Assembly: GCA_949284695.1 (NCBI GenBank)
Contig: CASDWJ010000005.1
Span: 90,093-154,092, forward strand
Source of the DNA: an uncultured Christensenella sp.
GTDB taxonomy: Bacteria > Bacillota > Clostridia > Christensenellales > UBA3700
DNA: 64,000 nucleotides
Direction: 5' to 3'
Shown here: positions 1-64,000 of the stretch, one piece after another
How positions within the stretch are numbered: position 1 is the stretch's first letter
Layout of the letters: every line of letters starts with the position of its first letter
Position numbers and translations under genes: made by a program
The notes under the pieces: model-generated
What the model was told of the DNA's origin: nothing
What the model saw: the letters and a program-made list of their open reading frames with translations, nothing else
The model's database searches: none

Positions 1-1
1 C

Positions 2-1621
2 TTGAAGCAGATAGTGCCTGCGCTCGCGTCGGTAAGCCCGAGCGGTAACGGTACGGGTATACTCGCGGTCTCGCTCGTGCTTGGAGTGATGATCCTGCCC
101 ACGGTCGCGAGCCTTGCAAAGGACGCGCTGTCCGCCGTGCCCGCAAGTTATGCCGAGGGCGCTCTCGCGCTGGGACTGACAAAAGAGCAAAGCGTGTTCA
201 GAATCATGGTCCCGTCCGCAAAACAGGGCATAATGACGGCGCTCGGACTGGGGATAGGCAGGGCGGTAGGCGAGACCATGGCGGTAATCATGGTCGCGGG
301 CAATACCGTGCAGTTCCCCAAAGGACTGTTCGACGGTTTTATGACGCTGACGGGCAATATAGTTATGGATATGTCGTACGCTTCGGGCGTGCACAGGAGC
401 GCGCTGGTCGCAACGGGATTCGTGCTTTTAGTATTCATTCTGATACTCAATCTCGCGCTGTACGGCGCAAAAAACAAAAAGAAAAGCGAGGGCAAAGGCA
501 GACGGTTTTCTGTGCCCGAAAAAGCCGTGGCAGATGGAAAAAATAACGCTTTCGTCCGCTTTGGTCTCGGGTGCAGACGCGCTTTCGCGGTCGCTTACAA
601 CGGTTGCGCGGACGGAGCGTACAATGCGGCGCAGGCGGTCAAAAAGCGTGCGCGTGCGGCGTTTTCTTCACTTTCGGGTGCGGTCGGCAGGGCGAAAAAT
701 GCCGTACTGCGAAATAAACGCGTTGTCGCGGAGCCTGACGTAGGAAAAGTCGTTTTCAGAAAAAAGACGGCGTATTACACCTTTCTCAAATGGCTGTGCG
801 CGGCAGGCGCGGCGCTGATGACGGCGGCGGTCGCTTACGTGATCGGTTTTATCGCGGTGAAGGGGATACAGGCGTTTGCAGAGATAGGCTTCGTCGAGTT
901 TCTGTTCGGAAAGAGCGGCGCGGGCAAAAACTCGCTCGCTCCCGCGTTCGTCAGTACGGGCGCGCTGATAGCGATCGCGCTCGTTATCGCTCTGCCGATA
1001 GGCGTTTCTGCGGCGATATACCTCGTCGAATACGCAAAGAGCGGGAGCAGGATAGTCAGGGCGATCAGGCTGTTTACGGATACGCTCTCCGGTATTCCGA
1101 GCATAGTATTCGGTCTTTTCGGCGTGATAGTGTTCAATGACGCGTTCGGGCTCGGGTACAGTCTGATGTCGGGCGGTCTGACGCTCTCGGTGATGATATT
1201 GCCCACAGTCGTCAGAGCGGTCGAAGAAAGCCTTATCAGCGTGCCGCTCTCTTACAGAGAGGCGAGTTACGCGCTCGGAGCGGGCAAGATACATACGATA
1301 GGCAGGGTCGTTCTGCCGTGCGCGATGAAAGGCATACTGACGGCGACTGTGCTCAGTATCGGACGTATTGTCAGCGAATCGGCGGCGCTTCTGCTCACCG
1401 CGGGGTCGGTCAAGAATATGCCCAAAAGCATAATGTCGCCCGGCTCGAGCTTTGCGGTGATGATGTATATGTTCGCCAGCGAAGGACTGTATATGAACGA
1501 GGCTTACGCGACCGCGCTCGTGCTGATAGTCCTCGTAGTCGCGATAAACGCGCTCATATTCGCGATAGATCCCAAAAAGGAGAAGAAAAGTGAAAACAAA
1601 AAACGTAATGCAAAAGTTTGA
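2..1621 (+). CDS. pstCA: PstC-PstA fusion phosphate ABC permease (5' partial)
   Basis: Membrane permease of the high-affinity phosphate importer; PstC and PstA normally form a heterodimeric channel energised by PstB. The frame is open to the left edge, so the N-terminal part of PstC lies outside the window and the TTG at base 2 is probably not the start. Residues ~1-160 are the PstC C-terminal half ([17 protein letters not shown] and [16 protein letters not shown] are its EAA-loop region). A basic ~100-residue linker follows. Residues ~260-520 are a full PstA permease domain ([44 protein letters not shown]). No stop separates the two, so both subunits are one polypeptide. pstB starts inside its last 32 bases. 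Family assignment is secure; the fusion should be checked for a sequencing frameshift. Confidence 0.92.
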
Positions 1622-2381
1622 TCCGGGCGAAATTGCCGTCCGTATGAGAGACGTGAATTTATTTTACGGCGGTTTTCAGGCGCTCAGAAATATAAATATG
1701 GACGTGACGAAAGGAGAGATCACCGCGTTCATCGGTCCTTCGGGGTGCGGGAAGTCGACCCTTCTCAAATGTATCGACAGGATGAACGATCTCGTCGAGG
1801 ATTGCAGGATAGAGGGAAGCATCGAGATCGGCGGCAGGAATATCTACGCGCCCGACGTCAACCTTCAGACGCTGAGAAAGAACGTCGGCATGGTTTTTCA
1901 GAAACCCAACCCGTTCCCGATGAGCGTGTACGACAATATCACGTACGGACCGAAGCTGTTCGGCATAAGGGACAAAGCGACTCTGGGCGCGATAGTCGAG
2001 GACAGCCTCAGGAGAGCGGCGATGTGGGACGAACTCAAGGACAGGCTCGACAAATCCGCGCTCGCTCTGTCGGGCGGTCAGCAACAGAGACTCTGCATAG
2101 CGAGGGCGCTTTCGGTACAGCCGCAGATACTTCTTATGGACGAGCCGACGAGCGCGCTTGACCCGATCTCGACGGGCAAGATAGAGGAACTGTGCGCGGA
2201 ACTCAAAGAAAAAGTCACGATAATCATCGTCACTCACAACATGCAGCAGGCGGCGAGGATCTCGGATAAGACGGGATTTTTCCTGCTCGGAGAACTGGTG
2301 GAATACGACACAACCGAAAAGATATTTTCAAGCCCCGCAAAAGAGCAGACCGAACGCTATATAACGGGAAGATTCGGTTGA
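1590..2381 (+). CDS. pstB: Phosphate ABC transporter ATP-binding protein PstB
   Basis: ATPase that powers the Pst phosphate importer at the inner face of the membrane. The 263-residue length is typical. Walker A is GPSGCGKST, the Q-loop is [16 protein letters not shown] (the PNPFPMS segment is characteristic of PstB), the signature is [15 protein letters not shown], Walker B is [13 protein letters not shown] and the switch is [10 protein letters not shown]. It starts with GTG at 1590, 7 nt after AAGGAG, overlapping the 3' end of the permease gene, so translation is coupled. phoU follows after about 55 nt. Confidence 0.97.
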
Positions 2382-2436
2382 CGCGTCGTGCGCTTGCTAT
2401 GCGCGCGAAACAATGATAAAATACGAGGAGAGAGTT

Positions 2437-3078
2437 ATGGAAAACGGACTCGAAAGCAGATTGAACAAGTTGAAGACCGATTTTGCGAGAATGTGCAGGA
2501 CGGTTGAAGGTATGCTCGCCGCGGTCAACGCCCTGCTCGTCAGACCGGACAAGACGGCGGCGGCGGACATTGTCGCAAGGGACAAACTGGTCGACGAAGC
2601 CGAGGCGGATATCGAAAACGGCTGTATGAGGCTTTTGTTGCGCAACCAGCCTTTTGCAAGGGATTTCAGAGAAATATCCTGTATGCTGAAGGCGATCACC
2701 GACGTCGAGAGAATAGGCGATCAGTCTGCGGATATAGCGGGACTGACGATCTCGTTGAGCGAGGGGGTAAAGGAGATATCTCTGCCCAAGATGGGAGCGC
2801 TCGCGCTCGTAATGGTCAGGGATTCCGTCAACTCGCTGATAAACGAGGACGTGGAACTTGCCGGAAGAACTCAGGCTCTCGACGACGAGATGGACGAGCT
2901 GTTCGACGTCGCGTGCGCCGAGATAATAGAAGAAATAAAGCAAAATCCGGCATTTGCCGGTGAAGCGGCGGAACTGCTGATGATAGCGAAGTATTACGAG
3001 CGCATCGGCGATCATGCCGTCAATATCTGCGAGTGGGCAGAATTCGGAAACACAGGGGTGCGAAACAAACACCAATGA
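2437..3078 (+). CDS. phoU: Phosphate signalling regulator PhoU
   Basis: PhoU couples the Pst transporter to the PhoR kinase and limits phosphate import. The 213 residues hold two three-helix PhoU repeats. Each carries the metal-binding E/DxxxD-type segment, seen as ITDVERIGDQSADIAGL in the first and IAKYYERIGDHAVNICEW in the second. The start was placed at 2437 rather than the in-frame ATG at 2413 because GAGGAG lies 6 nt upstream of 2437 and the conserved N-terminus begins there. The stop overlaps the next start as ATGA. Confidence 0.95.
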   Translation: MENGLESRLNKLKTDFARMCRTVEGMLAAVNALLVRPDKTAAADIVARDKLVDEAEADIENGCMRLLLRNQPFARDFREISCMLKAITDVERIGDQSADIAGLTISLSEGVKEISLPKMGALALVMVRDSVNSLINEDVELAGRTQALDDEMDELFDVACAEIIEEIKQNPAFAGEAAELLMIAKYYERIGDHAVNICEWAEFGNTGVRNKHQ

Positions 3079-3737
3079 ACGATCTTATCTACATTATTGA
3101 GGACGACGAAGGGGTCTGCGACGTATACGAGAGCGCATTCGACGGGCTTTACGAAACGCGCGTTTTCGGGTGCGGCAAGGACTTTTTCGAAGCGTTGAAA
3201 GAGAAAAGACCCGCGCTCGTCATAGTGGACATCATGCTTCCCGATATGGACGGATATGCGATAATAAGCAATATCCGCGCGCGGGACGAGAGGATACCCG
3301 TGATCGTGGTGTCGGCAAAGACCGACGAGATGAGTTTTGTCAAAGGGCTCAACAAGGGCGCGGACGACTATATCGCCAAGCCGTTTTCGGTGATGGAACT
3401 TCTCGCGAGGGTGCGCGCGTGTCTGAGACGCGCCAATCTGTCCGTCCGCACTCACGGCGACTTTGAAATCGACAGAGACAATTATCGGATATTTTACAAA
3501 AAAACCGATCTGCAACTTACGCTCAAGGAGTTCCGTCTCCTCGAATATCTGTTGTCCTCCTGCGGCAGGACGGTGCCGAGAGAGGAACTGTTCAACGCCG
3601 TATGGGGCGAAAATTTCATGGGTGAGACGCGCGCACTCGATATGCACATTGCAGAGATCAGGCTCAAGCTGTCGCGTTGCGGCGCGCCCAACGTCATAAG
3701 CACCGTCAGGGGCGTAGGGTATACGGTGAAAGAATGA
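3075..3737 (+). CDS. phoB: PhoB-type (OmpR family) response regulator
   Basis: Transcription factor of the phosphate-starvation two-component system (called PhoP in Bacillus). Residues ~1-115 are a receiver domain with acidic pocket EDD at 9-11, phosphoacceptor Asp52 (IVDIMLPDMDG) and the conserved Lys in AKPF. Residues ~125-220 are an OmpR-type winged helix (LTLKEFRLLEYLL, VWGENF, RGVGYTV). The start at 3075 forms an ATGA overlap with phoU; an upstream in-frame start would add a non-conserved extension. The stop overlaps phoR as ATGA. Membership of the pst operon makes phosphate control likely; the DNA target is not visible here. Confidence 0.93.
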   Translation: MNDLIYIIEDDEGVCDVYESAFDGLYETRVFGCGKDFFEALKEKRPALVIVDIMLPDMDGYAIISNIRARDERIPVIVVSAKTDEMSFVKGLNKGADDYIAKPFSVMELLARVRACLRRANLSVRTHGDFEIDRDNYRIFYKKTDLQLTLKEFRLLEYLLSSCGRTVPREELFNAVWGENFMGETRALDMHIAEIRLKLSRCGAPNVISTVRGVGYTVKE

Positions 3738-5437
3738 GAAAGAAGATAATACTTCAGAGTTTCGTCATATCGCTCGTCACCGCCTTCGTGGTGTTCTTTT
3801 CGGGCATAGCGATTCATTACAGCATACAGGAAAAGAAGATAAAACAGGACATCGTCTCAGACGCCGTGCTGTTTGCCGACCTCGTAACAGACGATATTTC
3901 TTCGCTTGAAAGCGTGTCGGATTTCGGCAACGCGAGGGTCACCGTGGTAGACGAGAGCGGCAAAGTGTTGTTCGACAGCGGCAAAAGCGACAGCGCGGCA
4001 ATGGACGACCATTCGGGCAGAGAGGAAGTGATCGCCGCGCTCGAAGGAAAGCCGAAGGTCGTCAAGAGACGTTCCGACACTCTCGGCAAAGACATGTACT
4101 ATTATGCCGTCGCCGTCGACGGAGAGAACGGCAGGATCGTGATAAGAGTCGCAGAAAGCGCGGCGGAGATATGGTCGTTCGGCGGCGTTGCGCTCGTATA
4201 CGTCGCGGTCGCGCTTCTCGTCGCGTTCGTCCTCTCCTACGTGCTCGCTAAAAATCTGTCGGGCAAAGTCGAAGAAAGGCTTGTACAGCTCAGAGACGAC
4301 CTGAGGAGCGCTAACAGCGGCGATTATTCCGTGCGTTCCTGCGAGACGTCCGACGCGCTCGATTTCTCGATAATAAGCGAACTCAACGAGCTCGCCACCG
4401 CGCTGAAGGAAAATTACGAGACCCTGCGCAGAGAAAAAGCCAAGCTCGACTGCGTTGTCTACAATATGACGCAGGGACTTATCGTAGTCGACAAGGAACT
4501 CAACGTCGTGCTGAGAAACGGCGTGGCTCAGGAGCTGACGGGAAAGGCAAAAACGGGGGCAAATCTCATCAATATGATCGACGACGCCGCGCTTTTCGAC
4601 AGGCTCGGCAAGATCCTCGGAGAGGGGTACAACGAGACTTTTGCATACGAATACGGCGGCAGAGATCTCGTGATCAACGCCTTTACGCTCAGACTTGGAG
4701 CGGGAGACGACATGGGCGTGATACTGATAAGCGACGTGACGAAAGAAAAGGAGTTGTCGAGGCAAAAGAGCGAATTTTTTGCCAACGCTTCGCACGAACT
4801 CAAAACGCCGCTTACTTCTGTGCGCGGTCTCAGCGAAGTGCTCCTCGCAAAGAGCGACGAAAATTCTCCCGACCGCAAATATCTCAGAAGAATATATACC
4901 GAGAGCATCAGGCTGCACAACATAGTCACCGACATGCTGTACATCAGCAGGCTCGAGTCGCGCGAGGTGGCGAGAAAACGCGACGACGTAAGGCTGTCGG
5001 CTGTGATAGACGATTGCTTGCAGGCATATAAGGAAGAAACGACCCGAAAGAGGATAAACGTCACGGTCGAAGGCGACGCTTGTATGCAGGGAGACGAGCA
5101 CAATCTCTACGAGTGTCTCAACAACGTGATCGGCAACGCCGTGCATTACAACAAGGCAGACGGCTTTATACGGATAGAGGTATCGGAGCAGGACGGCAAT
5201 GCGGTCGTCAGGGTAAAGGACGGAGGCATAGGCATCTCCAAAGAGCATCTTCCTTACGTCTGCGAGAGGTTTTACCGCGTCGACAAGAGCAGATCCAAGC
5301 AGACGGGAGGCACGGGACTTGGGCTTTCCATCGTCAAGCACGTCGTCGCGCTGTACGGCGGCGAGCTTAACATCGAGAGCGAAGAAAACGTCGGGACGAC
5401 TGTGACGCTGACTTTTCCCGCAAGATCCGCCAATTGA
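3734..5437 (+). CDS. phoR: PhoR-type membrane sensor histidine kinase
   Basis: Sensor kinase paired with the preceding regulator, 567 residues. Order: N-terminal membrane helix (~5-28), extracytoplasmic region, second helix (~145-170), HAMP-like linker, PAS-like domain (~235-335), HisKA with phosphoacceptor His354 (NASHELKTPLTSVRG), and HATPase (N-box NVIGNAVHYN, DGGIGI, ERFYRVDKSRS, TGGTGLGLSIVKHVV). The start at 3734 gives an ATGA overlap with the regulator gene. It is the last gene of the phosphate operon and is followed at once by a terminator. Confidence 0.94.
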   Translation: MRKKIILQSFVISLVTAFVVFFSGIAIHYSIQEKKIKQDIVSDAVLFADLVTDDISSLESVSDFGNARVTVVDESGKVLFDSGKSDSAAMDDHSGREEVIAALEGKPKVVKRRSDTLGKDMYYYAVAVDGENGRIVIRVAESAAEIWSFGGVALVYVAVALLVAFVLSYVLAKNLSGKVEERLVQLRDDLRSANSGDYSVRSCETSDALDFSIISELNELATALKENYETLRREKAKLDCVVYNMTQGLIVVDKELNVVLRNGVAQELTGKAKTGANLINMIDDAALFDRLGKILGEGYNETFAYEYGGRDLVINAFTLRLGAGDDMGVILISDVTKEKELSRQKSEFFANASHELKTPLTSVRGLSEVLLAKSDENSPDRKYLRRIYTESIRLHNIVTDMLYISRLESREVARKRDDVRLSAVIDDCLQAYKEETTRKRINVTVEGDACMQGDEHNLYECLNNVIGNAVHYNKADGFIRIEVSEQDGNAVVRVKDGGIGISKEHLPYVCERFYRVDKSRSKQTGGTGLGLSIVKHVVALYGGELNIESEENVGTTVTLTFPARSAN

Positions 5438-5442
5438 AAACG

Positions 5443-5465
5443 GGAGCCGAAAAGGCTCCTTTTTT
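5443..5465 (+). terminator. Rho-independent terminator of the pst-pho operon
   Basis: GGAGCC and GGCTCC pair across a short A-rich loop and are followed by six T residues, directly after the phoR stop codon. Confidence 0.88.
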
Positions 5466-5589
5466 GCATAATTATGCGCTACGAGGCGGATATTTGCGCA
5501 TAATCTCCGATTATAGCTTCAGGTATGCAAAATTTTTGTCAAAACGGGGCAGAAATTTCAAAAAGTATCTTTTATTTGCCTTTTTTGTA

Positions 5590-5598
5590 TGTTATAAT
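5590..5598 (+). promoter_or_regulatory. Extended -10 promoter of hpf
   Basis: TG-T-TATAAT is a perfect extended -10 element; no good -35 hexamer lies 16-18 bp upstream. It predicts a leader of about 45 nt before the hpf start. Confidence 0.6.
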
Positions 5599-5649
5599 AT
5601 TGACAAGGAAAAGCTCTATGCGAGCACGCAGGGGCGAAGGAGGCAAATT

Positions 5650-6186
5650 ATGCGTATAGAAATCATTGCAAGAAATTATCGTGTCAGCGACAGGCTCAGA
5701 GAGATCATCGACAAGAAGATGGAAAAGTTCTCGCGTTACTTCGAGGACGACGCAAAAGCGGTGGTCACTCTCAGAGAAGTGGGCAAAGATAAATACGCAA
5801 TGGAGATCACAATCTTCTTCGGCGGCAACATGGTAAGAAGCGAGGTCGTATCCGACAACATGTACAACAATATCGACATCGCGCTTCCCAAGATCGAAGG
5901 ACAGATCAGAAAGCACCGTACAAAACTCGGCAAGAGGATCAGACAGACGGCTATCGACGAGGCGAGCATTTACGAGCCTCAGCCCGCGCAGGAGAAAAAG
6001 CGCGAACTCGTCAGGACGAAGACTCTCGACCTCAAGAAGATCAGCGTAGAAGAAGCGCTCGAGGAGATGGAACTGGTCGATCACGACTTCTACATATTCC
6101 TCAACGAAAAGACGGGCAAGGTCAACGTCGTATACCGTCGTACCGACGGCAACGCGGGACTTCTCGATCTGACTTATTCGGGATAA
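5650..6186 (+). CDS. hpf: Long-form ribosome hibernation promoting factor
   Basis: Binds the 30S subunit and dimerises 70S ribosomes into inactive 100S particles in stationary phase. The 178-residue length is that of long HPF: an N-terminal S30AE/RaiA domain (~1-95, MRIEIIARNYRVSDRLREII and following) and a C-terminal dimerisation domain (~120-178, LVDHDFYIFLNEKTGKVNVVYRR). The start at 5650 is preceded by GAAGGAGG and matches the family N-terminus; the frame is open further upstream but that stretch is promoter and leader. It is monocistronic, with its own promoter and terminator. Confidence 0.95.
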   Translation: MRIEIIARNYRVSDRLREIIDKKMEKFSRYFEDDAKAVVTLREVGKDKYAMEITIFFGGNMVRSEVVSDNMYNNIDIALPKIEGQIRKHRTKLGKRIRQTAIDEASIYEPQPAQEKKRELVRTKTLDLKKISVEEALEEMELVDHDFYIFLNEKTGKVNVVYRRTDGNAGLLDLTYSG

Positions 6187-6207
6187 CGCAAATCAGCACA
6201 AAAATAT

Positions 6208-6240
6208 CCGCCGTCCGTAAGGGCGGCGGTTTTGTTGTCT
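6208..6240 (+). terminator. Terminator after hpf
   Basis: CCGCCGTCC pairs with GGGCGGCGG (one G-T pair) across GTAA, followed by the T-rich tail TTTTGTTGTCT. Confidence 0.85.
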
Positions 6241-6312
6241 TTCACTCCGGCAAGTACGGGAAAGAGCGTCGGCAGCGCTTTTACGCGGTTGCGTGCGCCT
6301 GTCGGACCGACG

Positions 6313-6807
6313 TCATTCCGCTTTTGCGCGCATAATATAGTCCTCCATCACGAAGCCGTCTCCGATGTCTGTGTCGAGAGTGCGTTCGTTGACGAAGCCG
6401 TTTGCAAGATAAGCGGTTATCGCGCGCTGATTGTACTTGTTGACGTGCAGATAGACGGACGGGTAGCCGAGCTCTTTGGCGCGTTTTTTGACGAATTTCA
6501 GCGCGAGAGAGCCGTAACCCTTGCCGCGTATCGACGACAGTATGTAGAGTTTGGAGAGGAAAAGCGAGTCTTTTTCTTTCTCGAGCACGATATAGCCGCG
6601 TATTTTGCCGTCGTCCTCGACCGCATAAAATTCCGCTCCGTCGTTGAAAAGCGCGAGCATCGCGTCTTTGCTCTGAAAGTTGGAGACCATATAGTCTATC
6701 TGAGCGTCGTTGATGATGCCTTTGTAACATTCGTGCCAGATCTCGTCTGCGAGGCACGCTACTTCCGCGATGAGCGCGGGATCTGTGATTTTCCTTATTT
6801 CTGCCAT
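6313..6807 (-). CDS. GNAT family N-acetyltransferase
   Basis: A 164-residue acetyltransferase using acetyl-CoA; the substrate cannot be read from sequence. GNAT features are the beta strands ending in FLSKLYIL, the acetyl-CoA pyrophosphate loop SSIRGKGYGSLAL, and the C-terminal VYLHVNKYNQRAITAYLANGFV segment. The start at 6807 is chosen because homologous sequence begins here. The frame stays open upstream only as antisense of the divergent lipoprotein gene. No Shine-Dalgarno is present; a consensus promoter places the transcription start on the A of this ATG, so the mRNA should be leaderless. Confidence 0.88.
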   Translation of the reverse strand: MAEIRKITDPALIAEVACLADEIWHECYKGIINDAQIDYMVSNFQSKDAMLALFNDGAEFYAVEDDGKIRGYIVLEKEKDSLFLSKLYILSSIRGKGYGSLALKFVKKRAKELGYPSVYLHVNKYNQRAITAYLANGFVNERTLDTDIGDGFVMEDYIMRAKAE

Positions 6808-6813
6808 ATAATT

Positions 6814-6842
6814 ATTATAATATGCGCACCCGCCCGTGTCAA
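6814..6842 (-). promoter_or_regulatory. Consensus promoter giving a leaderless GNAT mRNA
   Basis: On the minus strand TTGACA (6842-6837), a 17-bp spacer and TATAAT (6819-6814) form a perfect housekeeping promoter. Only six bases separate the -10 from the ATG at 6807. Confidence 0.85.
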
Positions 6843-6870
6843 ACGCGTGCGCAAAACAGAAATAAAATAA

Positions 6871-6899
6871 TTGTCTTTTGAATGAGGATAATATATAAT
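6871..6899 (+). promoter_or_regulatory. Promoter of the 6907 lipoprotein gene (near-leaderless)
   Basis: TTGTCT (6871-6876), 17-bp spacer, TATAAT (6894-6899). Seven A/T bases separate the -10 from the ATG at 6907, and no Shine-Dalgarno is present. Confidence 0.75.
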
Positions 6900-6906
6900 A
6901 AAAAAT

Positions 6907-9900
6907 ATGAAGAAAGCGGTAGTGACCATTTTGCTGATACTCGCGTGCGCGTTGGTTTTCGTATCCTGCGATACGAAGGACGACGTCACCTATTATCAGG
7001 AGAACGTCGTCGGCAAATACGGCGACGGCATAAGTCTGACGGGCATAGTCGTGCCCGAGACCGCGCCTTCGGAATACGCCGACCTGCCGCGGGTCGAAAA
7101 GAGCGTATATTTCGACACCCGTCTCGAAGGGTGGCATTTCAGCGGAGTTTACGTAGTCAAAGGCGAAAAGATCACGGTCACTTTGCCCAAGGAAAAGGCT
7201 GACGGGAGCGTCACCGCGACCGTGGGCAGATATTCTCCGTCGTCTTTCGAGATCAGCCTTACCGAACAGACTACCACGTTCGTATCTACGGTATCCGGGC
7301 TTCTTGATTTCGATCTCGGGGAATGTTACGGCGACTCGTTCTGGCAGCTCAGCGTGTCGGGAGGCGTCAACGCGTCTTATTACAGACTGGGTCTCGACAG
7401 GGTCGCCGACTGGCAGAACAGCGTGGATTATGCCGTGGTCGACGGCACCAATATCAGGATATATCTGCCCGCAGAATACCTCGACGCTTCTTCCGACGTT
7501 GAAAACGCGGCGACCTGGTGGCGTTCGCTTTGCGAATATATGGACAGATACACCGTCGGAGTTTTCGGCGAGGACAAACTTTCTCCGACCGACGTTTTCG
7601 TTACGGGACAGGTGAGTCAACCCGCTTACGACGTCGATAAGGACGTGCTTTTCGTTCCCGTGTCGTATGCGGACAAACTGCTCGATCACGACGCGCTCGT
7701 GAGCGGCGGCGCGTGGGCGGTCATGCTTGCGCTGGCTAAGGGAAAAGCGGAATACGCGGGGGTTGACGACGCCGCATTGTCCGAAGTCGCGCAGATAGCG
7801 GCGGCGGGAGCTTTCGTCACTCTGACCGACGGGATACTGAGTGCCGACAGCAGTAACGAATACTGGATAAACAACGCCTACGACTGCCTTGCGATGAGCA
7901 TAGGCGGCGGGCTTGAGAGTTACGGCGATCTGGCGGCGTACGTCAATCTGATACACTCTTTCGGAGAGGAAAAAGTCGTAAAGACGGCTGTCGATTACGC
8001 TTCGGCGACTGATAACGGCGTGATCCCGCTGTCGCAGTATTTCTGCAATGCGTTTGCGGAATACGGCGTCGATCTTTCCGATTATTTCAACACAGTTTTC
8101 GGTCTCGGTACCGAGAGCGCGCAGAGCGGACTTCAGAAGTACGTTCCGTTGCAGAGCAGATACGCAAACGGTTGCGTCGCGACCGCCGACAAGACGGGCG
8201 TGACGGTAAATTCGGGAGAAAGGACGGAGTTCGACTTTGCTACGGAATACGTGACGACGGCGACGAACGCGACGCTCGTCAGGGTCATGCTCGGGGATTC
8301 GGAATGGAAAGCGGGAGCGGACGGGATTTACTCGTTCAGACCCGAGGATACGGAAAAGACAAAGGATTTCACGTTGGTTTTCGATGTCGACGGGCAGAGC
8401 GTGGAACTCAAGGGCAGATTTACCTGCAACATAGAAGTTTCGGTATTCACGCGGTACGAAAACGTGCCGTGGCGCGATATGAAAACCGCCGTCAAGGAGT
8501 ATGCGGAGAACGGCGCGGGATACCTCGTCGAGGAAAAGGCGCAGTCAAAAGCCGAGATCCCGCAGAACGAGATCGTCGACGACGGCGTCTATACTTTCAG
8601 CGTCAACAGAGGCGCGATACAGGTCGACGAGACCGCGACGTACGTCATTTACGTCAGGAGCAAAGGGGTGATCCGCGTCGACTTCGGCGTGCCCGAGTAT
8701 ATGTTCACGATGTTCGAAAACCCGATCACGGTCAACGAGTACACAGACGAGTTGTGCTACGAGATAGAGTTGCAGAAAGGAGTGTCGTATTATTACGATA
8801 TGTACGTTCTCGCGACCAAGGGCAACGCTTACGGCTGTCTCGGCATAAGCAAAAAAGGCGGCGAGATATCCGACATCGATCAGGATCATCTGATCTATCT
8901 GACCTTTGATAAGGACGAAGTGTCCGATTATCAAGCGCCCGCGATCGTGCCCGAAAGTTTCGGCGTGAGAAAAGAGGGAATGAGGTATTACGAAGAATCG
9001 GGCGCGGCGCTCAAAGAGTACCCGCAGGCGGAGAGCGGCTCATATCCCGCGGCGGCGACCGACGGCAACGACGATACAGCGTTCGTCTCCAAAGCGGCGG
9101 CGAAGCAGGTCTATCTGTTCGAGTACGAGGAGGCGGTTGAGACCGAGTTCATAGTGATAAAGACCTCTCTGACCGACGTCGCGTATACTGTCGAGTACAG
9201 TACGGACGGGGAGACTTTTATCAGATGCGACGCGGGTAGCGTGTACAGAAATATCAGCGCGCTTTTCCCCAAGGCGGTTACGGTAAAGAGCGTCAGGCTG
9301 ACCTTGTCGTCCGACAACGAGTTCGCGGGCGTGATCAAGGATATCTACTGCGGCAGATACTCCAACGAGGCGACTATCGTACCGTCCAACAGCAGCCGCG
9401 TGCTCTATCAGGGCAAATGGCAGTACAAGACGGGAGGCATAAGCGTCAACGGCTGGATACTCGAAAGTTACGGCGACGACGCGGCGATAGAGTTCAATTT
9501 CTACGGCACGGGCATTTCGGTCTACTGCGCTAAAGGCGACGTTTACGGCTCGATGCAGATACTCGTCGACGGCAAGCAGTACGGCTCGGTGGAACTCAAC
9601 AACGCGACCACGCTTTACGACTGCAACGTGTTCTCTGTTGAGTTCAGGAGCGCGGGCAAACATACGATAAGGATAGTTCCTTCGTCCAACGACGACATCA
9701 TCAATCTCGATTACTTCGCGGTTATGTATGCCGAACAGCAGGAAGCGGCGCCCGAGACGGGCAATCTGTGGTATTTTGCGATAATTCCCGCGGCGCTTAT
9801 CGTGATATTCGCGATCTGCGCGGTGCTTGATATAGCCGACCGCCGCAACAAAAAACGCAAAAAAGAGCTGAAAGCCGCGTCCTACGCGTCCGATGGGGCA

Positions 9901-9936
9901 CAAACAGAGAACGCAGACGGATCCGCAAAACAATGA
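6907..9936 (+). CDS. Large membrane-anchored surface protein with M60-like N-terminal region
   Basis: Exported 1009-residue protein of unknown function. A signal peptide with lipobox-like LVFVSC is followed by a stretch (~70-400) that resembles the N-terminal and core parts of M60/enhancin-like glycopeptidases (GVYVVKGEKITVTLP, SVSGGVNASYYRLG), but I find no HExxH zinc motif. A discoidin/F5-8C-like domain follows at ~705-820 (TDGNDDTAF and EFIVIKTSLTDVAYTVEYS), then a second carbohydrate-binding-like beta domain at ~825-950. A C-terminal membrane helix lies near residues 957-980 (LWYFAIIPAALIVIFAI) with a basic cytoplasmic tail. Monocistronic. The M60 resemblance is tentative; surface location is well supported. 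Confidence 0.72.
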   Translation: MKKAVVTILLILACALVFVSCDTKDDVTYYQENVVGKYGDGISLTGIVVPETAPSEYADLPRVEKSVYFDTRLEGWHFSGVYVVKGEKITVTLPKEKADGSVTATVGRYSPSSFEISLTEQTTTFVSTVSGLLDFDLGECYGDSFWQLSVSGGVNASYYRLGLDRVADWQNSVDYAVVDGTNIRIYLPAEYLDASSDVENAATWWRSLCEYMDRYTVGVFGEDKLSPTDVFVTGQVSQPAYDVDKDVLFVPVSYADKLLDHDALVSGGAWAVMLALAKGKAEYAGVDDAALSEVAQIAAAGAFVTLTDGILSADSSNEYWINNAYDCLAMSIGGGLESYGDLAAYVNLIHSFGEEKVVKTAVDYASATDNGVIPLSQYFCNAFAEYGVDLSDYFNTVFGLGTESAQSGLQKYVPLQSRYANGCVATADKTGVTVNSGERTEFDFATEYVTTATNATLVRVMLGDSEWKAGADGIYSFRPEDTEKTKDFTLVFDVDGQSVELKGRFTCNIEVSVFTRYENVPWRDMKTAVKEYAENGAGYLVEEKAQSKAEIPQNEIVDDGVYTFSVNRGAIQVDETATYVIYVRSKGVIRVDFGVPEYMFTMFENPITVNEYTDELCYEIELQKGVSYYYDMYVLATKGNAYGCLGISKKGGEISDIDQDHLIYLTFDKDEVSDYQAPAIVPESFGVRKEGMRYYEESGAALKEYPQAESGSYPAAATDGNDDTAFVSKAAAKQVYLFEYEEAVETEFIVIKTSLTDVAYTVEYSTDGETFIRCDAGSVYRNISALFPKAVTVKSVRLTLSSDNEFAGVIKDIYCGRYSNEATIVPSNSSRVLYQGKWQYKTGGISVNGWILESYGDDAAIEFNFYGTGISVYCAKGDVYGSMQILVDGKQYGSVELNNATTLYDCNVFSVEFRSAGKHTIRIVPSSNDDIINLDYFAVMYAEQQEAAPETGNLWYFAIIPAALIVIFAICAVLDIADRRNKKRKKELKAASYASDGAQTENADGSAKQ

Positions 9937-9980
9937 CAGAGAACGCAGAAGACCCGGCAAAATAATGTTTTATCCGATAT

Positions 9981-10010
9981 ATCCTCCGCAGTGCGGGGGA
10001 TTATTTTTTT
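9981..10010 (+). terminator. Terminator after the 6907 gene
   Basis: Nine-pair stem ATCCTCCGC / GCGGGGGAT with an AGT loop (one G-T pair), followed by TTATTTTTTT. Confidence 0.88.
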
Positions 10011-10099
10011 CTTGCGGGCAGAATTATTCGCGCGTTAAAAGCGCGCACGCGCACGTATAGTATAATTTTGGTAAAATTTCAAAAGTTGTCATCAAAGTG

Positions 10100-10127
10100 T
10101 TGACTTTTGCATATAATGGGGTATAAT
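10100..10127 (+). promoter_or_regulatory. Promoter of the hrcA heat-shock operon
   Basis: TTGACT (10100-10105) and TATAAT (10122-10127) with a 16-bp spacer. A second TATAAT at 10112 is too close to this -35. The -10 ends just before the CIRCE operator. Confidence 0.8.
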
Positions 10128-10132
10128 TAGAT

Positions 10133-10159
10133 TTAGCAGTCAAGGGGTGCGATTGCTAA
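10133..10159 (+). promoter_or_regulatory. CIRCE operator (HrcA binding site)
   Basis: Arms TTAGCAGTC and GATTGCTAA separated by 9 bp match the CIRCE consensus (TTAGCACTC-N9-GAGTGCTAA) apart from the innermost positions. It lies immediately downstream of the -10, where bound HrcA would block initiation. This supports HrcA autoregulation of the whole operon. Confidence 0.92.
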
Positions 10160-10203
10160 CAGTTGCGCAAACCGATTGCCAAATACGCGGCAGGGAGGGA
10201 AGT

Positions 10204-11214
10204 ATGGACGACAGGTTGTCAGAACGCAAGAGAAGAGTGCTTCAGGCGCTCGTCGACAGCTATATCGGCGATCCTCAGCCTATTTCGTCGTCTGCGATAC
10301 AGGCGAAATACATGCCCGAAGTTTCCTCCGCAACTATAAGAAGCGAGCTTGCCACTCTCGAAGAACTTGGCTATCTCGTTCAGCCTCACGTCAGCAGCGG
10401 CAGAGTGCCGTCCGCAAAGGCGTACAGGTTTTATGTGGACAGCATGCTCGACGGCGGTTTCGGCGGCGTAGAGGTGCTGAGAAGCAGGTTTGAAAAGAAC
10501 TTCAGTTCTGTCGAAGAACTCGTCAGGGCGACTGCCAAGGTCGTCAGCGACGCGACCAATTACACTTCGCTGATGGTTTTCACGGGAAGTGAAAAGGTGG
10601 TTGTCAAAGAGGTCAGGCTGGTAGATCTTCTCGACGGCAACGCGCTCGTCGTGATAATCACCGACAGCGGAGTGCTCAAGGATAAGATGGTAGCCGTGCC
10701 CGAGAACGCGGACGGCGGATACCTCGACATCGCGGGCAAACTGCTCAACGCGACGTTCGCAGGCAAGAACCTTGCAGAGATACAGCATTACGAGGAGCCT
10801 ATGGAACAGAACTTCGAGGCATACAGGGCGCTGTTCCGGCAGGTCGTCGAAATGGTGAAAGAATACAGGACGGCGCACGACTCGCAGCTCTACCTCGAGG
10901 GAGAGGACAAGATCTTCGAATATCCCGAGGCGAGAGACGTGGACAATCTGAGGAGCTTCGTGTCGATAATTTCCAAGAAGGAGAGGCTGCACGATCTCGT
11001 TACCGGCGACGGCAGCGTTGAATTCGAGGTCAAGATCGGCGACGAAGAATCTGAAGATCTGAAAAATATGGCGCTCGTCACCGCGAAATACACGGTTGAC
11101 GGCAAAGAGGTCGGACACGTAGGCGTGATAGGACCTCAGAGAATGGATTACAGAAAAGTTATGACTGTGCTTCGCAGACTTGGCGACGCACTCAACAACG
11201 GCGGAGACGAATAA
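10204..11214 (+). CDS. hrcA: Heat-inducible transcription repressor HrcA
   Basis: Repressor of class I heat-shock genes that binds CIRCE and depends on GroEL for activity. 336 residues: N-terminal winged helix (~1-75, LSERKRRVLQALVDSYI, SSATIRSELATLEELGYL, HVSSGRVPSAKAYRFYVD) followed by the GAF-like and dimerisation domain. The start at 10204 has GGGAGGG upstream and gives the usual N-terminus; the in-frame ATG at 10147 overlaps the CIRCE site and is rejected. First gene of hrcA-grpE-dnaK-dnaJ. Confidence 0.96.
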   Translation: MDDRLSERKRRVLQALVDSYIGDPQPISSSAIQAKYMPEVSSATIRSELATLEELGYLVQPHVSSGRVPSAKAYRFYVDSMLDGGFGGVEVLRSRFEKNFSSVEELVRATAKVVSDATNYTSLMVFTGSEKVVVKEVRLVDLLDGNALVVIITDSGVLKDKMVAVPENADGGYLDIAGKLLNATFAGKNLAEIQHYEEPMEQNFEAYRALFRQVVEMVKEYRTAHDSQLYLEGEDKIFEYPEARDVDNLRSFVSIISKKERLHDLVTGDGSVEFEVKIGDEESEDLKNMALVTAKYTVDGKEVGHVGVIGPQRMDYRKVMTVLRRLGDALNNGGDE

Positions 11215-11215
11215 T

Positions 11216-11758
11216 ATGGCAGAAAAGAAAAAGAAAAACCAGAAACAGGACAGTACCGAGGAAATAAAAGAGGAGGCGGCAGAAGTCGTCAAAGAAGCTC
11301 TGTCCGACGAACCCGCAGAAAAGGCGGAAGCAGAGGACAAGACGTCGGACGCGGCGCAGGAACTTTTCGCGCAGTATGTCAGGCTTCAGGCTGATTTCGA
11401 CAACTTCAAAAAGCGCAACCGCGAGACGGCTCGCGTGATGTACGAGGCGGGAGTCGCCGACGTGATAGAAGGCATACTTCCCACGCTCGACAACCTCGAA
11501 ATGGCGATACTGTCGCAGAAAGACGAGTCTTTCAAGCAGGGACTCGAACTCGTGAAAAAGGCTTTCCTCGACGCGCTTGCAAAATTCTCGGTAGAGGAGA
11601 TCGACGCGCTGGGCAAAGAATTCGACCCCAACGTGCACGAAGCAGTTATGAACAGAGACGACCCCGACAATGCGGGAAAAGTCGTCGAAGTGCTCAAAAA
11701 AGGTTATATCCGCAACGGCAAGGTGCTCCGTCACCCGCTCGTAGTTGTGGGACAATAA
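11216..11758 (+). CDS. grpE: Nucleotide exchange factor GrpE
   Basis: Releases ADP from DnaK. 180 residues: an acidic/lysine-rich disordered N-terminus (~1-55), a long coiled coil ([18 protein letters not shown]), then the C-terminal beta domain ([33 protein letters not shown]). It starts one base after the hrcA stop. Confidence 0.95.
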
Positions 11759-11789
11759 TATAAAAAACGATCAAAAGGAGTATATTGTT

Positions 11790-13652
11790 ATGGCAAAAAT
11801 AATCGGCATCGACCTCGGCACCACCAACTCGTGCGTAGCCGTAATGGAAGGCGGCGAAGCCACCGTTATCGCCAACAAGGAAGGCGCAAGGACGACTCCG
11901 TCCGTAGTCGGTTTCGCCAAGAACGGCGAGAGACTCGTAGGTCAGGTTGCAAAGAGACAGGCGGTCGCCAACGCAAACCGCACCGTCAGTTCTATAAAAA
12001 GACACATGGGCAGCGATTACAAGGTCAGGATCGACGACAAGAGTTATTCTCCGCAGGAGATCAGCGCAATGATCCTCACCAAGCTGAAGAACGACGCAGA
12101 GTCCTACCTCGGCGAAAAGGTAACGCAGGCGGTCATCACCGTCCCCGCATACTTCACCGACAGCCAGAGACAGGCTACCAAGGACGCAGGCAAGATCGCG
12201 GGTCTCGAAGTGCTTCGTATAATCAACGAGCCCACCGCGGCGGCGCTCGCTTACGGCCTCGACAAGGGCGACAACAAGGGTCAGAAAGTGCTGATCTACG
12301 ACCTCGGCGGCGGCACGTTCGACGTTTCGATCCTCGAGATAGAGGACGGCGTCTTTGAAGTTCTCGCGACCAACGGCGACACTATGCTCGGCGGCGACGA
12401 CTTCGACAAGCGCATAATGGATTATATCCTCGACGAGTTTGAGAAGAAAGAGGGCATCAGGATCTCCGACGCTCCCACGCTCCAGAGAATTAAAGAGGCG
12501 GCTGAAAAGGCAAAGATAGAGCTTTCGGGCGTTACCAGCACCAACATCAACCTGCCGTTCATCGCGATGAGTGCGGACGGTCCCAAACACATCGACATGG
12601 ATCTTTCGAGAGCCAAGTTCGACGCTCTGACAAGCGATCTCGTCACGAGGACTATCACCCCGATGAAGAAGGCAATGGCTGACGCGGGTCTCACCAATGC
12701 GGACATCGCCAAAGTCATACTCGTCGGCGGCTCTACCAGGATCCCCGCTGTCATCGAGGCGGTCAAGAACATCACAGGCAAAGAGCCGTTCAAGGGCATC
12801 AACCCCGACGAATGCGTAGCTCTCGGCGCGGCAATTCAGGGCGGCGTGCTCGGCGGCGAAGTCAAAGACGTCCTGCTTCTCGACGTGACCCCGCTTTCTC
12901 TCGGTATCGAGACGATGGGCGGCGTGTTCACCAAACTCATCGAGAGAAACACGACCATTCCTACGTCCAAATCGCAGGTGTTCTCCACGGCGGCTGACAA
13001 TCAGCCCGCGGTCGACATCAGAGTGCTTCAGGGCGAGAGGCCCATGGCGAGCGACAACAAAGAGCTCGGACGCTTCCAGCTCGACGGCATTCCTCCGGCA
13101 CCGAGAGGCGTACCGCAGATCGAAGTCACCTTCGATATCGACGCCAACGGCATAGTCAACGTCAAAGCGGTAGACAAGGGCACGGGCAAAACTCAGAGCG
13201 TTACGATCACATCCTCGACCAACCTGTCCGACGACGACATCGACAGAGCGGTCAAAGAGGCTGAAAAGTACGCAGAGGAAGACAAGAAGCGCAAAGAACT
13301 CGTCGACGCGAAGAACGACGCGGATCAGATGATATTCGCGACCGAAAAGGCTCTGAAGGAGAACGGCGACAAGCTGACCGAGGAGGACAAGACGACTTTG
13401 AAAGAGGCTTGCGAGCACGCCAAGAAAGAGCTCGAGACCGCTGACACCGCAGAAAAGGCGAGAGCGATCATCGAAGAACTCAGCAATAAGAACACGCCGA
13501 TATTTACCAAGCTGTATCAGGCGGCACAGGCAGAAGCGCAGGTTAAGGCGCAGTCCGGTACCGACGGTAGCGGCGCGGCAGGCGGCGCGGCGGGCGGCGG
13601 CGACGATATCATCATCGACAACGACAATCCCGACGACGGCGGCAACAACTGA
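11790..13652 (+). CDS. dnaK: Chaperone DnaK (Hsp70)
   Basis: ATP-dependent folding chaperone, 620 residues. Actin-like ATPase domain ([50 protein letters not shown]), linker [13 protein letters not shown], substrate-binding beta domain and helical lid. It ends in a Gly/Ala-rich tail with an acidic C-terminus ([14 protein letters not shown]). The start at 11790 has AAAGGAG 9 nt upstream. Confidence 0.98.
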
Positions 13653-13669
13653 AGTAATTTCGTCTGACG

Positions 13670-13687
13670 GGGCGGAGAGATCCGCCC
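13670..13687 (+). other. Intergenic hairpin between dnaK and dnaJ
   Basis: GGGCGGA and TCCGCCC pair perfectly across GAGA. No T tract follows, so this is more likely an mRNA stability or processing element that sets dnaK above dnaJ than a terminator (inference). Confidence 0.6.
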
Positions 13688-13718
13688 TTAAGACTGTCTT
13701 TGAGACGGAATAAGGAAT

Positions 13719-14855
13719 ATGGCAAAAAATTATTACGAGATCCTCGGCGTTGACAAGAACGCGGACGAAGAGACGATCAAAAAGGCGTACCGCAAACTCG
13801 CGATGAAGTATCACCCCGACAGATACTCTACGGCGAGCGAAGCGGAGAAAAAGCAGGCCGAGGAGAAATTCAAAGAGATAAACGAGGCGCACGACGTGCT
13901 CTCGGACCCGCAAAAGCGCAGTAACTACGACACCTACGGCAATCCCGACGGACCTCAGTTCGGCGGCGGAGCGGGCGGCGCAGGCGGCGGCTTCGGCGGT
14001 TTCGGCGAGGGCTTCGGCGGCTTCTCGGATATATTCAGCGAACTGTTCGGCTTCGGCGGCGGCAGGAGCGCAAACCCCAACGCGCCCAAGAACGGCGAGG
14101 ACATACAGGTCAGGCTCAATCTGACGTTCGAGGAAGCGTATTTCGGCGTGACCAAGCAGATACGCGTTATGCGCGACGAAGAATGTCCCGACTGTCACGG
14201 CACGGGCGCAAAAGACGCGTCGTCCGTCACCGTATGCCCGTACTGCAAGGGTACGGGTTATATCAGACGCGCTCAAAGCACTCCGTTCGGGCAGAGGGTC
14301 GTGCAATCGGTATGCCCGCATTGCGGCGGCAAAGGCAAGGTCATTGCGGACAAGTGCAAGACCTGCAAGGGCAACGGCTATCTGCGCAAAGAGGGCGTAG
14401 TCTCCGTAAAGATACCCGCGGGCGTGGATACGGGCATGAACGTCATCGTGCGCAACGAGGGCAACTGCGGTCGCAACGGAGGCAGAAAGGGAAGCCTCGT
14501 GCTCGTGATATACGTGCAGGAGCACCCTCGCTTCAAGCGTATGGGCAGCGATCTCTATATGGAAATGCCCGTCAGCTTCTACAACGCGGCGGTCGGTTGC
14601 AAGGTCGAGATAGACACTCCCAAGGGCAAGACCGTGTGCGGTATCCCGGAAGCGACTCAGTCGGGCACCAAGATCCGCATCAAGGGCTACGGCATGAAAA
14701 AGAGCCAGCGTGAGGAGTACGGCGACCTGTACATCACGATCAAAGTCGAGACCCCGAGAGGACTCAGCCGCAAACAGCAGCAAGCGCTTCTCGAGTTCGA
14801 GAATTCGCTTTCGGAAACGCAGTATCCGCAGATACGCAGATTCAAAAAAAACTGA
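13719..14855 (+). CDS. dnaJ: Chaperone DnaJ (Hsp40)
   Basis: Co-chaperone that delivers substrates to DnaK and stimulates its ATPase. 378 residues: J domain with HPD (KYHPDRY), Gly/Phe-rich region (~75-115), zinc region with four CxxCxGxG-type repeats ([32 protein letters not shown]) and the C-terminal peptide-binding domains. Last gene of the CIRCE operon, followed by a terminator. Confidence 0.97.
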
Positions 14856-14869
14856 TAAATCAGATTGCA

Positions 14870-14895
14870 GCCGCTCCGCAAGGGGCGGCTTTTTT
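14870..14895 (+). terminator. Terminator of the hrcA-dnaJ operon
   Basis: GCCGCTCC pairs with GGGGCGGC (one T-G pair) across GCAA, followed by six T residues. Confidence 0.9.
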
Positions 14896-14958
14896 ATGCA
14901 AAGGCTTGTTTTTGCTTTGTTGTCGGGAGAGCGATAACCGCGCGCATCGTCAAAACTA

Positions 14959-14987
14959 TTGCATTACGCGCGCGCATTGTTTATAAT
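14959..14987 (+). promoter_or_regulatory. Promoter giving a leaderless prmA mRNA
   Basis: TTGCAT (14959-14964), 17-bp spacer, TATAAT (14982-14987). Six bases (ATAGCT) separate the -10 from the prmA ATG, and there is no Shine-Dalgarno. Confidence 0.8.
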
Positions 14988-14993
14988 ATAGCT

Positions 14994-15926
14994 ATGAAAT
15001 ACAAAGAGATTACGGTCAATACGACCACCGAAGCAAGCGAACTCGTTGCCGACATACTTTACAGCGCAGGAAGCGGCGGCGTCAGCATTTTTGACAAAGA
15101 GGACTTCATCGACCTGATGAAAAGCGACGTGATCTGGGATTACGTCGACGAATCCGTACTCGAGAAAAACGAGGTCGTCAAGGTCAAAGGCTATTTTGGG
15201 GAGGACGGCTTCGACGCGGTCAGAAAGGGCGTGGAAGAAGAACTCGCTCTGCTGCGCGAGAGGAGCGTTTTCCCGCTCGGCTCGCTCGAGATCTCGGTCG
15301 CGGACGTAGACGAGGAGGACTGGTCCAACGTCTGGCGCAAATATTACAAGCCGATACCTTGCGGCAGGGTCGTAATCGTTCCCGACTGGCTGACTTACGA
15401 GCCGACGGAAGATCAGAGGATAGTGCGCCTCGACCCCGGCATGGCGTTCGGCACCGGAGAGCACGAAAGCACCCGTATATGCCTTACCCTTCTTCAGAAA
15501 GAGGACGTGAAAGGAGCGCGCGTCGCCGATATAGGCACGGGCAGCGGCATACTCGCGATCGCGGCGGCAAAGCTGGACGCGAAAGAAGTTGACGCATACG
15601 ATATAGACGCGACTGCTGTAAAAGTCGCGGAAAAGAACTGCGCGCATAACGGAGTGGACGGCGTAGTCAAAACAGAGTGCGGCAATCTGCTCGACAAGTG
15701 CAGCGGCAGTTACGACATTCTGCTTGCCAACATCACCGCGGATATATTGTCGGGCATGGCTCCCGATATAGGCAAGTTCGTCAGGAAGGGCGGCGTGATA
15801 ATAATTTCGGGCATACTTCTGCCGTACGAGCAAAAGGTTGTCGACGCGTTTGCCGCGGCGGGTCTTACCGTAAAAGACAGGCTCGGACAAGGCGAGTGGT
15901 GCGGCTTCGCCTATACGAGGAACTGA
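14994..15926 (+). CDS. prmA: Ribosomal protein L11 methyltransferase PrmA
   Basis: SAM-dependent methylation of L11. 310 residues: N-terminal L11-recognition domain beginning MKYKEITVNTTTEASELV, the family motif GMAFGTGEHESTR, SAM-binding DIGTGSGILAIAAAKL and catalytic-region LLANITADIL. The start at 14994 matches the family N-terminus. Upstream codons in frame belong to the promoter and previous terminator. Its stop overlaps rsmE (TGATG). Confidence 0.95.
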   Translation: MKYKEITVNTTTEASELVADILYSAGSGGVSIFDKEDFIDLMKSDVIWDYVDESVLEKNEVVKVKGYFGEDGFDAVRKGVEEELALLRERSVFPLGSLEISVADVDEEDWSNVWRKYYKPIPCGRVVIVPDWLTYEPTEDQRIVRLDPGMAFGTGEHESTRICLTLLQKEDVKGARVADIGTGSGILAIAAAKLDAKEVDAYDIDATAVKVAEKNCAHNGVDGVVKTECGNLLDKCSGSYDILLANITADILSGMAPDIGKFVRKGGVIIISGILLPYEQKVVDAFAAAGLTVKDRLGQGEWCGFAYTRN

Positions 15927-16651
15927 TGGAGATAAGAAGATTTTTCGCGTCTCCCGATGACGTTGCGGGAGACAAAATATATATTTCGGGCGACGAATAC
16001 GCTCACCTGAAAGTGCTCAGACAAAAGGTCGGGTACAAAGTCGTCGTATGCACGGGAGACGGCAAGGATTACGAGGGCACGATCGAGGAGATAAGCCGCG
16101 ACCGCGCCGTGGTACGCATAGACACGGTATCGGCAAACGCCAACGACCCCGCGTTCGATATCACTCTTTTTCAGGCGCTTCCCAAGGGCGACAAGATGAG
16201 TTTTATCGTGCAGAAGTGCACAGAGCTCGGCGCGCGCAGGATAGTGCCGTTTTTGTCCGCTTATACCGAGGAGACCAGGTACAACCGCGAGCGTATGCAG
16301 AGAGTCGCAAAAGAGGCTTGCAAGCAATGCGGGCGCTCGCTCGTCTGCGACGCGGGAGAACTCACCGACTTTGACGGCGTGATATCGTCGCTTCGGGACT
16401 ACGACTTAGTGATAATGCCTTACGAAAACGCGACCTGCGGCAGGACGGGCGACGTAAAAGGGTTGAAAACGGCAAAGAAGATAGCCGTGATCATAGGAAG
16501 CGAAGGCGGTTTTGCGCAGGAAGAAGTGCAGAGAGCGAAAGACGCGGGCGCTCAGATTGTCTCGCTCGGCAGGAGGATTTTGCGTTGCGAGACGGCGGGG
16601 CTTGTGACGATCGCGCTGATCGCGTACGAGAGAGGAGAACTCGGCGTATGA
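15926..16651 (+). CDS. rsmE: 16S rRNA m3U1498 methyltransferase RsmE
   Basis: SPOUT-fold methyltransferase, 241 residues. N-terminal PUA-like part (RRFFASPDDV, DEYAHLKVLRQKVGYKVVVCTGDG) and C-terminal knot with IGSEGGFAQEEV and LGRRILRCETAGLVTIALI. The start overlaps the prmA stop by one base and its stop overlaps mtaB as ATGA. Confidence 0.95.
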   Translation: MEIRRFFASPDDVAGDKIYISGDEYAHLKVLRQKVGYKVVVCTGDGKDYEGTIEEISRDRAVVRIDTVSANANDPAFDITLFQALPKGDKMSFIVQKCTELGARRIVPFLSAYTEETRYNRERMQRVAKEACKQCGRSLVCDAGELTDFDGVISSLRDYDLVIMPYENATCGRTGDVKGLKTAKKIAVIIGSEGGFAQEEVQRAKDAGAQIVSLGRRILRCETAGLVTIALIAYERGELGV

Positions 16652-17901
16652 AGATAGTCGTTTTCAACCTCGGGTGCAAAGTCAACAAATACGAGAGCGA
16701 CAGCATAGCGCGCGCTTTGAGAGAAAGAGGGCACGACGTGGTCTGCGAACTCGAAAAAGCCGACGCGTATATACTCAACACCTGCGCCGTGACCAACGAG
16801 GCGGAGAGAAAGTCTCGCCAATGCGTGACCCGCTGTCTGAAGCTCAATCCCTCCGCAAAGGTGATAGTCGTCGGGTGCGCCTCTCAGGCGGACGGCGCGC
16901 AGTTCGAAAGGAAAAAGGGCGTGACCTTTATTTCGGGCGTTGCGGGCAAGAGGAACGTCGTCGACGAGCTTGAAAAGGCAGGAGTGTTTATAGAGCCGCT
17001 CCCGACCGTTTACGAAGAAATGGAGACGCCGTCGGTAGAGCGCACGCGCGCATACGTAAAGGTGCAGGACGGTTGCGACAACTTCTGTTCGTATTGTCTG
17101 ATACCTTATCTGCGCGGCAGGAGCAGGTCGAGAAATATAGGCAACGCCGTGGCGGAGTGCGAAAGGCTTGCCGAGGATACCCGCGAGATCGTGCTGACGG
17201 GCATAGATCTGTCGTCTTACGGCAAGAATACGGGAGATACGCTGACGGGGCTGATAGACAGGCTTGCGGACGTGGATTGCCGCATCAGGCTCGGCTCTCT
17301 CGAGCAGGGGGTCATAGACAGGAGATTTCTCGACGCTACGAAAAGGCTGAAGAAGTTCTGCCCGCAGTTCCACCTCTCGCTTCAGAGCGGCGCGGACGCG
17401 GTGCTGAAAAAGATGAACCGCCATTACACTACCGACGAATACTTCGCCAAAGTGCAACTGATAAGAGAATATTATCCCGACGCAAACGTGACCACGGACC
17501 TGATCTGCGGCTTCCCGACCGAGACTGACGCGGACTTTGAGGAGACCAAGGAGTTTATCAGAAAGGTAGGTTTCGGGCAGGTGCACGTGTTCGGTTACTC
17601 GGCGAGAAAGGGCACGGTCGCGGCAAAGTACAGGCTTCTGCCGCCCGAGGTCGTGGCAGAGAGGTGCGAGCAAGCTCAGCGCATAGCGACAGAACTTCAC
17701 GCAAAGTATCTCTCGTCGCTGATCGGAAAGAGGATAGAGGTGCTGTTCGAGGAAGAACAGGACGGCTACGTCGCGGGGTACGGCAGAGAATACGTCAGAG
17801 CGTACGCGCGCGGAGTTAAAACTGAAGAAATCGCAGAGGGCGTCGTCAGAGAACTTTTCCGCGACGGCGTACTCGTCGAAATATCGGAGGAAAAACTATG
17901 A
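16648..17901 (+). CDS. mtaB: tRNA t6A37 methylthiotransferase MtaB
   Basis: Converts t6A to ms2t6A at position 37 of ANN-decoding tRNAs. 417 residues: N-terminal UPF0004 domain whose cluster cysteines lie in NLGCKVNKYES, NTCAVTNEAERKSRQ and VVGCASQ; radical-SAM domain with Cys143, Cys147 and Cys150 (CDNFCSYC); C-terminal TRAM-like region. Among methylthiotransferases the GCKVNKYES start favours MtaB over MiaB or RimO. Translationally coupled on both sides by ATGA. Confidence 0.93.
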   Translation: MKIVVFNLGCKVNKYESDSIARALRERGHDVVCELEKADAYILNTCAVTNEAERKSRQCVTRCLKLNPSAKVIVVGCASQADGAQFERKKGVTFISGVAGKRNVVDELEKAGVFIEPLPTVYEEMETPSVERTRAYVKVQDGCDNFCSYCLIPYLRGRSRSRNIGNAVAECERLAEDTREIVLTGIDLSSYGKNTGDTLTGLIDRLADVDCRIRLGSLEQGVIDRRFLDATKRLKKFCPQFHLSLQSGADAVLKKMNRHYTTDEYFAKVQLIREYYPDANVTTDLICGFPTETDADFEETKEFIRKVGFGQVHVFGYSARKGTVAAKYRLLPPEVVAERCEQAQRIATELHAKYLSSLIGKRIEVLFEEEQDGYVAGYGREYVRAYARGVKTEEIAEGVVRELFRDGVLVEISEEKL

Positions 17902-18299
17902 ACGACTGCATATTCTGCAAAATAATCAAAGGCGAGATACCTTCTTACAAGATCTACGAGGACGATATGACATATGCGTTCCTCGACATCGCGGGCGACC
18001 TCGAGGGACACACTCTCGTGATACCCAAGGCGCATTGCACCAACGTGCTCGACTGCGACAAGGACTACCTCGCCGCGACGATCGCAACGGTACAGAAGAT
18101 AGCGAAACACTATGTGGACGACTGCGGCTACGACGGCGTAAACTTGATGAACGCGAGCGGCAAAGCGGCGCAACAGAGTGTTTTCCACCTGCATTTCCAC
18201 ATTTTCCCGAGGAAAAACGGCGACGGCGTCGATCTGTTCCCGCTCAAGGAAAAGAAGGAGATCGACATGGCGGCGGTCGCGAAAAAACTCGCGTTCTGA
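17898..18299 (+). CDS. HIT family nucleotide-binding hydrolase
   Basis: Histidine-triad hydrolase of the Hint branch, acting on purine phosphoramidates or dinucleotides in related proteins. 133 residues with CIFCKIIKGEIPSYKIYEDD at the N-terminus and the catalytic triad FHLHFHIFPR near the C-terminus. It starts 9 nt after GGAGG, overlapping the mtaB stop. A short tandem repeat crosses its stop codon. Some HIT genes sit next to rpsU, as here. Confidence 0.92.
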   Translation: MNDCIFCKIIKGEIPSYKIYEDDMTYAFLDIAGDLEGHTLVIPKAHCTNVLDCDKDYLAATIATVQKIAKHYVDDCGYDGVNLMNASGKAAQQSVFHLHFHIFPRKNGDGVDLFPLKEKKEIDMAAVAKKLAF

Positions 18300-18326
18300 C
18301 AGCTCGCGCTCTGACAACTCGCGCCC
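18288..18326 (+). repeat. 15-bp tandem repeat spanning the HIT stop codon
   Basis: Units CTCGCGTTCTGACAG, CTCGCGCTCTGACAA and the partial CTCGCGCCC lie head to tail; the first two carry the TGA. The remaining 180 bases to the rpsU promoter hold nothing else I can support. Confidence 0.65.
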
Positions 18327-18507
18327 GCAACGGGAATTGCAGGGAGCATTGGCAGGCAAAGACGGGCAATGCGGGCGGGACAAACCGCAGAGGACTGCAG
18401 AAGCCCCGATCGGTTGGCAGGATCAATGCGAAAACGCCGCAAACAATACGTTCTTACCGTTCGGGGAGAATATCGCCCGAAAAAGCGAAAAACCGCGCGA
18501 AAATCTG

Positions 18508-18537
18508 TTGACAAACCGCGCGCAGGTTAATTATAAT
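18508..18537 (+). promoter_or_regulatory. Promoter of rpsU
   Basis: Perfect TTGACA (18508-18513) and TATAAT (18532-18537) with an 18-bp spacer; predicted leader of about 38 nt with a strong ribosome site. Confidence 0.85.
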
Positions 18538-18580
18538 ATTAAAGCAAACAAAGTCCCGCCAAGGGGAAGGAGGCGAAAAT

Positions 18581-18760
18581 ATGTCTACTGTCAGAGTCGG
18601 TGAAAACGAATCGTTGGACAGCGCTCTCAGACGCTTCAAGCGTAAGTGCGCGAGAGACGGCATTATCGGTGACCTCCGCAAGAAAGAGGCTTACGAGAAG
18701 CCCAGCGTAAAGCGCAAGAAGAAGGCTGAAGCTGCTCGCAAGAGAATGTACAAGTCCTAA
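18581..18760 (+). CDS. rpsU: 30S ribosomal protein S21
   Basis: A 59-codon gene that falls under usual length cut-offs. The product begins [20 protein letters not shown] and continues with [20 protein letters not shown] and a lysine/arginine-rich tail ending RKRMYKS, all typical of S21 on the small subunit platform. AAGGAGG lies 7 nt upstream of the ATG. It has its own consensus promoter and terminator. Confidence 0.97.
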
Positions 18761-18767
18761 GAGAATC

Positions 18768-18792
18768 AACCGTCCGCAAGGGCGGTTTTTTC
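18768..18792 (+). terminator. Terminator of rpsU
   Basis: CCGTCC pairs with GGGCGG (one T-G pair) across GCAA, followed by six T residues. Confidence 0.88.
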
Positions 18793-18952
18793 GTGCCCCG
18801 ATACGGGGAGAAAAAGCGACGTGTCCGTCTTTTTCCGACGGAGACGAGACAAGTATTTTTATGTAAAAAAGCGTACCGAAAATTTCGCTTTTGTCGAAAA
18901 ACGTCGGGTTTTTTCTACTTTTGGAGAACGGTTATAAATTTTTTCAAAATTC

Positions 18953-18982
18953 TTGCCAATGTGTGGATAAGCGCGCTATTAT
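18953..18982 (+). promoter_or_regulatory. Probable promoter of the 19041 gene
   Basis: TTGCCA and TATTAT with an 18-bp spacer. The leader contains an inverted repeat GTTGAA ... TTCAAC before the ribosome site. The AT-rich stretch from 18793 to here shows only short hairpins. Confidence 0.5.
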
Positions 18983-19040
18983 GCTGTTGTTGAAAATACC
19001 AAAGACAGCAAAAAAATTCAACGGTGTGAGGAGAAATCAA

Positions 19041-19364
19041 ATGGTGCAAAAAAGTGAAAAATCTATGCATTTTCTGGCAAGACAGGCAAAGTACAGAATG
19101 ACGGGCGGATATTACGGCGCGGCGGCGAGACGCGGCGACAACGGACGCTCTCTCAAACAGAATTTCGAGAACAGACTTCTGCTCGACAAGATAGAAGCGC
19201 TCGTCAAGTCGGGTACTGACACGCATGACGCGATAGGAAGGCTCGTAGACAAAAAGCTCATGGAGACGGCTGACGAAGTGACGAGACAGAGACACGTGCT
19301 TCAGATCGCCGCGACCTACGTCAAGGCAAAGAGAGAACTTACCCGACGCGCCCGTTCGGTATGA
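19041..19364 (+). CDS. Small basic protein of unknown function
   Basis: A 107-residue protein I do not recognise. It is rich in Arg and Lys, has no signal peptide or membrane helix, and looks mostly helical: a basic Gly-containing N-terminal part (RYRMTGGYYG-like region, RRGDNGRSLKQNF) and two amphipathic helices (NRLLLDKIEALVKSGTDTHDAIGRL and following, then RQRHVLQIAATYVKAKRELTRR). TGAGGAG lies 8 nt upstream of the ATG at 19041. It has its own promoter and terminator between rpsU and pcrA. Nucleic-acid or ribosome association would suit its charge but is a guess. Confidence 0.75.
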   Translation: MVQKSEKSMHFLARQAKYRMTGGYYGAAARRGDNGRSLKQNFENRLLLDKIEALVKSGTDTHDAIGRLVDKKLMETADEVTRQRHVLQIAATYVKAKRELTRRARSV

Positions 19365-19370
19365 CGTATG

Positions 19371-19393
19371 CCCGCCCTCGCGGCGGGTTTTTT
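19371..19393 (+). terminator. Terminator after the 19041 gene
   Basis: CCCGCC pairs with GGCGGG across CTCGC, followed by six T residues. Confidence 0.87.
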
Positions 19394-19444
19394 CATGCTT
19401 TTGCGCGCATTTTATTTTGCGCCTTTTCGTGTGTGCGATATCGT

Positions 19445-19473
19445 TTGTCTTATTCTGCCGATTATGGTAAAAT
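19445..19473 (+). promoter_or_regulatory. Promoter of pcrA
   Basis: TTGTCT (19445-19450) and TAAAAT (19468-19473) with a 17-bp spacer. Confidence 0.7.
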
Positions 19474-19525
19474 ATTTGTGCCGACGCGGGAGGCAGTCCT
19501 TCCGACGGGCGGCGCAGGAGATACA

Positions 19526-21745
19526 ATGGATTACGCTCAGTTACTCAATCCCGAACAACTCAAGCCGGTATACGATACCGAAGGCGCCGTACTCGTGCTC
19601 GCGGGCGCGGGCAGCGGCAAGACGCGCGTGTTGACGTACCGCATAGCTTATCTTATAGAGCACAACGGCGTGGAGCCTTACAATATCCTCGCCATCACGT
19701 TTACCAACAAGGCGGCGAACGAGATGAAAGAGAGAGTCGCGGCGGTCACGGGCGCGCAGGGCGTATGGATCTCTACCTTCCACTCGCTGTGCGCCAAGAT
19801 ATTGCGCATGGAGATCGCGGTGACGGGCAAGTATACCGCCAACTTTTCGATATACACGGACAGCGACAGCGACAAGATCGTCACGAGGATAATCAAAGAA
19901 CTCGGCATAGAGGACGGCGGGGAGCTCAAAAAGCAGATACGTTTTCACATTTCCAACGCTAAGAACCACGCGCTGTCGCCCGAGGAATACGCCAAGAGGA
20001 TCAACGGTATGCCGCACGCCGACGTCATAGTCAGGGCATTTGCCGCGTACGAGCGCCAGCTCGAGGCGAACAACGCGCTCGACTTCGACGATCTTATACT
20101 CAGGACGCTGTTGCTTTTCAAGGATTATCCCGACGTGCTGAAGAAGTATCAGGAGCGGTTCAGATACGTGCACGTCGACGAGTTTCAGGACACCAACAAG
20201 ATACAGTTCCTTCTCGTCCGCATGCTGACGGGCAGATACGGCAACCTGTTCGTGGTCGGCGACGACGATCAGAGCATATACGGCTGGAGAGGTGCAGAGG
20301 TGGGCAATATCCTCGATTTCAAAAAGCACTTTGCAGGTTGCAGGATATACAAGCTCGAGCGCAACTACCGCAGTACTTCCAACATTCTCGACCTCGCCAA
20401 CAGGATAATCGCGCACAACTCCGAGCGCATGGGTAAAACTCTGTGGACGGAGAGCGAAAAGGGCGTGGGCGTGACCTACCGCAGTCTTTACGACGACAGG
20501 CAGGAGGCGGACTTCGTGCTCGGGGAGATGATGTCGCTTATGCGTTACAACGGCTACAAGGCGGGCGATTTCGCGATACTCGTCAGGCAGACCGCGCTGA
20601 CCCGTCTTTTTGAGGAAAAACTCTATCTCTACAATCTGCCGTTCAGGCTGATCGGCGGGCAGAAGTTCTACGAACGCAAGGAGATCAAGGACGTGCTTGC
20701 CTACCTCAAGACGATAGCCAATCCGCGCGACAGGGAGAGCTTGGTGCGCATAATCAACGTGCCCAACCGCAAGATAGGAGAGGCGACCGTCGCAAAACTC
20801 GCGCTTGCCTGCTCGGAAAACGGATATACTATGCTCGAGGGACTTCTGCATTTCGACGAACTCGGCTTTACGGGCGCGACGAGGACGAAGCTGGAGCCTT
20901 TTGCTCAGCTGATGAAAGATCTGATCGCGCATAAGGATATGCCGCTTTTCGACTTCGTGCAGTACGCCGACGAAAAGATTGACTTCTGCAAGGATTACGA
21001 CAGGAGCGAGGACGAAGGACTCAGCCGCATAGAGAACGTCCAGCAGTTGTTCTCGTCGATAAGGGAGTTTTCAAAGGACAATCCCGAGGCGGGACTCGAA
21101 GAATATCTCCAGTCTGTCTCGCTCGTATCCGATAGCGAGGACGAGGAAGGCGAGGACAAGGTCACCGTCGCGACCGTGCACGGGGTCAAGGGCCTCGAGT
21201 TCAGATGCGTGTTCATCGTGGGGCTCGAGGACGGTATTTTCCCGTCGCTCCGCGCTTCGACGACGGAAAAGGAATTGCAGGAAGAACGCCGCATCATGTA
21301 CGTCGCCGTCACGAGGGCGAGAGAGAGACTGTATATCACCAACGCGCAGAGAAGGATGAGATTCGGCAGGATAGAGAACGGTCAGGCGAGCAGATTCCTG
21401 ACAGAGGGAGGTCTTATCTCGCCGATACAGTCCTATCCGAGACCCGACCGTCGCGGAGATCTGACCCCTTCGTTCGGCAAGAGCGTGGACGATCTGGTGC
21501 AAAGACCCAAGCCGCAGAGAAGTTACGGCGCTCCCGCGGTCGGCTCGACCGCAAGCGTGCAGACCGCGCCCGCCGTCAGGAACGCGGACGTCTCCCGTTT
21601 CAAGGTGGGAATGACCGTCGAGCACAGCCGTTTCGGCGTCGGTGTGATAGAGTCGATAACGGGCGAAAACGCAAAAATAAGATTCGAGGGACTGGGCGTA
21701 AAGACGTTCAATATGCGCCTCGCGCCGATAAAGATCGTGTCGTGA
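19526..21745 (+). CDS. pcrA: ATP-dependent DNA helicase PcrA/UvrD
   Basis: Superfamily 1A 3'-5' helicase for repair and replication-transcription conflicts. 739 residues: motif I AGAGSGKTRVL (Lys32), Ia AITFTNKAANEMKERV, motif II HVDEFQDTN, III VVGDDDQSIYGWRGAE, IV LERNYRST, V VTVATVHGVKGLEF, VI YVAVTRARERLYI. The C-terminal ~60 residues (FKVGMTVEHSRFGVGVIESI) are the Tudor-like RNA polymerase-binding domain. Start at 19526 after GCAGGAG. In Firmicutes pcrA commonly precedes ligA, as here. Confidence 0.97.
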   Translation: MDYAQLLNPEQLKPVYDTEGAVLVLAGAGSGKTRVLTYRIAYLIEHNGVEPYNILAITFTNKAANEMKERVAAVTGAQGVWISTFHSLCAKILRMEIAVTGKYTANFSIYTDSDSDKIVTRIIKELGIEDGGELKKQIRFHISNAKNHALSPEEYAKRINGMPHADVIVRAFAAYERQLEANNALDFDDLILRTLLLFKDYPDVLKKYQERFRYVHVDEFQDTNKIQFLLVRMLTGRYGNLFVVGDDDQSIYGWRGAEVGNILDFKKHFAGCRIYKLERNYRSTSNILDLANRIIAHNSERMGKTLWTESEKGVGVTYRSLYDDRQEADFVLGEMMSLMRYNGYKAGDFAILVRQTALTRLFEEKLYLYNLPFRLIGGQKFYERKEIKDVLAYLKTIANPRDRESLVRIINVPNRKIGEATVAKLALACSENGYTMLEGLLHFDELGFTGATRTKLEPFAQLMKDLIAHKDMPLFDFVQYADEKIDFCKDYDRSEDEGLSRIENVQQLFSSIREFSKDNPEAGLEEYLQSVSLVSDSEDEEGEDKVTVATVHGVKGLEFRCVFIVGLEDGIFPSLRASTTEKELQEERRIMYVAVTRARERLYITNAQRRMRFGRIENGQASRFLTEGGLISPIQSYPRPDRRGDLTPSFGKSVDDLVQRPKPQRSYGAPAVGSTASVQTAPAVRNADVSRFKVGMTVEHSRFGVGVIESITGENAKIRFEGLGVKTFNMRLAPIKIVS

Positions 21746-21778
21746 AAATGCGATACGATACCGCAGTATAACAAATAA

Positions 21779-23764
<1,986 letters not shown>

Positions 23765-23792
23765 AAAGGGCATTGAAAAGAAGGATAAACGG

Positions 23793-23822
23793 GCGACCGC
23801 GGGATACCGCGGCCGCTTTTTT
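23793..23822 (+). terminator. Terminator after ligA
   Basis: GCGACCGCGG pairs with CCGCGGCCGC (one mismatch) across GATA, followed by six T residues. Confidence 0.9.
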
Positions 23823-23887
23823 CAGACGCGGTCGCGCGGCTTTTGCAACATGCTATATATTTATTTATTTTTTACGCGGTAATAAAC

Positions 23888-23916
23888 TTGTAAAAAGCGC
23901 GCGTTTGTGTTATCAT
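23888..23916 (+). promoter_or_regulatory. Promoter of the yicC-to-rpe operon
   Basis: TTGTAA (23888-23893) and TATCAT (23911-23916) with a 17-bp spacer, about 25 bp upstream of the yicC ribosome site. Confidence 0.6.
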
Positions 23917-23948
23917 TTATTTTGATTATTTGTACGCGGAGGTTTTAA

Positions 23949-24830
23949 ATGACAGTCAAGAGCATGACCGGATACGGGAAAGGCATTTACGAAGACGGGC
24001 AACTCAAGATGACGGTCGAACTCAAAGTCGTGAATCACCGCTTTCTCGACGTGGCGATCAAAGCTCCCAAACAGTTCAACTTCGCCGAGGACGCTCTGAG
24101 AAAGGCGATCAAGGGCGGGCTTGTCAGAGGTCACGTCGACGTATACGTGAATTTTGAGGACAACAGAGAGGAAAAGAGCGGGATAGAGTGCGATTTTGCG
24201 CTTGCGGAGAGGTATGCCGCAATGGCGCGCGAGATCGCCGCACGTACCGGTGTCGTCGACAATCTCGGCACGAGCGAACTTCTCAAAATGCCCGACGTCG
24301 TCACGGTAAAAGTCGCTGACGTAGACGAAGAAGCGCTGCTCGGCGCGCTCCTTACGGCTTGCGGTCAGGCTATAGAAAACCTCGACAAGATGAGGCTTAA
24401 AGAGGGCGAGGCGATGAAATCGGACGTGCTCGCCAAGACCGCAGAGGTAGAGAAAATAGTCAAAGAGATAGAAAAGCTCGCTCCCGGCATGACCGCGGTG
24501 CATCGCGAAAAGGTCAGAGAAAGAGTACAGGAATACCTTGCGGGAGTAGCCGTGGACGAAGAAAAGTTCGTCAACGAGATGGCTTTTTATGCGGACAAAG
24601 TCGCCGTGGACGAAGAACTCACACGTCTTCAGAGCCATATCGCGCATCTGCGCTCGATCGTCGGAAAGGGCGGCGCGATCGGCAAACAGCTCGATTTCGT
24701 CGTTCAGGAGATGAACAGAGAAGCCAACACGACGGGCAGTAAGTGCTGCGACATCAACGTCGCAAATCTCGTCGTCGCGCTCAAGAGCGAGATAGAGAAG
24801 ATCCGCGAGCAGATCCAGAATATCGAATAA
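23949..24830 (+). CDS. yicC: YicC/YloC family endoribonuclease
   Basis: Conserved RNA-cleaving protein (YloC in Bacillus), 293 residues. N-terminal domain begins MTVKSMTGYGKGIYEDGQLK and continues with VELKVVNHRFLDVAIKAP; C-terminal DUF1732 carries LQSHIAHLRSIVGKGGAIGKQLDF and QEMNREANTTGSKCCD. GCGGAGG lies upstream. First gene of a nine-gene run; yicC-gmk-rpoZ-coaBC-priA is the standard Firmicutes order. Confidence 0.94.
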   Translation: MTVKSMTGYGKGIYEDGQLKMTVELKVVNHRFLDVAIKAPKQFNFAEDALRKAIKGGLVRGHVDVYVNFEDNREEKSGIECDFALAERYAAMAREIAARTGVVDNLGTSELLKMPDVVTVKVADVDEEALLGALLTACGQAIENLDKMRLKEGEAMKSDVLAKTAEVEKIVKEIEKLAPGMTAVHREKVRERVQEYLAGVAVDEEKFVNEMAFYADKVAVDEELTRLQSHIAHLRSIVGKGGAIGKQLDFVVQEMNREANTTGSKCCDINVANLVVALKSEIEKIREQIQNIE

Positions 24831-24857
24831 AATTTATCCGAGAGGAATTTAAAATAT

Positions 24858-25484
24858 ATGGAAAACAAGAAAGTACAGAAAGGTCAGCTCATAGTCGTCT
24901 CCGGTCCTTCGGGAGCGGGCAAAGGCACCGTTCTCGCGCACGCGTTCGACAGATACCCCAATCTGAGATATTCGGTATCCGTCACGACCAGAGCGCCGAG
25001 AGAAAAAGAGGTGGACGGCGTCGATTATTATTTCAAAAATATCGACGAGTATATGAAAATGCTCCACGACAACGAGTTCCTCGAGCACCAGTGCGTATAC
25101 GGCAATTACTACGGCACGCCGAGAAAGAAGGTCGAGGAAATGCTCGAGCAGGGCTACGACGTGGTCCTCGAGATAGACGTCAAGGGCGCGCTCGAGATAA
25201 AGAGCAGATTCGCAGAAGCCGTGATGATCTTCGTGACGCCCAGCAACAGAGCGACGATCGAGGAGAGGCTGAAGAAGCGTTCCACCGAGAAAGAGGAGGA
25301 ACTCATGGTGAGAATGGGTTCTGCGCTCGAGGAGCTGAAAAAGGCTGAAAAATACGACTACATAGTCGTCAACGACGATGCCGAAAGGAGCGCCGACGAC
25401 ATTGCGGCGATAATCCGCGCCGAAAAATGCAGTACGGGAAAAAACAAAGAATTTCTGAACAAACTTATCTACGGAGGTAACTGA
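24858..25484 (+). CDS. gmk: Guanylate kinase
   Basis: Phosphorylates GMP to GDP. 208 residues: P-loop GPSGAGKGTVL, GMP-binding SVSVTTRAPREKEVDGVDYYF and YYGTPRKKVEEML, then LEIDVKGALEIK. Spaced 27 nt from yicC with ribosome site GAGAGGAA. Confidence 0.97.
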   Translation: MENKKVQKGQLIVVSGPSGAGKGTVLAHAFDRYPNLRYSVSVTTRAPREKEVDGVDYYFKNIDEYMKMLHDNEFLEHQCVYGNYYGTPRKKVEEMLEQGYDVVLEIDVKGALEIKSRFAEAVMIFVTPSNRATIEERLKKRSTEKEEELMVRMGSALEELKKAEKYDYIVVNDDAERSADDIAAIIRAEKCSTGKNKEFLNKLIYGGN

Positions 25485-25487
25485 TAT

Positions 25488-25688
25488 ATGATGATCGATC
25501 CACCCATTGACAAACTCATCAAAAAAGCGGAGTGCAGATACGCCCTCGTATGCGGCGTTGCAAAGAGAGCGCGTCAGCTCGACACGCAGTATCCCGATCT
25601 TCTCGAAGAAGCGGGCATGAAGTCGCTCAGCTATGCGGCAAAAGAGGTCTACGAAGGCAAGATCGTGATCAAGAGGGACAACCAGTAA
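25488..25688 (+). CDS. rpoZ: RNA polymerase omega subunit
   Basis: Assists assembly of the beta-prime subunit. 66 residues, the short Firmicutes form, with MMIDPPIDKLIKKAECRYAL, VCGVAKRARQL and AAKEVYEGKIVI. GGAGGT lies 13 nt upstream of the first ATG and 16 nt upstream of the second; the start could be either of the two adjacent ATGs. Confidence 0.93.
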   Translation: MMIDPPIDKLIKKAECRYALVCGVAKRARQLDTQYPDLLEEAGMKSLSYAAKEVYEGKIVIKRDNQ

Positions 25689-25691
25689 TCT

Positions 25692-26876
25692 ATGCTCGAA
25701 AGCAAGAACGTATTAGTGGCGGTGACGGGCGGTATCGCCTGTTACAAGACTTGCGGACTCGTATCCGCATTGAAAAAAGCGGGGGCTTGCGTCAACGTTG
25801 TGATGACCGCGCACGCCGCCGGGTTCGTCGCGCCGCTTACGTTTGAAACGCTGTCGGGCAATCCCGTCGCGTGCGATATGTTCGCGCCCAAGGAGCACTG
25901 GGAAGTGGAGCACGTGTCGCTTGCAAAAAAAGCCGATCTCGTGATAATCGCGCCCGCGACCGCCAACGTGATAGACAAACTCGCGGCGGGGATAGCGGAC
26001 GATATGCTTACCACCACGCTTCTCGCGACCAAGGCGCACGTTATCGTATGTCCCGCGATGAACACCGCGATGTACGAAAACCCCGCGGTCGTCAAGGCTA
26101 TGGAGACGCTGAGGGGGCGCGGCTACGAATTTCTCGAGCCGGGCACGGGGCTTCTCGCCTGCGGCGACGTGGGCAAAGGCAGGATGTGCGAGCCTGAGGA
26201 GATATACGCCCGCGCGCTCGACGTGCTGATGCCAAAGAGAGACTACGTCGGCAAGACGGTGCTCGTCACGGCGGGAGCGACCAGAGAGGATATCGACGGG
26301 GTGCGCTTCATCTCCAATTACAGCAGCGGCAAGATGGGGATAGAGATAGCCAAAGCGGTGAAGAACAGAGGCGGCAGAGTTATTCTCGTCGTCGGCTTCG
26401 TTACCGCTGAGATACCGCGTTATATCGACGAGGTCGTCAGGGTAAAGAGCACGCGCGATATGTACGACGCGGTGCTCGGGAAACTCAAAGACTGCGACTT
26501 CGTGATCAAGGCGGCGGCGCCTGCGGATTACCGCATAGAGAAGGTCGCCGACGACAAGATAAAGGACGAAAGCGTCACCTTGAAACTTGTCAAGAACCCC
26601 GACGTCGCCAAGGCGGTCGGACAGGTCAAGGGAGACAGAAAACTCGTCGTGTTCTGCGCCGAAAAGCGCGAGCTTATAGAGCGCGCCAAGGGCAAACTCG
26701 CGTCCAAAAACGCCGATATGGTAGTCGCCAACGACGTCACCAAAGAGGGCGCGGGATTCGACGTGGACACCAATATCGCGACGATAATCACCAAAAACGG
26801 CAGGCAGGTCGATTGCGAGCTGATGACCAAGGCGAGCCTTGCCGGGATAATACTCGACGAGCTGATCGCTTTATGA
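25692..26876 (+). CDS. coaBC: Bifunctional CoaBC
   Basis: Phosphopantothenoylcysteine decarboxylase/synthetase, two steps of coenzyme A synthesis. 394 residues. The CoaC half has VTGGIACYKT, catalytic-His segment WEVEHVSLAKKADL, PAMNTAMYENP and the active-site Cys in GLLACGDVGKGRM. The CoaB half begins near residue 190 with VTAGATREDIDGVRFISN, then YSSGKMGIEIA and KAAAPADYRI. The stop overlaps priA as ATGA. Confidence 0.96.
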   Translation: MLESKNVLVAVTGGIACYKTCGLVSALKKAGACVNVVMTAHAAGFVAPLTFETLSGNPVACDMFAPKEHWEVEHVSLAKKADLVIIAPATANVIDKLAAGIADDMLTTTLLATKAHVIVCPAMNTAMYENPAVVKAMETLRGRGYEFLEPGTGLLACGDVGKGRMCEPEEIYARALDVLMPKRDYVGKTVLVTAGATREDIDGVRFISNYSSGKMGIEIAKAVKNRGGRVILVVGFVTAEIPRYIDEVVRVKSTRDMYDAVLGKLKDCDFVIKAAAPADYRIEKVADDKIKDESVTLKLVKNPDVAKAVGQVKGDRKLVVFCAEKRELIERAKGKLASKNADMVVANDVTKEGAGFDVDTNIATIITKNGRQVDCELMTKASLAGIILDELIAL

Positions 26877-29074
26877 TCTGCAAGGTGATAGTCGACATAA
26901 GCAACGGCGAAGTCGACAGGATATTCGATTATCTCGTTCCCGACGGGCTCGGGATAGAAAAAGGCGACAGAGTTCTGGTTCCCTTCGGCAATAAAAAGTT
27001 GGAGGGTTTTTGTATTGACAAGGCGGAGACGAGCGACTTCGACGTATCAAGACTGAAACCGGTCATATCAAAACTTGACGAATTTTCCTGCATAAGCGAA
27101 GAAATGCTCGCGCTCATGCGGTTTATGAAAGAGAAGTTCTATCTGCGCTATATCGACTGTCTCAGGCTTTTCATACCCGGACAGATGAGAGGCGGCAGGG
27201 TCAGAGAACTCAAACGTCTATATCTGGAGCTTGCGCCCGGGTTTACCGACGCGGAGAGAGAAGATATGATACCTGCGCGCGCCGTCAGGCAAAGAGAACT
27301 CGTCGAAAGACTGAAGCAGGGCGGCGAATATCTCAGCGTCGTGACCGAAGAATTCGGCGCGGCTACGGTCAATTCGCTCGTGGGAAAAGGCATTGTCTCC
27401 AAGACGGACAAGCCTGTTTACCGCAAACCGTACGACGGGGTGGGCGGCAATATGGATAAGGTCACGCTGACGACCGCTCAGCAGAACGCGGTGGACGCGA
27501 TACTCGGCGGTGAAAAGACGGTCTCTCTGCTTTACGGAGTGACGGGCAGCGGCAAGACCGAAGTATATATGAACGCGATAGAGCGCGTTCTCGCAGAGGG
27601 AAAGACGGCGATAATGCTCGTGCCCGAGATCTCGCTGACGCCGCAGATGCTCAGGAATTTCAGGGCGAGGTTTTCAAGCGGTGTCGCGATGCTTCACAGC
27701 GGTCTCAGTCAGGGCGAGAGATACGACGAGTGGAAAAGGCTTCTCACCGGAGAGGCGCGCATAGTCGTCGGCGCGAGGAGCGCGGTTTTCGCCCCGCTGA
27801 AAGACGTGGGTCTGATAATAATCGACGAGGAGCACGACGCGAGTTATTCGAGTGAATCCAATCCGAGGTACATTACGTCTGAGATCGCCAAATTCCGCGC
27901 TTCGTACAACGGCGGCAAGCTCGTGCTGGGCAGCGCAACGCCGTCGATAGAAAGTTTTCTTTTGGCGAAAAGAGGAGAGTATGCGCTCGTCAGTCTGCCC
28001 GACAGGATAAGCCGTCACGGCATGCCCGAAATAAAAATAGAAAATATGGCTCAGGAGCTTATCGCGGGCAACAACGGGATATTCTCCCGCCGTCTCGAGG
28101 CGGAACTCAGAAAGACGGTCGAAAACGGCAATCAGGCAATACTTTTCCTCAACAGGCGCGGGCACAGTTCGTTCGCGATGTGCAGGAAATGCGGCTACGT
28201 CGCCAAGTGCGAGGACTGCGACGTCACGCTGACGTACCACTCGGTAGACAACGTGCTGAAATGCCATTACTGCGGCAAAAAATACAAGATGCTGACTCAA
28301 TGCCCCGAGTGCGGGAGCAAGGAGATAAAATACGGCAAGATAGGCACTCAGAGGGTCGTCGAAGAACTTGAAAAGCTGTTCCCGGGCGTTGGGATACTGC
28401 GCATGGACAACGAGACGACGACCAAAAAATCGGCATATCTCGATATCCTCGGCGCGTTCAAGGCGAAAGAAGCGCAGATACTCGTCGGCACGCAGATGAT
28501 AGCAAAGGGTCACGACTTCCCGGACGTCACTCTCGTCGGGATACTCGACGCGGATATGAGCCTTTATTTCAGCGATTACAGGAGCGCGGAGAGGACGTTC
28601 CAGCTCGTTACTCAGGTCGCGGGCAGAGCGGGCAGGAGCGACAAGCAGGGCGTCGTGATACTTCAGACCTATTCGCCCAACCACTACGTGTACAGGTTTG
28701 CGAAGAATTACGACTATCTCGGGTTTTTCGAAAAGGAAAACAACGCAAGAGAGGTCACAGGCTTCCCGCCCTATTCCACGATAATAAGGATTCTGATGAC
28801 GGGCGAGGACGACGAGGAAGTCAGGACGTGCGCGAAGAATATGTTCGTCGACGTCAGGGCGTACGAACTTGAAAACAAGAGCGAATTTATGTTCTTGCAG
28901 GCGAGGCGTTCGCCCGTCGTGAGGATAGAGAAAAAATACCGCTATCAGATACTGATGCGGGTCAGAAGGGAATACGAAACGCTTGTCACGCGCGAAGTAT
29001 ACCGCATAATAAACGAAAATAAGACGAGGGGTGTCAGCGTGTTCGCCGAGATAAATCCCCAGAGTCTGAGTTGA
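26873..29074 (+). CDS. priA: Primosomal helicase PriA
   Basis: Restarts stalled replication forks. 733 residues: N-terminal DNA-binding domain (ICKVIVDISNGEVDRIFDYL), helicase motifs GVTGSGKTEVYM, DEEHDASYSSE and VLGSATPSIESFLL, and a zinc-binding insert with paired cysteines (CRKCGYVAKCEDC, CHYCGKKY, CPECGS). The helicase C-terminal motif is VTQVAGRAGR. Starts at 26873 by ATGA overlap with coaBC; the upstream in-frame region is antisense-like read-through of coaBC. Confidence 0.97.
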   Translation: MICKVIVDISNGEVDRIFDYLVPDGLGIEKGDRVLVPFGNKKLEGFCIDKAETSDFDVSRLKPVISKLDEFSCISEEMLALMRFMKEKFYLRYIDCLRLFIPGQMRGGRVRELKRLYLELAPGFTDAEREDMIPARAVRQRELVERLKQGGEYLSVVTEEFGAATVNSLVGKGIVSKTDKPVYRKPYDGVGGNMDKVTLTTAQQNAVDAILGGEKTVSLLYGVTGSGKTEVYMNAIERVLAEGKTAIMLVPEISLTPQMLRNFRARFSSGVAMLHSGLSQGERYDEWKRLLTGEARIVVGARSAVFAPLKDVGLIIIDEEHDASYSSESNPRYITSEIAKFRASYNGGKLVLGSATPSIESFLLAKRGEYALVSLPDRISRHGMPEIKIENMAQELIAGNNGIFSRRLEAELRKTVENGNQAILFLNRRGHSSFAMCRKCGYVAKCEDCDVTLTYHSVDNVLKCHYCGKKYKMLTQCPECGSKEIKYGKIGTQRVVEELEKLFPGVGILRMDNETTTKKSAYLDILGAFKAKEAQILVGTQMIAKGHDFPDVTLVGILDADMSLYFSDYRSAERTFQLVTQVAGRAGRSDKQGVVILQTYSPNHYVYRFAKNYDYLGFFEKENNAREVTGFPPYSTIIRILMTGEDDEEVRTCAKNMFVDVRAYELENKSEFMFLQARRSPVVRIEKKYRYQILMRVRREYETLVTREVYRIINENKTRGVSVFAEINPQSLS

Positions 29075-29081
29075 GGTATTT

Positions 29082-29525
29082 ATGGCACTCAGAGACATTG
29101 TGAAAGACGGCAATCCCGTCCTCAGAAAAAAGAGCAGAGAGGTCACGGTTTTTGACGAAAAACTGGGCAAACTTCTCGACGATATGCACGAGACCATGCT
29201 CGCCGCCGACGGTTGCGGACTTGCCGCGCCGCAGGTAGGGCTTCTCAAGCGCGTCGCGGTCGTAGAGACCGAGGACGGCTATTTCGAGTTCGTCAACCCC
29301 GTGATAATCGCGCAGTCGGGCAGTCAGCAGGGACCCGAAGGCTGTCTCAGCGTTCCGGGAAGAAGCGAAGAAGTCGTCCGTCCCGACAAGATAACCGTGG
29401 TATTTCAGGACAGAAAGGGCAAAAAGTACGAGGGAAAATTCGAAGGCTTCCTCGCTCGCGCCTGCTGTCACGAATTCGATCATCTCGACGGGATCCTCTA
29501 TTACGACAAGGCGGTGAAGGCATGA
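29082..29525 (+). CDS. def: Peptide deformylase
   Basis: Metalloenzyme removing the N-formyl group from nascent proteins. 147 residues with all three motifs: GCGLAAPQVGL, EGCLSVPGR (metal Cys) and CCHEFDHLDGILYYD (HExxH). Seven bases after priA; the stop overlaps fmt as ATGA. Confidence 0.96.
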   Translation: MALRDIVKDGNPVLRKKSREVTVFDEKLGKLLDDMHETMLAADGCGLAAPQVGLLKRVAVVETEDGYFEFVNPVIIAQSGSQQGPEGCLSVPGRSEEVVRPDKITVVFQDRKGKKYEGKFEGFLARACCHEFDHLDGILYYDKAVKA

Positions 29526-30463
29526 AGGTCCTCTTTATGGGCACACCCGATTTCGCGGTGCCGTCGCTCGACGCTATCGTCAGAGCGGGTCACGAAGTAG
29601 TCGGCGTAGTCACTCAGCCGGACAGGGCGAGAAACCGCGGTATCGTGTCATTCTGCCCCGTGAAACAGCGCGCGCTCAAACTCGGGCTCGCGGTCTTTCA
29701 GTACGAAAAGGTAAGGAATGAGGGCGCGGACGAACTGGGCGCGCTCGGCGCGGACGTAATGGTGACCTGCGCGTACGGGCAGATACTCGATCAGAGACTT
29801 CTCGAGCTGACTCCGCACGGGGTGCTCAACGTGCACGCGTCGCTTTTGCCCGCGTACAGGGGATCTTCGCCCATCCAGTGGGCGGTCATCAACGGCGAAA
29901 AGGTCACTGGAATAACCGTGATGAAGACCGCGCTCGGCGTGGATACGGGAGATATACTTTTGCAGAAAGAAGTGGAGATACTCCCCGAAGAAACGGCGGG
30001 AGAACTGTTCGACAGGCTCGCGGTCGAGGGCGGCAAAGCGATCGTAGAAGCGCTTGCGCTCGTAGAGAGCGGCAAAGCCGTCTTTACGCCGCAGGACGAG
30101 TCCGGGGCGAGCCACTTTCCGATGTTCACGAGAGAGAGCGGCAGGATCGATTTTTCAAAGTCTGCGAAAGAACTTGTCGATTTTATCCGAGGCACCAACC
30201 CGTGGCCGTCGGCTTACTGCAGACTCAACGGCAAGATATTCAAGATATGGAAGGCGAGAAAACTCGGCGACAACGAGCCGAGCAACCGCAGATATTACGC
30301 TGAGGGCGAAATGGCTGCCTTCTTCGGCAAGCTGTGCGTCGCCTGCGGAAAAGGCGAATTTTTAGTTTTGCAGGAGGTGCAACTCGAGGGCGGCAAGCGC
30401 ATGTCGGCGGACGATTTCATGCGCGGACACGGCGACCTCAACGGAGTTATGCTTGAACAATGA
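29522..30463 (+). CDS. fmt: Methionyl-tRNA formyltransferase
   Basis: Formylates initiator Met-tRNA using 10-formyl-THF. 313 residues: MGTPDFAVPSLDAIV, catalytic core LNVHASLLPAYRGSSPIQWAVINGE, GVDTGDIL, and the C-terminal OB-like domain after TNPWPSAYC. The start at 29522 gives the canonical N-terminus MKVLFMGTPDF. Both ends are coupled by ATGA. Confidence 0.96.
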   Translation: MKVLFMGTPDFAVPSLDAIVRAGHEVVGVVTQPDRARNRGIVSFCPVKQRALKLGLAVFQYEKVRNEGADELGALGADVMVTCAYGQILDQRLLELTPHGVLNVHASLLPAYRGSSPIQWAVINGEKVTGITVMKTALGVDTGDILLQKEVEILPEETAGELFDRLAVEGGKAIVEALALVESGKAVFTPQDESGASHFPMFTRESGRIDFSKSAKELVDFIRGTNPWPSAYCRLNGKIFKIWKARKLGDNEPSNRRYYAEGEMAAFFGKLCVACGKGEFLVLQEVQLEGGKRMSADDFMRGHGDLNGVMLEQ

Positions 30464-31704
30464 GCGATCTTAAGGTGTGTTACAAAATATTGTCGCAGGT
30501 CTACAAACAACAGGCTTACGGCTCCATATCGCTGACGGGCAAGCTCGGCGAGGCTGAAAACCGCGATTTTGTCACGCGGCTCGTCTACGGCGTGCTCCAG
30601 AACGACGTCAAATTCGACTATTACATAGGCAGAATGACCGCCAAAAAGCCTCAGAACAGCGCGATAATCCTCCTCAAAATAGGAATGTATTGTATCGAGG
30701 ATATGGACAGCATGCCGGATTACGCCGCCGTGAACAACGTCGTCGAACTCACCAAGGAGATAGGCAAACAAGGCTCGAGCGGCTTTATCAACGGGGTTCT
30801 TAAGGCGTTCTGCCGTCAGAGACCCGCGCTGCCCGCAGAAGCGGCGCAGAGACTTTCTGTCGAAGCGTCCGTCCCGCTGTGGATCGTAAAGAATTATATA
30901 AGGCGGTTCGGCGCGGACACTACCAAAGAATTTCTTACCTGCGCGCCTTTCGAGCTCGAACACGCGCGCGTCAATCTCAATCGCACGGATAAAGAACGCG
31001 TCCTCGCAAAACTCGGCGCGGCGGGCGTAGGCATAGTGGACGATCCCGGCAATCCCGATTGCTTTTTTGTGCGCAACTGTCAGAAGTCGAGACAGCTTTT
31101 CGACGCGGGAGAGATAACTTTTCAGTCTCTGACCTCGGTCGAATGTTGCAAGACCGCCGCAGTCAGGAGCGGCGACAGCGTACTCGATATGTGCGCGGCG
31201 CCGGGAGGCAAAAGCGTCTATTTTGCCGGGATAGCCGACGACGTAAAGGTGCTCAGTTGCGACGTGTATCACCACAGACTTGAGCTTATTCAGCAATACG
31301 CGCGCCGTATGGGCGTCAAACTCGACGTCAGACTCATGGACGCGACCGTATACAACAAGGCGCTTGAGGGCGGCTACGACGTCGTGCTTTGCGACGTGCC
31401 TTGCAGCGGCTTCGGCGTTGCGGCAAAAAAGCCCGACGTCTATCTGTTCAAAGACAAAGACAAGATCTTTTCGCTTACGCAGACCCAGTCGAGAATACTC
31501 GAAAACGGCGCGAGATACGTCAAGGCGGGCGGCTCTATCGTATATTCCACCTGTACGCTGATGAAAGAGGAAAACGAAGATATCGTCAAGAAATTCCTCA
31601 AATCGGACAGGCGCTTCACGCTTGAAAGTCAGCACACGTATTTGCCCGACGGCAAAGGCACTGACGGCTTTTTTGTCGCGAAAATGAGGAGAGAAAAAGA
31701 ATGA
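30460..31704 (+). CDS. rsmB: 16S rRNA m5C967 methyltransferase RsmB
   Basis: 414 residues: N-terminal NusB-like RNA-binding domain (~1-130) and C-terminal NOL1/NOP2/Sun methyltransferase with DMCAAPGGKSVYFA (motif I), catalytic VLCDVPCSGFG (motif IV Cys) and IVYSTCTLMKEENE (motif VI Cys). Coupled by ATGA to fmt and rlmN. Confidence 0.95.
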   Translation: MSDLKVCYKILSQVYKQQAYGSISLTGKLGEAENRDFVTRLVYGVLQNDVKFDYYIGRMTAKKPQNSAIILLKIGMYCIEDMDSMPDYAAVNNVVELTKEIGKQGSSGFINGVLKAFCRQRPALPAEAAQRLSVEASVPLWIVKNYIRRFGADTTKEFLTCAPFELEHARVNLNRTDKERVLAKLGAAGVGIVDDPGNPDCFFVRNCQKSRQLFDAGEITFQSLTSVECCKTAAVRSGDSVLDMCAAPGGKSVYFAGIADDVKVLSCDVYHHRLELIQQYARRMGVKLDVRLMDATVYNKALEGGYDVVLCDVPCSGFGVAAKKPDVYLFKDKDKIFSLTQTQSRILENGARYVKAGGSIVYSTCTLMKEENEDIVKKFLKSDRRFTLESQHTYLPDGKGTDGFFVAKMRREKE

Positions 31705-32747
31705 AACTTCTTTGCGACCTCCCGTTCGACGCGCTCGGGGAACTTCTCAAAGGTTACGGTCAGCCGTCTTTCAGGACGAAACAGATCTTTTCGCATATCG
31801 CCGCGGGGCGTGAGCTCGGAGCTATGACTGGCGTGCCAAAAGAGCTTGTGAAAAGGCTTGAGGGCGACGGCTGGCGCGCGCTCGGGCTGAGCGTAGAAAA
31901 GAGCTTTACTTCGTCGCTTGACGGCACGGTCAAATATCTCTACGCGCTCGGAGACGGAAATATCATAGAAGGCGTGCTGATGAAATACAAGTACGGCAAC
32001 ACGCTCTGCGTGTCGACGCAGGTCGGTTGCGCGATGGGATGCGCTTTCTGCGCTTCGACGCTCGGCGGGCTCGTGCGTGATCTGAGCGCGGGCGAGATAC
32101 TTTCGCAGGTGCTCGTAGTCAACGCGCTGAACGCCGGAAAAGACCGCCGCGGAGTGACCAACGTCGTGCTTATGGGAAGCGGCGAGCCGCTCGATAATTA
32201 CGACAACGTGACGGCGTTTCTCGATCTGCTTGCGGACGAACGCGGTATAAACGTATCCAGGCGCAACGTCTCGCTCTCGACCTGCGGACTGTGCGACGGG
32301 ATAAGAAGGCTTGCGGACGAAGGATATTCGCCCGTGCTGACGATATCCCTGCACGCGCCTTTCGACGAGCTGAGAAAGAAGATAATGCCCGTCGCCAATA
32401 AGTACAGCGTGGCTGAGGTCGTCAATGCGGCAAAATACTACTTTGAAAAGACGGGGCGCAGGGTGATTTTCGAATACTCGATGATAGAGGGAGAGAACGA
32501 CACGCGCGAATGTGCGCTCGCGCTTGCGGGACTTCTCAAAGGCTTCCCGAGCCACGTCAACCTGATAAGGCTCAATTACGTCAAGGAGCGCGGACTCAAA
32601 GGGTCGTGCGACGCCGCTATTGACAAATTCTCGAAAATTCTGGATAATAACGGTGTAAGCAATACGGTGAGACGCAGCATGGGGTCGGATATAGAGGGCG
32701 CGTGCGGTCAGCTGAGAAGAAAATACATAAGCAATAAAAGCGAATAA
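31701..32747 (+). CDS. rlmN: 23S rRNA/tRNA adenine-C2 methyltransferase RlmN
   Basis: Radical-SAM enzyme making m2A2503 in 23S rRNA and m2A37 in tRNA. 348 residues: N-terminal RNA-binding part (PSFRTKQIFSHI), cluster cysteines 110, 114 and 117 (CAMGCAFC), MGSGEPLDNYDNV, and the C-terminal catalytic Cys segment TVRRSMGSDIEGACGQL. In many Firmicutes prpC-prkC follows; here the next gene is rsgA. Confidence 0.96.
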   Translation: MKLLCDLPFDALGELLKGYGQPSFRTKQIFSHIAAGRELGAMTGVPKELVKRLEGDGWRALGLSVEKSFTSSLDGTVKYLYALGDGNIIEGVLMKYKYGNTLCVSTQVGCAMGCAFCASTLGGLVRDLSAGEILSQVLVVNALNAGKDRRGVTNVVLMGSGEPLDNYDNVTAFLDLLADERGINVSRRNVSLSTCGLCDGIRRLADEGYSPVLTISLHAPFDELRKKIMPVANKYSVAEVVNAAKYYFEKTGRRVIFEYSMIEGENDTRECALALAGLLKGFPSHVNLIRLNYVKERGLKGSCDAAIDKFSKILDNNGVSNTVRRSMGSDIEGACGQLRRKYISNKSE

Positions 32748-32750
32748 TAA

Positions 32751-32780
32751 TTAGTATCAATTATTATTAAGTAATAAACA
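32751..32780 (+). repeat. AT-rich dispersed repeat, copy 1
   Basis: A 30-bp segment beginning TTAGTATCAATTATTATTAA. It matches 35398-35427 at 28 of 30 positions, and internally consists of 10-bp units of the form TTAKTATYAA. It fills the gap between rlmN and rsgA. Confidence 0.7.
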
Positions 32781-32805
32781 GTAACAATAAACTAAACTTG
32801 CAAAT

Positions 32806-33696
32806 ATGGCTATCGGAACAGTGACGCGCGGACGCATAATAAAAGGCGTTGCGGGCAAATACAGCGTAAAGACTGAATCGGGCGAGATACTCAAGTGTTT
32901 CGCGCGAGGTAAATTGCGCGGCAACGGCGAGCTTTACGTCGGAGACGACGTGGAAGTCGAGGTCATGCGTTCCGAATGTGTGATAAAAGACGTTCTGCCT
33001 CGCAAAAGCATGCTGATAAGACCTTACGTCAGCAATATCGACGGCATCGTCATCGTGATATCGCCTGTTCCCAGACCCGATCTCGAACTTGTCGACAAGC
33101 TGATCATAAGTTGTATTCAGCAAGGGATAGATTCCGTGCTTTGCATAAACAAGAGCGACACCGACGGCGTGGACGCGCTTTACGAAGCCGCAAAAAAAGA
33201 ATACGGCAGGGTAACGACCGTGCTTCTCACGTCTGCGGAAAGCGGCGCGGGTATTGACGAACTCAAGGACATAATCAGAGGCAGATATTATTGCCTTGCG
33301 GGTCAATCCGCTGTGGGTAAATCGTCGCTCGTCAACGCGTTGCTCGGCGAGCGGAAAATGGCAGTCGGCGAGGTCGGAGAAAAAAGCGGCAGAGGCAGGC
33401 ATACGACAAGGCACATCGAGATCTTCGAGACGGATGACGGCACGGAGATCGCAGATACCTGCGGCTTTTCGCGCTTTGAAATTCCGCTTTTCGACCCGAT
33501 GTTCCTCTCCGGTTATTATATCGATTTTGATAAATACCGTGAGAACTGCCGCTTCAGAGGCTGTACGCATACGGTCGAAGAATGTTGCGGGGTAAAAGAG
33601 GCGGTCGAGCTCGGTCAGATACCGCGCGAACGTTACGAGAGATATCTGAAACTGTACGAAGAATTCAACAAGAGATGGGAGAGGAGATATGGCTGA
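32806..33696 (+). CDS. rsgA: Ribosome small subunit GTPase RsgA
   Basis: Circularly permuted GTPase for 30S maturation. 296 residues: N-terminal OB fold, then GTPase motifs in permuted order (NKSD at ~121, P-loop GQSAVGKSSLVNALL at ~166, DTCGFSRFE at ~217), then a zinc-binding tail (CRFRGCTHTVEECCGV). No Shine-Dalgarno precedes the ATG at 32806; a GTG 15 bases later is an alternative start. It overlaps rpe by 8 nt. Confidence 0.95.
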   Translation: MAIGTVTRGRIIKGVAGKYSVKTESGEILKCFARGKLRGNGELYVGDDVEVEVMRSECVIKDVLPRKSMLIRPYVSNIDGIVIVISPVPRPDLELVDKLIISCIQQGIDSVLCINKSDTDGVDALYEAAKKEYGRVTTVLLTSAESGAGIDELKDIIRGRYYCLAGQSAVGKSSLVNALLGERKMAVGEVGEKSGRGRHTTRHIEIFETDDGTEIADTCGFSRFEIPLFDPMFLSGYYIDFDKYRENCRFRGCTHTVEECCGVKEAVELGQIPRERYERYLKLYEEFNKRWERRYG

Positions 33697-34348
33697 CATA
33701 CTGATAGCGCCTTCGATACTTTCCGCAGACTTTGCGGCGATGGGCGATGCTGTGAAAAATCTTGAAAAATGGAATGCGGACTGGGTGCATTGCGACGTTA
33801 TGGACGGCGAGTTTGTACCCAACATCACGTTCGGAATGCCAATGGTCGAGGCGCTCAGACGCAACACGTCGCTCTTTCTCGACGTGCATCTGATGATCGT
33901 CAAACCCGAGCGTTACGTCGAGCGCTTCGTTAAAGCGGGCGCAGATCTCGTGACCTTTCACCCGGAAGCGAGTGAGGACGCTTTTGCTACGGTTGATATG
34001 ATAAGATCTGCGGGTGCAAAAGCGGGAATCGTGCTCAATCCCGACGTGCCTTGCAGTGTTGCCGAAAAGTTTATGGGCAAGGTCGATCTCGTAATGCTTA
34101 TGGGCGTTTTTCCCGGATTCGGAGGACAAAAGTTTATACCCGAAGTGATGGAAAAGATAACCGGACTGAAGGCGATGGCGGCTGGCACCGAAGTGCTTGT
34201 CGAGCTTGACGGCGGAGTCACGCTTGAAAACGCGCCCGAAATGGTGCGCCGCGGTCTCGACGTGATGGTCGCTGGCAATGCCGTGTTCAAAGCGAAAGAT
34301 CCCGCGCTCGCAATACAATGCCTCAAGACGGGCAAGACGTCGTATTGA
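33689..34348 (+). CDS. rpe: Ribulose-phosphate 3-epimerase
   Basis: Interconverts ribulose-5-P and xylulose-5-P in the pentose phosphate pathway. 219 residues, TIM barrel: APSILSADF, HCDVMDGEFVPNITFG, LDVHLMIV, VTFHPEAS, GVFPGFGGQKF and ELDGGVTLENA. The start overlaps rsgA and is preceded by GAGAGGAG. It ends the long operon; in Bacillus thiN and spoVM follow, but here a 1.15-kb non-coding island comes before spoVM. Confidence 0.96.
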   Translation: MADILIAPSILSADFAAMGDAVKNLEKWNADWVHCDVMDGEFVPNITFGMPMVEALRRNTSLFLDVHLMIVKPERYVERFVKAGADLVTFHPEASEDAFATVDMIRSAGAKAGIVLNPDVPCSVAEKFMGKVDLVMLMGVFPGFGGQKFIPEVMEKITGLKAMAAGTEVLVELDGGVTLENAPEMVRRGLDVMVAGNAVFKAKDPALAIQCLKTGKTSY

Positions 34349-34696
34349 CCGATTTATTAAACGGGGTCGGAATCGCACGTTTGAGAACGGCGGCTGAAAA
34401 TTCAACGGCATTAAAAACAAATAAATTCTGAGTTGAATTGGCGGCGGCAAATACGGCGGTCTTACTGTAAACAAGCGTGAATTTTATCGGCAAAGCGGTA
34501 GCTTCAGGTATTACGCGCTGACTAAAATAAGGCGCAAATAATTGCGGCATGCGGTTGAGTTAATGTAGTAAATTTAACTAAAACAGGTATAAATTTTGAC
34601 TTCAATCGGTAGCTGAAAAGGCATAAATATTGAAAGATAACCATATAAACAGTGTCGTAATAAGCGACGATATGAAGTGCAACGGTTAAGAAAATG

Positions 34697-34723
34697 CAAC
34701 CGACTTTTGTCGGTTGTTTTTTT
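34697..34723 (+). terminator. Strong terminator downstream of rpe
   Basis: Perfect 8-bp stem CAACCGAC / GTCGGTTG with a TTTT loop and a seven-T tail. Lies 350 nt after rpe, so it ends either a long 3' UTR or a separate small RNA. Confidence 0.9.
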
Positions 34724-34871
34724 GTGATATGCCATAGTATATCGTCGTGTAAACGCTTTTATTAGGCACAACGGATTGCGGTCGGATCCCGCAAATCGAA
34801 CGCGGCGACATCAGGAGGTTTACGGTAAAGCTCGGACGTGGATAACGATGCCGAACAGAATAGCATAAGCA

Positions 34872-34983
34872 GTCTTTGAGACATCATACCAGACCAGAAT
34901 AATACGAACAAGCCCTGAGGCATCCGCGTGGCGGGAGCAATTTTCGCTGTCGCGTGCAGTTGCTTGTCTCGCAGGGCAAAGAC
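34872..34983. other. Nested inverted repeats, possible structured RNA
   Basis: Outer arms GTCTTTG (34872) and CAAAGAC (34977), then AGACA/TGTCT, CAAGC/GCTTG, alternative GCCCTG/CAGGGC, and inner CGCG/CGCG. The folding alternatives look like an RNA or cruciform; no known RNA family was recognised. Confidence 0.4.
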
Positions 34984-35387
34984 TAATAGTTCAACTCAAT
35001 AAAATCACCGAAACACAAAATAATAATCATCGCCTGGGTAGCCTGCAATTTCAAGTCGTATTTATTACCCCGGCTGTGTTGCATAATGCGAAGCCTGTAT
35101 ATGCACCCGTCACACGGGCAAGGCATTTAACGCAGTAGCTACGGAAATTTGCCACTTTATATCCTGTTCGTATTATTTTATCCTGGTATTATCAATATAA
35201 TCAGATCAAAGAGCATAGCAAAACCGTTGTTAAAAATCAATTCCGATCAAATTGTATTATTAAGTATTATTTAGTTGTGAGTGTCGATATCGAGGCAAAT
35301 TCCGTGTTCCTGAGAAGATAGAGAATGCTTTTGTCGCGCATAGGTCGAGATCTTTATCTGTTAAACAGATAAGTAAAAATCAAAACA

Positions 35388-35427
35388 TTATTATCAATTA
35401 GTATCAATTATTATCAAGTAATAGACA
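35388..35427 (+). repeat. 10-bp direct repeats / dispersed repeat copy 2
   Basis: TTATTATCAA, TTAGTATCAA and TTATTATCAA lie in direct tandem, followed by GTAATAGACA. The last 30 bases match copy 1 at 32751. Confidence 0.75.
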
Positions 35428-35500
35428 AACACAAGTTTAACGTTTGTAACGCGGTCGCATTGGGCGGCATATTATGGAGAGAGTAAAACGGAGGTGCGTT

Positions 35501-35584
35501 ATGAGGATCTATTGCATAAATCCGCCCGAATTTATTAAGGGCATACTGAGAATATTCTGCAGAGCAGGAAAAACCGCAAGATAA
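35501..35584 (+). CDS. spoVM: Stage V sporulation protein SpoVM
   Basis: A 27-codon gene. The product starts MRIYCINPPEFIKGILR and ends in a Cys/basic tail. It aligns without gaps to Bacillus SpoVM (MKFYTIKLPKFLGGIVR), keeping Tyr4, Ile6, Pro9, Phe11, Gly14, Ile15 and Arg17. SpoVM is an amphipathic helix that recognises the curved forespore membrane and recruits SpoIVA for coat assembly. GGAGG lies 6 nt before the ATG. Location between rpe and reverse-oriented rpmB, before asp23-dak-recG, is exactly the Bacillus order. CATATTAT at 35468 could be a sporulation-sigma -10 but its -35 is weak. Synteny and sequence together make this confident. Confidence 0.9.
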   Translation: MRIYCINPPEFIKGILRIFCRAGKTAR

Positions 35585-35792
35585 GGAGTTTGCGAGGGAG
35601 TTTGCATTTGCGCATGATGTCGTCGCCGCTGATGTGAGGCGGGTCGTTATGCCCGTGGCAAAATATCTGTTTGTCAAAATGGCGGGTTAACGTTTTTGCG
35701 GAAGCTATCACTGCGGCATTGACTGAAAGTGATTGCGATTATTTGTACGCTTAAACGGTGTTTTTTTGCCGTTTTATGCGCTTTTCGGCAAT

Positions 35793-35816
35793 AAAAAACG
35801 GACGCATCATGCGCCC
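35793..35816 (-). terminator. Terminator of rpmB
   Basis: On the minus strand GGGCGCA and TGCGTCC pair (one G-T pair) across TGA, followed by six T residues. A weak plus-strand hairpin AAACGG/CCGTTT at 35753-35774 could end spoVM. Confidence 0.8.
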
Positions 35817-35838
35817 GTCGTGTTGCCGCTTATATAAA

Positions 35839-36048
35839 TCAGTCGTTGGATTCGGTTGTCTTATCAGCCTTGTTCATCGTTCTGAGGCATCTGGTGCAGA
35901 CGTAGCCTTTGACCTGCTTTCCTTTTTCGTCTATGAAATCGACTTTCTGGACGTTTGCGCCCCATGCTCTTCTATATTTACGGTTAGAGTGGCTGACCTT
36001 GTTGCCGCTCTGCTGACCTTTACCACAAATACTGCATACTTTGGACAT
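35839..36048 (-). CDS. rpmB: 50S ribosomal protein L28
   Basis: 69 residues: zinc-type L28 with MSKVCSICGKGQQSGNKVSH at the N-terminus and GYVCTRCLR later (two CxxC pairs), and NRKYRRAWGANVQKVDF. On the minus strand AGGAGG precedes the ATG at 36048. As in Bacillus, it runs opposite to spoVM and asp23. Confidence 0.96.
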   Translation of the reverse strand: MSKVCSICGKGQQSGNKVSHSNRKYRRAWGANVQKVDFIDEKGKQVKGYVCTRCLRTMNKADKTTESND

Positions 36049-36083
36049 AGAAAAATCCCTCCTGACTTATTCGTTGCCTAAGT

Positions 36084-36112
36084 ATATTAGCATTTATACT
36101 CAAAAAAATCAA
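36084..36112 (-). promoter_or_regulatory. Promoter of rpmB
   Basis: On the minus strand TTGATT (36112-36107), a 17-bp spacer and TAATAT (36089-36084); leader about 30 nt with a good ribosome site. The next 285 bases up to the asp23 promoter show no gene. Confidence 0.75.
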
Positions 36113-36398
36113 CAGATTTTGATCAGATTTCCAAAATTTTTTGACAAAATATTTATGAATTTTAAACTTTCGCAGGATATTGCCCGCGTTGCGGTCGTGC
36201 AGTCGCGCCGCATGCGTCGGAACAGGCGACTTTTCTGCGTAAATTCTCATTTACCGTCGGAAATTGCGTGATATTCGTGAAAGACCGCCGACGTCAGGCA
36301 CTCTTTTTTGTAAAAATTCAAGTTTTAAAATGCGACTTATTTCTTTTATCCGTGTTAGTTTTCGGCAGTCAGGCGTATATTTATATATAAGTAAACAC

Positions 36399-36427
36399 TT
36401 GCAAAAATATTTTCATTCGTGTAATAT
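36399..36427 (+). promoter_or_regulatory. Promoter giving a leaderless asp23 mRNA
   Basis: TTGCAA (36399-36404), 17-bp spacer, TAATAT (36422-36427), then six bases TAAATT and the ATG at 36434; no Shine-Dalgarno. Confidence 0.78.
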
Positions 36428-36433
36428 TAAATT

Positions 36434-36784
36434 ATGGCAGTAAAGACGACTAACAGATACGGAAGAATTACTATTTCAGACAGCGCCATCGCTATGACGG
36501 CGCACTATTCTGCCGCCGATTGTTACGGCATAGTGGATTTGGTTTCCAGACGTCTGACCGACAGTCTTATCGAACTTTTCAACAAGCAACCCGCTGGGAA
36601 AGGCGTAAAGGTCGAGACGGTAAATAACAAGATATATCTTGAGTTGTATGTAGTTCTCAGAGACGGCGTAAACGTCGAAGCGGTCTGCGATTCCGTACGC
36701 AGTACCGTCAAGTACGACGTGGAGACTTACACGGGCATGCGTGTGAGCGGTATAGTTGTGAACGTCGTCGGCGTGAGACTTTAA
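36434..36784 (+). CDS. Asp23/Gls24 family envelope stress protein (YloU)
   Basis: 116 residues of the Asp23 family; the Bacillus counterpart YloU sits at the same place. Typical start KTTNRYGRITISDSAIAMTA followed by DCYGIVDLVSR and the late VRSTVKYDVETYTGMRVSGI segment. Usually encoded next to the DAK kinase protein, as here. Exact role is unsettled. The start is fixed by homology and by the leaderless promoter. Confidence 0.92.
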   Translation: MAVKTTNRYGRITISDSAIAMTAHYSAADCYGIVDLVSRRLTDSLIELFNKQPAGKGVKVETVNNKIYLELYVVLRDGVNVEAVCDSVRSTVKYDVETYTGMRVSGIVVNVVGVRL

Positions 36785-36797
36785 TGGAGAAATATTG

Positions 36798-38429
36798 ATG
36801 AAAGTTATAGACAGTACCAAGCTGAAGGAGATGTTCATCGGCGGATGCAAGAATCTTCAGCTTCACAAGGCGGAGGTGGACGCTCTCAACGTGTTCCCGG
36901 TGCCTGACGGCGATACGGGCACGAATATGTCGCTCACGATCGCTTCTGCCGTCAAGGAGATCGAGAACGTTCAGGGCGATTGCTCGCAGATCCTGCTCGA
37001 TTTTTCGCGCGGCGCGCTCAAGGGCGCGAGAGGCAATTCGGGCGTTATTTTATCCCAGATCATCAAGGGTTTGGCGAGAGCTCTGTGCGATGAAAAGACC
37101 ATCACCACCAAAGAATTTGCGGTTGCGCTTCACAGCGCGCGCGACGTGGCTTACGGTGCGGTAACCAAGCCCAAGGAAGGCACCGTGCTCACCGTTATCA
37201 GGTTTATGGCAGAAAACGCGCAGCCGATAGCGAGCAAAAACCCGTCTTTCCTGACCTTTTTCCCTGCGCTGATAGCCAAGGGCGAGGAGATACTCAAACA
37301 GACCCCGGAGATGCTTCCCGTGCTCAAAAAAGCGGGCGTCGTCGATGCGGGCGGACAAGGACTTCTTTACGTTTTCGAGGGCTTTTACAAGGCGCTTGCG
37401 GGCATTGAGATCGCTCAGCCCGAAGGCGGCGAGGAAGAACACAAGGCGGTGCTTCCTCAGCTCGATACCGTCGGCAGCGACGAGCACGACCTCGACAACA
37501 TCAAATACGCTTATTGCACCGAATATTTCGTTATAAATCTCAAAAAACACGTCACAGACGAGGATATTGAAAAGCTGAGAGACAAGCTGATGACGATCGG
37601 CGACTGCGTTATAGTCATCGGCGACGTCAATCTCGTCAAAGTGCACGTGCATACCAACACACCCAACCGCGCGCTTTATTACGCGCTGCAACTGGGCGAA
37701 CTCGACAAGATCAAGATAGAAAACATGCTCGAGCAGCACCGCGCTCTCGTAAAGGCCCGCGAAGCCAACAAGAAGCCGATAGGTATAGTCTCAGTCTGCG
37801 CGGGCGAAGGCGTTGCGGCAATGTTCAAAGAACTTACCGTAGACGAGGTGATCGAAGGCGGTCAGACGATGAACCCGAGCGTTGAGGATATTCTGCACGC
37901 GGTAGACAAAGTCAACGCGGACAGCGTGATCATTCTTCCCAACAACAAGAACATCATAATGGCGGCGGAGCGCGTCAAGGAGCTTACCAAAAAGAGATGC
38001 GTAGTGCTTCCGACGACCGAAGTGCCCGAAGGTATCAGCGCGGCGATAGTTTTCGATCCTTCGCTCGATCTGAATACCAACGTAGAGGAGATGACTCAGG
38101 CGTTCAGGCGCATCAAGTGCGGCGAAGTCACGATGGCGATCAGAAATACCGAACTTGACGGCTTCAAGATCTCCGAGGGCGATTATATCGGTCTCGACAG
38201 CAAGAAGATCGTTTCGAAGTCGGACAACGTGGAGGGCGCCGTGGTCGATCTTATCGAGAAGATAAAAGGCGACGACGACGAAGTCATCACGCTGTATTAC
38301 GGTCAGGACGTCAACGAGACGGAAGCGGGCGAGCTCGCGGGCAAACTCGAAGAACGCTTCGACGACTGCGAAGTCGTCTGCTACAACGGCGGTCAGCCTC
38401 ATTACTATTATATGGTATCCGTCGAATAA
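36798..38429 (+). CDS. fakA: DAK-domain fatty acid kinase FakA/YloV
   Basis: 543 residues. N-terminal Dak2 nucleotide-binding domain (VFPVPDGDTGTNMSLTI, GARGNSGVILSQIIKG, DAGGQGLLYVFEGF) and a C-terminal FakA-type region (~330-543) with VHTNTPNRALYYAL near the middle. Phosphorylates fatty acids presented by FakB proteins in studied relatives. The ATG at 36798 follows GGAG by 8 nt; the TTG just before it is in frame but less likely. Confidence 0.93.
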   Translation: MKVIDSTKLKEMFIGGCKNLQLHKAEVDALNVFPVPDGDTGTNMSLTIASAVKEIENVQGDCSQILLDFSRGALKGARGNSGVILSQIIKGLARALCDEKTITTKEFAVALHSARDVAYGAVTKPKEGTVLTVIRFMAENAQPIASKNPSFLTFFPALIAKGEEILKQTPEMLPVLKKAGVVDAGGQGLLYVFEGFYKALAGIEIAQPEGGEEEHKAVLPQLDTVGSDEHDLDNIKYAYCTEYFVINLKKHVTDEDIEKLRDKLMTIGDCVIVIGDVNLVKVHVHTNTPNRALYYALQLGELDKIKIENMLEQHRALVKAREANKKPIGIVSVCAGEGVAAMFKELTVDEVIEGGQTMNPSVEDILHAVDKVNADSVIILPNNKNIIMAAERVKELTKKRCVVLPTTEVPEGISAAIVFDPSLDLNTNVEEMTQAFRRIKCGEVTMAIRNTELDGFKISEGDYIGLDSKKIVSKSDNVEGAVVDLIEKIKGDDDEVITLYYGQDVNETEAGELAGKLEERFDDCEVVCYNGGQPHYYYMVSVE

Positions 38430-38491
38430 GGCGCGTCTTGCGCCGTCGCATCGCCCGGGAGCGATTTTTAGGCAAAACACGATCAGAAAGC

Positions 38492-38521
38492 AAAACTCCG
38501 TTTTCAGCGGAGTTTTCGTAT
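38492..38521 (+). terminator. Terminator after fakA
   Basis: Perfect 9-bp stem AAAACTCCG / CGGAGTTTT with loop TTTTCAG; the T-rich end lies inside the 3' arm. The following 200 bases to the recG promoter hold no gene. Confidence 0.8.
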
Positions 38522-38725
38522 TTTATACGGCAAATGCGATTCGCCGCGCTTAAAGGTGAGGCTCGACGCGTTTGATGCAAACGTGCGGAAATTTGTCGGC
38601 TTAAAACTTAATGACACCTGCAGACGATGACTTTTAGTGAGCGTTTTAGCGAAGCGAATGCAGATAATATTATAAAATTTTTAAGTGAGAATCGTTAAAA
38701 AACACACAAAAGGCGCGCCTAAGGC

Positions 38726-38754
38726 TTGTTCGTATTATCAGTGTTTGGTATAAT
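38726..38754 (+). promoter_or_regulatory. Promoter giving a leaderless recG mRNA
   Basis: TTGTTC (38726-38731), 17-bp spacer ending TGG, TATAAT (38749-38754), then six bases GTCGGT and the recG ATG. No Shine-Dalgarno. Confidence 0.82.
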
Positions 38755-38760
38755 GTCGGT

Positions 38761-40746
38761 ATGGATCTGATAAAGCTGAAAGGAGTGGGCGCAAAGACCC
38801 TCGAAAAACTTGCCGCGCTCGGAATAAACGACGAAAGGACTCTGCTCGATTTTCTTCCCAAGAGTTACTGGGATATGACGAAAGAGGGCGATCTGTCTGC
38901 CGCAGAGCACGGCGATTATATTCTGTTGAAAGGAGAGCTGACGCGTCTTACAAAAGTTGCGAGAGTGCGCGCGGGGCTCAACTTCTTCAGGGGCGATCTT
39001 TGCGTCGGAGAGCGTACGGTCAGGCTCGTGTGGTTCAACGCGCCGTATCTGAGAGGCAATCTCGAAGAAGGCGCGAGATATACCGTCTGGGGCAAGATCT
39101 CTAAGAGGGACGGCAGGACGGAGCTTGTAAACCCCGGTTTTGAACCTGAGGGAGGAGACCGTCTCGACGGAGTCGTGCCCGTTTACGCGACCCGAGGTCT
39201 CGTGCCGCAGGCGGTGATGAGAAAGATAACCGCTGACGCCGTGGAAAGGTGCACCGTAGAGCCGCTTCTCGAGAGCGACGAACTTATGCCGCTCGCAGAC
39301 GCGTACAGATATGCCCACGTGCCTGTTGACGTCAGAACGGCATATATCGCTCGCAGAAGGCTTGCGCTCGAGGAGCTGACGGCAAGGCTGTGCGCGTACC
39401 GTCTCGCCAAGTCGGGTGAACGCGCAAAGACGAGGGTTTATAAAGGCGATTTTCACTATATGGACGATCTGGTCGCATCTTTGCCGTTTGCTTTGACTGA
39501 GTCGCAGAAAAAGGCGGTCGTAGAAATTATGGACGATCTGAAAAGCGACAAGAAGATGAACAGGATGCTTCTCGGTGACGTCGGGTGCGGCAAGACGGTC
39601 GTTGCGCTGATAACAATGGCGTACGCCGCGCGCTCCGGTTATCAGTCGGCTTTGATGGCGCCGACAGAAATTCTCGCAAGACAACATTATGAAAACGCTG
39701 TAAAATTTCTCGCGCCTTTCGGTATAAGGTGCGCCTATCTTGCGGGCAGTCTCACTCAGTCTGAAAAGAAGGGTATATATAATGATATAAGGCAGGGGCT
39801 CGTCGACATCGTCGTCGGCACTCACGCCGTGATCAGCGATAAGGTGGAATTTTTCAACCTCGGCTATATCGTCATAGACGAATTGCACAAGTTCGGCGTA
39901 AGACAAAAGAGCATGCTTGAAAACAAGGCGAGTTCCGTCGATGTGGCTATAATGAGCGCGACTCCGATACCGAGGGTGCTTGCTCTCGGGGAATACGGCG
40001 ACGTTGACGTCAGTGCGATCGAGAGCAGAAAGACCATTGAGGAGTATCCATCAACCTTCGTCGTGCCTGCGCATAAAGAAAAGGCGATGTTTTCGTTCGT
40101 CAGGGAACATTGTCTCAAAGGAGAGCAGGCTTACATTGTGTGTCCGCTCGTGGAGGACAGCGAAGGACTTGAAGTGAGCTCGGCAAAGTCCGTATACGAA
40201 CAGCTGAGGAAGGGCGAGTTCAAAGATCTGTCGGTCGGGCTTGTGTACGGCGGCATGAAGGACGAGGCGAAAGAAAAGGTGATGCGCGCGTTTTACGACG
40301 GCGAATACAGCGTGCTTGTCGCGACGAGTGTGGTCGAGGTCGGTATAGACAGCAAGGACGCTACCGTGATATGCGTTATGAATGCCGACAGGTTCGGGCT
40401 TGCGTCGCTTCATCAGCTGAGGGGCAGAGTCGGGCGCAGGAGCGGTCAGACCTCTTATTGCTTTCTGCATACGTTGAAAGACGGCGAGTGCGAGAGGCTG
40501 AAGATCCTCTGTGACAACGGCGACGGCTTTGCCATTGCAGAGGAGGACGCAAGGCTGAGAGGGTACGGGGATTTCCTCGGCTTCAGGCAGAGCGGCGGCG
40601 CGGGCGGCGTATTTGTCGATAAGAAACTTTTAGAGAGGAGCAGACGCTGTCTCGAGCTGCTTATGAGACCTGAAAATAAGGACAAACTCGAGAATCCGAG
40701 AATAAAAGACTTCTTAAATAAGGCAAAAAATATATCAATGACCTGA
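38761..40746 (+). CDS. recG: ATP-dependent DNA helicase RecG
   Basis: Branch-migration helicase for replication fork regression. 661 residues: N-terminal wedge/OB domain, then motif I GDVGCGKTVVALI, Ia APTEILARQHYE, II VIDELHKFGVRQK (usual DEQH is DELH here), III MSATPIPRVLAL, V VVEVGIDSKDATV and VI QLRGRVGRRSGQTSYC. The N-terminus MDLIKLKGVGAKTLEKL fits the family. Own leaderless promoter and own terminator. Confidence 0.96.
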   Translation: MDLIKLKGVGAKTLEKLAALGINDERTLLDFLPKSYWDMTKEGDLSAAEHGDYILLKGELTRLTKVARVRAGLNFFRGDLCVGERTVRLVWFNAPYLRGNLEEGARYTVWGKISKRDGRTELVNPGFEPEGGDRLDGVVPVYATRGLVPQAVMRKITADAVERCTVEPLLESDELMPLADAYRYAHVPVDVRTAYIARRRLALEELTARLCAYRLAKSGERAKTRVYKGDFHYMDDLVASLPFALTESQKKAVVEIMDDLKSDKKMNRMLLGDVGCGKTVVALITMAYAARSGYQSALMAPTEILARQHYENAVKFLAPFGIRCAYLAGSLTQSEKKGIYNDIRQGLVDIVVGTHAVISDKVEFFNLGYIVIDELHKFGVRQKSMLENKASSVDVAIMSATPIPRVLALGEYGDVDVSAIESRKTIEEYPSTFVVPAHKEKAMFSFVREHCLKGEQAYIVCPLVEDSEGLEVSSAKSVYEQLRKGEFKDLSVGLVYGGMKDEAKEKVMRAFYDGEYSVLVATSVVEVGIDSKDATVICVMNADRFGLASLHQLRGRVGRRSGQTSYCFLHTLKDGECERLKILCDNGDGFAIAEEDARLRGYGDFLGFRQSGGAGGVFVDKKLLERSRRCLELLMRPENKDKLENPRIKDFLNKAKNISMT

Positions 40747-40792
40747 TATACGGGTGGCAAATTGTTCTAAAATAATTCAAAATTTAGAAATA

Positions 40793-40836
40793 AATAAGCA
40801 AAAAAGCCTTTATTTATCGGCTTTTTGCTTATTTTT
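40793..40836 (+). terminator. Terminator after recG
   Basis: Long stem AATAAGCAAAAAAGCC / GGCTTTTTGCTTATT with one bulged base, ending in a T run. Confidence 0.9.
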
Positions 40837-40847
40837 GCGCGTATTTG

Positions 40848-40876
40848 TAGACTGTTTTGCGATTTTATTATATAAT
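40848..40876 (+). promoter_or_regulatory. Promoter of the histidine operon
   Basis: TAGACT (40848-40853) and TATAAT (40871-40876) with a 17-bp spacer. The leader is only about 20 nt, so there is no room for a T-box or peptide attenuator. Confidence 0.6.
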
Positions 40877-40902
40877 TAAATAAATTCGTGAAAAGGTGAA
40901 AT

Positions 40903-42087
40903 ATGACTAAAAAATTCAGACAGCCGCAAGGCGTCAGCGACGTTCTTACCCGTCAATGTTATGCAAAGAACGTTATAGAAAGCAGATTGTCAGACTGCTT
41001 TGCACGTTACGGTTACAATAAGATCGACACGCCTGTGCTCGAGTACGGCGACCTTTATTCTGCAGGTGCGGGAAAGGTGAATATGAACAAGCTGTTCAAG
41101 CTCAGCGATTACGACGGTAGTTTGCTCGTGCTTCGTCCCGATATGACTACGCCCATTTCGCGCATTGTCTCCACCAAGATACCCGAGGGTAAATACAAGT
41201 TCTGTTACTCGGGCAAGACCTTCCGTTTTTCTCAGGGCGTCGGCATGAGAGAGTTTACTCAGTCGGGCGTAGAGCTGATGGGGGCGAAGGGCGTGTGTTA
41301 CGATGCCGAGATAATTTCGCTCGCGATAGAGAGTCTGCTCGAAGCCGGGCTTGACGATTTCATTATCGATATCGGTCACGTCGGCTTTTTTAAAGGAATA
41401 CTCGCTTCGTTGTCTCTTACCGACGACGAAAGAGACGAACTTGCCGACCTCGTCGAAAGCAAGAATACCATCGGAGAACAGATCTTTGCCAAAAAGACCG
41501 GACTTACTTCCGACGAGTTGGAGCGCATTTCCAATCTTCCCATGTTGTTCGGTGGCGACGAGATCTTTGCAAAAGCGAGAAAATACTGCGTCAACGACGA
41601 GATGAAAGACGCGGTCGATACGCTCGAAAAGCTGGACGCGATACTCAAAGATCTCGGCTACGACAAATACGTCAGCTACGATCTGTCGCTTGTCGGCGAG
41701 ATGTCTTATTACAGCGGCATAGTGTTCAAGGGCATGTGCGAGCAGGTCGGCTCGTCCATACTGTCGGGAGGAAGATACGATCATCTTTGTGACAGCTTCG
41801 ACAGAGATATCCCGTGCGTCGGCTTTGCCGTCGGCACCGACAGGCTCCTCAACGCTCTGTCTCAGACGGGCAAGCTCCCCGTCAGAGGAAGCAGAGACGT
41901 TGCGGTCGGGTATGCAGAAGGCGATACCGCCGGGGCGCTCGCTTTCGTCAGAGAGCTGGTCGGACAGGGGAAGTACGTCGTCAATCTCGGCGTATGCAAA
42001 GAGAGCGATGTCAGCGAATATGCGAGAGAAAACAGCACAAAACAGGCATATTACATTGCGGACGGTGTGTCCCGCAGACTTGTATAG
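40903..42087 (+). CDS. hisZ: ATP phosphoribosyltransferase regulatory subunit HisZ
   Basis: HisRS-like subunit that activates short HisG. 394 residues with class II synthetase-like motifs (FRQPQGVSDVLTRQ, motif 2 LVLRPDMTTPISRI and FCYSGKTFRFS, GGRYDHLCDSFDRD, ACVGFAVG-like CVGFAVGTDRLL) but no anticodon-binding domain. AAAAGGTG precedes the ATG. First gene of the his operon, and its partner hisG is next. Confidence 0.94.
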   Translation: MTKKFRQPQGVSDVLTRQCYAKNVIESRLSDCFARYGYNKIDTPVLEYGDLYSAGAGKVNMNKLFKLSDYDGSLLVLRPDMTTPISRIVSTKIPEGKYKFCYSGKTFRFSQGVGMREFTQSGVELMGAKGVCYDAEIISLAIESLLEAGLDDFIIDIGHVGFFKGILASLSLTDDERDELADLVESKNTIGEQIFAKKTGLTSDELERISNLPMLFGGDEIFAKARKYCVNDEMKDAVDTLEKLDAILKDLGYDKYVSYDLSLVGEMSYYSGIVFKGMCEQVGSSILSGGRYDHLCDSFDRDIPCVGFAVGTDRLLNALSQTGKLPVRGSRDVAVGYAEGDTAGALAFVRELVGQGKYVVNLGVCKESDVSEYARENSTKQAYYIADGVSRRLV

Positions 42088-42100
42088 AGGAAACAAAAGT

Positions 42101-42736
42101 ATGGATAAAATGGTTACATTTGCGCTTGCAAAGGGCAGGCTCGCAGAAAAGTCGGCAGAGCTTTTGCAAAAATGCGGCATTGACTGCGCCAATATTCTCG
42201 AGCCTACGAGGAAGCTCGTGCTCAGCGACAGAAGCGGCAAATACAAATTCATATTCGTCAAGCCGAGCGACGTGCCCGTTTATGTTGAGCGCGGCGTTGC
42301 AGACGTCGGAGTTGTCGGCAAGGACACGTTGATGGAGGACGGCGCGGACGTATACGAGCTTGCCGATCTCGGTTTTGCGAAATGCAGGCTCGCGGTCGCA
42401 GGTTATCCCGGCTTCGACCTGACGGACAAGACGGGACTCAGGGTGGCGACCAAGTACGGCAATATCGCCCGCAGATACTTCGAGGGCAAAGGGCAGAACG
42501 TCGAGATCATCACTCTGCACGGCTCGATAGAACTCGGACCCATAGTCGGGCTTTCGGACGTCATTCTCGACATCGTCGAGAGCGGCAAGACTCTCAAGGA
42601 GAACGGGCTTTGCGTGCTCGAGGAGATATGCGACGTGTCCGCAAGGCTCATCGTCAACAAAGTCAGTCTCAAGACCAAGGCTCAGGACATCAAGCCTCTC
42701 GTAGAGAAAATAGTCGAGGCTCTCGGTCAGCTCTGA
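42101..42736 (+). CDS. hisG: ATP phosphoribosyltransferase, short form HisG
   Basis: First step of histidine synthesis. 211 residues, lacking the C-terminal regulatory domain of long HisG, consistent with the neighbouring hisZ. Motifs: VTFALAKGRLAEKS, VEIITLHGSIELGPIVGLSDVILDIVESG (P-loop-like PRPP site). TAGAGGA lies upstream. Confidence 0.96.
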   Translation: MDKMVTFALAKGRLAEKSAELLQKCGIDCANILEPTRKLVLSDRSGKYKFIFVKPSDVPVYVERGVADVGVVGKDTLMEDGADVYELADLGFAKCRLAVAGYPGFDLTDKTGLRVATKYGNIARRYFEGKGQNVEIITLHGSIELGPIVGLSDVILDIVESGKTLKENGLCVLEEICDVSARLIVNKVSLKTKAQDIKPLVEKIVEALGQL

Positions 42737-42769
42737 GATATAAAATCGAGAAAAATACGGAGAGATAAT

Positions 42770-44053
42770 ATGATACCGATAATAAAATACGGCTCTGACG
42801 AGATCGCAAGGGTTTACGGCCGTACTCAGCTGGGCAACGGCGAGTACGTCGGTGCGGTCGCGGAGATCATAGCAAAAGTGCGCGCGGAAGGCGACAAAGC
42901 GCTTTTCGCTTATGCCGAAAAGTTCGATAAGACGCACGTAGACGCAGACAATCTGCTCGTTACCGAACGGGAGATAGACGAGGCGTATGCCGCCGTCGAC
43001 GAAAAGCTCGTGCTTGCGATGCGCAAGGCGAAAGAGAACGTGCTCGCTTACCATACCCGCCAGAGGGATAAATACGCCAACGAATTTTTCGCCGCCGGCG
43101 CGAACGGAAAGAGCACTCTCGGCTGGATATACAGACCGCTTTCGAGGGTAGGGCTTTACGTACCGGGCGGCAAGGCGAGTTATCCTTCGACCGTGCTGAT
43201 GACCGCGCTTCCCGCAGTCGCCGCGGGAGTGGGCGAGATAGTCGTCGCGACTCCCAATATCAAGAATCCGCTCATCCTCGTCGCTTGCCGCGAATGCGGA
43301 GTGAAGAAGATTTACAAGATCGGCGGAGCGCAGGCGATAGCGGCTCTCGCTTACGGCACCGAGAGTGTCGAAAGAGTGGATCTTATCGCAGGACCCGGCA
43401 ACGTGTTCGTCACGCTGGCGAAAAAGCAGGTGTTCGGAGACGTAGCGGTGGACATGATCGCGGGACCCAGTGAGATACTCGTGATCGCGGACGACGGCGC
43501 GGACGCGGAACTCGTTGCGGCGGACATGCTTTCGCAGGCGGAACACGACGAACTCGCGGCATCTATACTCGTCACGACGAGCGAAAAACTTGCGCGCGAG
43601 GTGCAGAAGCAGATCGCGGAGCAGACCGAGCTTCTTCCGCGCAAGGAAATAATAGGCAAGTCGCTCGCCAACAACGGCGCGATAGTGCTCTGCGACAATA
43701 TCGACGAGGCGATCGAAGTGGCTGACAAAGTAGCTCCCGAGCACCTCGAAGTATGCACAAAGGACGCGCACGACGTCGCTCTGAGATTGAAAAACGCAGG
43801 CGCGATATTCGTCGGAGGCTTCAGTCCGGAGCCGCTCGGCGACTATTTCGCGGGACCGTCGCACGTTTTGCCGACGAGCGGAAGCGCGAGGTTCAGCAGC
43901 GTGCTCAGCGTGGATACTTTTATGAAAAAGACAAGCTATATAGCTTACGACGAGTCTGACTTGCTTGCAGGCGCGGACGACATAATTTCGATAGCGGAAA
44001 GCGAAGGATTCGACGCTCACGCAAATACGATCAAAAGGAGAAAAAGGAAATGA
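42770..44053 (+). CDS. hisD: Histidinol dehydrogenase
   Basis: Last two oxidations, histidinol to histidine. 427 residues with PLSRVGLYVPGGKASYPSTV, IGGAQAIAALAYGT, DMIAGPSEILVIAD, QAEHDELAASILVT and the late GPSHVLPTSGSARF. CGGAGAG precedes the ATG; the stop overlaps hisB as ATGA. Confidence 0.97.
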   Translation: MIPIIKYGSDEIARVYGRTQLGNGEYVGAVAEIIAKVRAEGDKALFAYAEKFDKTHVDADNLLVTEREIDEAYAAVDEKLVLAMRKAKENVLAYHTRQRDKYANEFFAAGANGKSTLGWIYRPLSRVGLYVPGGKASYPSTVLMTALPAVAAGVGEIVVATPNIKNPLILVACRECGVKKIYKIGGAQAIAALAYGTESVERVDLIAGPGNVFVTLAKKQVFGDVAVDMIAGPSEILVIADDGADAELVAADMLSQAEHDELAASILVTTSEKLAREVQKQIAEQTELLPRKEIIGKSLANNGAIVLCDNIDEAIEVADKVAPEHLEVCTKDAHDVALRLKNAGAIFVGGFSPEPLGDYFAGPSHVLPTSGSARFSSVLSVDTFMKKTSYIAYDESDLLAGADDIISIAESEGFDAHANTIKRRKRK

Positions 44054-44709
44054 CGGGGAAAGCAACCGCCGCGGGGAAGACATCCGCGGCAACGAATACG
44101 GGCGCAGCGGCAAGCGCGCCTTCGGGAAGAACGGCGAGCATATTCAGAGAAACGTCGGAGACCAAAGTCAGCGTGGAAATAAATCTCGACGGCACTGGAA
44201 AGGCAGAAATATCGACGGGCATCGGCTTTTTCGATCACATGCTCAATCTTTTTGCCTGCCATTCCGGCTTCGATCTGAAGATAAAGTGCGCGGGTGACAC
44301 CTACGTCGACGGGCATCACAGCGTAGAGGACGTCGGCATAGTGCTCGGCAAGGCGATCGACGCGGCGCTCGGCAACAAGGTGGGCATTGCGCGTTATGCA
44401 GACAAAGTGATCCCTATGGACGAGTCGCTTGCAGAAGTCGCGGTCGACATAAGCGGCAGGGCGTTCACCGTGTTCAATGCAGATCTTTCGGGCAAAGGCG
44501 AGCATTTCGATTATGAACTCGTGGAAGAATTTTTCCGCGCGCTCGCCAATGCGGCATGCATAACGCTGCATATCAATCTGAGATACGGCAAGAACGATCA
44601 TCACAAAGCCGAGAGCATTTTCAAGGCGTTCGCTCACGCGATGAAAGACGCGGTCGCGATCGTGAACGACCGTATACCTTCTTCCAAAGGCACGCTGGGG
44701 ACGCCCTGA
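44050..44709 (+). CDS. hisB: Imidazoleglycerol-phosphate dehydratase
   Basis: Monofunctional dehydratase without the phosphatase domain of enterobacterial HisB. 219 residues, with metal motifs DGHHSVEDVGI and KNDHHKAESIFKAFA, and TGIGFFDHMLN. The first ~26 residues are an Ala/Thr/Ser/Lys-rich low-complexity extension not normally present. The ATG with AAGGAGAAAAAGGAA upstream and the ATGA overlap with hisD fix this start, and no later start codon precedes the conserved region. Confidence 0.95.
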   Translation: MTGKATAAGKTSAATNTGAAASAPSGRTASIFRETSETKVSVEINLDGTGKAEISTGIGFFDHMLNLFACHSGFDLKIKCAGDTYVDGHHSVEDVGIVLGKAIDAALGNKVGIARYADKVIPMDESLAEVAVDISGRAFTVFNADLSGKGEHFDYELVEEFFRALANAACITLHINLRYGKNDHHKAESIFKAFAHAMKDAVAIVNDRIPSSKGTLGTP

Positions 44710-44710
44710 C

Positions 44711-45313
44711 ATGATAGCAATAATCGATTACGGAATGGGCAATCTGCGCAGCGTGCAGAAAGCCTTTGAATTTCTCGGTTTCGACGCGGCGGTCACCGAT
44801 CAGGCAAAGACGCTCGCCGAGGCTTCGCATATAGTTCTGCCGGGCGTCGGAGCGTTCCGCGACGCGATCAACGCGCTCAGAGAAAAGGGACTTGACGAGA
44901 CGATAAAGCGCGAGGTGAAAAAGGGCAAACCCTTCCTTGGGATATGTCTCGGCATGCAGATGCTTTTCGACAGAAGTCTCGAGGACGGAGAGTACCAAGG
45001 CTTGGGGCTTATCGGCGGCGAAGTCGTCAGATTCGAGACAAATCTCAAAATACCGCATATAGGCTGGAACACGGTTTTCTACAACAAAAAAACCGCGCTT
45101 TTCGACGGCGTAGACGACAACAATTTCTATTTCGTCCACAGCTACCATGCGGCGAAAGTCGCAAAAGAGGACGTGGAGACGACCTGCGTGTACGGCTACG
45201 AGTTCGTGTCGAGCGTGAACAGAGACAACGTCTGGGGAGTGCAGTTCCACCCCGAAAAGAGCGGAGACACGGGTCTCAGATTGCTCAGGAACTTCGGAGG
45301 CATAAAGCAATGA
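44711..45313 (+). CDS. hisH: Imidazole glycerol phosphate synthase, glutaminase subunit HisH
   Basis: Supplies ammonia to HisF. 200 residues, class I amidotransferase: IDYGMGNLRSVQKAF, LPGVGAFRDA, nucleophile Cys in FLGICLGMQMLFD, and VQFHPEKSG. One base after hisB; the stop overlaps hisA as ATGA. Confidence 0.97.
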   Translation: MIAIIDYGMGNLRSVQKAFEFLGFDAAVTDQAKTLAEASHIVLPGVGAFRDAINALREKGLDETIKREVKKGKPFLGICLGMQMLFDRSLEDGEYQGLGLIGGEVVRFETNLKIPHIGWNTVFYNKKTALFDGVDDNNFYFVHSYHAAKVAKEDVETTCVYGYEFVSSVNRDNVWGVQFHPEKSGDTGLRLLRNFGGIKQ

Positions 45314-46032
45314 TACTTTTTCCCGCAGTGGATATACTCGACAACCGCGCGGTGCGACTGCTTTACGGCGAGCGCGACAAGGTCACCGATTACGGCGATC
45401 CCGCGGAGCTTGCCGCAAAATGGTCGGCAGAGGGCGCGAAGTATCTGCACGTAGTCGATCTCAACGGCGCGTTCGACGATTCTGCCGTCAACAGAGAGAC
45501 TCTCAAAAGGCTGATAAAAGAGGTGAAGATCCCCGTTCAGCTCGGCGGCGGCATCAAGACTCTCGACAAGATAAAGTTCTATCTCGAAGAAGTGGGAGTG
45601 ACCCGCGTCATCATCGGTACCGCGTGCGTTACCGCTCCCGACGTAGTCGACAAGGCGTGCGCGCTCTACGGCAATAAAATAGTCGCGGGCATAGACTGCA
45701 AAGACGGCTTCGTCGCGATAAAAGGCTGGGTCGAAAAGAGCAGTCTGACCGCAGAAAAGGTCGCGCTCGATATGAAAGAACGCGGCTCGAATACCGTCGT
45801 CTATACCGATATCAGCAGAGACGGCGCGCTGACGGGCGTCAACGTCGAGGCGACTTCATTGCTCGCGGAAAAGACGAGAATGAACGTGATAGCGAGCGGC
45901 GGTATGAGTTCGCTCGACGACGTGAAAAAACTCATGCAGAAGAAAAACGTATACGGCGCCATACTCGGCAGAGCGATCTACAACGGCAATATAGACCTTT
46001 TAGAGGCGCTCGAGCTGGCGAAAAGAGGTTGA
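45310..46032 (+). CDS. hisA: Phosphoribosylformimino-AICAR ribotide isomerase HisA
   Basis: 240 residues, TIM barrel: [66 protein letters not shown] and [11 protein letters not shown]. The start overlaps hisH, and hisF follows after one base. Confidence 0.96.
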
Positions 46033-46033
46033 T

Positions 46034-46792
46034 ATGCTTGCAAAGAGGATAATACCTTGTCTCGATATAAACAAAGGCCGCGTCGTCAAAGGCGTGAATT
46101 TCGTCAACCTCGTTGACGCGGGCGATCCCGTAGAGGTCGCAAAGACCTACAACGCTATGCGCGCTGACGAAATAGTCTTTCTCGACATCACCGCTTCTCA
46201 CGAGGGGCGCTCGACGATGTACGACGTGATCTCCAAGGCGGCGGAGCAGGTTTTCATACCGCTCACGGTGGGCGGCGGCATATCGAACGTGGAGCACTTC
46301 CGCAACCTGCTCAATCTCGGCGCGGACAAGATAAGCGTCAATTCTGCGGCGGTCAGGAATCCCGACCTTATAACCGAAGCGGCGCTCAGATTCGGCAGAC
46401 AATGCGTCGTCGTCGCGATAGACGCAAAGCGCAACGGCAAAGGGAGCTTTGACGTATATCTCAACGGCGGCAGGATAAATACGGGAAAAGACGCGATCGA
46501 CTGGGCGGTCGAAGCCGAAAAACGCGGCGCGGGAGAGATACTTCTGACGAGTATGGACTGCGACGGCACCAAGGCGGGTTACGATGTGGAGCTGACGCGC
46601 AGGGTAGCAGAAGCGGTCGGCATACCCGTGATAGCGAGCGGCGGCGCGGGCAATATGCAGCATTTCAAGGACGTGTTGACAGACGGCAAGGCGGACGCGG
46701 CGCTCGCGGCATCGCTGTTCCACTTCGGCGAAATGACGATCTCCGACCTCAAGCAGTATCTCGCATTGAGCGGCGTTGCCGTAAGAATGTAA
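46034..46792 (+). CDS. hisF: Imidazole glycerol phosphate synthase, cyclase subunit HisF
   Basis: 252 residues: [18 protein letters not shown] (catalytic Asp), [45 protein letters not shown] and [12 protein letters not shown]. Acts as a complex with HisH from the same operon. Confidence 0.97.
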
Positions 46793-46884
46793 GCCGGTTG
46801 CGGCAGAGCGGCGAGGACAGCGCGATACGCTCAGACCGTACCGGTAAAGAGCAAAAGGTCGACGATTTCCCAACGCGAAAATTG

Positions 46885-46913
46885 TTGCAATATCCGCGTG
46901 CGCGCGGTAAAAT
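46885..46913 (+). promoter_or_regulatory. Internal promoter for hisIE
   Basis: TTGCAA (46885-46890) and TAAAAT (46908-46913) with a 17-bp spacer in the 172-bp gap after hisF; leader about 45 nt. Confidence 0.68.
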
Positions 46914-46964
46914 CTATAAGGAATATAAACCGCCCGAGGGCAAAAGACGGGCAAAAGAGGAAAA

Positions 46965-47642
46965 ATGACGGAATTCAAGTTTGACGAAAAAGGTCTCGTC
47001 TGCGCGATCGCGCAGGACGCGATCAACGGCGAAGTGCTGATGCAGGCATATATGAACAAAGAGGCGATCGACAAGACGCTCGAGACGGGTTACGCGCACT
47101 ATTACAGCAGATCGCGCAAGTGCCTGTGGAAGAAGGGCGAGACTTCGGGACATACGCAGAAGGTCGTGCGCATGTATTACGACTGCGACGCCGACTGCGT
47201 GCTTATGCAGATCATTCAGGAGGGGGCGGCATGCCATACCGGCAACCGCAGTTGTTTTTACAGACAGCTCAAAGAGTTTGATTTCTGCCCCGACTACAAG
47301 ATCGTTTTCGAGGACGCGGCTACGATAAAGGACCGCGCGGAAAATCCGGTGGAGGGCTCTTATACCAATTATCTTCTCAACAAAGGCTGTGAAAAGATAT
47401 GCAAGAAGATAGGAGAGGAGGCGACCGAAACCGTCATCGCCGCATGCAAGGACAACAAAGAAGAACTCGTCGGAGAGCTTTGCGACCTCGTCTATCACGC
47501 GCTCGTGCTGATGCAGGACAGAGGAGTGACGATGCAGGACGTGTTCCACGAGATGATGAGGAGAAAGGGCAAGGCTCCCAACCCAAAATACGCGGCGGAC
47601 ACGATTGTCTCCAACAGAGATCAGATAGAAAACAAGGAATAA
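46965..47642 (+). CDS. hisIE: Bifunctional HisIE
   Basis: PRA-CH cyclohydrolase fused to PRA-PH pyrophosphatase, steps 2 and 3 of the pathway. 225 residues: HisI half with [31 protein letters not shown] and [11 protein letters not shown]; HisE half (~120-210) with [32 protein letters not shown] and [20 protein letters not shown] precedes the ATG. It can be transcribed apart from hisZ-F by its own promoter. Confidence 0.96.
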
Positions 47643-47690
47643 CGCTTTTTGCCGCGCGAAAACCGCGGCAGGGCATACGGAATGACGACA

Positions 47691-47722
47691 GGCGCAGTCT
47701 CACGACCGCGCCGATTTTTTTT
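47691..47722 (+). terminator. Terminator after hisIE
   Basis: GGCGC-A-GT pairs with AC-C-GCGCC, followed after GA by eight T residues. Confidence 0.75.
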
Positions 47723-47820
47723 GCAAAATAAAATTTTTAAAACCAATATGTATAAAACTGATGATTTTTTAATTTGGTTATGATACAATATTGTTATCAA
47801 CGGATATACAGGAGGGAGAT

Positions 47821-48636
47821 ATGTTTTTTCTCGATATAAGAAGATCCGACTTCCAAGAAGTCGGTCAGGAAGAAAGCAAGAGGGTGCGCGGCGTGGTCTA
47901 TTCCGTTAAGAATGCGGATTTCCACTTTTTGGTGTTCTGCAAACGGCTTAAGGGAGTCGAGCCCGTGGAAAAATATCTGAAAACTTATTTCAGAGACGAC
48001 GAGATCGCGGAGACAGAGAAAAATCTGATCAGGGAGATCTCGGAAAAGAGAGAAGTGTGCAGTTTTCATCCCAACGCCAATTTCACGGTCTATCCGTGGG
48101 AGGACTATTCAAAAGACGAGGCGGACGGGAGTATAGATATGCGCGATGTCCGTCAGCACTTGAAAGACGTACTCTATATCAACGACGTTGTGCTGAAAAC
48201 GCGCTATCTTTTCGTCGAACTGAGCCATGCGCCTCAAAGTACCGATACCGACACGATTTTGCTTTATCTCAGGTATCTGCTCGCGAAAAGCACGGTGCTG
48301 AAAGCGGTGTATATCGACGGCGCAAGGCTGACTTCGACCAACGACGTCGATCCTCTGTATATAATGACGAAAGACGAGACGTGCGAAAAGAGCAAAGAGT
48401 GCGTCGCTCCGCGCTTCGAGTTCGGCGAAGCAGACTTCGGCAACGTCACAAAACTCAGAGAGATTGCCGCAGATCTCGCCCAGTACGGTCATTTTTCTAT
48501 CGCAATGTTGCAGAGGAAGTATTTTTTCGGATTCTGCAAAGCCGCAAAGATCGTCGACGCGCTTATAGACGCGGGTCTCGCGGTAAAGGAAAAGAACGAG
48601 TCGGGAGCGGGTTCACGCTACAGGATCGTGATCTGA
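47821..48636 (+). CDS. Unknown protein with C-terminal FtsK-gamma-like winged helix
   Basis: 271 residues, no signal peptide or membrane helix. The last ~55 residues (IAADLAQYGHFSIAMLQRKY then FGFCKAAKIVDALIDAGL) match the FtsK/SpoIIIE gamma-domain pattern of S-x3-LQR[RK]-x3-G-x3-AA-x3-D, the winged helix that reads polarity sequences on the chromosome. Residues 1-210 carry no FtsK motor (no Walker A) and are not recognised; they are rich in charged residues. AGGAGGGAG precedes the ATG, and TGATACAAT at 47781 is a likely extended -10. Convergent with the lacI-type gene. A DNA-binding role is inferred; target and function are unknown. Confidence 0.8.
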   Translation: MFFLDIRRSDFQEVGQEESKRVRGVVYSVKNADFHFLVFCKRLKGVEPVEKYLKTYFRDDEIAETEKNLIREISEKREVCSFHPNANFTVYPWEDYSKDEADGSIDMRDVRQHLKDVLYINDVVLKTRYLFVELSHAPQSTDTDTILLYLRYLLAKSTVLKAVYIDGARLTSTNDVDPLYIMTKDETCEKSKECVAPRFEFGEADFGNVTKLREIAADLAQYGHFSIAMLQRKYFFGFCKAAKIVDALIDAGLAVKEKNESGAGSRYRIVI

Positions 48637-48690
48637 CGGCAGAAGGAGAGGAAGGACCCGCACTTGCAAAGCGAGGTGGATTGCCGCGCT

Positions 48691-49734
48691 TCAATCGGTC
48701 GCGCCCGACCTTAGCGTCGACTCTCTTACAATGAGTTTTGCTGCGACCGAAATGCGCCTTGTCGGCGTTTCGGGGGAAGATATGCGGTGTATCAGCGTCT
48801 GCACCGTCGTTTTGCCGAGGAATTTCTTGTCTACGGCATACGAGGTCAGTTTGGGCACGAGCGAGTATGCCTCGGGCACGTTGTCAAAGCCTACGACGAA
48901 AGCGTCGCCCGGGACGGAGACAGAGAGCATCGCCAATGCGTCGCACACCTTTCTCGCCACGAAGTCGTTGCAACATACAAAACATTCGGGGCGGTACTTG
49001 AGTTTGAGTATTTCCGTTTTCAGATTTTCGGCGTTGCCGTAATCGAAAGAGTCGTCGTCTTTCAGAAGATCTTCGCCGCGGTGATGAGGGGTATTTGTCT
49101 TGAAAAGCCCCGCGAGCATACCCGTATATCTGTCGTTGAAGCTCATGCAATGCTCGATGTCGCCGATAAACGAAAATTTGGATATGCCGTATTTTTTCTT
49201 AAGCAGAGTGACTATTTCCTGCGCAGAGCCTACGTCGTCGGCGCAAACCACGTCGTAATTTACGAATGAGCGCAAGGGTTTGCAGGTAAAGTCGGTAAAG
49301 ACGACGGGCTTTTTGAGATTGAGCAGTCTTTGCACAAAATCCGAGTCGAAGCATTCGACCGTGATTATCCCGTCGATATTCAGGCTTTTGACATAGGACG
49401 ACAACTCGTAAAATGGTTTTGTGTCGTAGTTGAAAGTGTATTGAAAAAGCTCGTGATTGTGTTCGTAGCAGAACTGTTCTATCCCGCCGATAAAAGGAAT
49501 AAAATATTTTATATTGTTGAGAGGTTTGCCGCTGACGAGGAGTATCCTGTATTTTTCCGACTCGGAAGAAGCGGCGTTCGCGTCGAGAGATTTATAATGC
49601 ATTTCGGCGGCTTTGCTGAGCACGGCGGCGCGCGTTTTTTCGGGCACGTAACGTCCGTTGAGAGCTTTTGCGACGGTATTCCGCGAGAGATTGAGCGCCT
49701 CCGCGATGCTTTTTATTGTGACGGCTTTTCTCAT
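48691..49734 (-). CDS. LacI family transcriptional regulator
   Basis: 347 residues: N-terminal helix-turn-helix (VTIKSIAEALNLSRNTVAKALNGR, with hinge helix AAVLSKAAEMHY) and a periplasmic-binding-like effector domain (~60-347: ILLVSGKPLN, GIITVECFDSDF, VGFDNVPEAY). Divergent from the fructan operon across 227 bp, so it probably represses that operon and is released by a sugar or sugar phosphate (inference). The ribosome site is a modest CAGGGA. Confidence 0.92.
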   Translation of the reverse strand: MRKAVTIKSIAEALNLSRNTVAKALNGRYVPEKTRAAVLSKAAEMHYKSLDANAASSESEKYRILLVSGKPLNNIKYFIPFIGGIEQFCYEHNHELFQYTFNYDTKPFYELSSYVKSLNIDGIITVECFDSDFVQRLLNLKKPVVFTDFTCKPLRSFVNYDVVCADDVGSAQEIVTLLKKKYGISKFSFIGDIEHCMSFNDRYTGMLAGLFKTNTPHHRGEDLLKDDDSFDYGNAENLKTEILKLKYRPECFVCCNDFVARKVCDALAMLSVSVPGDAFVVGFDNVPEAYSLVPKLTSYAVDKKFLGKTTVQTLIHRISSPETPTRRISVAAKLIVRESTLRSGATD

Positions 49735-49752
49735 GATTTTCCCTGATTCAAT

Positions 49753-49780
49753 TTTATAATACCTGCGGCAAACAAGTCAA
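49753..49780 (-). promoter_or_regulatory. Promoter of the lacI-type gene
   Basis: On the minus strand TTGACT (49780-49775), 16-bp spacer, TATAAA (49758-49753). Confidence 0.6.
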
Positions 49781-49813
49781 TATACATTTAAAAAAATTTA
49801 AAATAATGCGCTG

Positions 49814-49858
49814 AAATTTGTCATCAATGCACAAATTTATCGCCAAAATATTTGTGCA
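49814..49858. promoter_or_regulatory. Candidate operator half-sites for the LacI-type regulator
   Basis: Three copies of the hexamer ATTTGT in alternating orientation: AAATTTGT (49814) pairs with ACAAATTT (49831), and TGCACAAAT (49828) pairs with ATTTGTGCA (49850). They sit between the divergent promoters, upstream of the lipoprotein -35. The spacing is wider than a typical LacI palindrome, so assignment is tentative. Confidence 0.5.
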
Positions 49859-49881
49859 AATGCAAAAAATCAGGGTGGTCA

Positions 49882-49910
49882 TTGACATTTTTCTTGAAAA
49901 GAACTATTAT
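49882..49910 (+). promoter_or_regulatory. Promoter of the fructan-utilisation operon
   Basis: TTGACA (49882-49887) and TATTAT (49905-49910) with a 17-bp spacer; leader about 45 nt containing a small CCGC/GCGG hairpin and an ACGGAGGGA ribosome site. Confidence 0.82.
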
Positions 49911-49961
49911 GAAATTGTGAGAAACGCCGCAAGGGGAAAAGCGGTGTTTGACGGAGGGATT

Positions 49962-52900
49962 ATGAGGCTTTCATTTTTCAAAAGGACGATTTTCGTCCTC
50001 ATCGTCGTATTATCTGTAATTACGGCTTTCGCTCTTGCGGGATGCGAAGACAAAGACGGCTGCACTCACGTCTGGAACGACGGAGAGATAACGACCGCCG
50101 CGACTTGCACGCAGGACGGAGTCAGAACGTTCACCTGTACATTGTGCGGTGAGACGCGTACCGAAGTCGTAAAGAGCGTCGGACACGTCGCTTCTGAAAC
50201 TTTCGTGAATACCGACCCCGAAGGTCATTATCAAGTATGTTCGGTATGCGGCGTTAAGACCGATGACGTTCAGGCGCACGTTTTCGAGGACGGAGAGGTG
50301 ATCAAACAGCCGAGCGCCACCGAAGACGGCCTGCAAAAGACGGTCTGTTCGGTCTGCGGATACGAGAGCACCAAGGTATTGCCGCCCGTGACCCACACGC
50401 ACGTTTTCGACAGGGAAGTCGTTGACGCGAAGTATCTCGTCAGCGAAGCGACCTGCGAGCATAAGGCGGTTTACTACAAGTCGTGCGAATGCGGAGAAAA
50501 GGGCTCCGAGACTTTCGAGTACGGCGAATACGCGGCGCACGTTCTCGACAAGACGGACAGAGTTGAAGCTACCTGCGCCGAAGCGGGCGTCGAGGCTTAC
50601 TGGACGTGCTCGGCATGCGGCAAGCTGTTCTCGGATGAAAACGGAACGACTGAGATAAGCGCGCCCGTCGTAATTCCCGCGACAGGAGAGCACGAGTACG
50701 TCGGAGAATGGCAGAAGGACGAGACGGGGCACTGGAAGGTATGCGAGTGCGGCGCGTTGAGCGCGGTGGAAGCGCATATCCCCGATAAAGACGCTCCCAC
50801 GGAGACGGAAGGCGTAGTGTGCACCGTCTGCGGTTATGAGATCGAGCCTGCTACGGCACACGTTCACGAGCCCGCCGATCAGTGGAGCAGCGACGATACC
50901 TATCATTGGCACGCTTGTGACGGATGCACTCAGCAACTTGACAAGGACGTTCACGTATTTGCGGACGAGCACGACAAGAGCGGTCATTGGCAGAAGTGCA
51001 CCGTTTGCGGCAAGAAGATAAACGAAGAAGAACACGTCTGGGGCGAGGGCGTAGTCACGACCAAGCCTACGCTGACTTCCGACGGAGAAATGACATATAC
51101 CTGCGCCTGCGGCGAGACCAAGGTCGAAAAACTGCCCGCTAAAGCAGACTTTGCAGGCGACTTCACTCTCGATGAAGGACAGCCCGGACCCTGGAGCTAC
51201 GGCAGCGTGAACTACAGCTGGGGCGCAAGCGAGAGCTTTACGTTCACTCAGGCGACTGCAAAGAACGAAGGCGGCGACGGCTGGCTCTCTGAAGGCGCTG
51301 AAATAAAGAAAGGCTGGATCAGCGCAGGCAGTTACGTCGGTATATCTTACAAAGCGGAAGAAAACGTTTCGGTTATGATAGCTCTCGGCTTCACAGGCGC
51401 TACTCCCGAAACCAAGGTAGCTTTGCGTATAGGTATCAAAGACGCCGACGGCAATCTGTATTACAACCCCGATTTCTATATGCTTGAAGGCAACGCGCTC
51501 AGTTCTGTAGAAAAGACGCTCAATCTGAGTGCGGGCGACGAGTTATATCTGATATTCTCAAACGAGAACGGAGCAGTCGAGACCGCATATCCCAGCGGAG
51601 ACCTTTCCGTGGTACTTACCAAAGTTGCAGACAGCGAGCACGTCCTTGCCAAGGTCGACGCAGTCGCTCCGACCTGCACGACGAGCGGAACGGCAGAATA
51701 TTATACCTGCTCGCATTGCGACAAGATCTTTGCGGACGCAAACGCAAACAAAGAGATAGAAGCTCCCGTCACGATCGAAGCGCTCGGTCACGATACCGAG
51801 GGCGTGAACTGGACGGCAGAAGGCGACGTACATTTCAAAGTGTGCAAGCGCGAAGGTTGCGGCGCGCACGTCGACGAAGCGGCGCACAGCGGCGGAGAGG
51901 CTACTTGCGATAACAAGGCGGTCTGCGAAGTCTGCGGCGCAGAGTACGGCGAATATGCGGCACATAATCTCGTCAAGACTGAAAGAGTGGAAGCCACCTG
52001 CGCCGAAGCGGGCGTCGAGGCTTACTGGACTTGTTCCGAATGCGGCGAGCTGTTCTCGGACGAAAACGGCGAAAACGGGATAAGCGAACCCGTTGAAATT
52101 CCCGCTACGGGAGACCACGATTACGGCGTTGATTGGGAGAAAGACGCGGCGGGTCATTGGTACGAATGCTCGGTCTGCGGCGACAAGAAGGATTTTGCGG
52201 CGCATACGCCCGATAAAGAAGCTCCCACAGAGGCCGAAGGAGTCGTCTGCATCGTCTGCGGTTACGAGATACAGCCTGCGACAGGACACATACATACGCC
52301 GTCCGAGGATTGGACTTACGACGAGGCATATCACTGGCACGCATGCGGCGGATGCACTCAGCAGCTTGACAAGGCAGAGCACGTATACGACGTGCAGAAC
52401 GCGTCCGAAGAATATCTTGCTACTGCGGCAACCTGCATGAACAAGGCGACCTACTATTACTCCTGCGAATGCGGAGCGAAGGGAAGCGAGACGTTTGAGA
52501 GCGGAGAAGTCGCGGGTCACGTATTCGATAAAGAGGTCATCGATCCGATGTATCTGGTCAGCGAGGCGACCTGCACCGCAAAGGCGGTCTATTATAAGTC
52601 CTGCGTATGCGGCGAGAGGGGCACGGAGACGTTCGAGTACGGCGATCTTGCAGAGCATCAGCTCGTTGCAGGACACAATGCGGACAGTCACTATGACGAA
52701 TGTTCCGTATGCCACGCTAAATTCAACGAGAGCGCGCATGAGTGGGGCGAAGGCGTGATCACGACCAAACCCACGCTGACTTCAGACGGAGAAAAGACCT
52801 ATACCTGCGCTTGCGGCGAGACCAAGGTCGAAAAACTGCCCGCAAGGGCAGACTTCGCGGCAGACTTCACTCTCGAGGAAGGACAGCCCGGACCGTGGAG

Positions 52901-53342
52901 CTACGGAAGTATCAATTACTCGTGGGGCGAGCAGGAAGACTTCACGTTCACTCAGGCGACCGCCAAGAACGGCGGCGGTGACGGCTGGGCGGCTGACGGC
53001 GTAGAGATTAAGGGCGGCTGGATAAGCGCCAACAATATGATGGCTGTCGCCTATACCGTTGACAGCGACGTGACCGTCAAAGTCAATCTGACTTTCACCG
53101 GCGGCACCGCGGATACGAGAATGTCTCTCCGCACGGGTGTAAAGAATGCAGACGGCGTTATTTACGGCAACCCCTCTTATTACGACGGCGGCAAGAGCAG
53201 TAACGTGCTTACTTACGAGACCACGCTCGAACTCAAAGCGGGAGACACGGTTTACTTTATATTGGGTAACGAAAACGGCGGCAATCCCGACGCATATCCC
53301 AACGGAGCGCTCAGTCTGGTGCTTGCTCCTGTGACTGAATAA
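49962..53342 (+). CDS. Surface lipoprotein with Cys-pair repeats and duplicated beta domain
   Basis: 1126 residues, exported. Signal peptide with lipobox ALAGC near residues 21-25. The body is built of ~35-60-residue repeats of the form H-x-W-x-G-x3-T-x2-TC-x5-G-x2-TYTC-x2-CG, with 14 CxxC and 6 CxC pairs. Two copies of a ~165-residue beta-sandwich-like domain sit at ~395-560 and ~962-1126, each starting DFTLxEGQPGPWSYGS. The gene is an internal duplication: an identical 35-bp block occurs at 50571 and 51996. Start at 49962 (ACGGAGGG upstream); an upstream in-frame ATG would bury the signal peptide. First gene of the fructan operon, so glycan binding or substrate capture at the surface is plausible but unproven; the Cys pairs could bind metal or form disulfides. 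Confidence 0.85.
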   Translation: MRLSFFKRTIFVLIVVLSVITAFALAGCEDKDGCTHVWNDGEITTAATCTQDGVRTFTCTLCGETRTEVVKSVGHVASETFVNTDPEGHYQVCSVCGVKTDDVQAHVFEDGEVIKQPSATEDGLQKTVCSVCGYESTKVLPPVTHTHVFDREVVDAKYLVSEATCEHKAVYYKSCECGEKGSETFEYGEYAAHVLDKTDRVEATCAEAGVEAYWTCSACGKLFSDENGTTEISAPVVIPATGEHEYVGEWQKDETGHWKVCECGALSAVEAHIPDKDAPTETEGVVCTVCGYEIEPATAHVHEPADQWSSDDTYHWHACDGCTQQLDKDVHVFADEHDKSGHWQKCTVCGKKINEEEHVWGEGVVTTKPTLTSDGEMTYTCACGETKVEKLPAKADFAGDFTLDEGQPGPWSYGSVNYSWGASESFTFTQATAKNEGGDGWLSEGAEIKKGWISAGSYVGISYKAEENVSVMIALGFTGATPETKVALRIGIKDADGNLYYNPDFYMLEGNALSSVEKTLNLSAGDELYLIFSNENGAVETAYPSGDLSVVLTKVADSEHVLAKVDAVAPTCTTSGTAEYYTCSHCDKIFADANANKEIEAPVTIEALGHDTEGVNWTAEGDVHFKVCKREGCGAHVDEAAHSGGEATCDNKAVCEVCGAEYGEYAAHNLVKTERVEATCAEAGVEAYWTCSECGELFSDENGENGISEPVEIPATGDHDYGVDWEKDAAGHWYECSVCGDKKDFAAHTPDKEAPTEAEGVVCIVCGYEIQPATGHIHTPSEDWTYDEAYHWHACGGCTQQLDKAEHVYDVQNASEEYLATAATCMNKATYYYSCECGAKGSETFESGEVAGHVFDKEVIDPMYLVSEATCTAKAVYYKSCVCGERGTETFEYGDLAEHQLVAGHNADSHYDECSVCHAKFNESAHEWGEGVITTKPTLTSDGEKTYTCACGETKVEKLPARADFAADFTLEEGQPGPWSYGSINYSWGEQEDFTFTQATAKNGGGDGWAADGVEIKGGWISANNMMAVAYTVDSDVTVKVNLTFTGGTADTRMSLRTGVKNADGVIYGNPSYYDGGKSSNVLTYETTLELKAGDTVYFILGNENGGNPDAYPNGALSLVLAPVTE

Positions 53343-53354
53343 AATCAGATACTA

Positions 53355-53382
53355 TCCGCCGCGCCTCAGCGGGCGCGGCGGA
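53355..53382 (+). other. Strong intergenic hairpin before the GH32 gene
   Basis: Perfect 11-bp GC-rich stem TCCGCCGCGCC / GGCGCGGCGGA with a six-base loop and no T tract. It probably protects or partitions the polycistronic mRNA (inference). Confidence 0.7.
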
Positions 53383-53402
53383 CAAAACAATACGGGGAAA
53401 TT

Positions 53403-56387
53403 ATGGTAAAAGCAAGAAAAAGTACGTTTGTTATCGCATTGCTCATAGCGGCGGCATTGACGGCGACGGTGATCGGCGCATTGGTGAAGCCTTGTGAGGT
53501 TTATGCGGCTGAAAACGGAGATTACGGCGAAAACTACAGGAATCAACTGGCATTTTCCGCGCTCAGGGGCTGGAACAACGACCCCAACGGTCTGTTGTAC
53601 GTCGACGGCACCTACCATATGTATTATCAATATAACTACGATCAGAGGAACGGGCAGACCTACAACGGCTGGGGCAATATGAGCTGGGGACACGCTACCA
53701 GCACGGACCTCGTGCATTGGACCGAGCAACCCGTAGCGATACCCGCTTATCAGACGGTAGACGGCGAATATTACGATATGATGTTCTCGGGAAGCGCCGT
53801 TTACGACAAGAACAACACGAGCGGATTTTTCGACGACAACGGCGGCAAAGGCATAGTCGCGATACTCACTCAGCCGCAGACCGCAGAACAGGGCGGCGCG
53901 CAGAGACAGGTGCTCGCTTACAGCGCCGACGGGCAGAGTTTCACGATAGACGGCGAGATTCTCGGCAGAGAGGACGACGGCGGTATGGGAGACAACGAAT
54001 TCCGCGATCCCAAGGTGTTCTGGAGCGAGAAGCTTTCCAAGTGGATTATGGTGGTAGGCGGAGGTCTTGTCAGAATGTATGCCTCCGACGATCTCAAAAA
54101 ATGGGATTATCTGGGCAGTACGGGCTTCTGGGGCGAGTGCCCCGACTTGTCCGCGTACGAGACCGAAGACGGGCTCAAGTACGTTCTCATCCTTTCGCCC
54201 GAGGACAAGAGCCAAAGCCACAATTTCAACGGTACGACGAGAAAAGACACTTTCTATCCCGCGGAATACTACGTTGTGGGTCATCTCGACGACAACGGAC
54301 TTTTCGTTGCCGAGGGAGAGATAACGAGACTGAGTTACGGCATCGACAGCTACGCGATGCAGACGTTCAACAACGTTCCCGACGGCAAGGTCTACGGCAT
54401 AAGCTGGTCGGCAAGCTGGAAAAGCGTGGGGCAGTACGAGGCTGTGCGCGAAAATTACAACGGCGGCATGACGATCGCCTGCGAGCTTAAACTCGAAAAG
54501 AACGACGACGGCGAATATGTGCTCGAGCGCGTTCCCGTCAGCGCTTTCGACGGACTGCGCGGCGACGAGATAGCGAGCTATAACGGCACGGTCAACGCTG
54601 AGACCACTGCTTTGACCGACGTCGGCGCAGACGTGTTCGATATGACGGCAACGCTCGATTTCAACGCGGGAGACGCGTCTTTCGCACAACTTGAAATACG
54701 CGCGTCGGCGGCTGAAAAAACCGTGCTCCGCTATGACGCGGAGAGAGAAGAACTCGTGCTCGACCGTTCGCAGAGCTCTCTTATAGTAAAAGATACCGAT
54801 TATTTCGCATTCCCCGAGCGCATACCCGTAAGTCTCAGAGACGGCAAACTCGAGATCAGAGTGATAAGCGACAGGGCGTTCGTCAGCGTTTTTGCCAACG
54901 GACAGAGCGCGTTTGCGGCGATATTCCCGCAGGCGGTCTCCGACGGCATGAAGCTGTATGCGGACGGCAACGTCGGGGCAGACGTGACGATCCACAGCCT
55001 TTCTGGCATTTTCGGGGACGTCACTCCTTCTGAAAAACTTATACAGAGTTCGGACAAGTTCGATCTTTCGGTCGGAGACAGGGTCGCGCTCGTGCTTTCT
55101 TGCTACGCGCCCTCTTTCGACGAGAACGCAGTCACTTACGGGATAGTTGAGGGCGCAGATTTCGTATCTCTCGAGAACGAGGGCGGGATAGCGTTCGTCA
55201 CCGCGCTTGGCAAGGGATACGCGAAGATAAGCGCAGATTACGGCGGTCAGACGTTCTATACCGACGTATTCGTATATGCCGACGGCTACGTCGGGGATAT
55301 AGAGTACGGCGCGAAGCTGTTCGGCTTTACGAGACCCGACGACAACGGCATTGTGTTGTCGAGAGGGGACGGCGACGCGTTCATGTTTTCAGACGAGTCG
55401 GCTGACGAGTTCGTATATTCTGCGGATCTGTCGGTAAACGACGGCGGGCAGGCGGGCGGACTCATGTTCGGCATCAGCGACAACCGCTATTATTATTTCG
55501 TCGCTACCGCGGATTTCAAGGACAACGTGATAAAGATATGGCGTTCGGACGTAGGCGATCTTGCGAGAGTGTCGTACGCTTTCGGCGGCAGGAATAGTTG
55601 CCGTCTTACGCTCGAAGTCGTGGACGGAGTTGCTTATCTTTTCGTCGATTCTGACACAAGTGCAGATCTGATATGCACGCTCGACGGCTATGACGGCGGC
55701 ATGCTCGGATTCAACACCTACAAGGCGGACACTCTGATCAACAACGTGACGCTTGAAAGAAAGGTTTCGTCAGCGGTCTACGACAAGAGCGCCGACGTGA
55801 TCTTCGATATCGGTCAACGCGAAGTGGTCAAAGTCGTCAACGTGACTGACGGCAGTTACCGCCTGAAAGAGGGGGAATATACCGTTGAGAACGGACAAGT
55901 CTCGCTTAAGACCGCTTATATGAACACGCTCGCCGCGGGTGCGGAATACGTGTTCAGAGTGGTCGCCGCGGACAGAGATCTCGACTTCAGGGTATCCACG
56001 TCGTTTGAGCAGGCGACGGCAAGCGCGGGTAAACCCGAATTTTCGCCCGGCGAACAGATAACCGTTGCCGTAAGCGGCGCCGAAAACGTCTTTGCGGTAA
56101 GGATCGACGGCAAAACGGTGGACGGCGGGCTGATCTCAATGCAGGACGGAGTCGTCACGGTATCTGCAGATCTCGGACTGATAGAGGGGACTTATACCGC
56201 TACGCTTATCACCGACAACGGCAGACCTGAAGTCAGGATAGTCGTCGCGCGTCCTTACGACGCTTCGGACGAAGCGGACGACCCCGATTTCACGTTCTTT
56301 ATCATCGACATAACTCTGTTTGCGGTATTTATAATCGCGTGTATAGCTTTGCCGATCGTCAAAAAGGCAAGAAAAAAGGCTGAATAA
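53403..56387 (+). CDS. Membrane-anchored GH32 beta-fructosidase (levanase/inulinase type)
   Basis: Extracellular hydrolase of fructans or sucrose. 994 residues: signal peptide (~1-36), five-bladed GH32 propeller with nucleophile Asp60 (WNNDPNG), Arg201-Asp202 (FRDPKVF) and acid/base Glu245 (ECPDL), then the GH32 C-terminal beta sandwich (to ~545). A bacterial-Ig-like segment follows, then a laminin-G/DUF1080-like domain (~650-795), another Ig-like region, and a C-terminal membrane helix (FFIIDITLFAVFIIACIAL) with a KKARKKAE tail. All catalytic residues are present. Anchoring at the outer face next to importer genes indicates digestion at the cell surface. Levan versus inulin cannot be decided from sequence. 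Confidence 0.93.
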   Translation: MVKARKSTFVIALLIAAALTATVIGALVKPCEVYAAENGDYGENYRNQLAFSALRGWNNDPNGLLYVDGTYHMYYQYNYDQRNGQTYNGWGNMSWGHATSTDLVHWTEQPVAIPAYQTVDGEYYDMMFSGSAVYDKNNTSGFFDDNGGKGIVAILTQPQTAEQGGAQRQVLAYSADGQSFTIDGEILGREDDGGMGDNEFRDPKVFWSEKLSKWIMVVGGGLVRMYASDDLKKWDYLGSTGFWGECPDLSAYETEDGLKYVLILSPEDKSQSHNFNGTTRKDTFYPAEYYVVGHLDDNGLFVAEGEITRLSYGIDSYAMQTFNNVPDGKVYGISWSASWKSVGQYEAVRENYNGGMTIACELKLEKNDDGEYVLERVPVSAFDGLRGDEIASYNGTVNAETTALTDVGADVFDMTATLDFNAGDASFAQLEIRASAAEKTVLRYDAEREELVLDRSQSSLIVKDTDYFAFPERIPVSLRDGKLEIRVISDRAFVSVFANGQSAFAAIFPQAVSDGMKLYADGNVGADVTIHSLSGIFGDVTPSEKLIQSSDKFDLSVGDRVALVLSCYAPSFDENAVTYGIVEGADFVSLENEGGIAFVTALGKGYAKISADYGGQTFYTDVFVYADGYVGDIEYGAKLFGFTRPDDNGIVLSRGDGDAFMFSDESADEFVYSADLSVNDGGQAGGLMFGISDNRYYYFVATADFKDNVIKIWRSDVGDLARVSYAFGGRNSCRLTLEVVDGVAYLFVDSDTSADLICTLDGYDGGMLGFNTYKADTLINNVTLERKVSSAVYDKSADVIFDIGQREVVKVVNVTDGSYRLKEGEYTVENGQVSLKTAYMNTLAAGAEYVFRVVAADRDLDFRVSTSFEQATASAGKPEFSPGEQITVAVSGAENVFAVRIDGKTVDGGLISMQDGVVTVSADLGLIEGTYTATLITDNGRPEVRIVVARPYDASDEADDPDFTFFIIDITLFAVFIIACIALPIVKKARKKAE

Positions 56388-56398
56388 GAGAGGGAATT

Positions 56399-57394
56399 AT
56401 GAGCAAGAAAAATTCTGTCGCAAGCGCAACCGAAACCGCGATGCAAGCGAGCGGATTGCCTTTGAACAACAAGAGCAAGTGGGAGAGCTGGAAGGATAAT
56501 TTCAAGAGGAGAGGCTGGATACTTGTGTTTATCCTGCCCGCGGTGATATACGTCCTCATCTTCTGCTATATCCCTATGTATGGCATACTCGTCGCTTTTC
56601 AGGACTATATGCCGGGCGATCCGATAATCGGAGAGGGTACGCAATGGGTCGGCTGGGAAAACTTCAGGACCTTTTTCTCCAACCCCAACTTCCTGACATA
56701 TTTCAAGAACACGTTTTTGCTGTGTATCCTCGGATTTATAGTCGGATTCCCGTTGCCGATAATCGTCGCGCTCCTTCTCAATTCGCTCAGATCGAAAAAG
56801 GCGAAGAAAGGACTGCAGATATTGTACTACGCGCCGCACTTCATATCGCTGGTCGTCATGGTCGGTATGCTCGAACTGATATTCGGCTCGGACGGACTTA
56901 TAGATCAGCTCAGCATTCAGGCGGGCGGCGACGTCAACGGGTTGCAGTTGTTCTTAAAGCCCGAAGCGTTCAGACCACTGTTCATATTCTCGGGCAACTG
57001 GCAGGACTTCGGGTGGTCGGCGATAATATACCTCGCGGCGCTTTCCGGCGTTGACCCGTCGTTGCACGAAGCGGCAAAGGTGGACGGAGCCTCGAGATTC
57101 AAGCGCATATTCAGCGTGGATCTTCCCGCGATCGCGCCGACGATAGTGATGCTGATGATACTTTCGGTCGGCAACCTGATGAACTGCGGTTACGAAAAGG
57201 TATTGCTTATGCAGACGGGCGGCAACCTTGAAACGAGTGAAATACTTTCGACTTACGTCTACACGTTCGGTCTTCTCGGCGGTCAGTACGGCGTAGGTAC
57301 CGCGGCGGGTCTGTTCAACTCGGTCATCAACGTCGTGTTGCTCGTGATCGCCAACTTCACGTCCAAGAAGCTCGCCAATCAGAGCATGTGGTAA
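56399..57394 (+). CDS. Carbohydrate ABC transporter permease, LplB type
   Basis: 331 residues, CUT1-type inner membrane permease with six predicted helices, beginning near residue 40 (GWILVFILPAVIYVLIF). The EAA loop is HEAAKVDGASRFKRIFSVDLP, which contacts the ATPase. GAGAGGGA precedes the ATG, 11 bases after the GH32 stop. Its partner follows. No ATPase gene is in the window, so a shared MsmK/MsmX-type ATPase elsewhere is expected. Confidence 0.94.
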   Translation: MSKKNSVASATETAMQASGLPLNNKSKWESWKDNFKRRGWILVFILPAVIYVLIFCYIPMYGILVAFQDYMPGDPIIGEGTQWVGWENFRTFFSNPNFLTYFKNTFLLCILGFIVGFPLPIIVALLLNSLRSKKAKKGLQILYYAPHFISLVVMVGMLELIFGSDGLIDQLSIQAGGDVNGLQLFLKPEAFRPLFIFSGNWQDFGWSAIIYLAALSGVDPSLHEAAKVDGASRFKRIFSVDLPAIAPTIVMLMILSVGNLMNCGYEKVLLMQTGGNLETSEILSTYVYTFGLLGGQYGVGTAAGLFNSVINVVLLVIANFTSKKLANQSMW

Positions 57395-57404
57395 GAGGTG
57401 GAAT

Positions 57405-58310
57405 ATGAATGCACAGGAACTCAGGATCAACGCAAAAAAGAATAAGATAACAGAGAGTAAGACCGATTATGTGTATTACGGAGTGTGCGCGTTCATTCTC
57501 GCGCTTCTCGCGGTCGTAGTCATATATCCGCTTTACTATATCGTAATAGCTTCGATATCCGATCCCGACGCGGTCATGACGGGCAAGGTCTGGCTTTATC
57601 CCGTAGAACTGACTTTTTCGGGTTACGGTCAGCTGTTCTACCGCGAGGATATATGGAGAAGCTATTTCAACACGATCGCCTATACCGTACTCGGCACTGC
57701 GTTCAACGTCGCGCTGACTATACCCGCAGGCTGGGCGCTGTCACGCGAATATCTGCCTTTCCGCAAATTCATCATGCCTTTTCTTATAATCACGATGTTC
57801 TTCGGAGGCGGGCTCGTGCCTTACGTGATACTGTGCCGTTCTCTCGGACTTTATCAGAATCCGCTGATCCTCATAATCGGCGGCGGCGTAAGCGTATACA
57901 ACGTATTTATGTGCAAATCCTTCTTCCAGTCCAACGTGCCCAAAGAGGTGCTCGAGGCGGGTATGATAGACGGAGCGGGGGAGATCAGGACGTTTTTCGA
58001 TATAGTCCTGCCCGTCGCCAAGTCGATCATAAGCGTCATGATACTTTTCTATGCGGTCGGACATTGGAACAACTATATCGACGCGTACATCTTCAGCATT
58101 GACGAGAGTTTTTATCCGTTGCAGACTTTACTCAACGGGCTTCTCGACGCCAATTCGGGCGGCGAAGGCGAGGTCGTTCTCGAGCAGATGAGGGCGGCTA
58201 CGCAGATAAAATTCACGTCGATAATCATAGCTACGATACCCATACTGATCATATATCCTATGGTCGAAAAGCACTTCGGGCAGGGCGTGCTCGTCGGCTC
58301 GTTCAAATAA
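57405..58310 (+). CDS. Carbohydrate ABC transporter permease, YtcP type
   Basis: 301 residues, second CUT1 permease: IVIASISDPDAVMTG, LSREYLPFRKFIMPFLIITM, EAA loop EVLEAGMIDGAGEIRTFFDI, and C-terminal IYPMVEKHFGQGVLVGSFK, the usual ending of this family. AGAGGTGG precedes the ATG. Pairs with the previous permease to import oligosaccharides. Confidence 0.94.
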   Translation: MNAQELRINAKKNKITESKTDYVYYGVCAFILALLAVVVIYPLYYIVIASISDPDAVMTGKVWLYPVELTFSGYGQLFYREDIWRSYFNTIAYTVLGTAFNVALTIPAGWALSREYLPFRKFIMPFLIITMFFGGGLVPYVILCRSLGLYQNPLILIIGGGVSVYNVFMCKSFFQSNVPKEVLEAGMIDGAGEIRTFFDIVLPVAKSIISVMILFYAVGHWNNYIDAYIFSIDESFYPLQTLLNGLLDANSGGEGEVVLEQMRAATQIKFTSIIIATIPILIIYPMVEKHFGQGVLVGSFK

Positions 58311-58326
58311 GCGCGGGAGGAAAAGG

Positions 58327-59940
58327 ATGAAAAAACTTATAATCATAATAGTTGCCGTAGTCGTCTGGATAGCCTGCGTGATACCGTTCGCGATGGGCAC
58401 GGTAAAAGCGAGCGACGGCGATCACGACTTCGTGGTGCTTGCGGTAAAAGAGGACGTCGTCAAGGATTACAACACTATGCCCGTGTTTGAAAAACTGGCA
58501 GACGAAACGGGGCTCGACGTTTACTGGACTTTCAACACGTCCATGCAGTATTCCAACAACCCCGACCCCGTGGGCATAAACGGTATCGACGCGATCTACC
58601 ATTCCGGTTTTTCCAACCTCAAGCTGTACGATTACGGCAGGAGGGGCAGGATAATCGCGATCGACGAATACATTGACAGCATGCCCAATTTCAAGAAGAT
58701 CCTCGAAGACCGTCCCGATATCGCCGAAGCGCTCAAATCTCCCGACGGACACATCTATTCTTTGCCGAGAGTGGAGGAGATGGGGCTCAAGGCGTATCCC
58801 AACATCCTGTTCATCAACAAGTCGTGGATAGAAAAGCTGATCGACAACGGGCAGATGCCTTCTTCTGTCAAACTTTCAAAAGAAGATCTGACAGACGGTC
58901 TCGACCTCAGCCGCGACGAGTTCAAGGAGATAATCCGTAAGTTCAACGAGCTGGATATGGACGGCGACGGAAGCACCACCAACGAAGTGCCTCTCGCGTT
59001 CGTCAGCGGCAACTGGCAAGGCAACGAGTCTGATTTCATCGCGTCTTTCGGCGTTCCCGAAAACAAAGAGCACAAGACGATTGTCAACGACAAAGTAGTG
59101 TTCACGATAGAGGACGAAAACTGGTTCAGGGCAATATCCGAGATGAACGAGTGGTTCAGAGAAGGTCTGATACGTTCCACTTCTTTCACGCAGAGTCAGG
59201 ACAGCTTCCTCGCCAACGGTCAGGACGGCAGATACGGCGCGTTCTACTGGTGGGAGAAAGAGACGGTCGTCGCCAATCCCGACGATTACATCATTGTGCA
59301 ACCGCTCAAGGACGACGACGGCAACCGTTACGTCGGCGTGAGCAACGAACTCGAGGTCGAAAAAGGAGAATGCGTGATACTGAGTTCGTGCGAAGACCCC
59401 GAAGGGCTTCTCGGATACTTCGACAAGTTCTTCGAGCCCGACTATTCGGCTCAGCTCAACTACGGCTCGATCGAGTCGGGCGCCTTTCTCAGAGAAAAGG
59501 TGGACGGCAAGCTGATCCCCAACGACGATCACGGCGAGCAGAGCGCGGACGACTTCCGTATGAAGAACGCGCCTTACGGAGTGGTTTATCTGACAGAGAA
59601 CGAATGGGAGAACAACGTGCAGATGGAATCGCGTGCGGTACTCAGGCTCGAGAGACTTGAGCTTTACGTCAAGCCGTATTCGTATGAGGGCGCGCGCGGA
59701 ATACCCAATCTGAATTATACTGAGCAGGAACTCAAGGATCTCAATGCCTACGAGTCGTCGCTCGGCAACAACATCACCAAGTGGATGACCAACGCGATCA
59801 TAGGTTCGAGCGCTCCGACGAGGGAATCGTGGCAGAGCTTCCTCAACGAAAACAGGACCGCGATCGAGCAGATAAAGGCGATAAATCAAAAGGCGTACGA
59901 CCGCTATCTTGAGGCGCTCAAGGCGGAGGAGAGTCAATGA
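58327..59940 (+). CDS. Extracellular solute-binding protein of the CUT1 importer
   Basis: 537 residues, large type 1 sugar-binding protein of the kind paired with LplB/YtcP permeases. N-terminal hydrophobic helix (~3-24). The lipobox is not typical (WIAC), so it may be cleaved at a later site (VKA) or stay helix-anchored. Features: LPRVEEMGLKAYPNILFINK, DMDGDGSTTNEVPLAF (an EF-hand-like acidic loop seen in this subfamily), YWWEKETVVANPDDY. GGGAGGAAAAGG precedes the ATG; the stop overlaps the next gene as ATGA. Confidence 0.9.
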   Translation: MKKLIIIIVAVVVWIACVIPFAMGTVKASDGDHDFVVLAVKEDVVKDYNTMPVFEKLADETGLDVYWTFNTSMQYSNNPDPVGINGIDAIYHSGFSNLKLYDYGRRGRIIAIDEYIDSMPNFKKILEDRPDIAEALKSPDGHIYSLPRVEEMGLKAYPNILFINKSWIEKLIDNGQMPSSVKLSKEDLTDGLDLSRDEFKEIIRKFNELDMDGDGSTTNEVPLAFVSGNWQGNESDFIASFGVPENKEHKTIVNDKVVFTIEDENWFRAISEMNEWFREGLIRSTSFTQSQDSFLANGQDGRYGAFYWWEKETVVANPDDYIIVQPLKDDDGNRYVGVSNELEVEKGECVILSSCEDPEGLLGYFDKFFEPDYSAQLNYGSIESGAFLREKVDGKLIPNDDHGEQSADDFRMKNAPYGVVYLTENEWENNVQMESRAVLRLERLELYVKPYSYEGARGIPNLNYTEQELKDLNAYESSLGNNITKWMTNAIIGSSAPTRESWQSFLNENRTAIEQIKAINQKAYDRYLEALKAEESQ

Positions 59941-60641
59941 GAGGGTTGCAAAGGCTGGGAGAATATCTGTGGGAATTTTTCGTCGTTACCGCGCTCGTGG
60001 CGGTGTCGGCGGTGACGGTATTGCCGTTTTTCCCGGTGACGGTCGGGCTTGCCGATTATTTCGGCAAAGACTTCGGGACGCGCGCTTTCAGAGATATTTT
60101 TTCCTCCATTGCAAAAAACGCGAAAATCGTTGCGGCATATACGCTTTTTCAGCTGGTCGCGATAATTTTCCCGGTGCTCAACGTGTTCTTTTTCAATACG
60201 CATCCCGAAGCGTCCAACGCGATCGTACTCGGCATAAGCTACGCGGTGCTCGCGATAGGGTGTCTGTTCGCGATAACGGCGCCGACGGTGATAGCCAATA
60301 TGAACGTCACGTTTTTCCAGCTTCTCAAAAATTGCCTGATACTTTTTTCGGGCGGCTGGTCAAACGGGATACTTGCGGCGATATGCGTCGCGGGCGTGGC
60401 GGCTCTTGTGATCTTCTATCCGTATGCCGTGGCGCTGACGCTGTACGCGGTGCCGCTTGTTGTGACTAAGCTCATGAGAGAAAACTTTCTCAGACTCAAG
60501 GCAAAGGCTCTCGGCACTTCGGTGTACGAATTGAAACAAAGAGAAAAAAGAGACGATTATCTCGACGAATACGGTAAAATAAAAAGAGATCCGCAAAACG
60601 GACGGAACGGAGAAGACGACAATGAAGAAAAACACAATTAA
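59937..60641 (+). CDS. YesL-like (DUF624) membrane protein
   Basis: 234 residues with five or six predicted membrane helices and a charged cytoplasmic tail. The N-terminal LGEYLWEFFVVTALVAVSAV and VTVGLADYFGKDFG resemble YesL/DUF624 proteins, which commonly accompany LplB/YtcP sugar importers; their role is not established. Starts by ATGA overlap and ends inside the next gene (20-nt overlap). Confidence 0.82.
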   Translation: MRGLQRLGEYLWEFFVVTALVAVSAVTVLPFFPVTVGLADYFGKDFGTRAFRDIFSSIAKNAKIVAAYTLFQLVAIIFPVLNVFFFNTHPEASNAIVLGISYAVLAIGCLFAITAPTVIANMNVTFFQLLKNCLILFSGGWSNGILAAICVAGVAALVIFYPYAVALTLYAVPLVVTKLMRENFLRLKAKALGTSVYELKQREKRDDYLDEYGKIKRDPQNGRNGEDDNEEKHN

Positions 60642-62280
60642 GATCGCGATAATTATCACGGTTGCGGCGTTGTTGCTCGCGTCGGTATTGATCGGTTGCG
60701 ACGAGGAGACGGAAAATTCCGCGCCGCAGGTGGACGGAGCGCACGATTTCGACTGCATCGTCGATACCCCCGTGGATCTTCTCGACGGGGTCGCCGCTCT
60801 CGACGACGAGGACGGGGATATCACTCCCGGTATGGTGATCACGATCACTCCCGAGGCGGAGATAAGAGACGACGGCTATGCCGTTTTTCCCGAAGAAGGC
60901 AATTATCGCGTCACATATACCGCAAAAGACAGCGCGGGCAGCAGTACGAGCGAGAGCGTTATCGTAAGCGCGGTCGAAAGAGAACTCTATATGGATTTCA
61001 GCGAGGTCAGCGGGTTTAAATGCACTACGTCCGGCGGCGCGGTGCTGACCGACAACGGTATGTACGACGGCGTTTACCGCATAAAGGCGAGCGGAGCGGA
61101 GATCGCCGAGGACGTAAGCCTCAGCAGAGATTTTACGCTCACAGGCGGCGAAGAATACAGATTTTCTTACCGCTATTACAGCAGCAAGGCGGGCAGAGTC
61201 ACCGTGACCGCGGACGGAGAGCCTTTTGCGGTCAAGGAGATATTCAAGGGCGAAAACGTCCTCGGATTCTCCTATGTGCCGATAGACAAAGGAGAGAGCG
61301 CGGCGGTGGAGATATCCGTGCTTCTCGGCGCGCTCGAAGAATTCGAGTTCTATCTGCTCGGCGCGGAGTATACTTTCGCGCAGAACATAGACGGAGAGCA
61401 GTTGGAGAACTTCTCTCTGGCGGGCAGAGTTCAGGGCAGATTCGACGGGACGAACGGCAACGCGTGGGTCTCGGACGACGGAAAGGCGGCTACGCTCGAA
61501 GTCACTTCGGCTGACGAACACGACATCTGGCGCGGAGGTATGTTCATCGATACGGGTCTCACGGTTTCAGCGGGAGTGGAATATACCGTGTCTTATACTG
61601 TCGTCAGCAGTGAGGCTAAGCCGTTTGAAGTTGTCTTGCAAAGAGATCAATGGAATGAGATAAAGTTCGACACGTATTCGACGGGCGACGCGACTACGGC
61701 AAGCCGCGTGTCGCGCACGTTTGTTCCCGACGCCGCAAACGCGGGCGCTTTCTGGATATACGTGCAGTCGGGCACCGAAGTCAACAACATAACGATTTCC
61801 GATCTCAGCGTGGTCGCGAAATCGGACGGCAGCAAGACCGAAGTCATCACGCTCAAGGATTTCGTATCCGCTCAGGCAGACGGCTACGAAGGCGTATTGC
61901 ATACTTTCGGCGGCAGCTTCACATACACGATCCCGTCGTTTGCTCCTACCGACTGGCAACAGCAGGTGATAGGACCCGAATTTTACGTCGGCGGCAGCGG
62001 CGAAAATTATGTCGTGACGTTCAAAGCCAAGGCGAGCAGACCCGTCGTCACCATCTTTGCGGCGGTCGTATACGGCGGCTGGGATCCGACGTGGATATGG
62101 TCGAAATTTACGATCACCGAAGACGAGCAGGTGTATACCTTCTTCTGCAATTCCGCGGGCGGCAACAGACTCAACAACTTCGTCTGGCAGTTCGGCTCTC
62201 AGGCGAATCAGGCTTATAACGACGTGAAGATAGAAATAAGCGACGTGAAAATTTCATATAAGGACGCAACTTTGGACTGA
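60622..62280 (+). CDS. Surface lipoprotein with Ig-like and jelly-roll carbohydrate-binding-like domains
   Basis: 552 residues, exported: signal peptide with lipobox VLIGC (Cys ~26), a DUF5011-like Ig domain (~40-115; DDEDGDITPGMVITI, YRVTYTAKDSAGSS), then two or three jelly-roll domains resembling CBM4/CBM-type modules (~120-250, ~255-405, ~410-552; Trp-rich YGGWDPTWIWSKF). No catalytic domain. In a fructan operon it likely holds substrate near the importer (inference). CGGAGAAG precedes the ATG inside the yesL-like gene. Confidence 0.82.
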   Translation: MKKNTIKIAIIITVAALLLASVLIGCDEETENSAPQVDGAHDFDCIVDTPVDLLDGVAALDDEDGDITPGMVITITPEAEIRDDGYAVFPEEGNYRVTYTAKDSAGSSTSESVIVSAVERELYMDFSEVSGFKCTTSGGAVLTDNGMYDGVYRIKASGAEIAEDVSLSRDFTLTGGEEYRFSYRYYSSKAGRVTVTADGEPFAVKEIFKGENVLGFSYVPIDKGESAAVEISVLLGALEEFEFYLLGAEYTFAQNIDGEQLENFSLAGRVQGRFDGTNGNAWVSDDGKAATLEVTSADEHDIWRGGMFIDTGLTVSAGVEYTVSYTVVSSEAKPFEVVLQRDQWNEIKFDTYSTGDATTASRVSRTFVPDAANAGAFWIYVQSGTEVNNITISDLSVVAKSDGSKTEVITLKDFVSAQADGYEGVLHTFGGSFTYTIPSFAPTDWQQQVIGPEFYVGGSGENYVVTFKAKASRPVVTIFAAVVYGGWDPTWIWSKFTITEDEQVYTFFCNSAGGNRLNNFVWQFGSQANQAYNDVKIEISDVKISYKDATLD

Positions 62281-62285
62281 CAACT

Positions 62286-63641
62286 ATGAAGACATTGAAA
62301 GAGATCAACGCGTATATCGGAGAAAACAAGGCGGGCATAGATCCCCGCTTCAGACAAAAATACCACATGATGCCGCCGGTCGGCTGGATGAACGACCCCA
62401 ACGGGTTGTGCGTGTTCAACGGAAAGTATCATCTTTTCTATCAGTACAATCCGTTTGACGTAAAGCCCGGCGTGATGCTGTGGGGACACTTTACGTCCGA
62501 GGATCTGATAAAATACGTCGACGAACCCGTCGCGATCGCTCCCGACGCGAAACACGACAGCATTTTTTCGGGCGGCGCGACAGAAACGGACGAAGGTTTG
62601 TGTGCCGTGTTCACTTTGCACCACGAGAGCGCGTTCGTCAAGAGAGAGGAGACCTTCGTCGCTTATTCCGCCGACGGAGTGACGTTCGGCGAGAAGAAAA
62701 AGGCGTTCGACAACGAGGGACTGCCGGGATATATCAGCCGCGCGGATTTCCGCGACCCCTGTCCCGTAAAGCGAAACGGCGAGTATTTTGTCTTTCTCGG
62801 AGGGAAAGACGTGCGCACGGAAAGCGGCGTTATCGTCGTACTCGGCGGCAAAGACCTTTCCCGACTCGAGTACAGGTTCACCATAGGACCGTTTTACGAG
62901 CTGGGCGATATGGGCGAGTGCCCGTCGCTGTGCAGAGTGGGAGACAAGGACGTGTTCGTCGTGTCGGGTTGCAACGTGAAAGAGCGCGGCAACGACTTTA
63001 TGAACGTAAATTCGAGCGTGTTCATAGTCGGCAACGTCGATTTCGAAAAGGGCGGAATGAAAGTCGATCTGATAAAAGAGATAGACAAGGGCGACTGCTT
63101 CTATGCGCCGCAGTTCGTCAACGGCGCGCAAAAGCCCGTGATGATAGGCTGGCAGGAGATGTGGGGCAAACCTTATCCCACGCAGAACGACAGAGACGGC
63201 TGGGTGGGAGCTTTCACGATACCGCGCGAGATCTCTCTGAGAGACGGAGACGTGTTCCAGACGCCGGTGAGCGAGCTCGACAAATATTGTCTGCCTTACG
63301 TCGGCGACGGAGTGCCGCGTTGCGCGCGTCTCAGACTCAGACTTACGGGAGACGGCAAAGTCACGTTCAGAGGAAAGGACGGAGAGTTTTCCGTCGGCAG
63401 CGCGTCGGGTCGGGTATATCTCGACACTACGCTTTCAAACAATATGAACGGTTGCGTGAGAAAAACCAACGGCAGATACACCGATTGCGAAGTGCTCGTA
63501 CTCCTCGACGTATCGGGTGTCGAAATATTCGTTGACGGCGGTAGAGAGGCCGTCAGCAGCAGAATTTACATAGACGGCGGGTTGTCGCTTGAAACTGTCG
63601 GCAAAGCGGAAATATCAGCCGTGGAAAGGGTGGACGTATGA
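62286..63641 (+). CDS. Cytoplasmic GH32 beta-fructofuranosidase
   Basis: 451 residues, no signal peptide, so it acts on imported fructo-oligosaccharides or sucrose (or sucrose-6-phosphate). GH32 motifs: nucleophile Asp37 (GWMNDPNGL), Arg156-Asp157-Pro158 (DFRDPCPV) and acid/base Glu211 (GECPSL); C-terminal beta sandwich ~330-451. Five bases after the lipoprotein gene; only a weak, distant AAGGA ribosome site, so coupling is likely. The stop overlaps the next gene as ATGA. Confidence 0.94.
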   Translation: MKTLKEINAYIGENKAGIDPRFRQKYHMMPPVGWMNDPNGLCVFNGKYHLFYQYNPFDVKPGVMLWGHFTSEDLIKYVDEPVAIAPDAKHDSIFSGGATETDEGLCAVFTLHHESAFVKREETFVAYSADGVTFGEKKKAFDNEGLPGYISRADFRDPCPVKRNGEYFVFLGGKDVRTESGVIVVLGGKDLSRLEYRFTIGPFYELGDMGECPSLCRVGDKDVFVVSGCNVKERGNDFMNVNSSVFIVGNVDFEKGGMKVDLIKEIDKGDCFYAPQFVNGAQKPVMIGWQEMWGKPYPTQNDRDGWVGAFTIPREISLRDGDVFQTPVSELDKYCLPYVGDGVPRCARLRLRLTGDGKVTFRGKDGEFSVGSASGRVYLDTTLSNNMNGCVRKTNGRYTDCEVLVLLDVSGVEIFVDGGREAVSSRIYIDGGLSLETVGKAEISAVERVDV

Positions 63642-64000
63642 GATTAAGAAAATTGGTTGCGGTCGCGTTGGCGGCTCTGGCGCTCTGTATGACCTTCGTC
63701 GCGTGCGACGACAAGGAAAACGAAAAGGATCTGTCCGCGTCGGTATTTCCCGTCTCGTCCTATAACGAAACGGTCGGGGTGACGATGGGCGACGTGATGC
63801 CGTTTTACGACGACGGCGTTATGAACATCTACCATCTGCAGAACAGCAGGGGAACTCTCAGCACGTATTATCATCCTATATCGAGGCTGACGACTACCGA
63901 TTTTCTGCATTATACCGACGAGGGAATAGCGATCCCGTTTGAGGAAAATTACAATTCTCCCGACGCGGCGATAGGCACGGGCTCTTTTATCAAGGACGAA
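63638..64000 (+). CDS. GH32-like beta-propeller lipoprotein (3' partial)
   Basis: First 121 codons only; the frame runs off the right edge. Signal peptide with lipobox FVAC near Cys22, then a propeller start GVTMGDVMPFYDDGVMNIYH followed by YYHPISRLTTTDFLHYTDEG. This arrangement resembles GH32/GH43-like proteins of sugar loci in which the blade-one Asp is within GDVMPFY. Catalytic competence cannot be judged from the fragment. ATGA overlap with the preceding GH32 gene. Confidence 0.78.
   Translation, partial: MRLRKLVAVALAALALCMTFVACDDKENEKDLSASVFPVSSYNETVGVTMGDVMPFYDDGVMNIYHLQNSRGTLSTYYHPISRLTTTDFLHYTDEGIAIPFEENYNSPDAAIGTGSFIKDE

Follow-up and report, generated by a model that had tools for sequence, protein, structure and literature searches.

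How are two genes translated that diverge from each other across an intergenic space of only 99 bp, with one strong promoter match per strand between them and no Shine-Dalgarno (SD) motif in front of either start codon? The question is raised by a gene pair in the window, i.e. the whole stretch of 64,000 nucleotides from an uncultured Christensenella species that was analyzed here. The pair and its putative promoters are located as follows.

6313..6807, minus strand: GNAT acetyltransferase gene, ATG at 6807-6805, without SD (Pfam Acetyltransf_1, E 1e-15)
6814..6842, minus strand: promoter of the GNAT gene, -35 TTGACA (6842-6837), spacer 17, -10 TATAAT (6819-6814)
6871..6899, plus strand: promoter of the lipoprotein-like gene, -35 TTGTCT (6871-6876), spacer 17, -10 TATAAT (6894-6899)
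6907..9936, plus strand: lipoprotein-like gene, open reading frame of 1009 amino acids, ATG at 6907-6909, divergent from the GNAT gene

The first-pass annotation had read this region as a pair of back-to-back promoters, TTGACA-17-TATAAT-6-ATG and TTGTCT-17-TATAAT-7-ATG, in front of starts lacking an SD motif, and both parts of this description hold. The gap between the -10 hexamer and the ATG comprises 6 nt at the GNAT gene (6813-6808) and 7 nt at the lipoprotein-like gene (6900-6906), the start codons are separated by 100 bp, and a run of at least four bases matching the SD consensus is found at neither of them. In the initial 20 kb of the window, two promoters match the consensus at 12 of 12 positions, and that of the GNAT gene is one of them; the same 20 kb contain 20 promoter-like sites, versus 9.9 in shuffled sequences. 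The lipoprotein-like protein starts with an M60-like_N domain (Pfam, 24.7 bits, cut-off 23), and a candidate lipobox-like motif, FVSC, is present near its N terminus.

The same architecture had been proposed for three additional genes of the window, and it was indeed found at all of them, each time with a gap of 6 nt.

14959..14993, plus strand: prmA promoter, TTGCAT-17-TATAAT (14959-14987), then the 6-nt gap
14994..15926, plus strand: prmA (ribosomal protein L11 methyltransferase), ATG without SD (Pfam PrmA, E 2.7e-77)
36399..36433, plus strand: asp23 promoter, TTGCAA-17-TAATAT (36399-36427), then the 6-nt gap
36434..36784, plus strand: asp23-family gene, ATG without SD (Pfam Asp23, E 1.6e-23)
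38726..38760, plus strand: recG promoter, TTGTTC-17-TATAAT (38726-38754), then the 6-nt gap
38761..40746, plus strand: recG helicase gene, ATG without an SD of at least four bases (Pfam RecG_wedge, E 4.5e-13; DEAD, E 1.1e-23)

The gap is thus 6 or 7 nt at all five window genes, with the qualification that asp23 carries TAATAT, two mismatches away from TATAAT. The window RecG shares 83-88% identity with proteins from uncultured Christensenellaceae metagenome-assembled genomes and from Candidatus Ornithoclostridium faecavium, a genus placed by NCBI in the Clostridia, Christensenellales.

Promoter-like hexamers in front of start codons across genomes

The genome of the window (G000; 81% complete, 1,854,082 bases), in which the window occupies positions 90093-154092 of contig C5, was sampled with the window and 20 further stretches, in total 426,078 bases or about 23% of the genome. 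Genes were called by codon usage in 20-kb stretches with a simple caller of our own, which picks starts irrespective of upstream signals. TATAAT with at most one mismatch, A2 and T6 being fixed, was counted as a -10-like hexamer, and ATGs that are not starts formed the background; these include some missed true starts, so that the comparison is conservative. At exactly gap 6, a -10-like hexamer precedes 10 of the 352 starts, while 1.31 are expected per position (Poisson 1.2e-6), and gaps 5 and 7 have two each. The count rises to 11 in a gene list that was corrected by hand, with one spurious call taken out and the GNAT start put in; the other counts of called starts come from uncorrected lists. 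The GNAT gene had been missed by the caller.

The peak does not depend on the genes that drew attention to it. When the window is left out, the hexamer is still seen at gap 6 before 8 of 299 starts (1.14 expected, Poisson 2.5e-5). In G012, a second species of the genus, the count is 14 of 329 (1.83 expected, Poisson 9.9e-9), and 11 of 325 when four orthologues of window genes are removed (1.81 expected, 3.4e-6). Two genomes from other families of the order have the peak as well, G273 of family f14 with 7 of 288 (0.52 expected, Poisson 1.2e-6) and G396 of family f16 with 5 of 293 (0.73 expected, Poisson 9.2e-4). Two of the six sampled genomes have no gap-6 peak and serve as contrasts, namely G352 of family f4 in the same order (0 of 312 starts, 1.3 expected) and G065 from the class but outside the order (2 of 309, 3.87 expected). 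The predicted genome-wide excess of -10 hexamers just before SD-less starts was thereby confirmed as a sharp peak over non-start ATGs at a single gap length.

The starts with a hexamer at gap 5-7 also differ from the other starts in their ribosome-binding signals. An SD motif, defined as a run of at least four bases matching the consensus, precedes 1 of 14 such starts versus 240 of 338 others in G000 (Fisher 1.9e-6), 0 of 18 versus 236 of 311 in G012 (Fisher 3.7e-11), and 0 of 9 versus 177 of 279 in G273 (Fisher 1.5e-4); the difference is not significant in G396 (2 of 7 versus 173 of 286, Fisher 0.12). Conversely, -35-like boxes, matching at four or more of six positions at a spacer of 16-18, are more common than at identical -10 hexamers beside non-start ATGs, significantly so in three of the four genomes: 6 of 14 versus 13 of 96 controls in G000 (Fisher 0.015), 9 of 18 versus 30 of 152 in G012 (Fisher 0.0073), 5 of 7 versus 12 of 70 in G396 (Fisher 0.0049), and 4 of 9 versus 12 of 74 in G273 (Fisher 0.065). 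The boxes are weak at some loci (recG of L026-L028).

How large is this class of genes? A -10 at gap 5-7 was found for 14 of 352 starts in G000, where about 4 are expected by chance (3 positions x 1.31), and for 18 of 329 in G012, where about 5-6 are expected; subtraction of chance leaves about 3-4% of the genes. If only divergent starts and those with 50 bp or more upstream are considered, the raw fractions are 12 of 184 (G000) and 16 of 153 (G012). The initial estimate that five of roughly seventeen promoters are leaderless is therefore too high and could not be reproduced as a rate; the window, with five such starts in roughly 55 called genes, is a local high. In G000, scanning of 10 flagged proteins besides those of the window genes yielded 7 with a match, i.e. 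a Y-family DNA polymerase, a Mur ligase, the nadD-HD gene product, a LysR regulator, an M14 peptidase, a DUF6512 protein and an SH3 protein. The 10 scanned in G012 comprise a radical SAM protein, an FtsA/PilM-like protein (weak match), SpoIIGA, NAD kinase, SurE, a metalloenzyme-superfamily protein, a Spo0A C-terminal domain, a LysR regulator, nadD-HD and one protein without a match. Some of the flagged genes in both genomes are expected to be chance matches, and a functional theme is not claimed.

Conservation in the genus and spread across families

Orthologous loci were compared among relatives, and it should be noted that the resulting counts come from related species and are not independent samples. 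For prmA, 26 of 30 loci (L033-L062) were used, leaving out L040, L060, L061 and L062, at which the match stops short of the N terminus. All 11 loci of the genus have an exact TATAAT at gap 6 and a -35-like box at 17 nt. Beyond the genus, gap 6 recurs in two other genera of the same family (L048 of g3, L050 of g2) and in family f8 (L052), gap 7 occurs in family f10 (L057) and gap 9 at L049. In total, 16 of the 26 loci have TATAAT at gap 6-9, and none of these 16 has an SD of at least four bases, while 8 of the remaining 10 do. For recG, the 10 relatives retained after omission of the distant loci L031 and L032 from 12 divide into 4 with TATAAT at gap 6, 5 with an SD and 1 with neither. At prmA and recG, lineages exchange what looks like a leaderless-type start for an SD-led start.

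At nadD-HD, all 13 genus genomes have gap 6 (10 were read by script and 3 by eye; the weak matches L206 and L207 were left out), and the gap is filled by at least seven different sequences (among them AATCGT, AACCTT, ATTCTT, AAACAT, AAAAAC, AGAGCT and GGACGT). The GNAT gene was followed through the 12 nearest genus loci out of 30 (L063-L092), of which 8 have gap 6 (one by eye), 2 gap 7 and 2 gap 9; the genus genome G001 gave no GNAT match, and no TATAAT box was seen by eye at the GNAT gene of three loci from other genera (L075-L077). The lipoprotein-like gene has gap 7 in 10 of the 12 genus loci flanking GNAT (6 by script, 4 by eye). Both layouts recur across the genus, and thus the divergent pair is an old arrangement in it. 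Of the 9 distinct genomes in which asp23 was matched by tblastn, 7 have its TAATAT layout at gap 6. To judge by these loci, the length of the gap is largely kept across the genus while its letters drift.

The spread beyond the genus was surveyed by counting TATAAT-N6-ATG against TATAAT-N12-ATG. This requires an exact TATAAT and an exact gap of 6, so that variants like that of asp23 (TAATAT) are missed in the family counts. The control used first was the reversed pattern (TATAATN{5,7}ATG 88 in G000 versus 36 reversed, 41 genomes); it was replaced by the N12 spacing because the latter keeps the codon phase. In a sample of the class (245 genomes), the counts for N6 and N12 are 41 versus 12 in G000 and 357 versus 189 in ten other members of the order, and the 234 genomes outside the order show a slight general excess (14,201 versus 13,391, ratio 1.06). 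Four genomes of this sample reach q<0.05, three in the order (G273, G000, G140) and one outside it (G239 of family f60). Among the families outside the order, f60 stands out (238 versus 124, 6 genomes) and, weakly, f57 (675 versus 534, 9 genomes), so that the trait is not strictly limited to the Christensenellales.

A denser sample of the order (161 genomes, 33 families) has an N6 excess at q<0.05 in 16 of the 33 families, most strongly in f14 (350/115), f16 (327/106), f102 (379/153), the family of the window, f1 (606/310), and f3 (246/109). The other 17 families fall short of this threshold, including f15 and f103; nine of them were sampled with one genome each. The N6/N12 counts of families without an excess are 115/144 (f4), 76/76 (f95), 122/145 (f12), 248/216 (f19) and 174/165 (f93). 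The family counts indicate that the trait follows families. In the genomes surveyed, about half of the Christensenellales families show the excess, and little of it is seen elsewhere.

Proposed leaderless mRNAs and alternative readings

One further feature of these starts is that the base at -1 is a pyrimidine in 32 of 32 starts with a hexamer at gap 5-7 in G000 and G012, versus 385 of 649 other starts (1.7e-7); the bias is weaker outside the genus (8 of 9 versus 180 of 279 in G273, 5 of 7 versus 189 of 286 in G396). A pyrimidine-purine pair at -1/+1 is reported for the transcription start sites (TSSs) of every species in a Cappable-seq study (PMC4782308). Taken together, the gap-6 peak, the absence of SD motifs, the -35 boxes and the pyrimidine at -1 are the marks of promoters for which the A of the ATG is the predicted +1.

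Leaderless mRNA is the best reading of these sequence features. RNA polymerase would bind the -35 and -10 elements of an ordinary sigma-70-type promoter and take the A of the ATG as its first base, which is the 7th nucleotide after the -10 (the 8th in the case of the lipoprotein-like gene). The ribosome would then take the 5'-terminal AUG directly, without SD pairing. Genes of this layout would form a minority class, about 3-4% of the genes in the genus, beside an SD-led majority; the layout would be kept by selection at particular genes and would belong to certain families of the Christensenellales. It is very probable that the start codons coincide with the TSS of sigma-70-type promoters or are only a few bases away from it, and that the resulting leaderless or nearly leaderless mRNAs are a minority kept by selection in certain Christensenellales families.

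The exact position of the 5' end is less firmly placed. The TSS might lie a few bases upstream or downstream of the A, giving mRNAs with leaders of 1-5 nt, too short for an SD, or with a base lost, and this has a real, if minor, chance of being the correct version. TSS choice shifts by 1-2 nt at many promoters, the lipoprotein-like gene has gap 7 in most loci (10/12), and gap 9 occurs at the GNAT gene of G005 and G011 and at prmA of G018. Where the gap is 9, as in 2 of the 12 GNAT loci and at prmA of L049, the start codon would be preceded by a short leader of about 3 nt. Nevertheless, the hexamers peak at the single position of gap 6 in G000, G012, G273 and G396, and together with the invariant pyrimidine at -1 (32/32) this favors the A itself as +1 for most of the genes.

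Alternatively, the promoters could be secondary ones, with the main transcripts beginning upstream and carrying leaders. In Clostridium phytofermentans, most putative leaderless TSSs are indeed reported to have another upstream TSS and a ribosome-binding site (PMC5171806), and recG and asp23 of the window sit within a run of same-strand genes. However, the SD is missing at most of these starts, which would leave the ribosome without a binding site on a leadered transcript, and the short space between the GNAT and lipoprotein-like genes offers a single strong promoter match per strand. Secondary promoters are therefore improbable as the general explanation.

A little less probable still is that the TATAAT hexamer acts in translation, as an AT-rich enhancer or an S1-type non-SD site of the Bacteroidetes kind within a longer 5' untranslated region. 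AT-rich signals other than SD motifs do occur upstream of starts, and telling them apart from -10 elements in bulk statistics is described as difficult (PMC5397173), but the hexamer is here accompanied by a -35-like box with a spacer of 16-18 nt (17 nt in all 11 prmA loci of the genus), and both the exact register of 6 nt and the pyrimidine-purine pair at -1/+1 are characteristic of promoters. In addition, orthologues of these genes occur with an SD-led start. That AT-rich intergenic DNA produces the spacing by chance can be dismissed almost entirely, for, common as TATAAT-like hexamers are (chance would account for about 4 of the 14 candidates in G000 and for 5-6 of the 18 in G012), the held-out gap-6 excess remains (2.5e-5 and 3.4e-6, respectively), the peak is missing in two contrast genomes and the layout is conserved across the genus.

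Leaderless genes in Clostridia and their probable occurrence in the Christensenellales

Leaderless mRNAs had been described at the outset as not being a regular class in Clostridia. This fits the TSS maps of Clostridia considered here: 15 potentially leaderless genes in C. difficile (PMC7438776), 4% of intergenic sense TSSs in C. phytofermentans, as a rule accompanied by another TSS upstream and a typical ribosome-binding site (PMC5171806), and about 2-3% in three solventogenic clostridia (PMC9045289). For the Firmicutes at large the description is too narrow, as leaderless genes had already been predicted in silico in 56 of 209 genomes, with an average of 4.2% of the genes (Zheng 2011, PMC3160421). 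These predictions are concentrated in Lactobacillales and Mycoplasma, and the word stem 'clostridi' is absent from the main text of that paper.

The layout described here has counterparts in several groups, and differs from each of them. According to the same paper (PMC3160421), the TA-led genes of Actinobacteria and Deinococcus-Thermus also have the -10 right before the start, lack an SD and exist beside SD-led genes; there they account for more than 20% of the genes and have a TAnnnT core, whereas the class found here amounts to about 3-4%, has a fuller TATAAT, often with a -35, and occurs in a Clostridia host. The Firmicutes predictions resemble it in their share of genes but concern different lineages, and a strong TG before the -10, as in Lactococcus, was not noted here. 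The mapped Clostridia have occasional TSSs at start codons, as proposed here, but these are reported as rare, while the starts of the present study lack an SD and have a spacing conserved in the genus. A regular leaderless class in gut species has been demonstrated on the RNA level by Cappable-seq, with 10% leaderless TSSs in Akkermansia muciniphila and 15% in Bifidobacterium pseudolongum; these belong to other phyla, and none of the four species analyzed is a member of the Christensenellales (PMC4782308). Within the literature and the terms searched, no report of leaderless genes in Christensenellales or Christensenella was found. The leaderless mechanism itself is already known, and what appears to be new is its probable presence in the Christensenellales.

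A broader view may tentatively be offered, although we consider it rather unlikely in its entirety. The Christensenellales might have inherited a two-way start system, in which a leaderless minority is kept by selection, individual genes (prmA and recG, for instance) change in evolution from one kind of start to the other, and the system is present in about half of the families and was lost or never gained in the others. The leaderless set could then stay translated when SD-dependent initiation is impaired, as part of a stress or slow-growth programme.

In these genomes, starts may be misplaced by gene finders that are tuned to SD motifs, as happened with our own caller at the GNAT gene. The order may also provide a natural experiment on the two modes of initiation, with closely related families that have or lack the trait and with orthologues that would be leaderless in one species and SD-led in another. 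Leaderless initiation, so far a rarity in Clostridia, would then have to be regarded as a regular type of start in several families of an order of gut bacteria that is widespread and mostly uncultured.

Start types of prmA and GNAT orthologues

The gene for ribosomal protein L11 methyltransferase, prmA, is led by a Shine-Dalgarno (SD) motif in one lineage and leaderless-like, with a -10 box about 6 nt before the start codon, in another. The SD motif is present and the -10 box before the ATG is absent at loci L042, L046, L047, L051, L053, L054, L056 and L059, all of them outside the genus.

Two GNAT orthologues within the genus, L068 (genome G005) and L070 (G011), have a gap of 9 nt between the -10 box and the ATG, and a GTT or ATT triplet lies where the ATG would be at a gap of 6. 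In G011, ATT could serve as a rare start codon.

Antisense frame at the divergent pair

The gene caller was misled at the locus of the GNAT and lipoprotein-like genes because of a long open frame in the frame of GNAT:

6313-7956, minus strand, 547-aa open frame, same frame as GNAT, antisense over the start of the lipoprotein-like gene

Leaderless-like layouts in other genomes

The leaderless-like genes of G012, the second species of the genus, include two of sporulation type, SpoIIGA and a stand-alone Spo0A C-terminal domain:

L106:3301-4083, plus strand, sporulation-type leaderless-like gene
L112:14504-14848, plus strand, sporulation-type leaderless-like gene

Outside Christensenellales, motif counts of TATAAT-N6-ATG versus the N12 control spacing were 238 versus 124 in family f60 (six genomes; genus g79, e.g. 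G239), with a weaker excess in f57 (675 versus 534; nine genomes). The f60 excess is possibly an independent case within Clostridia.
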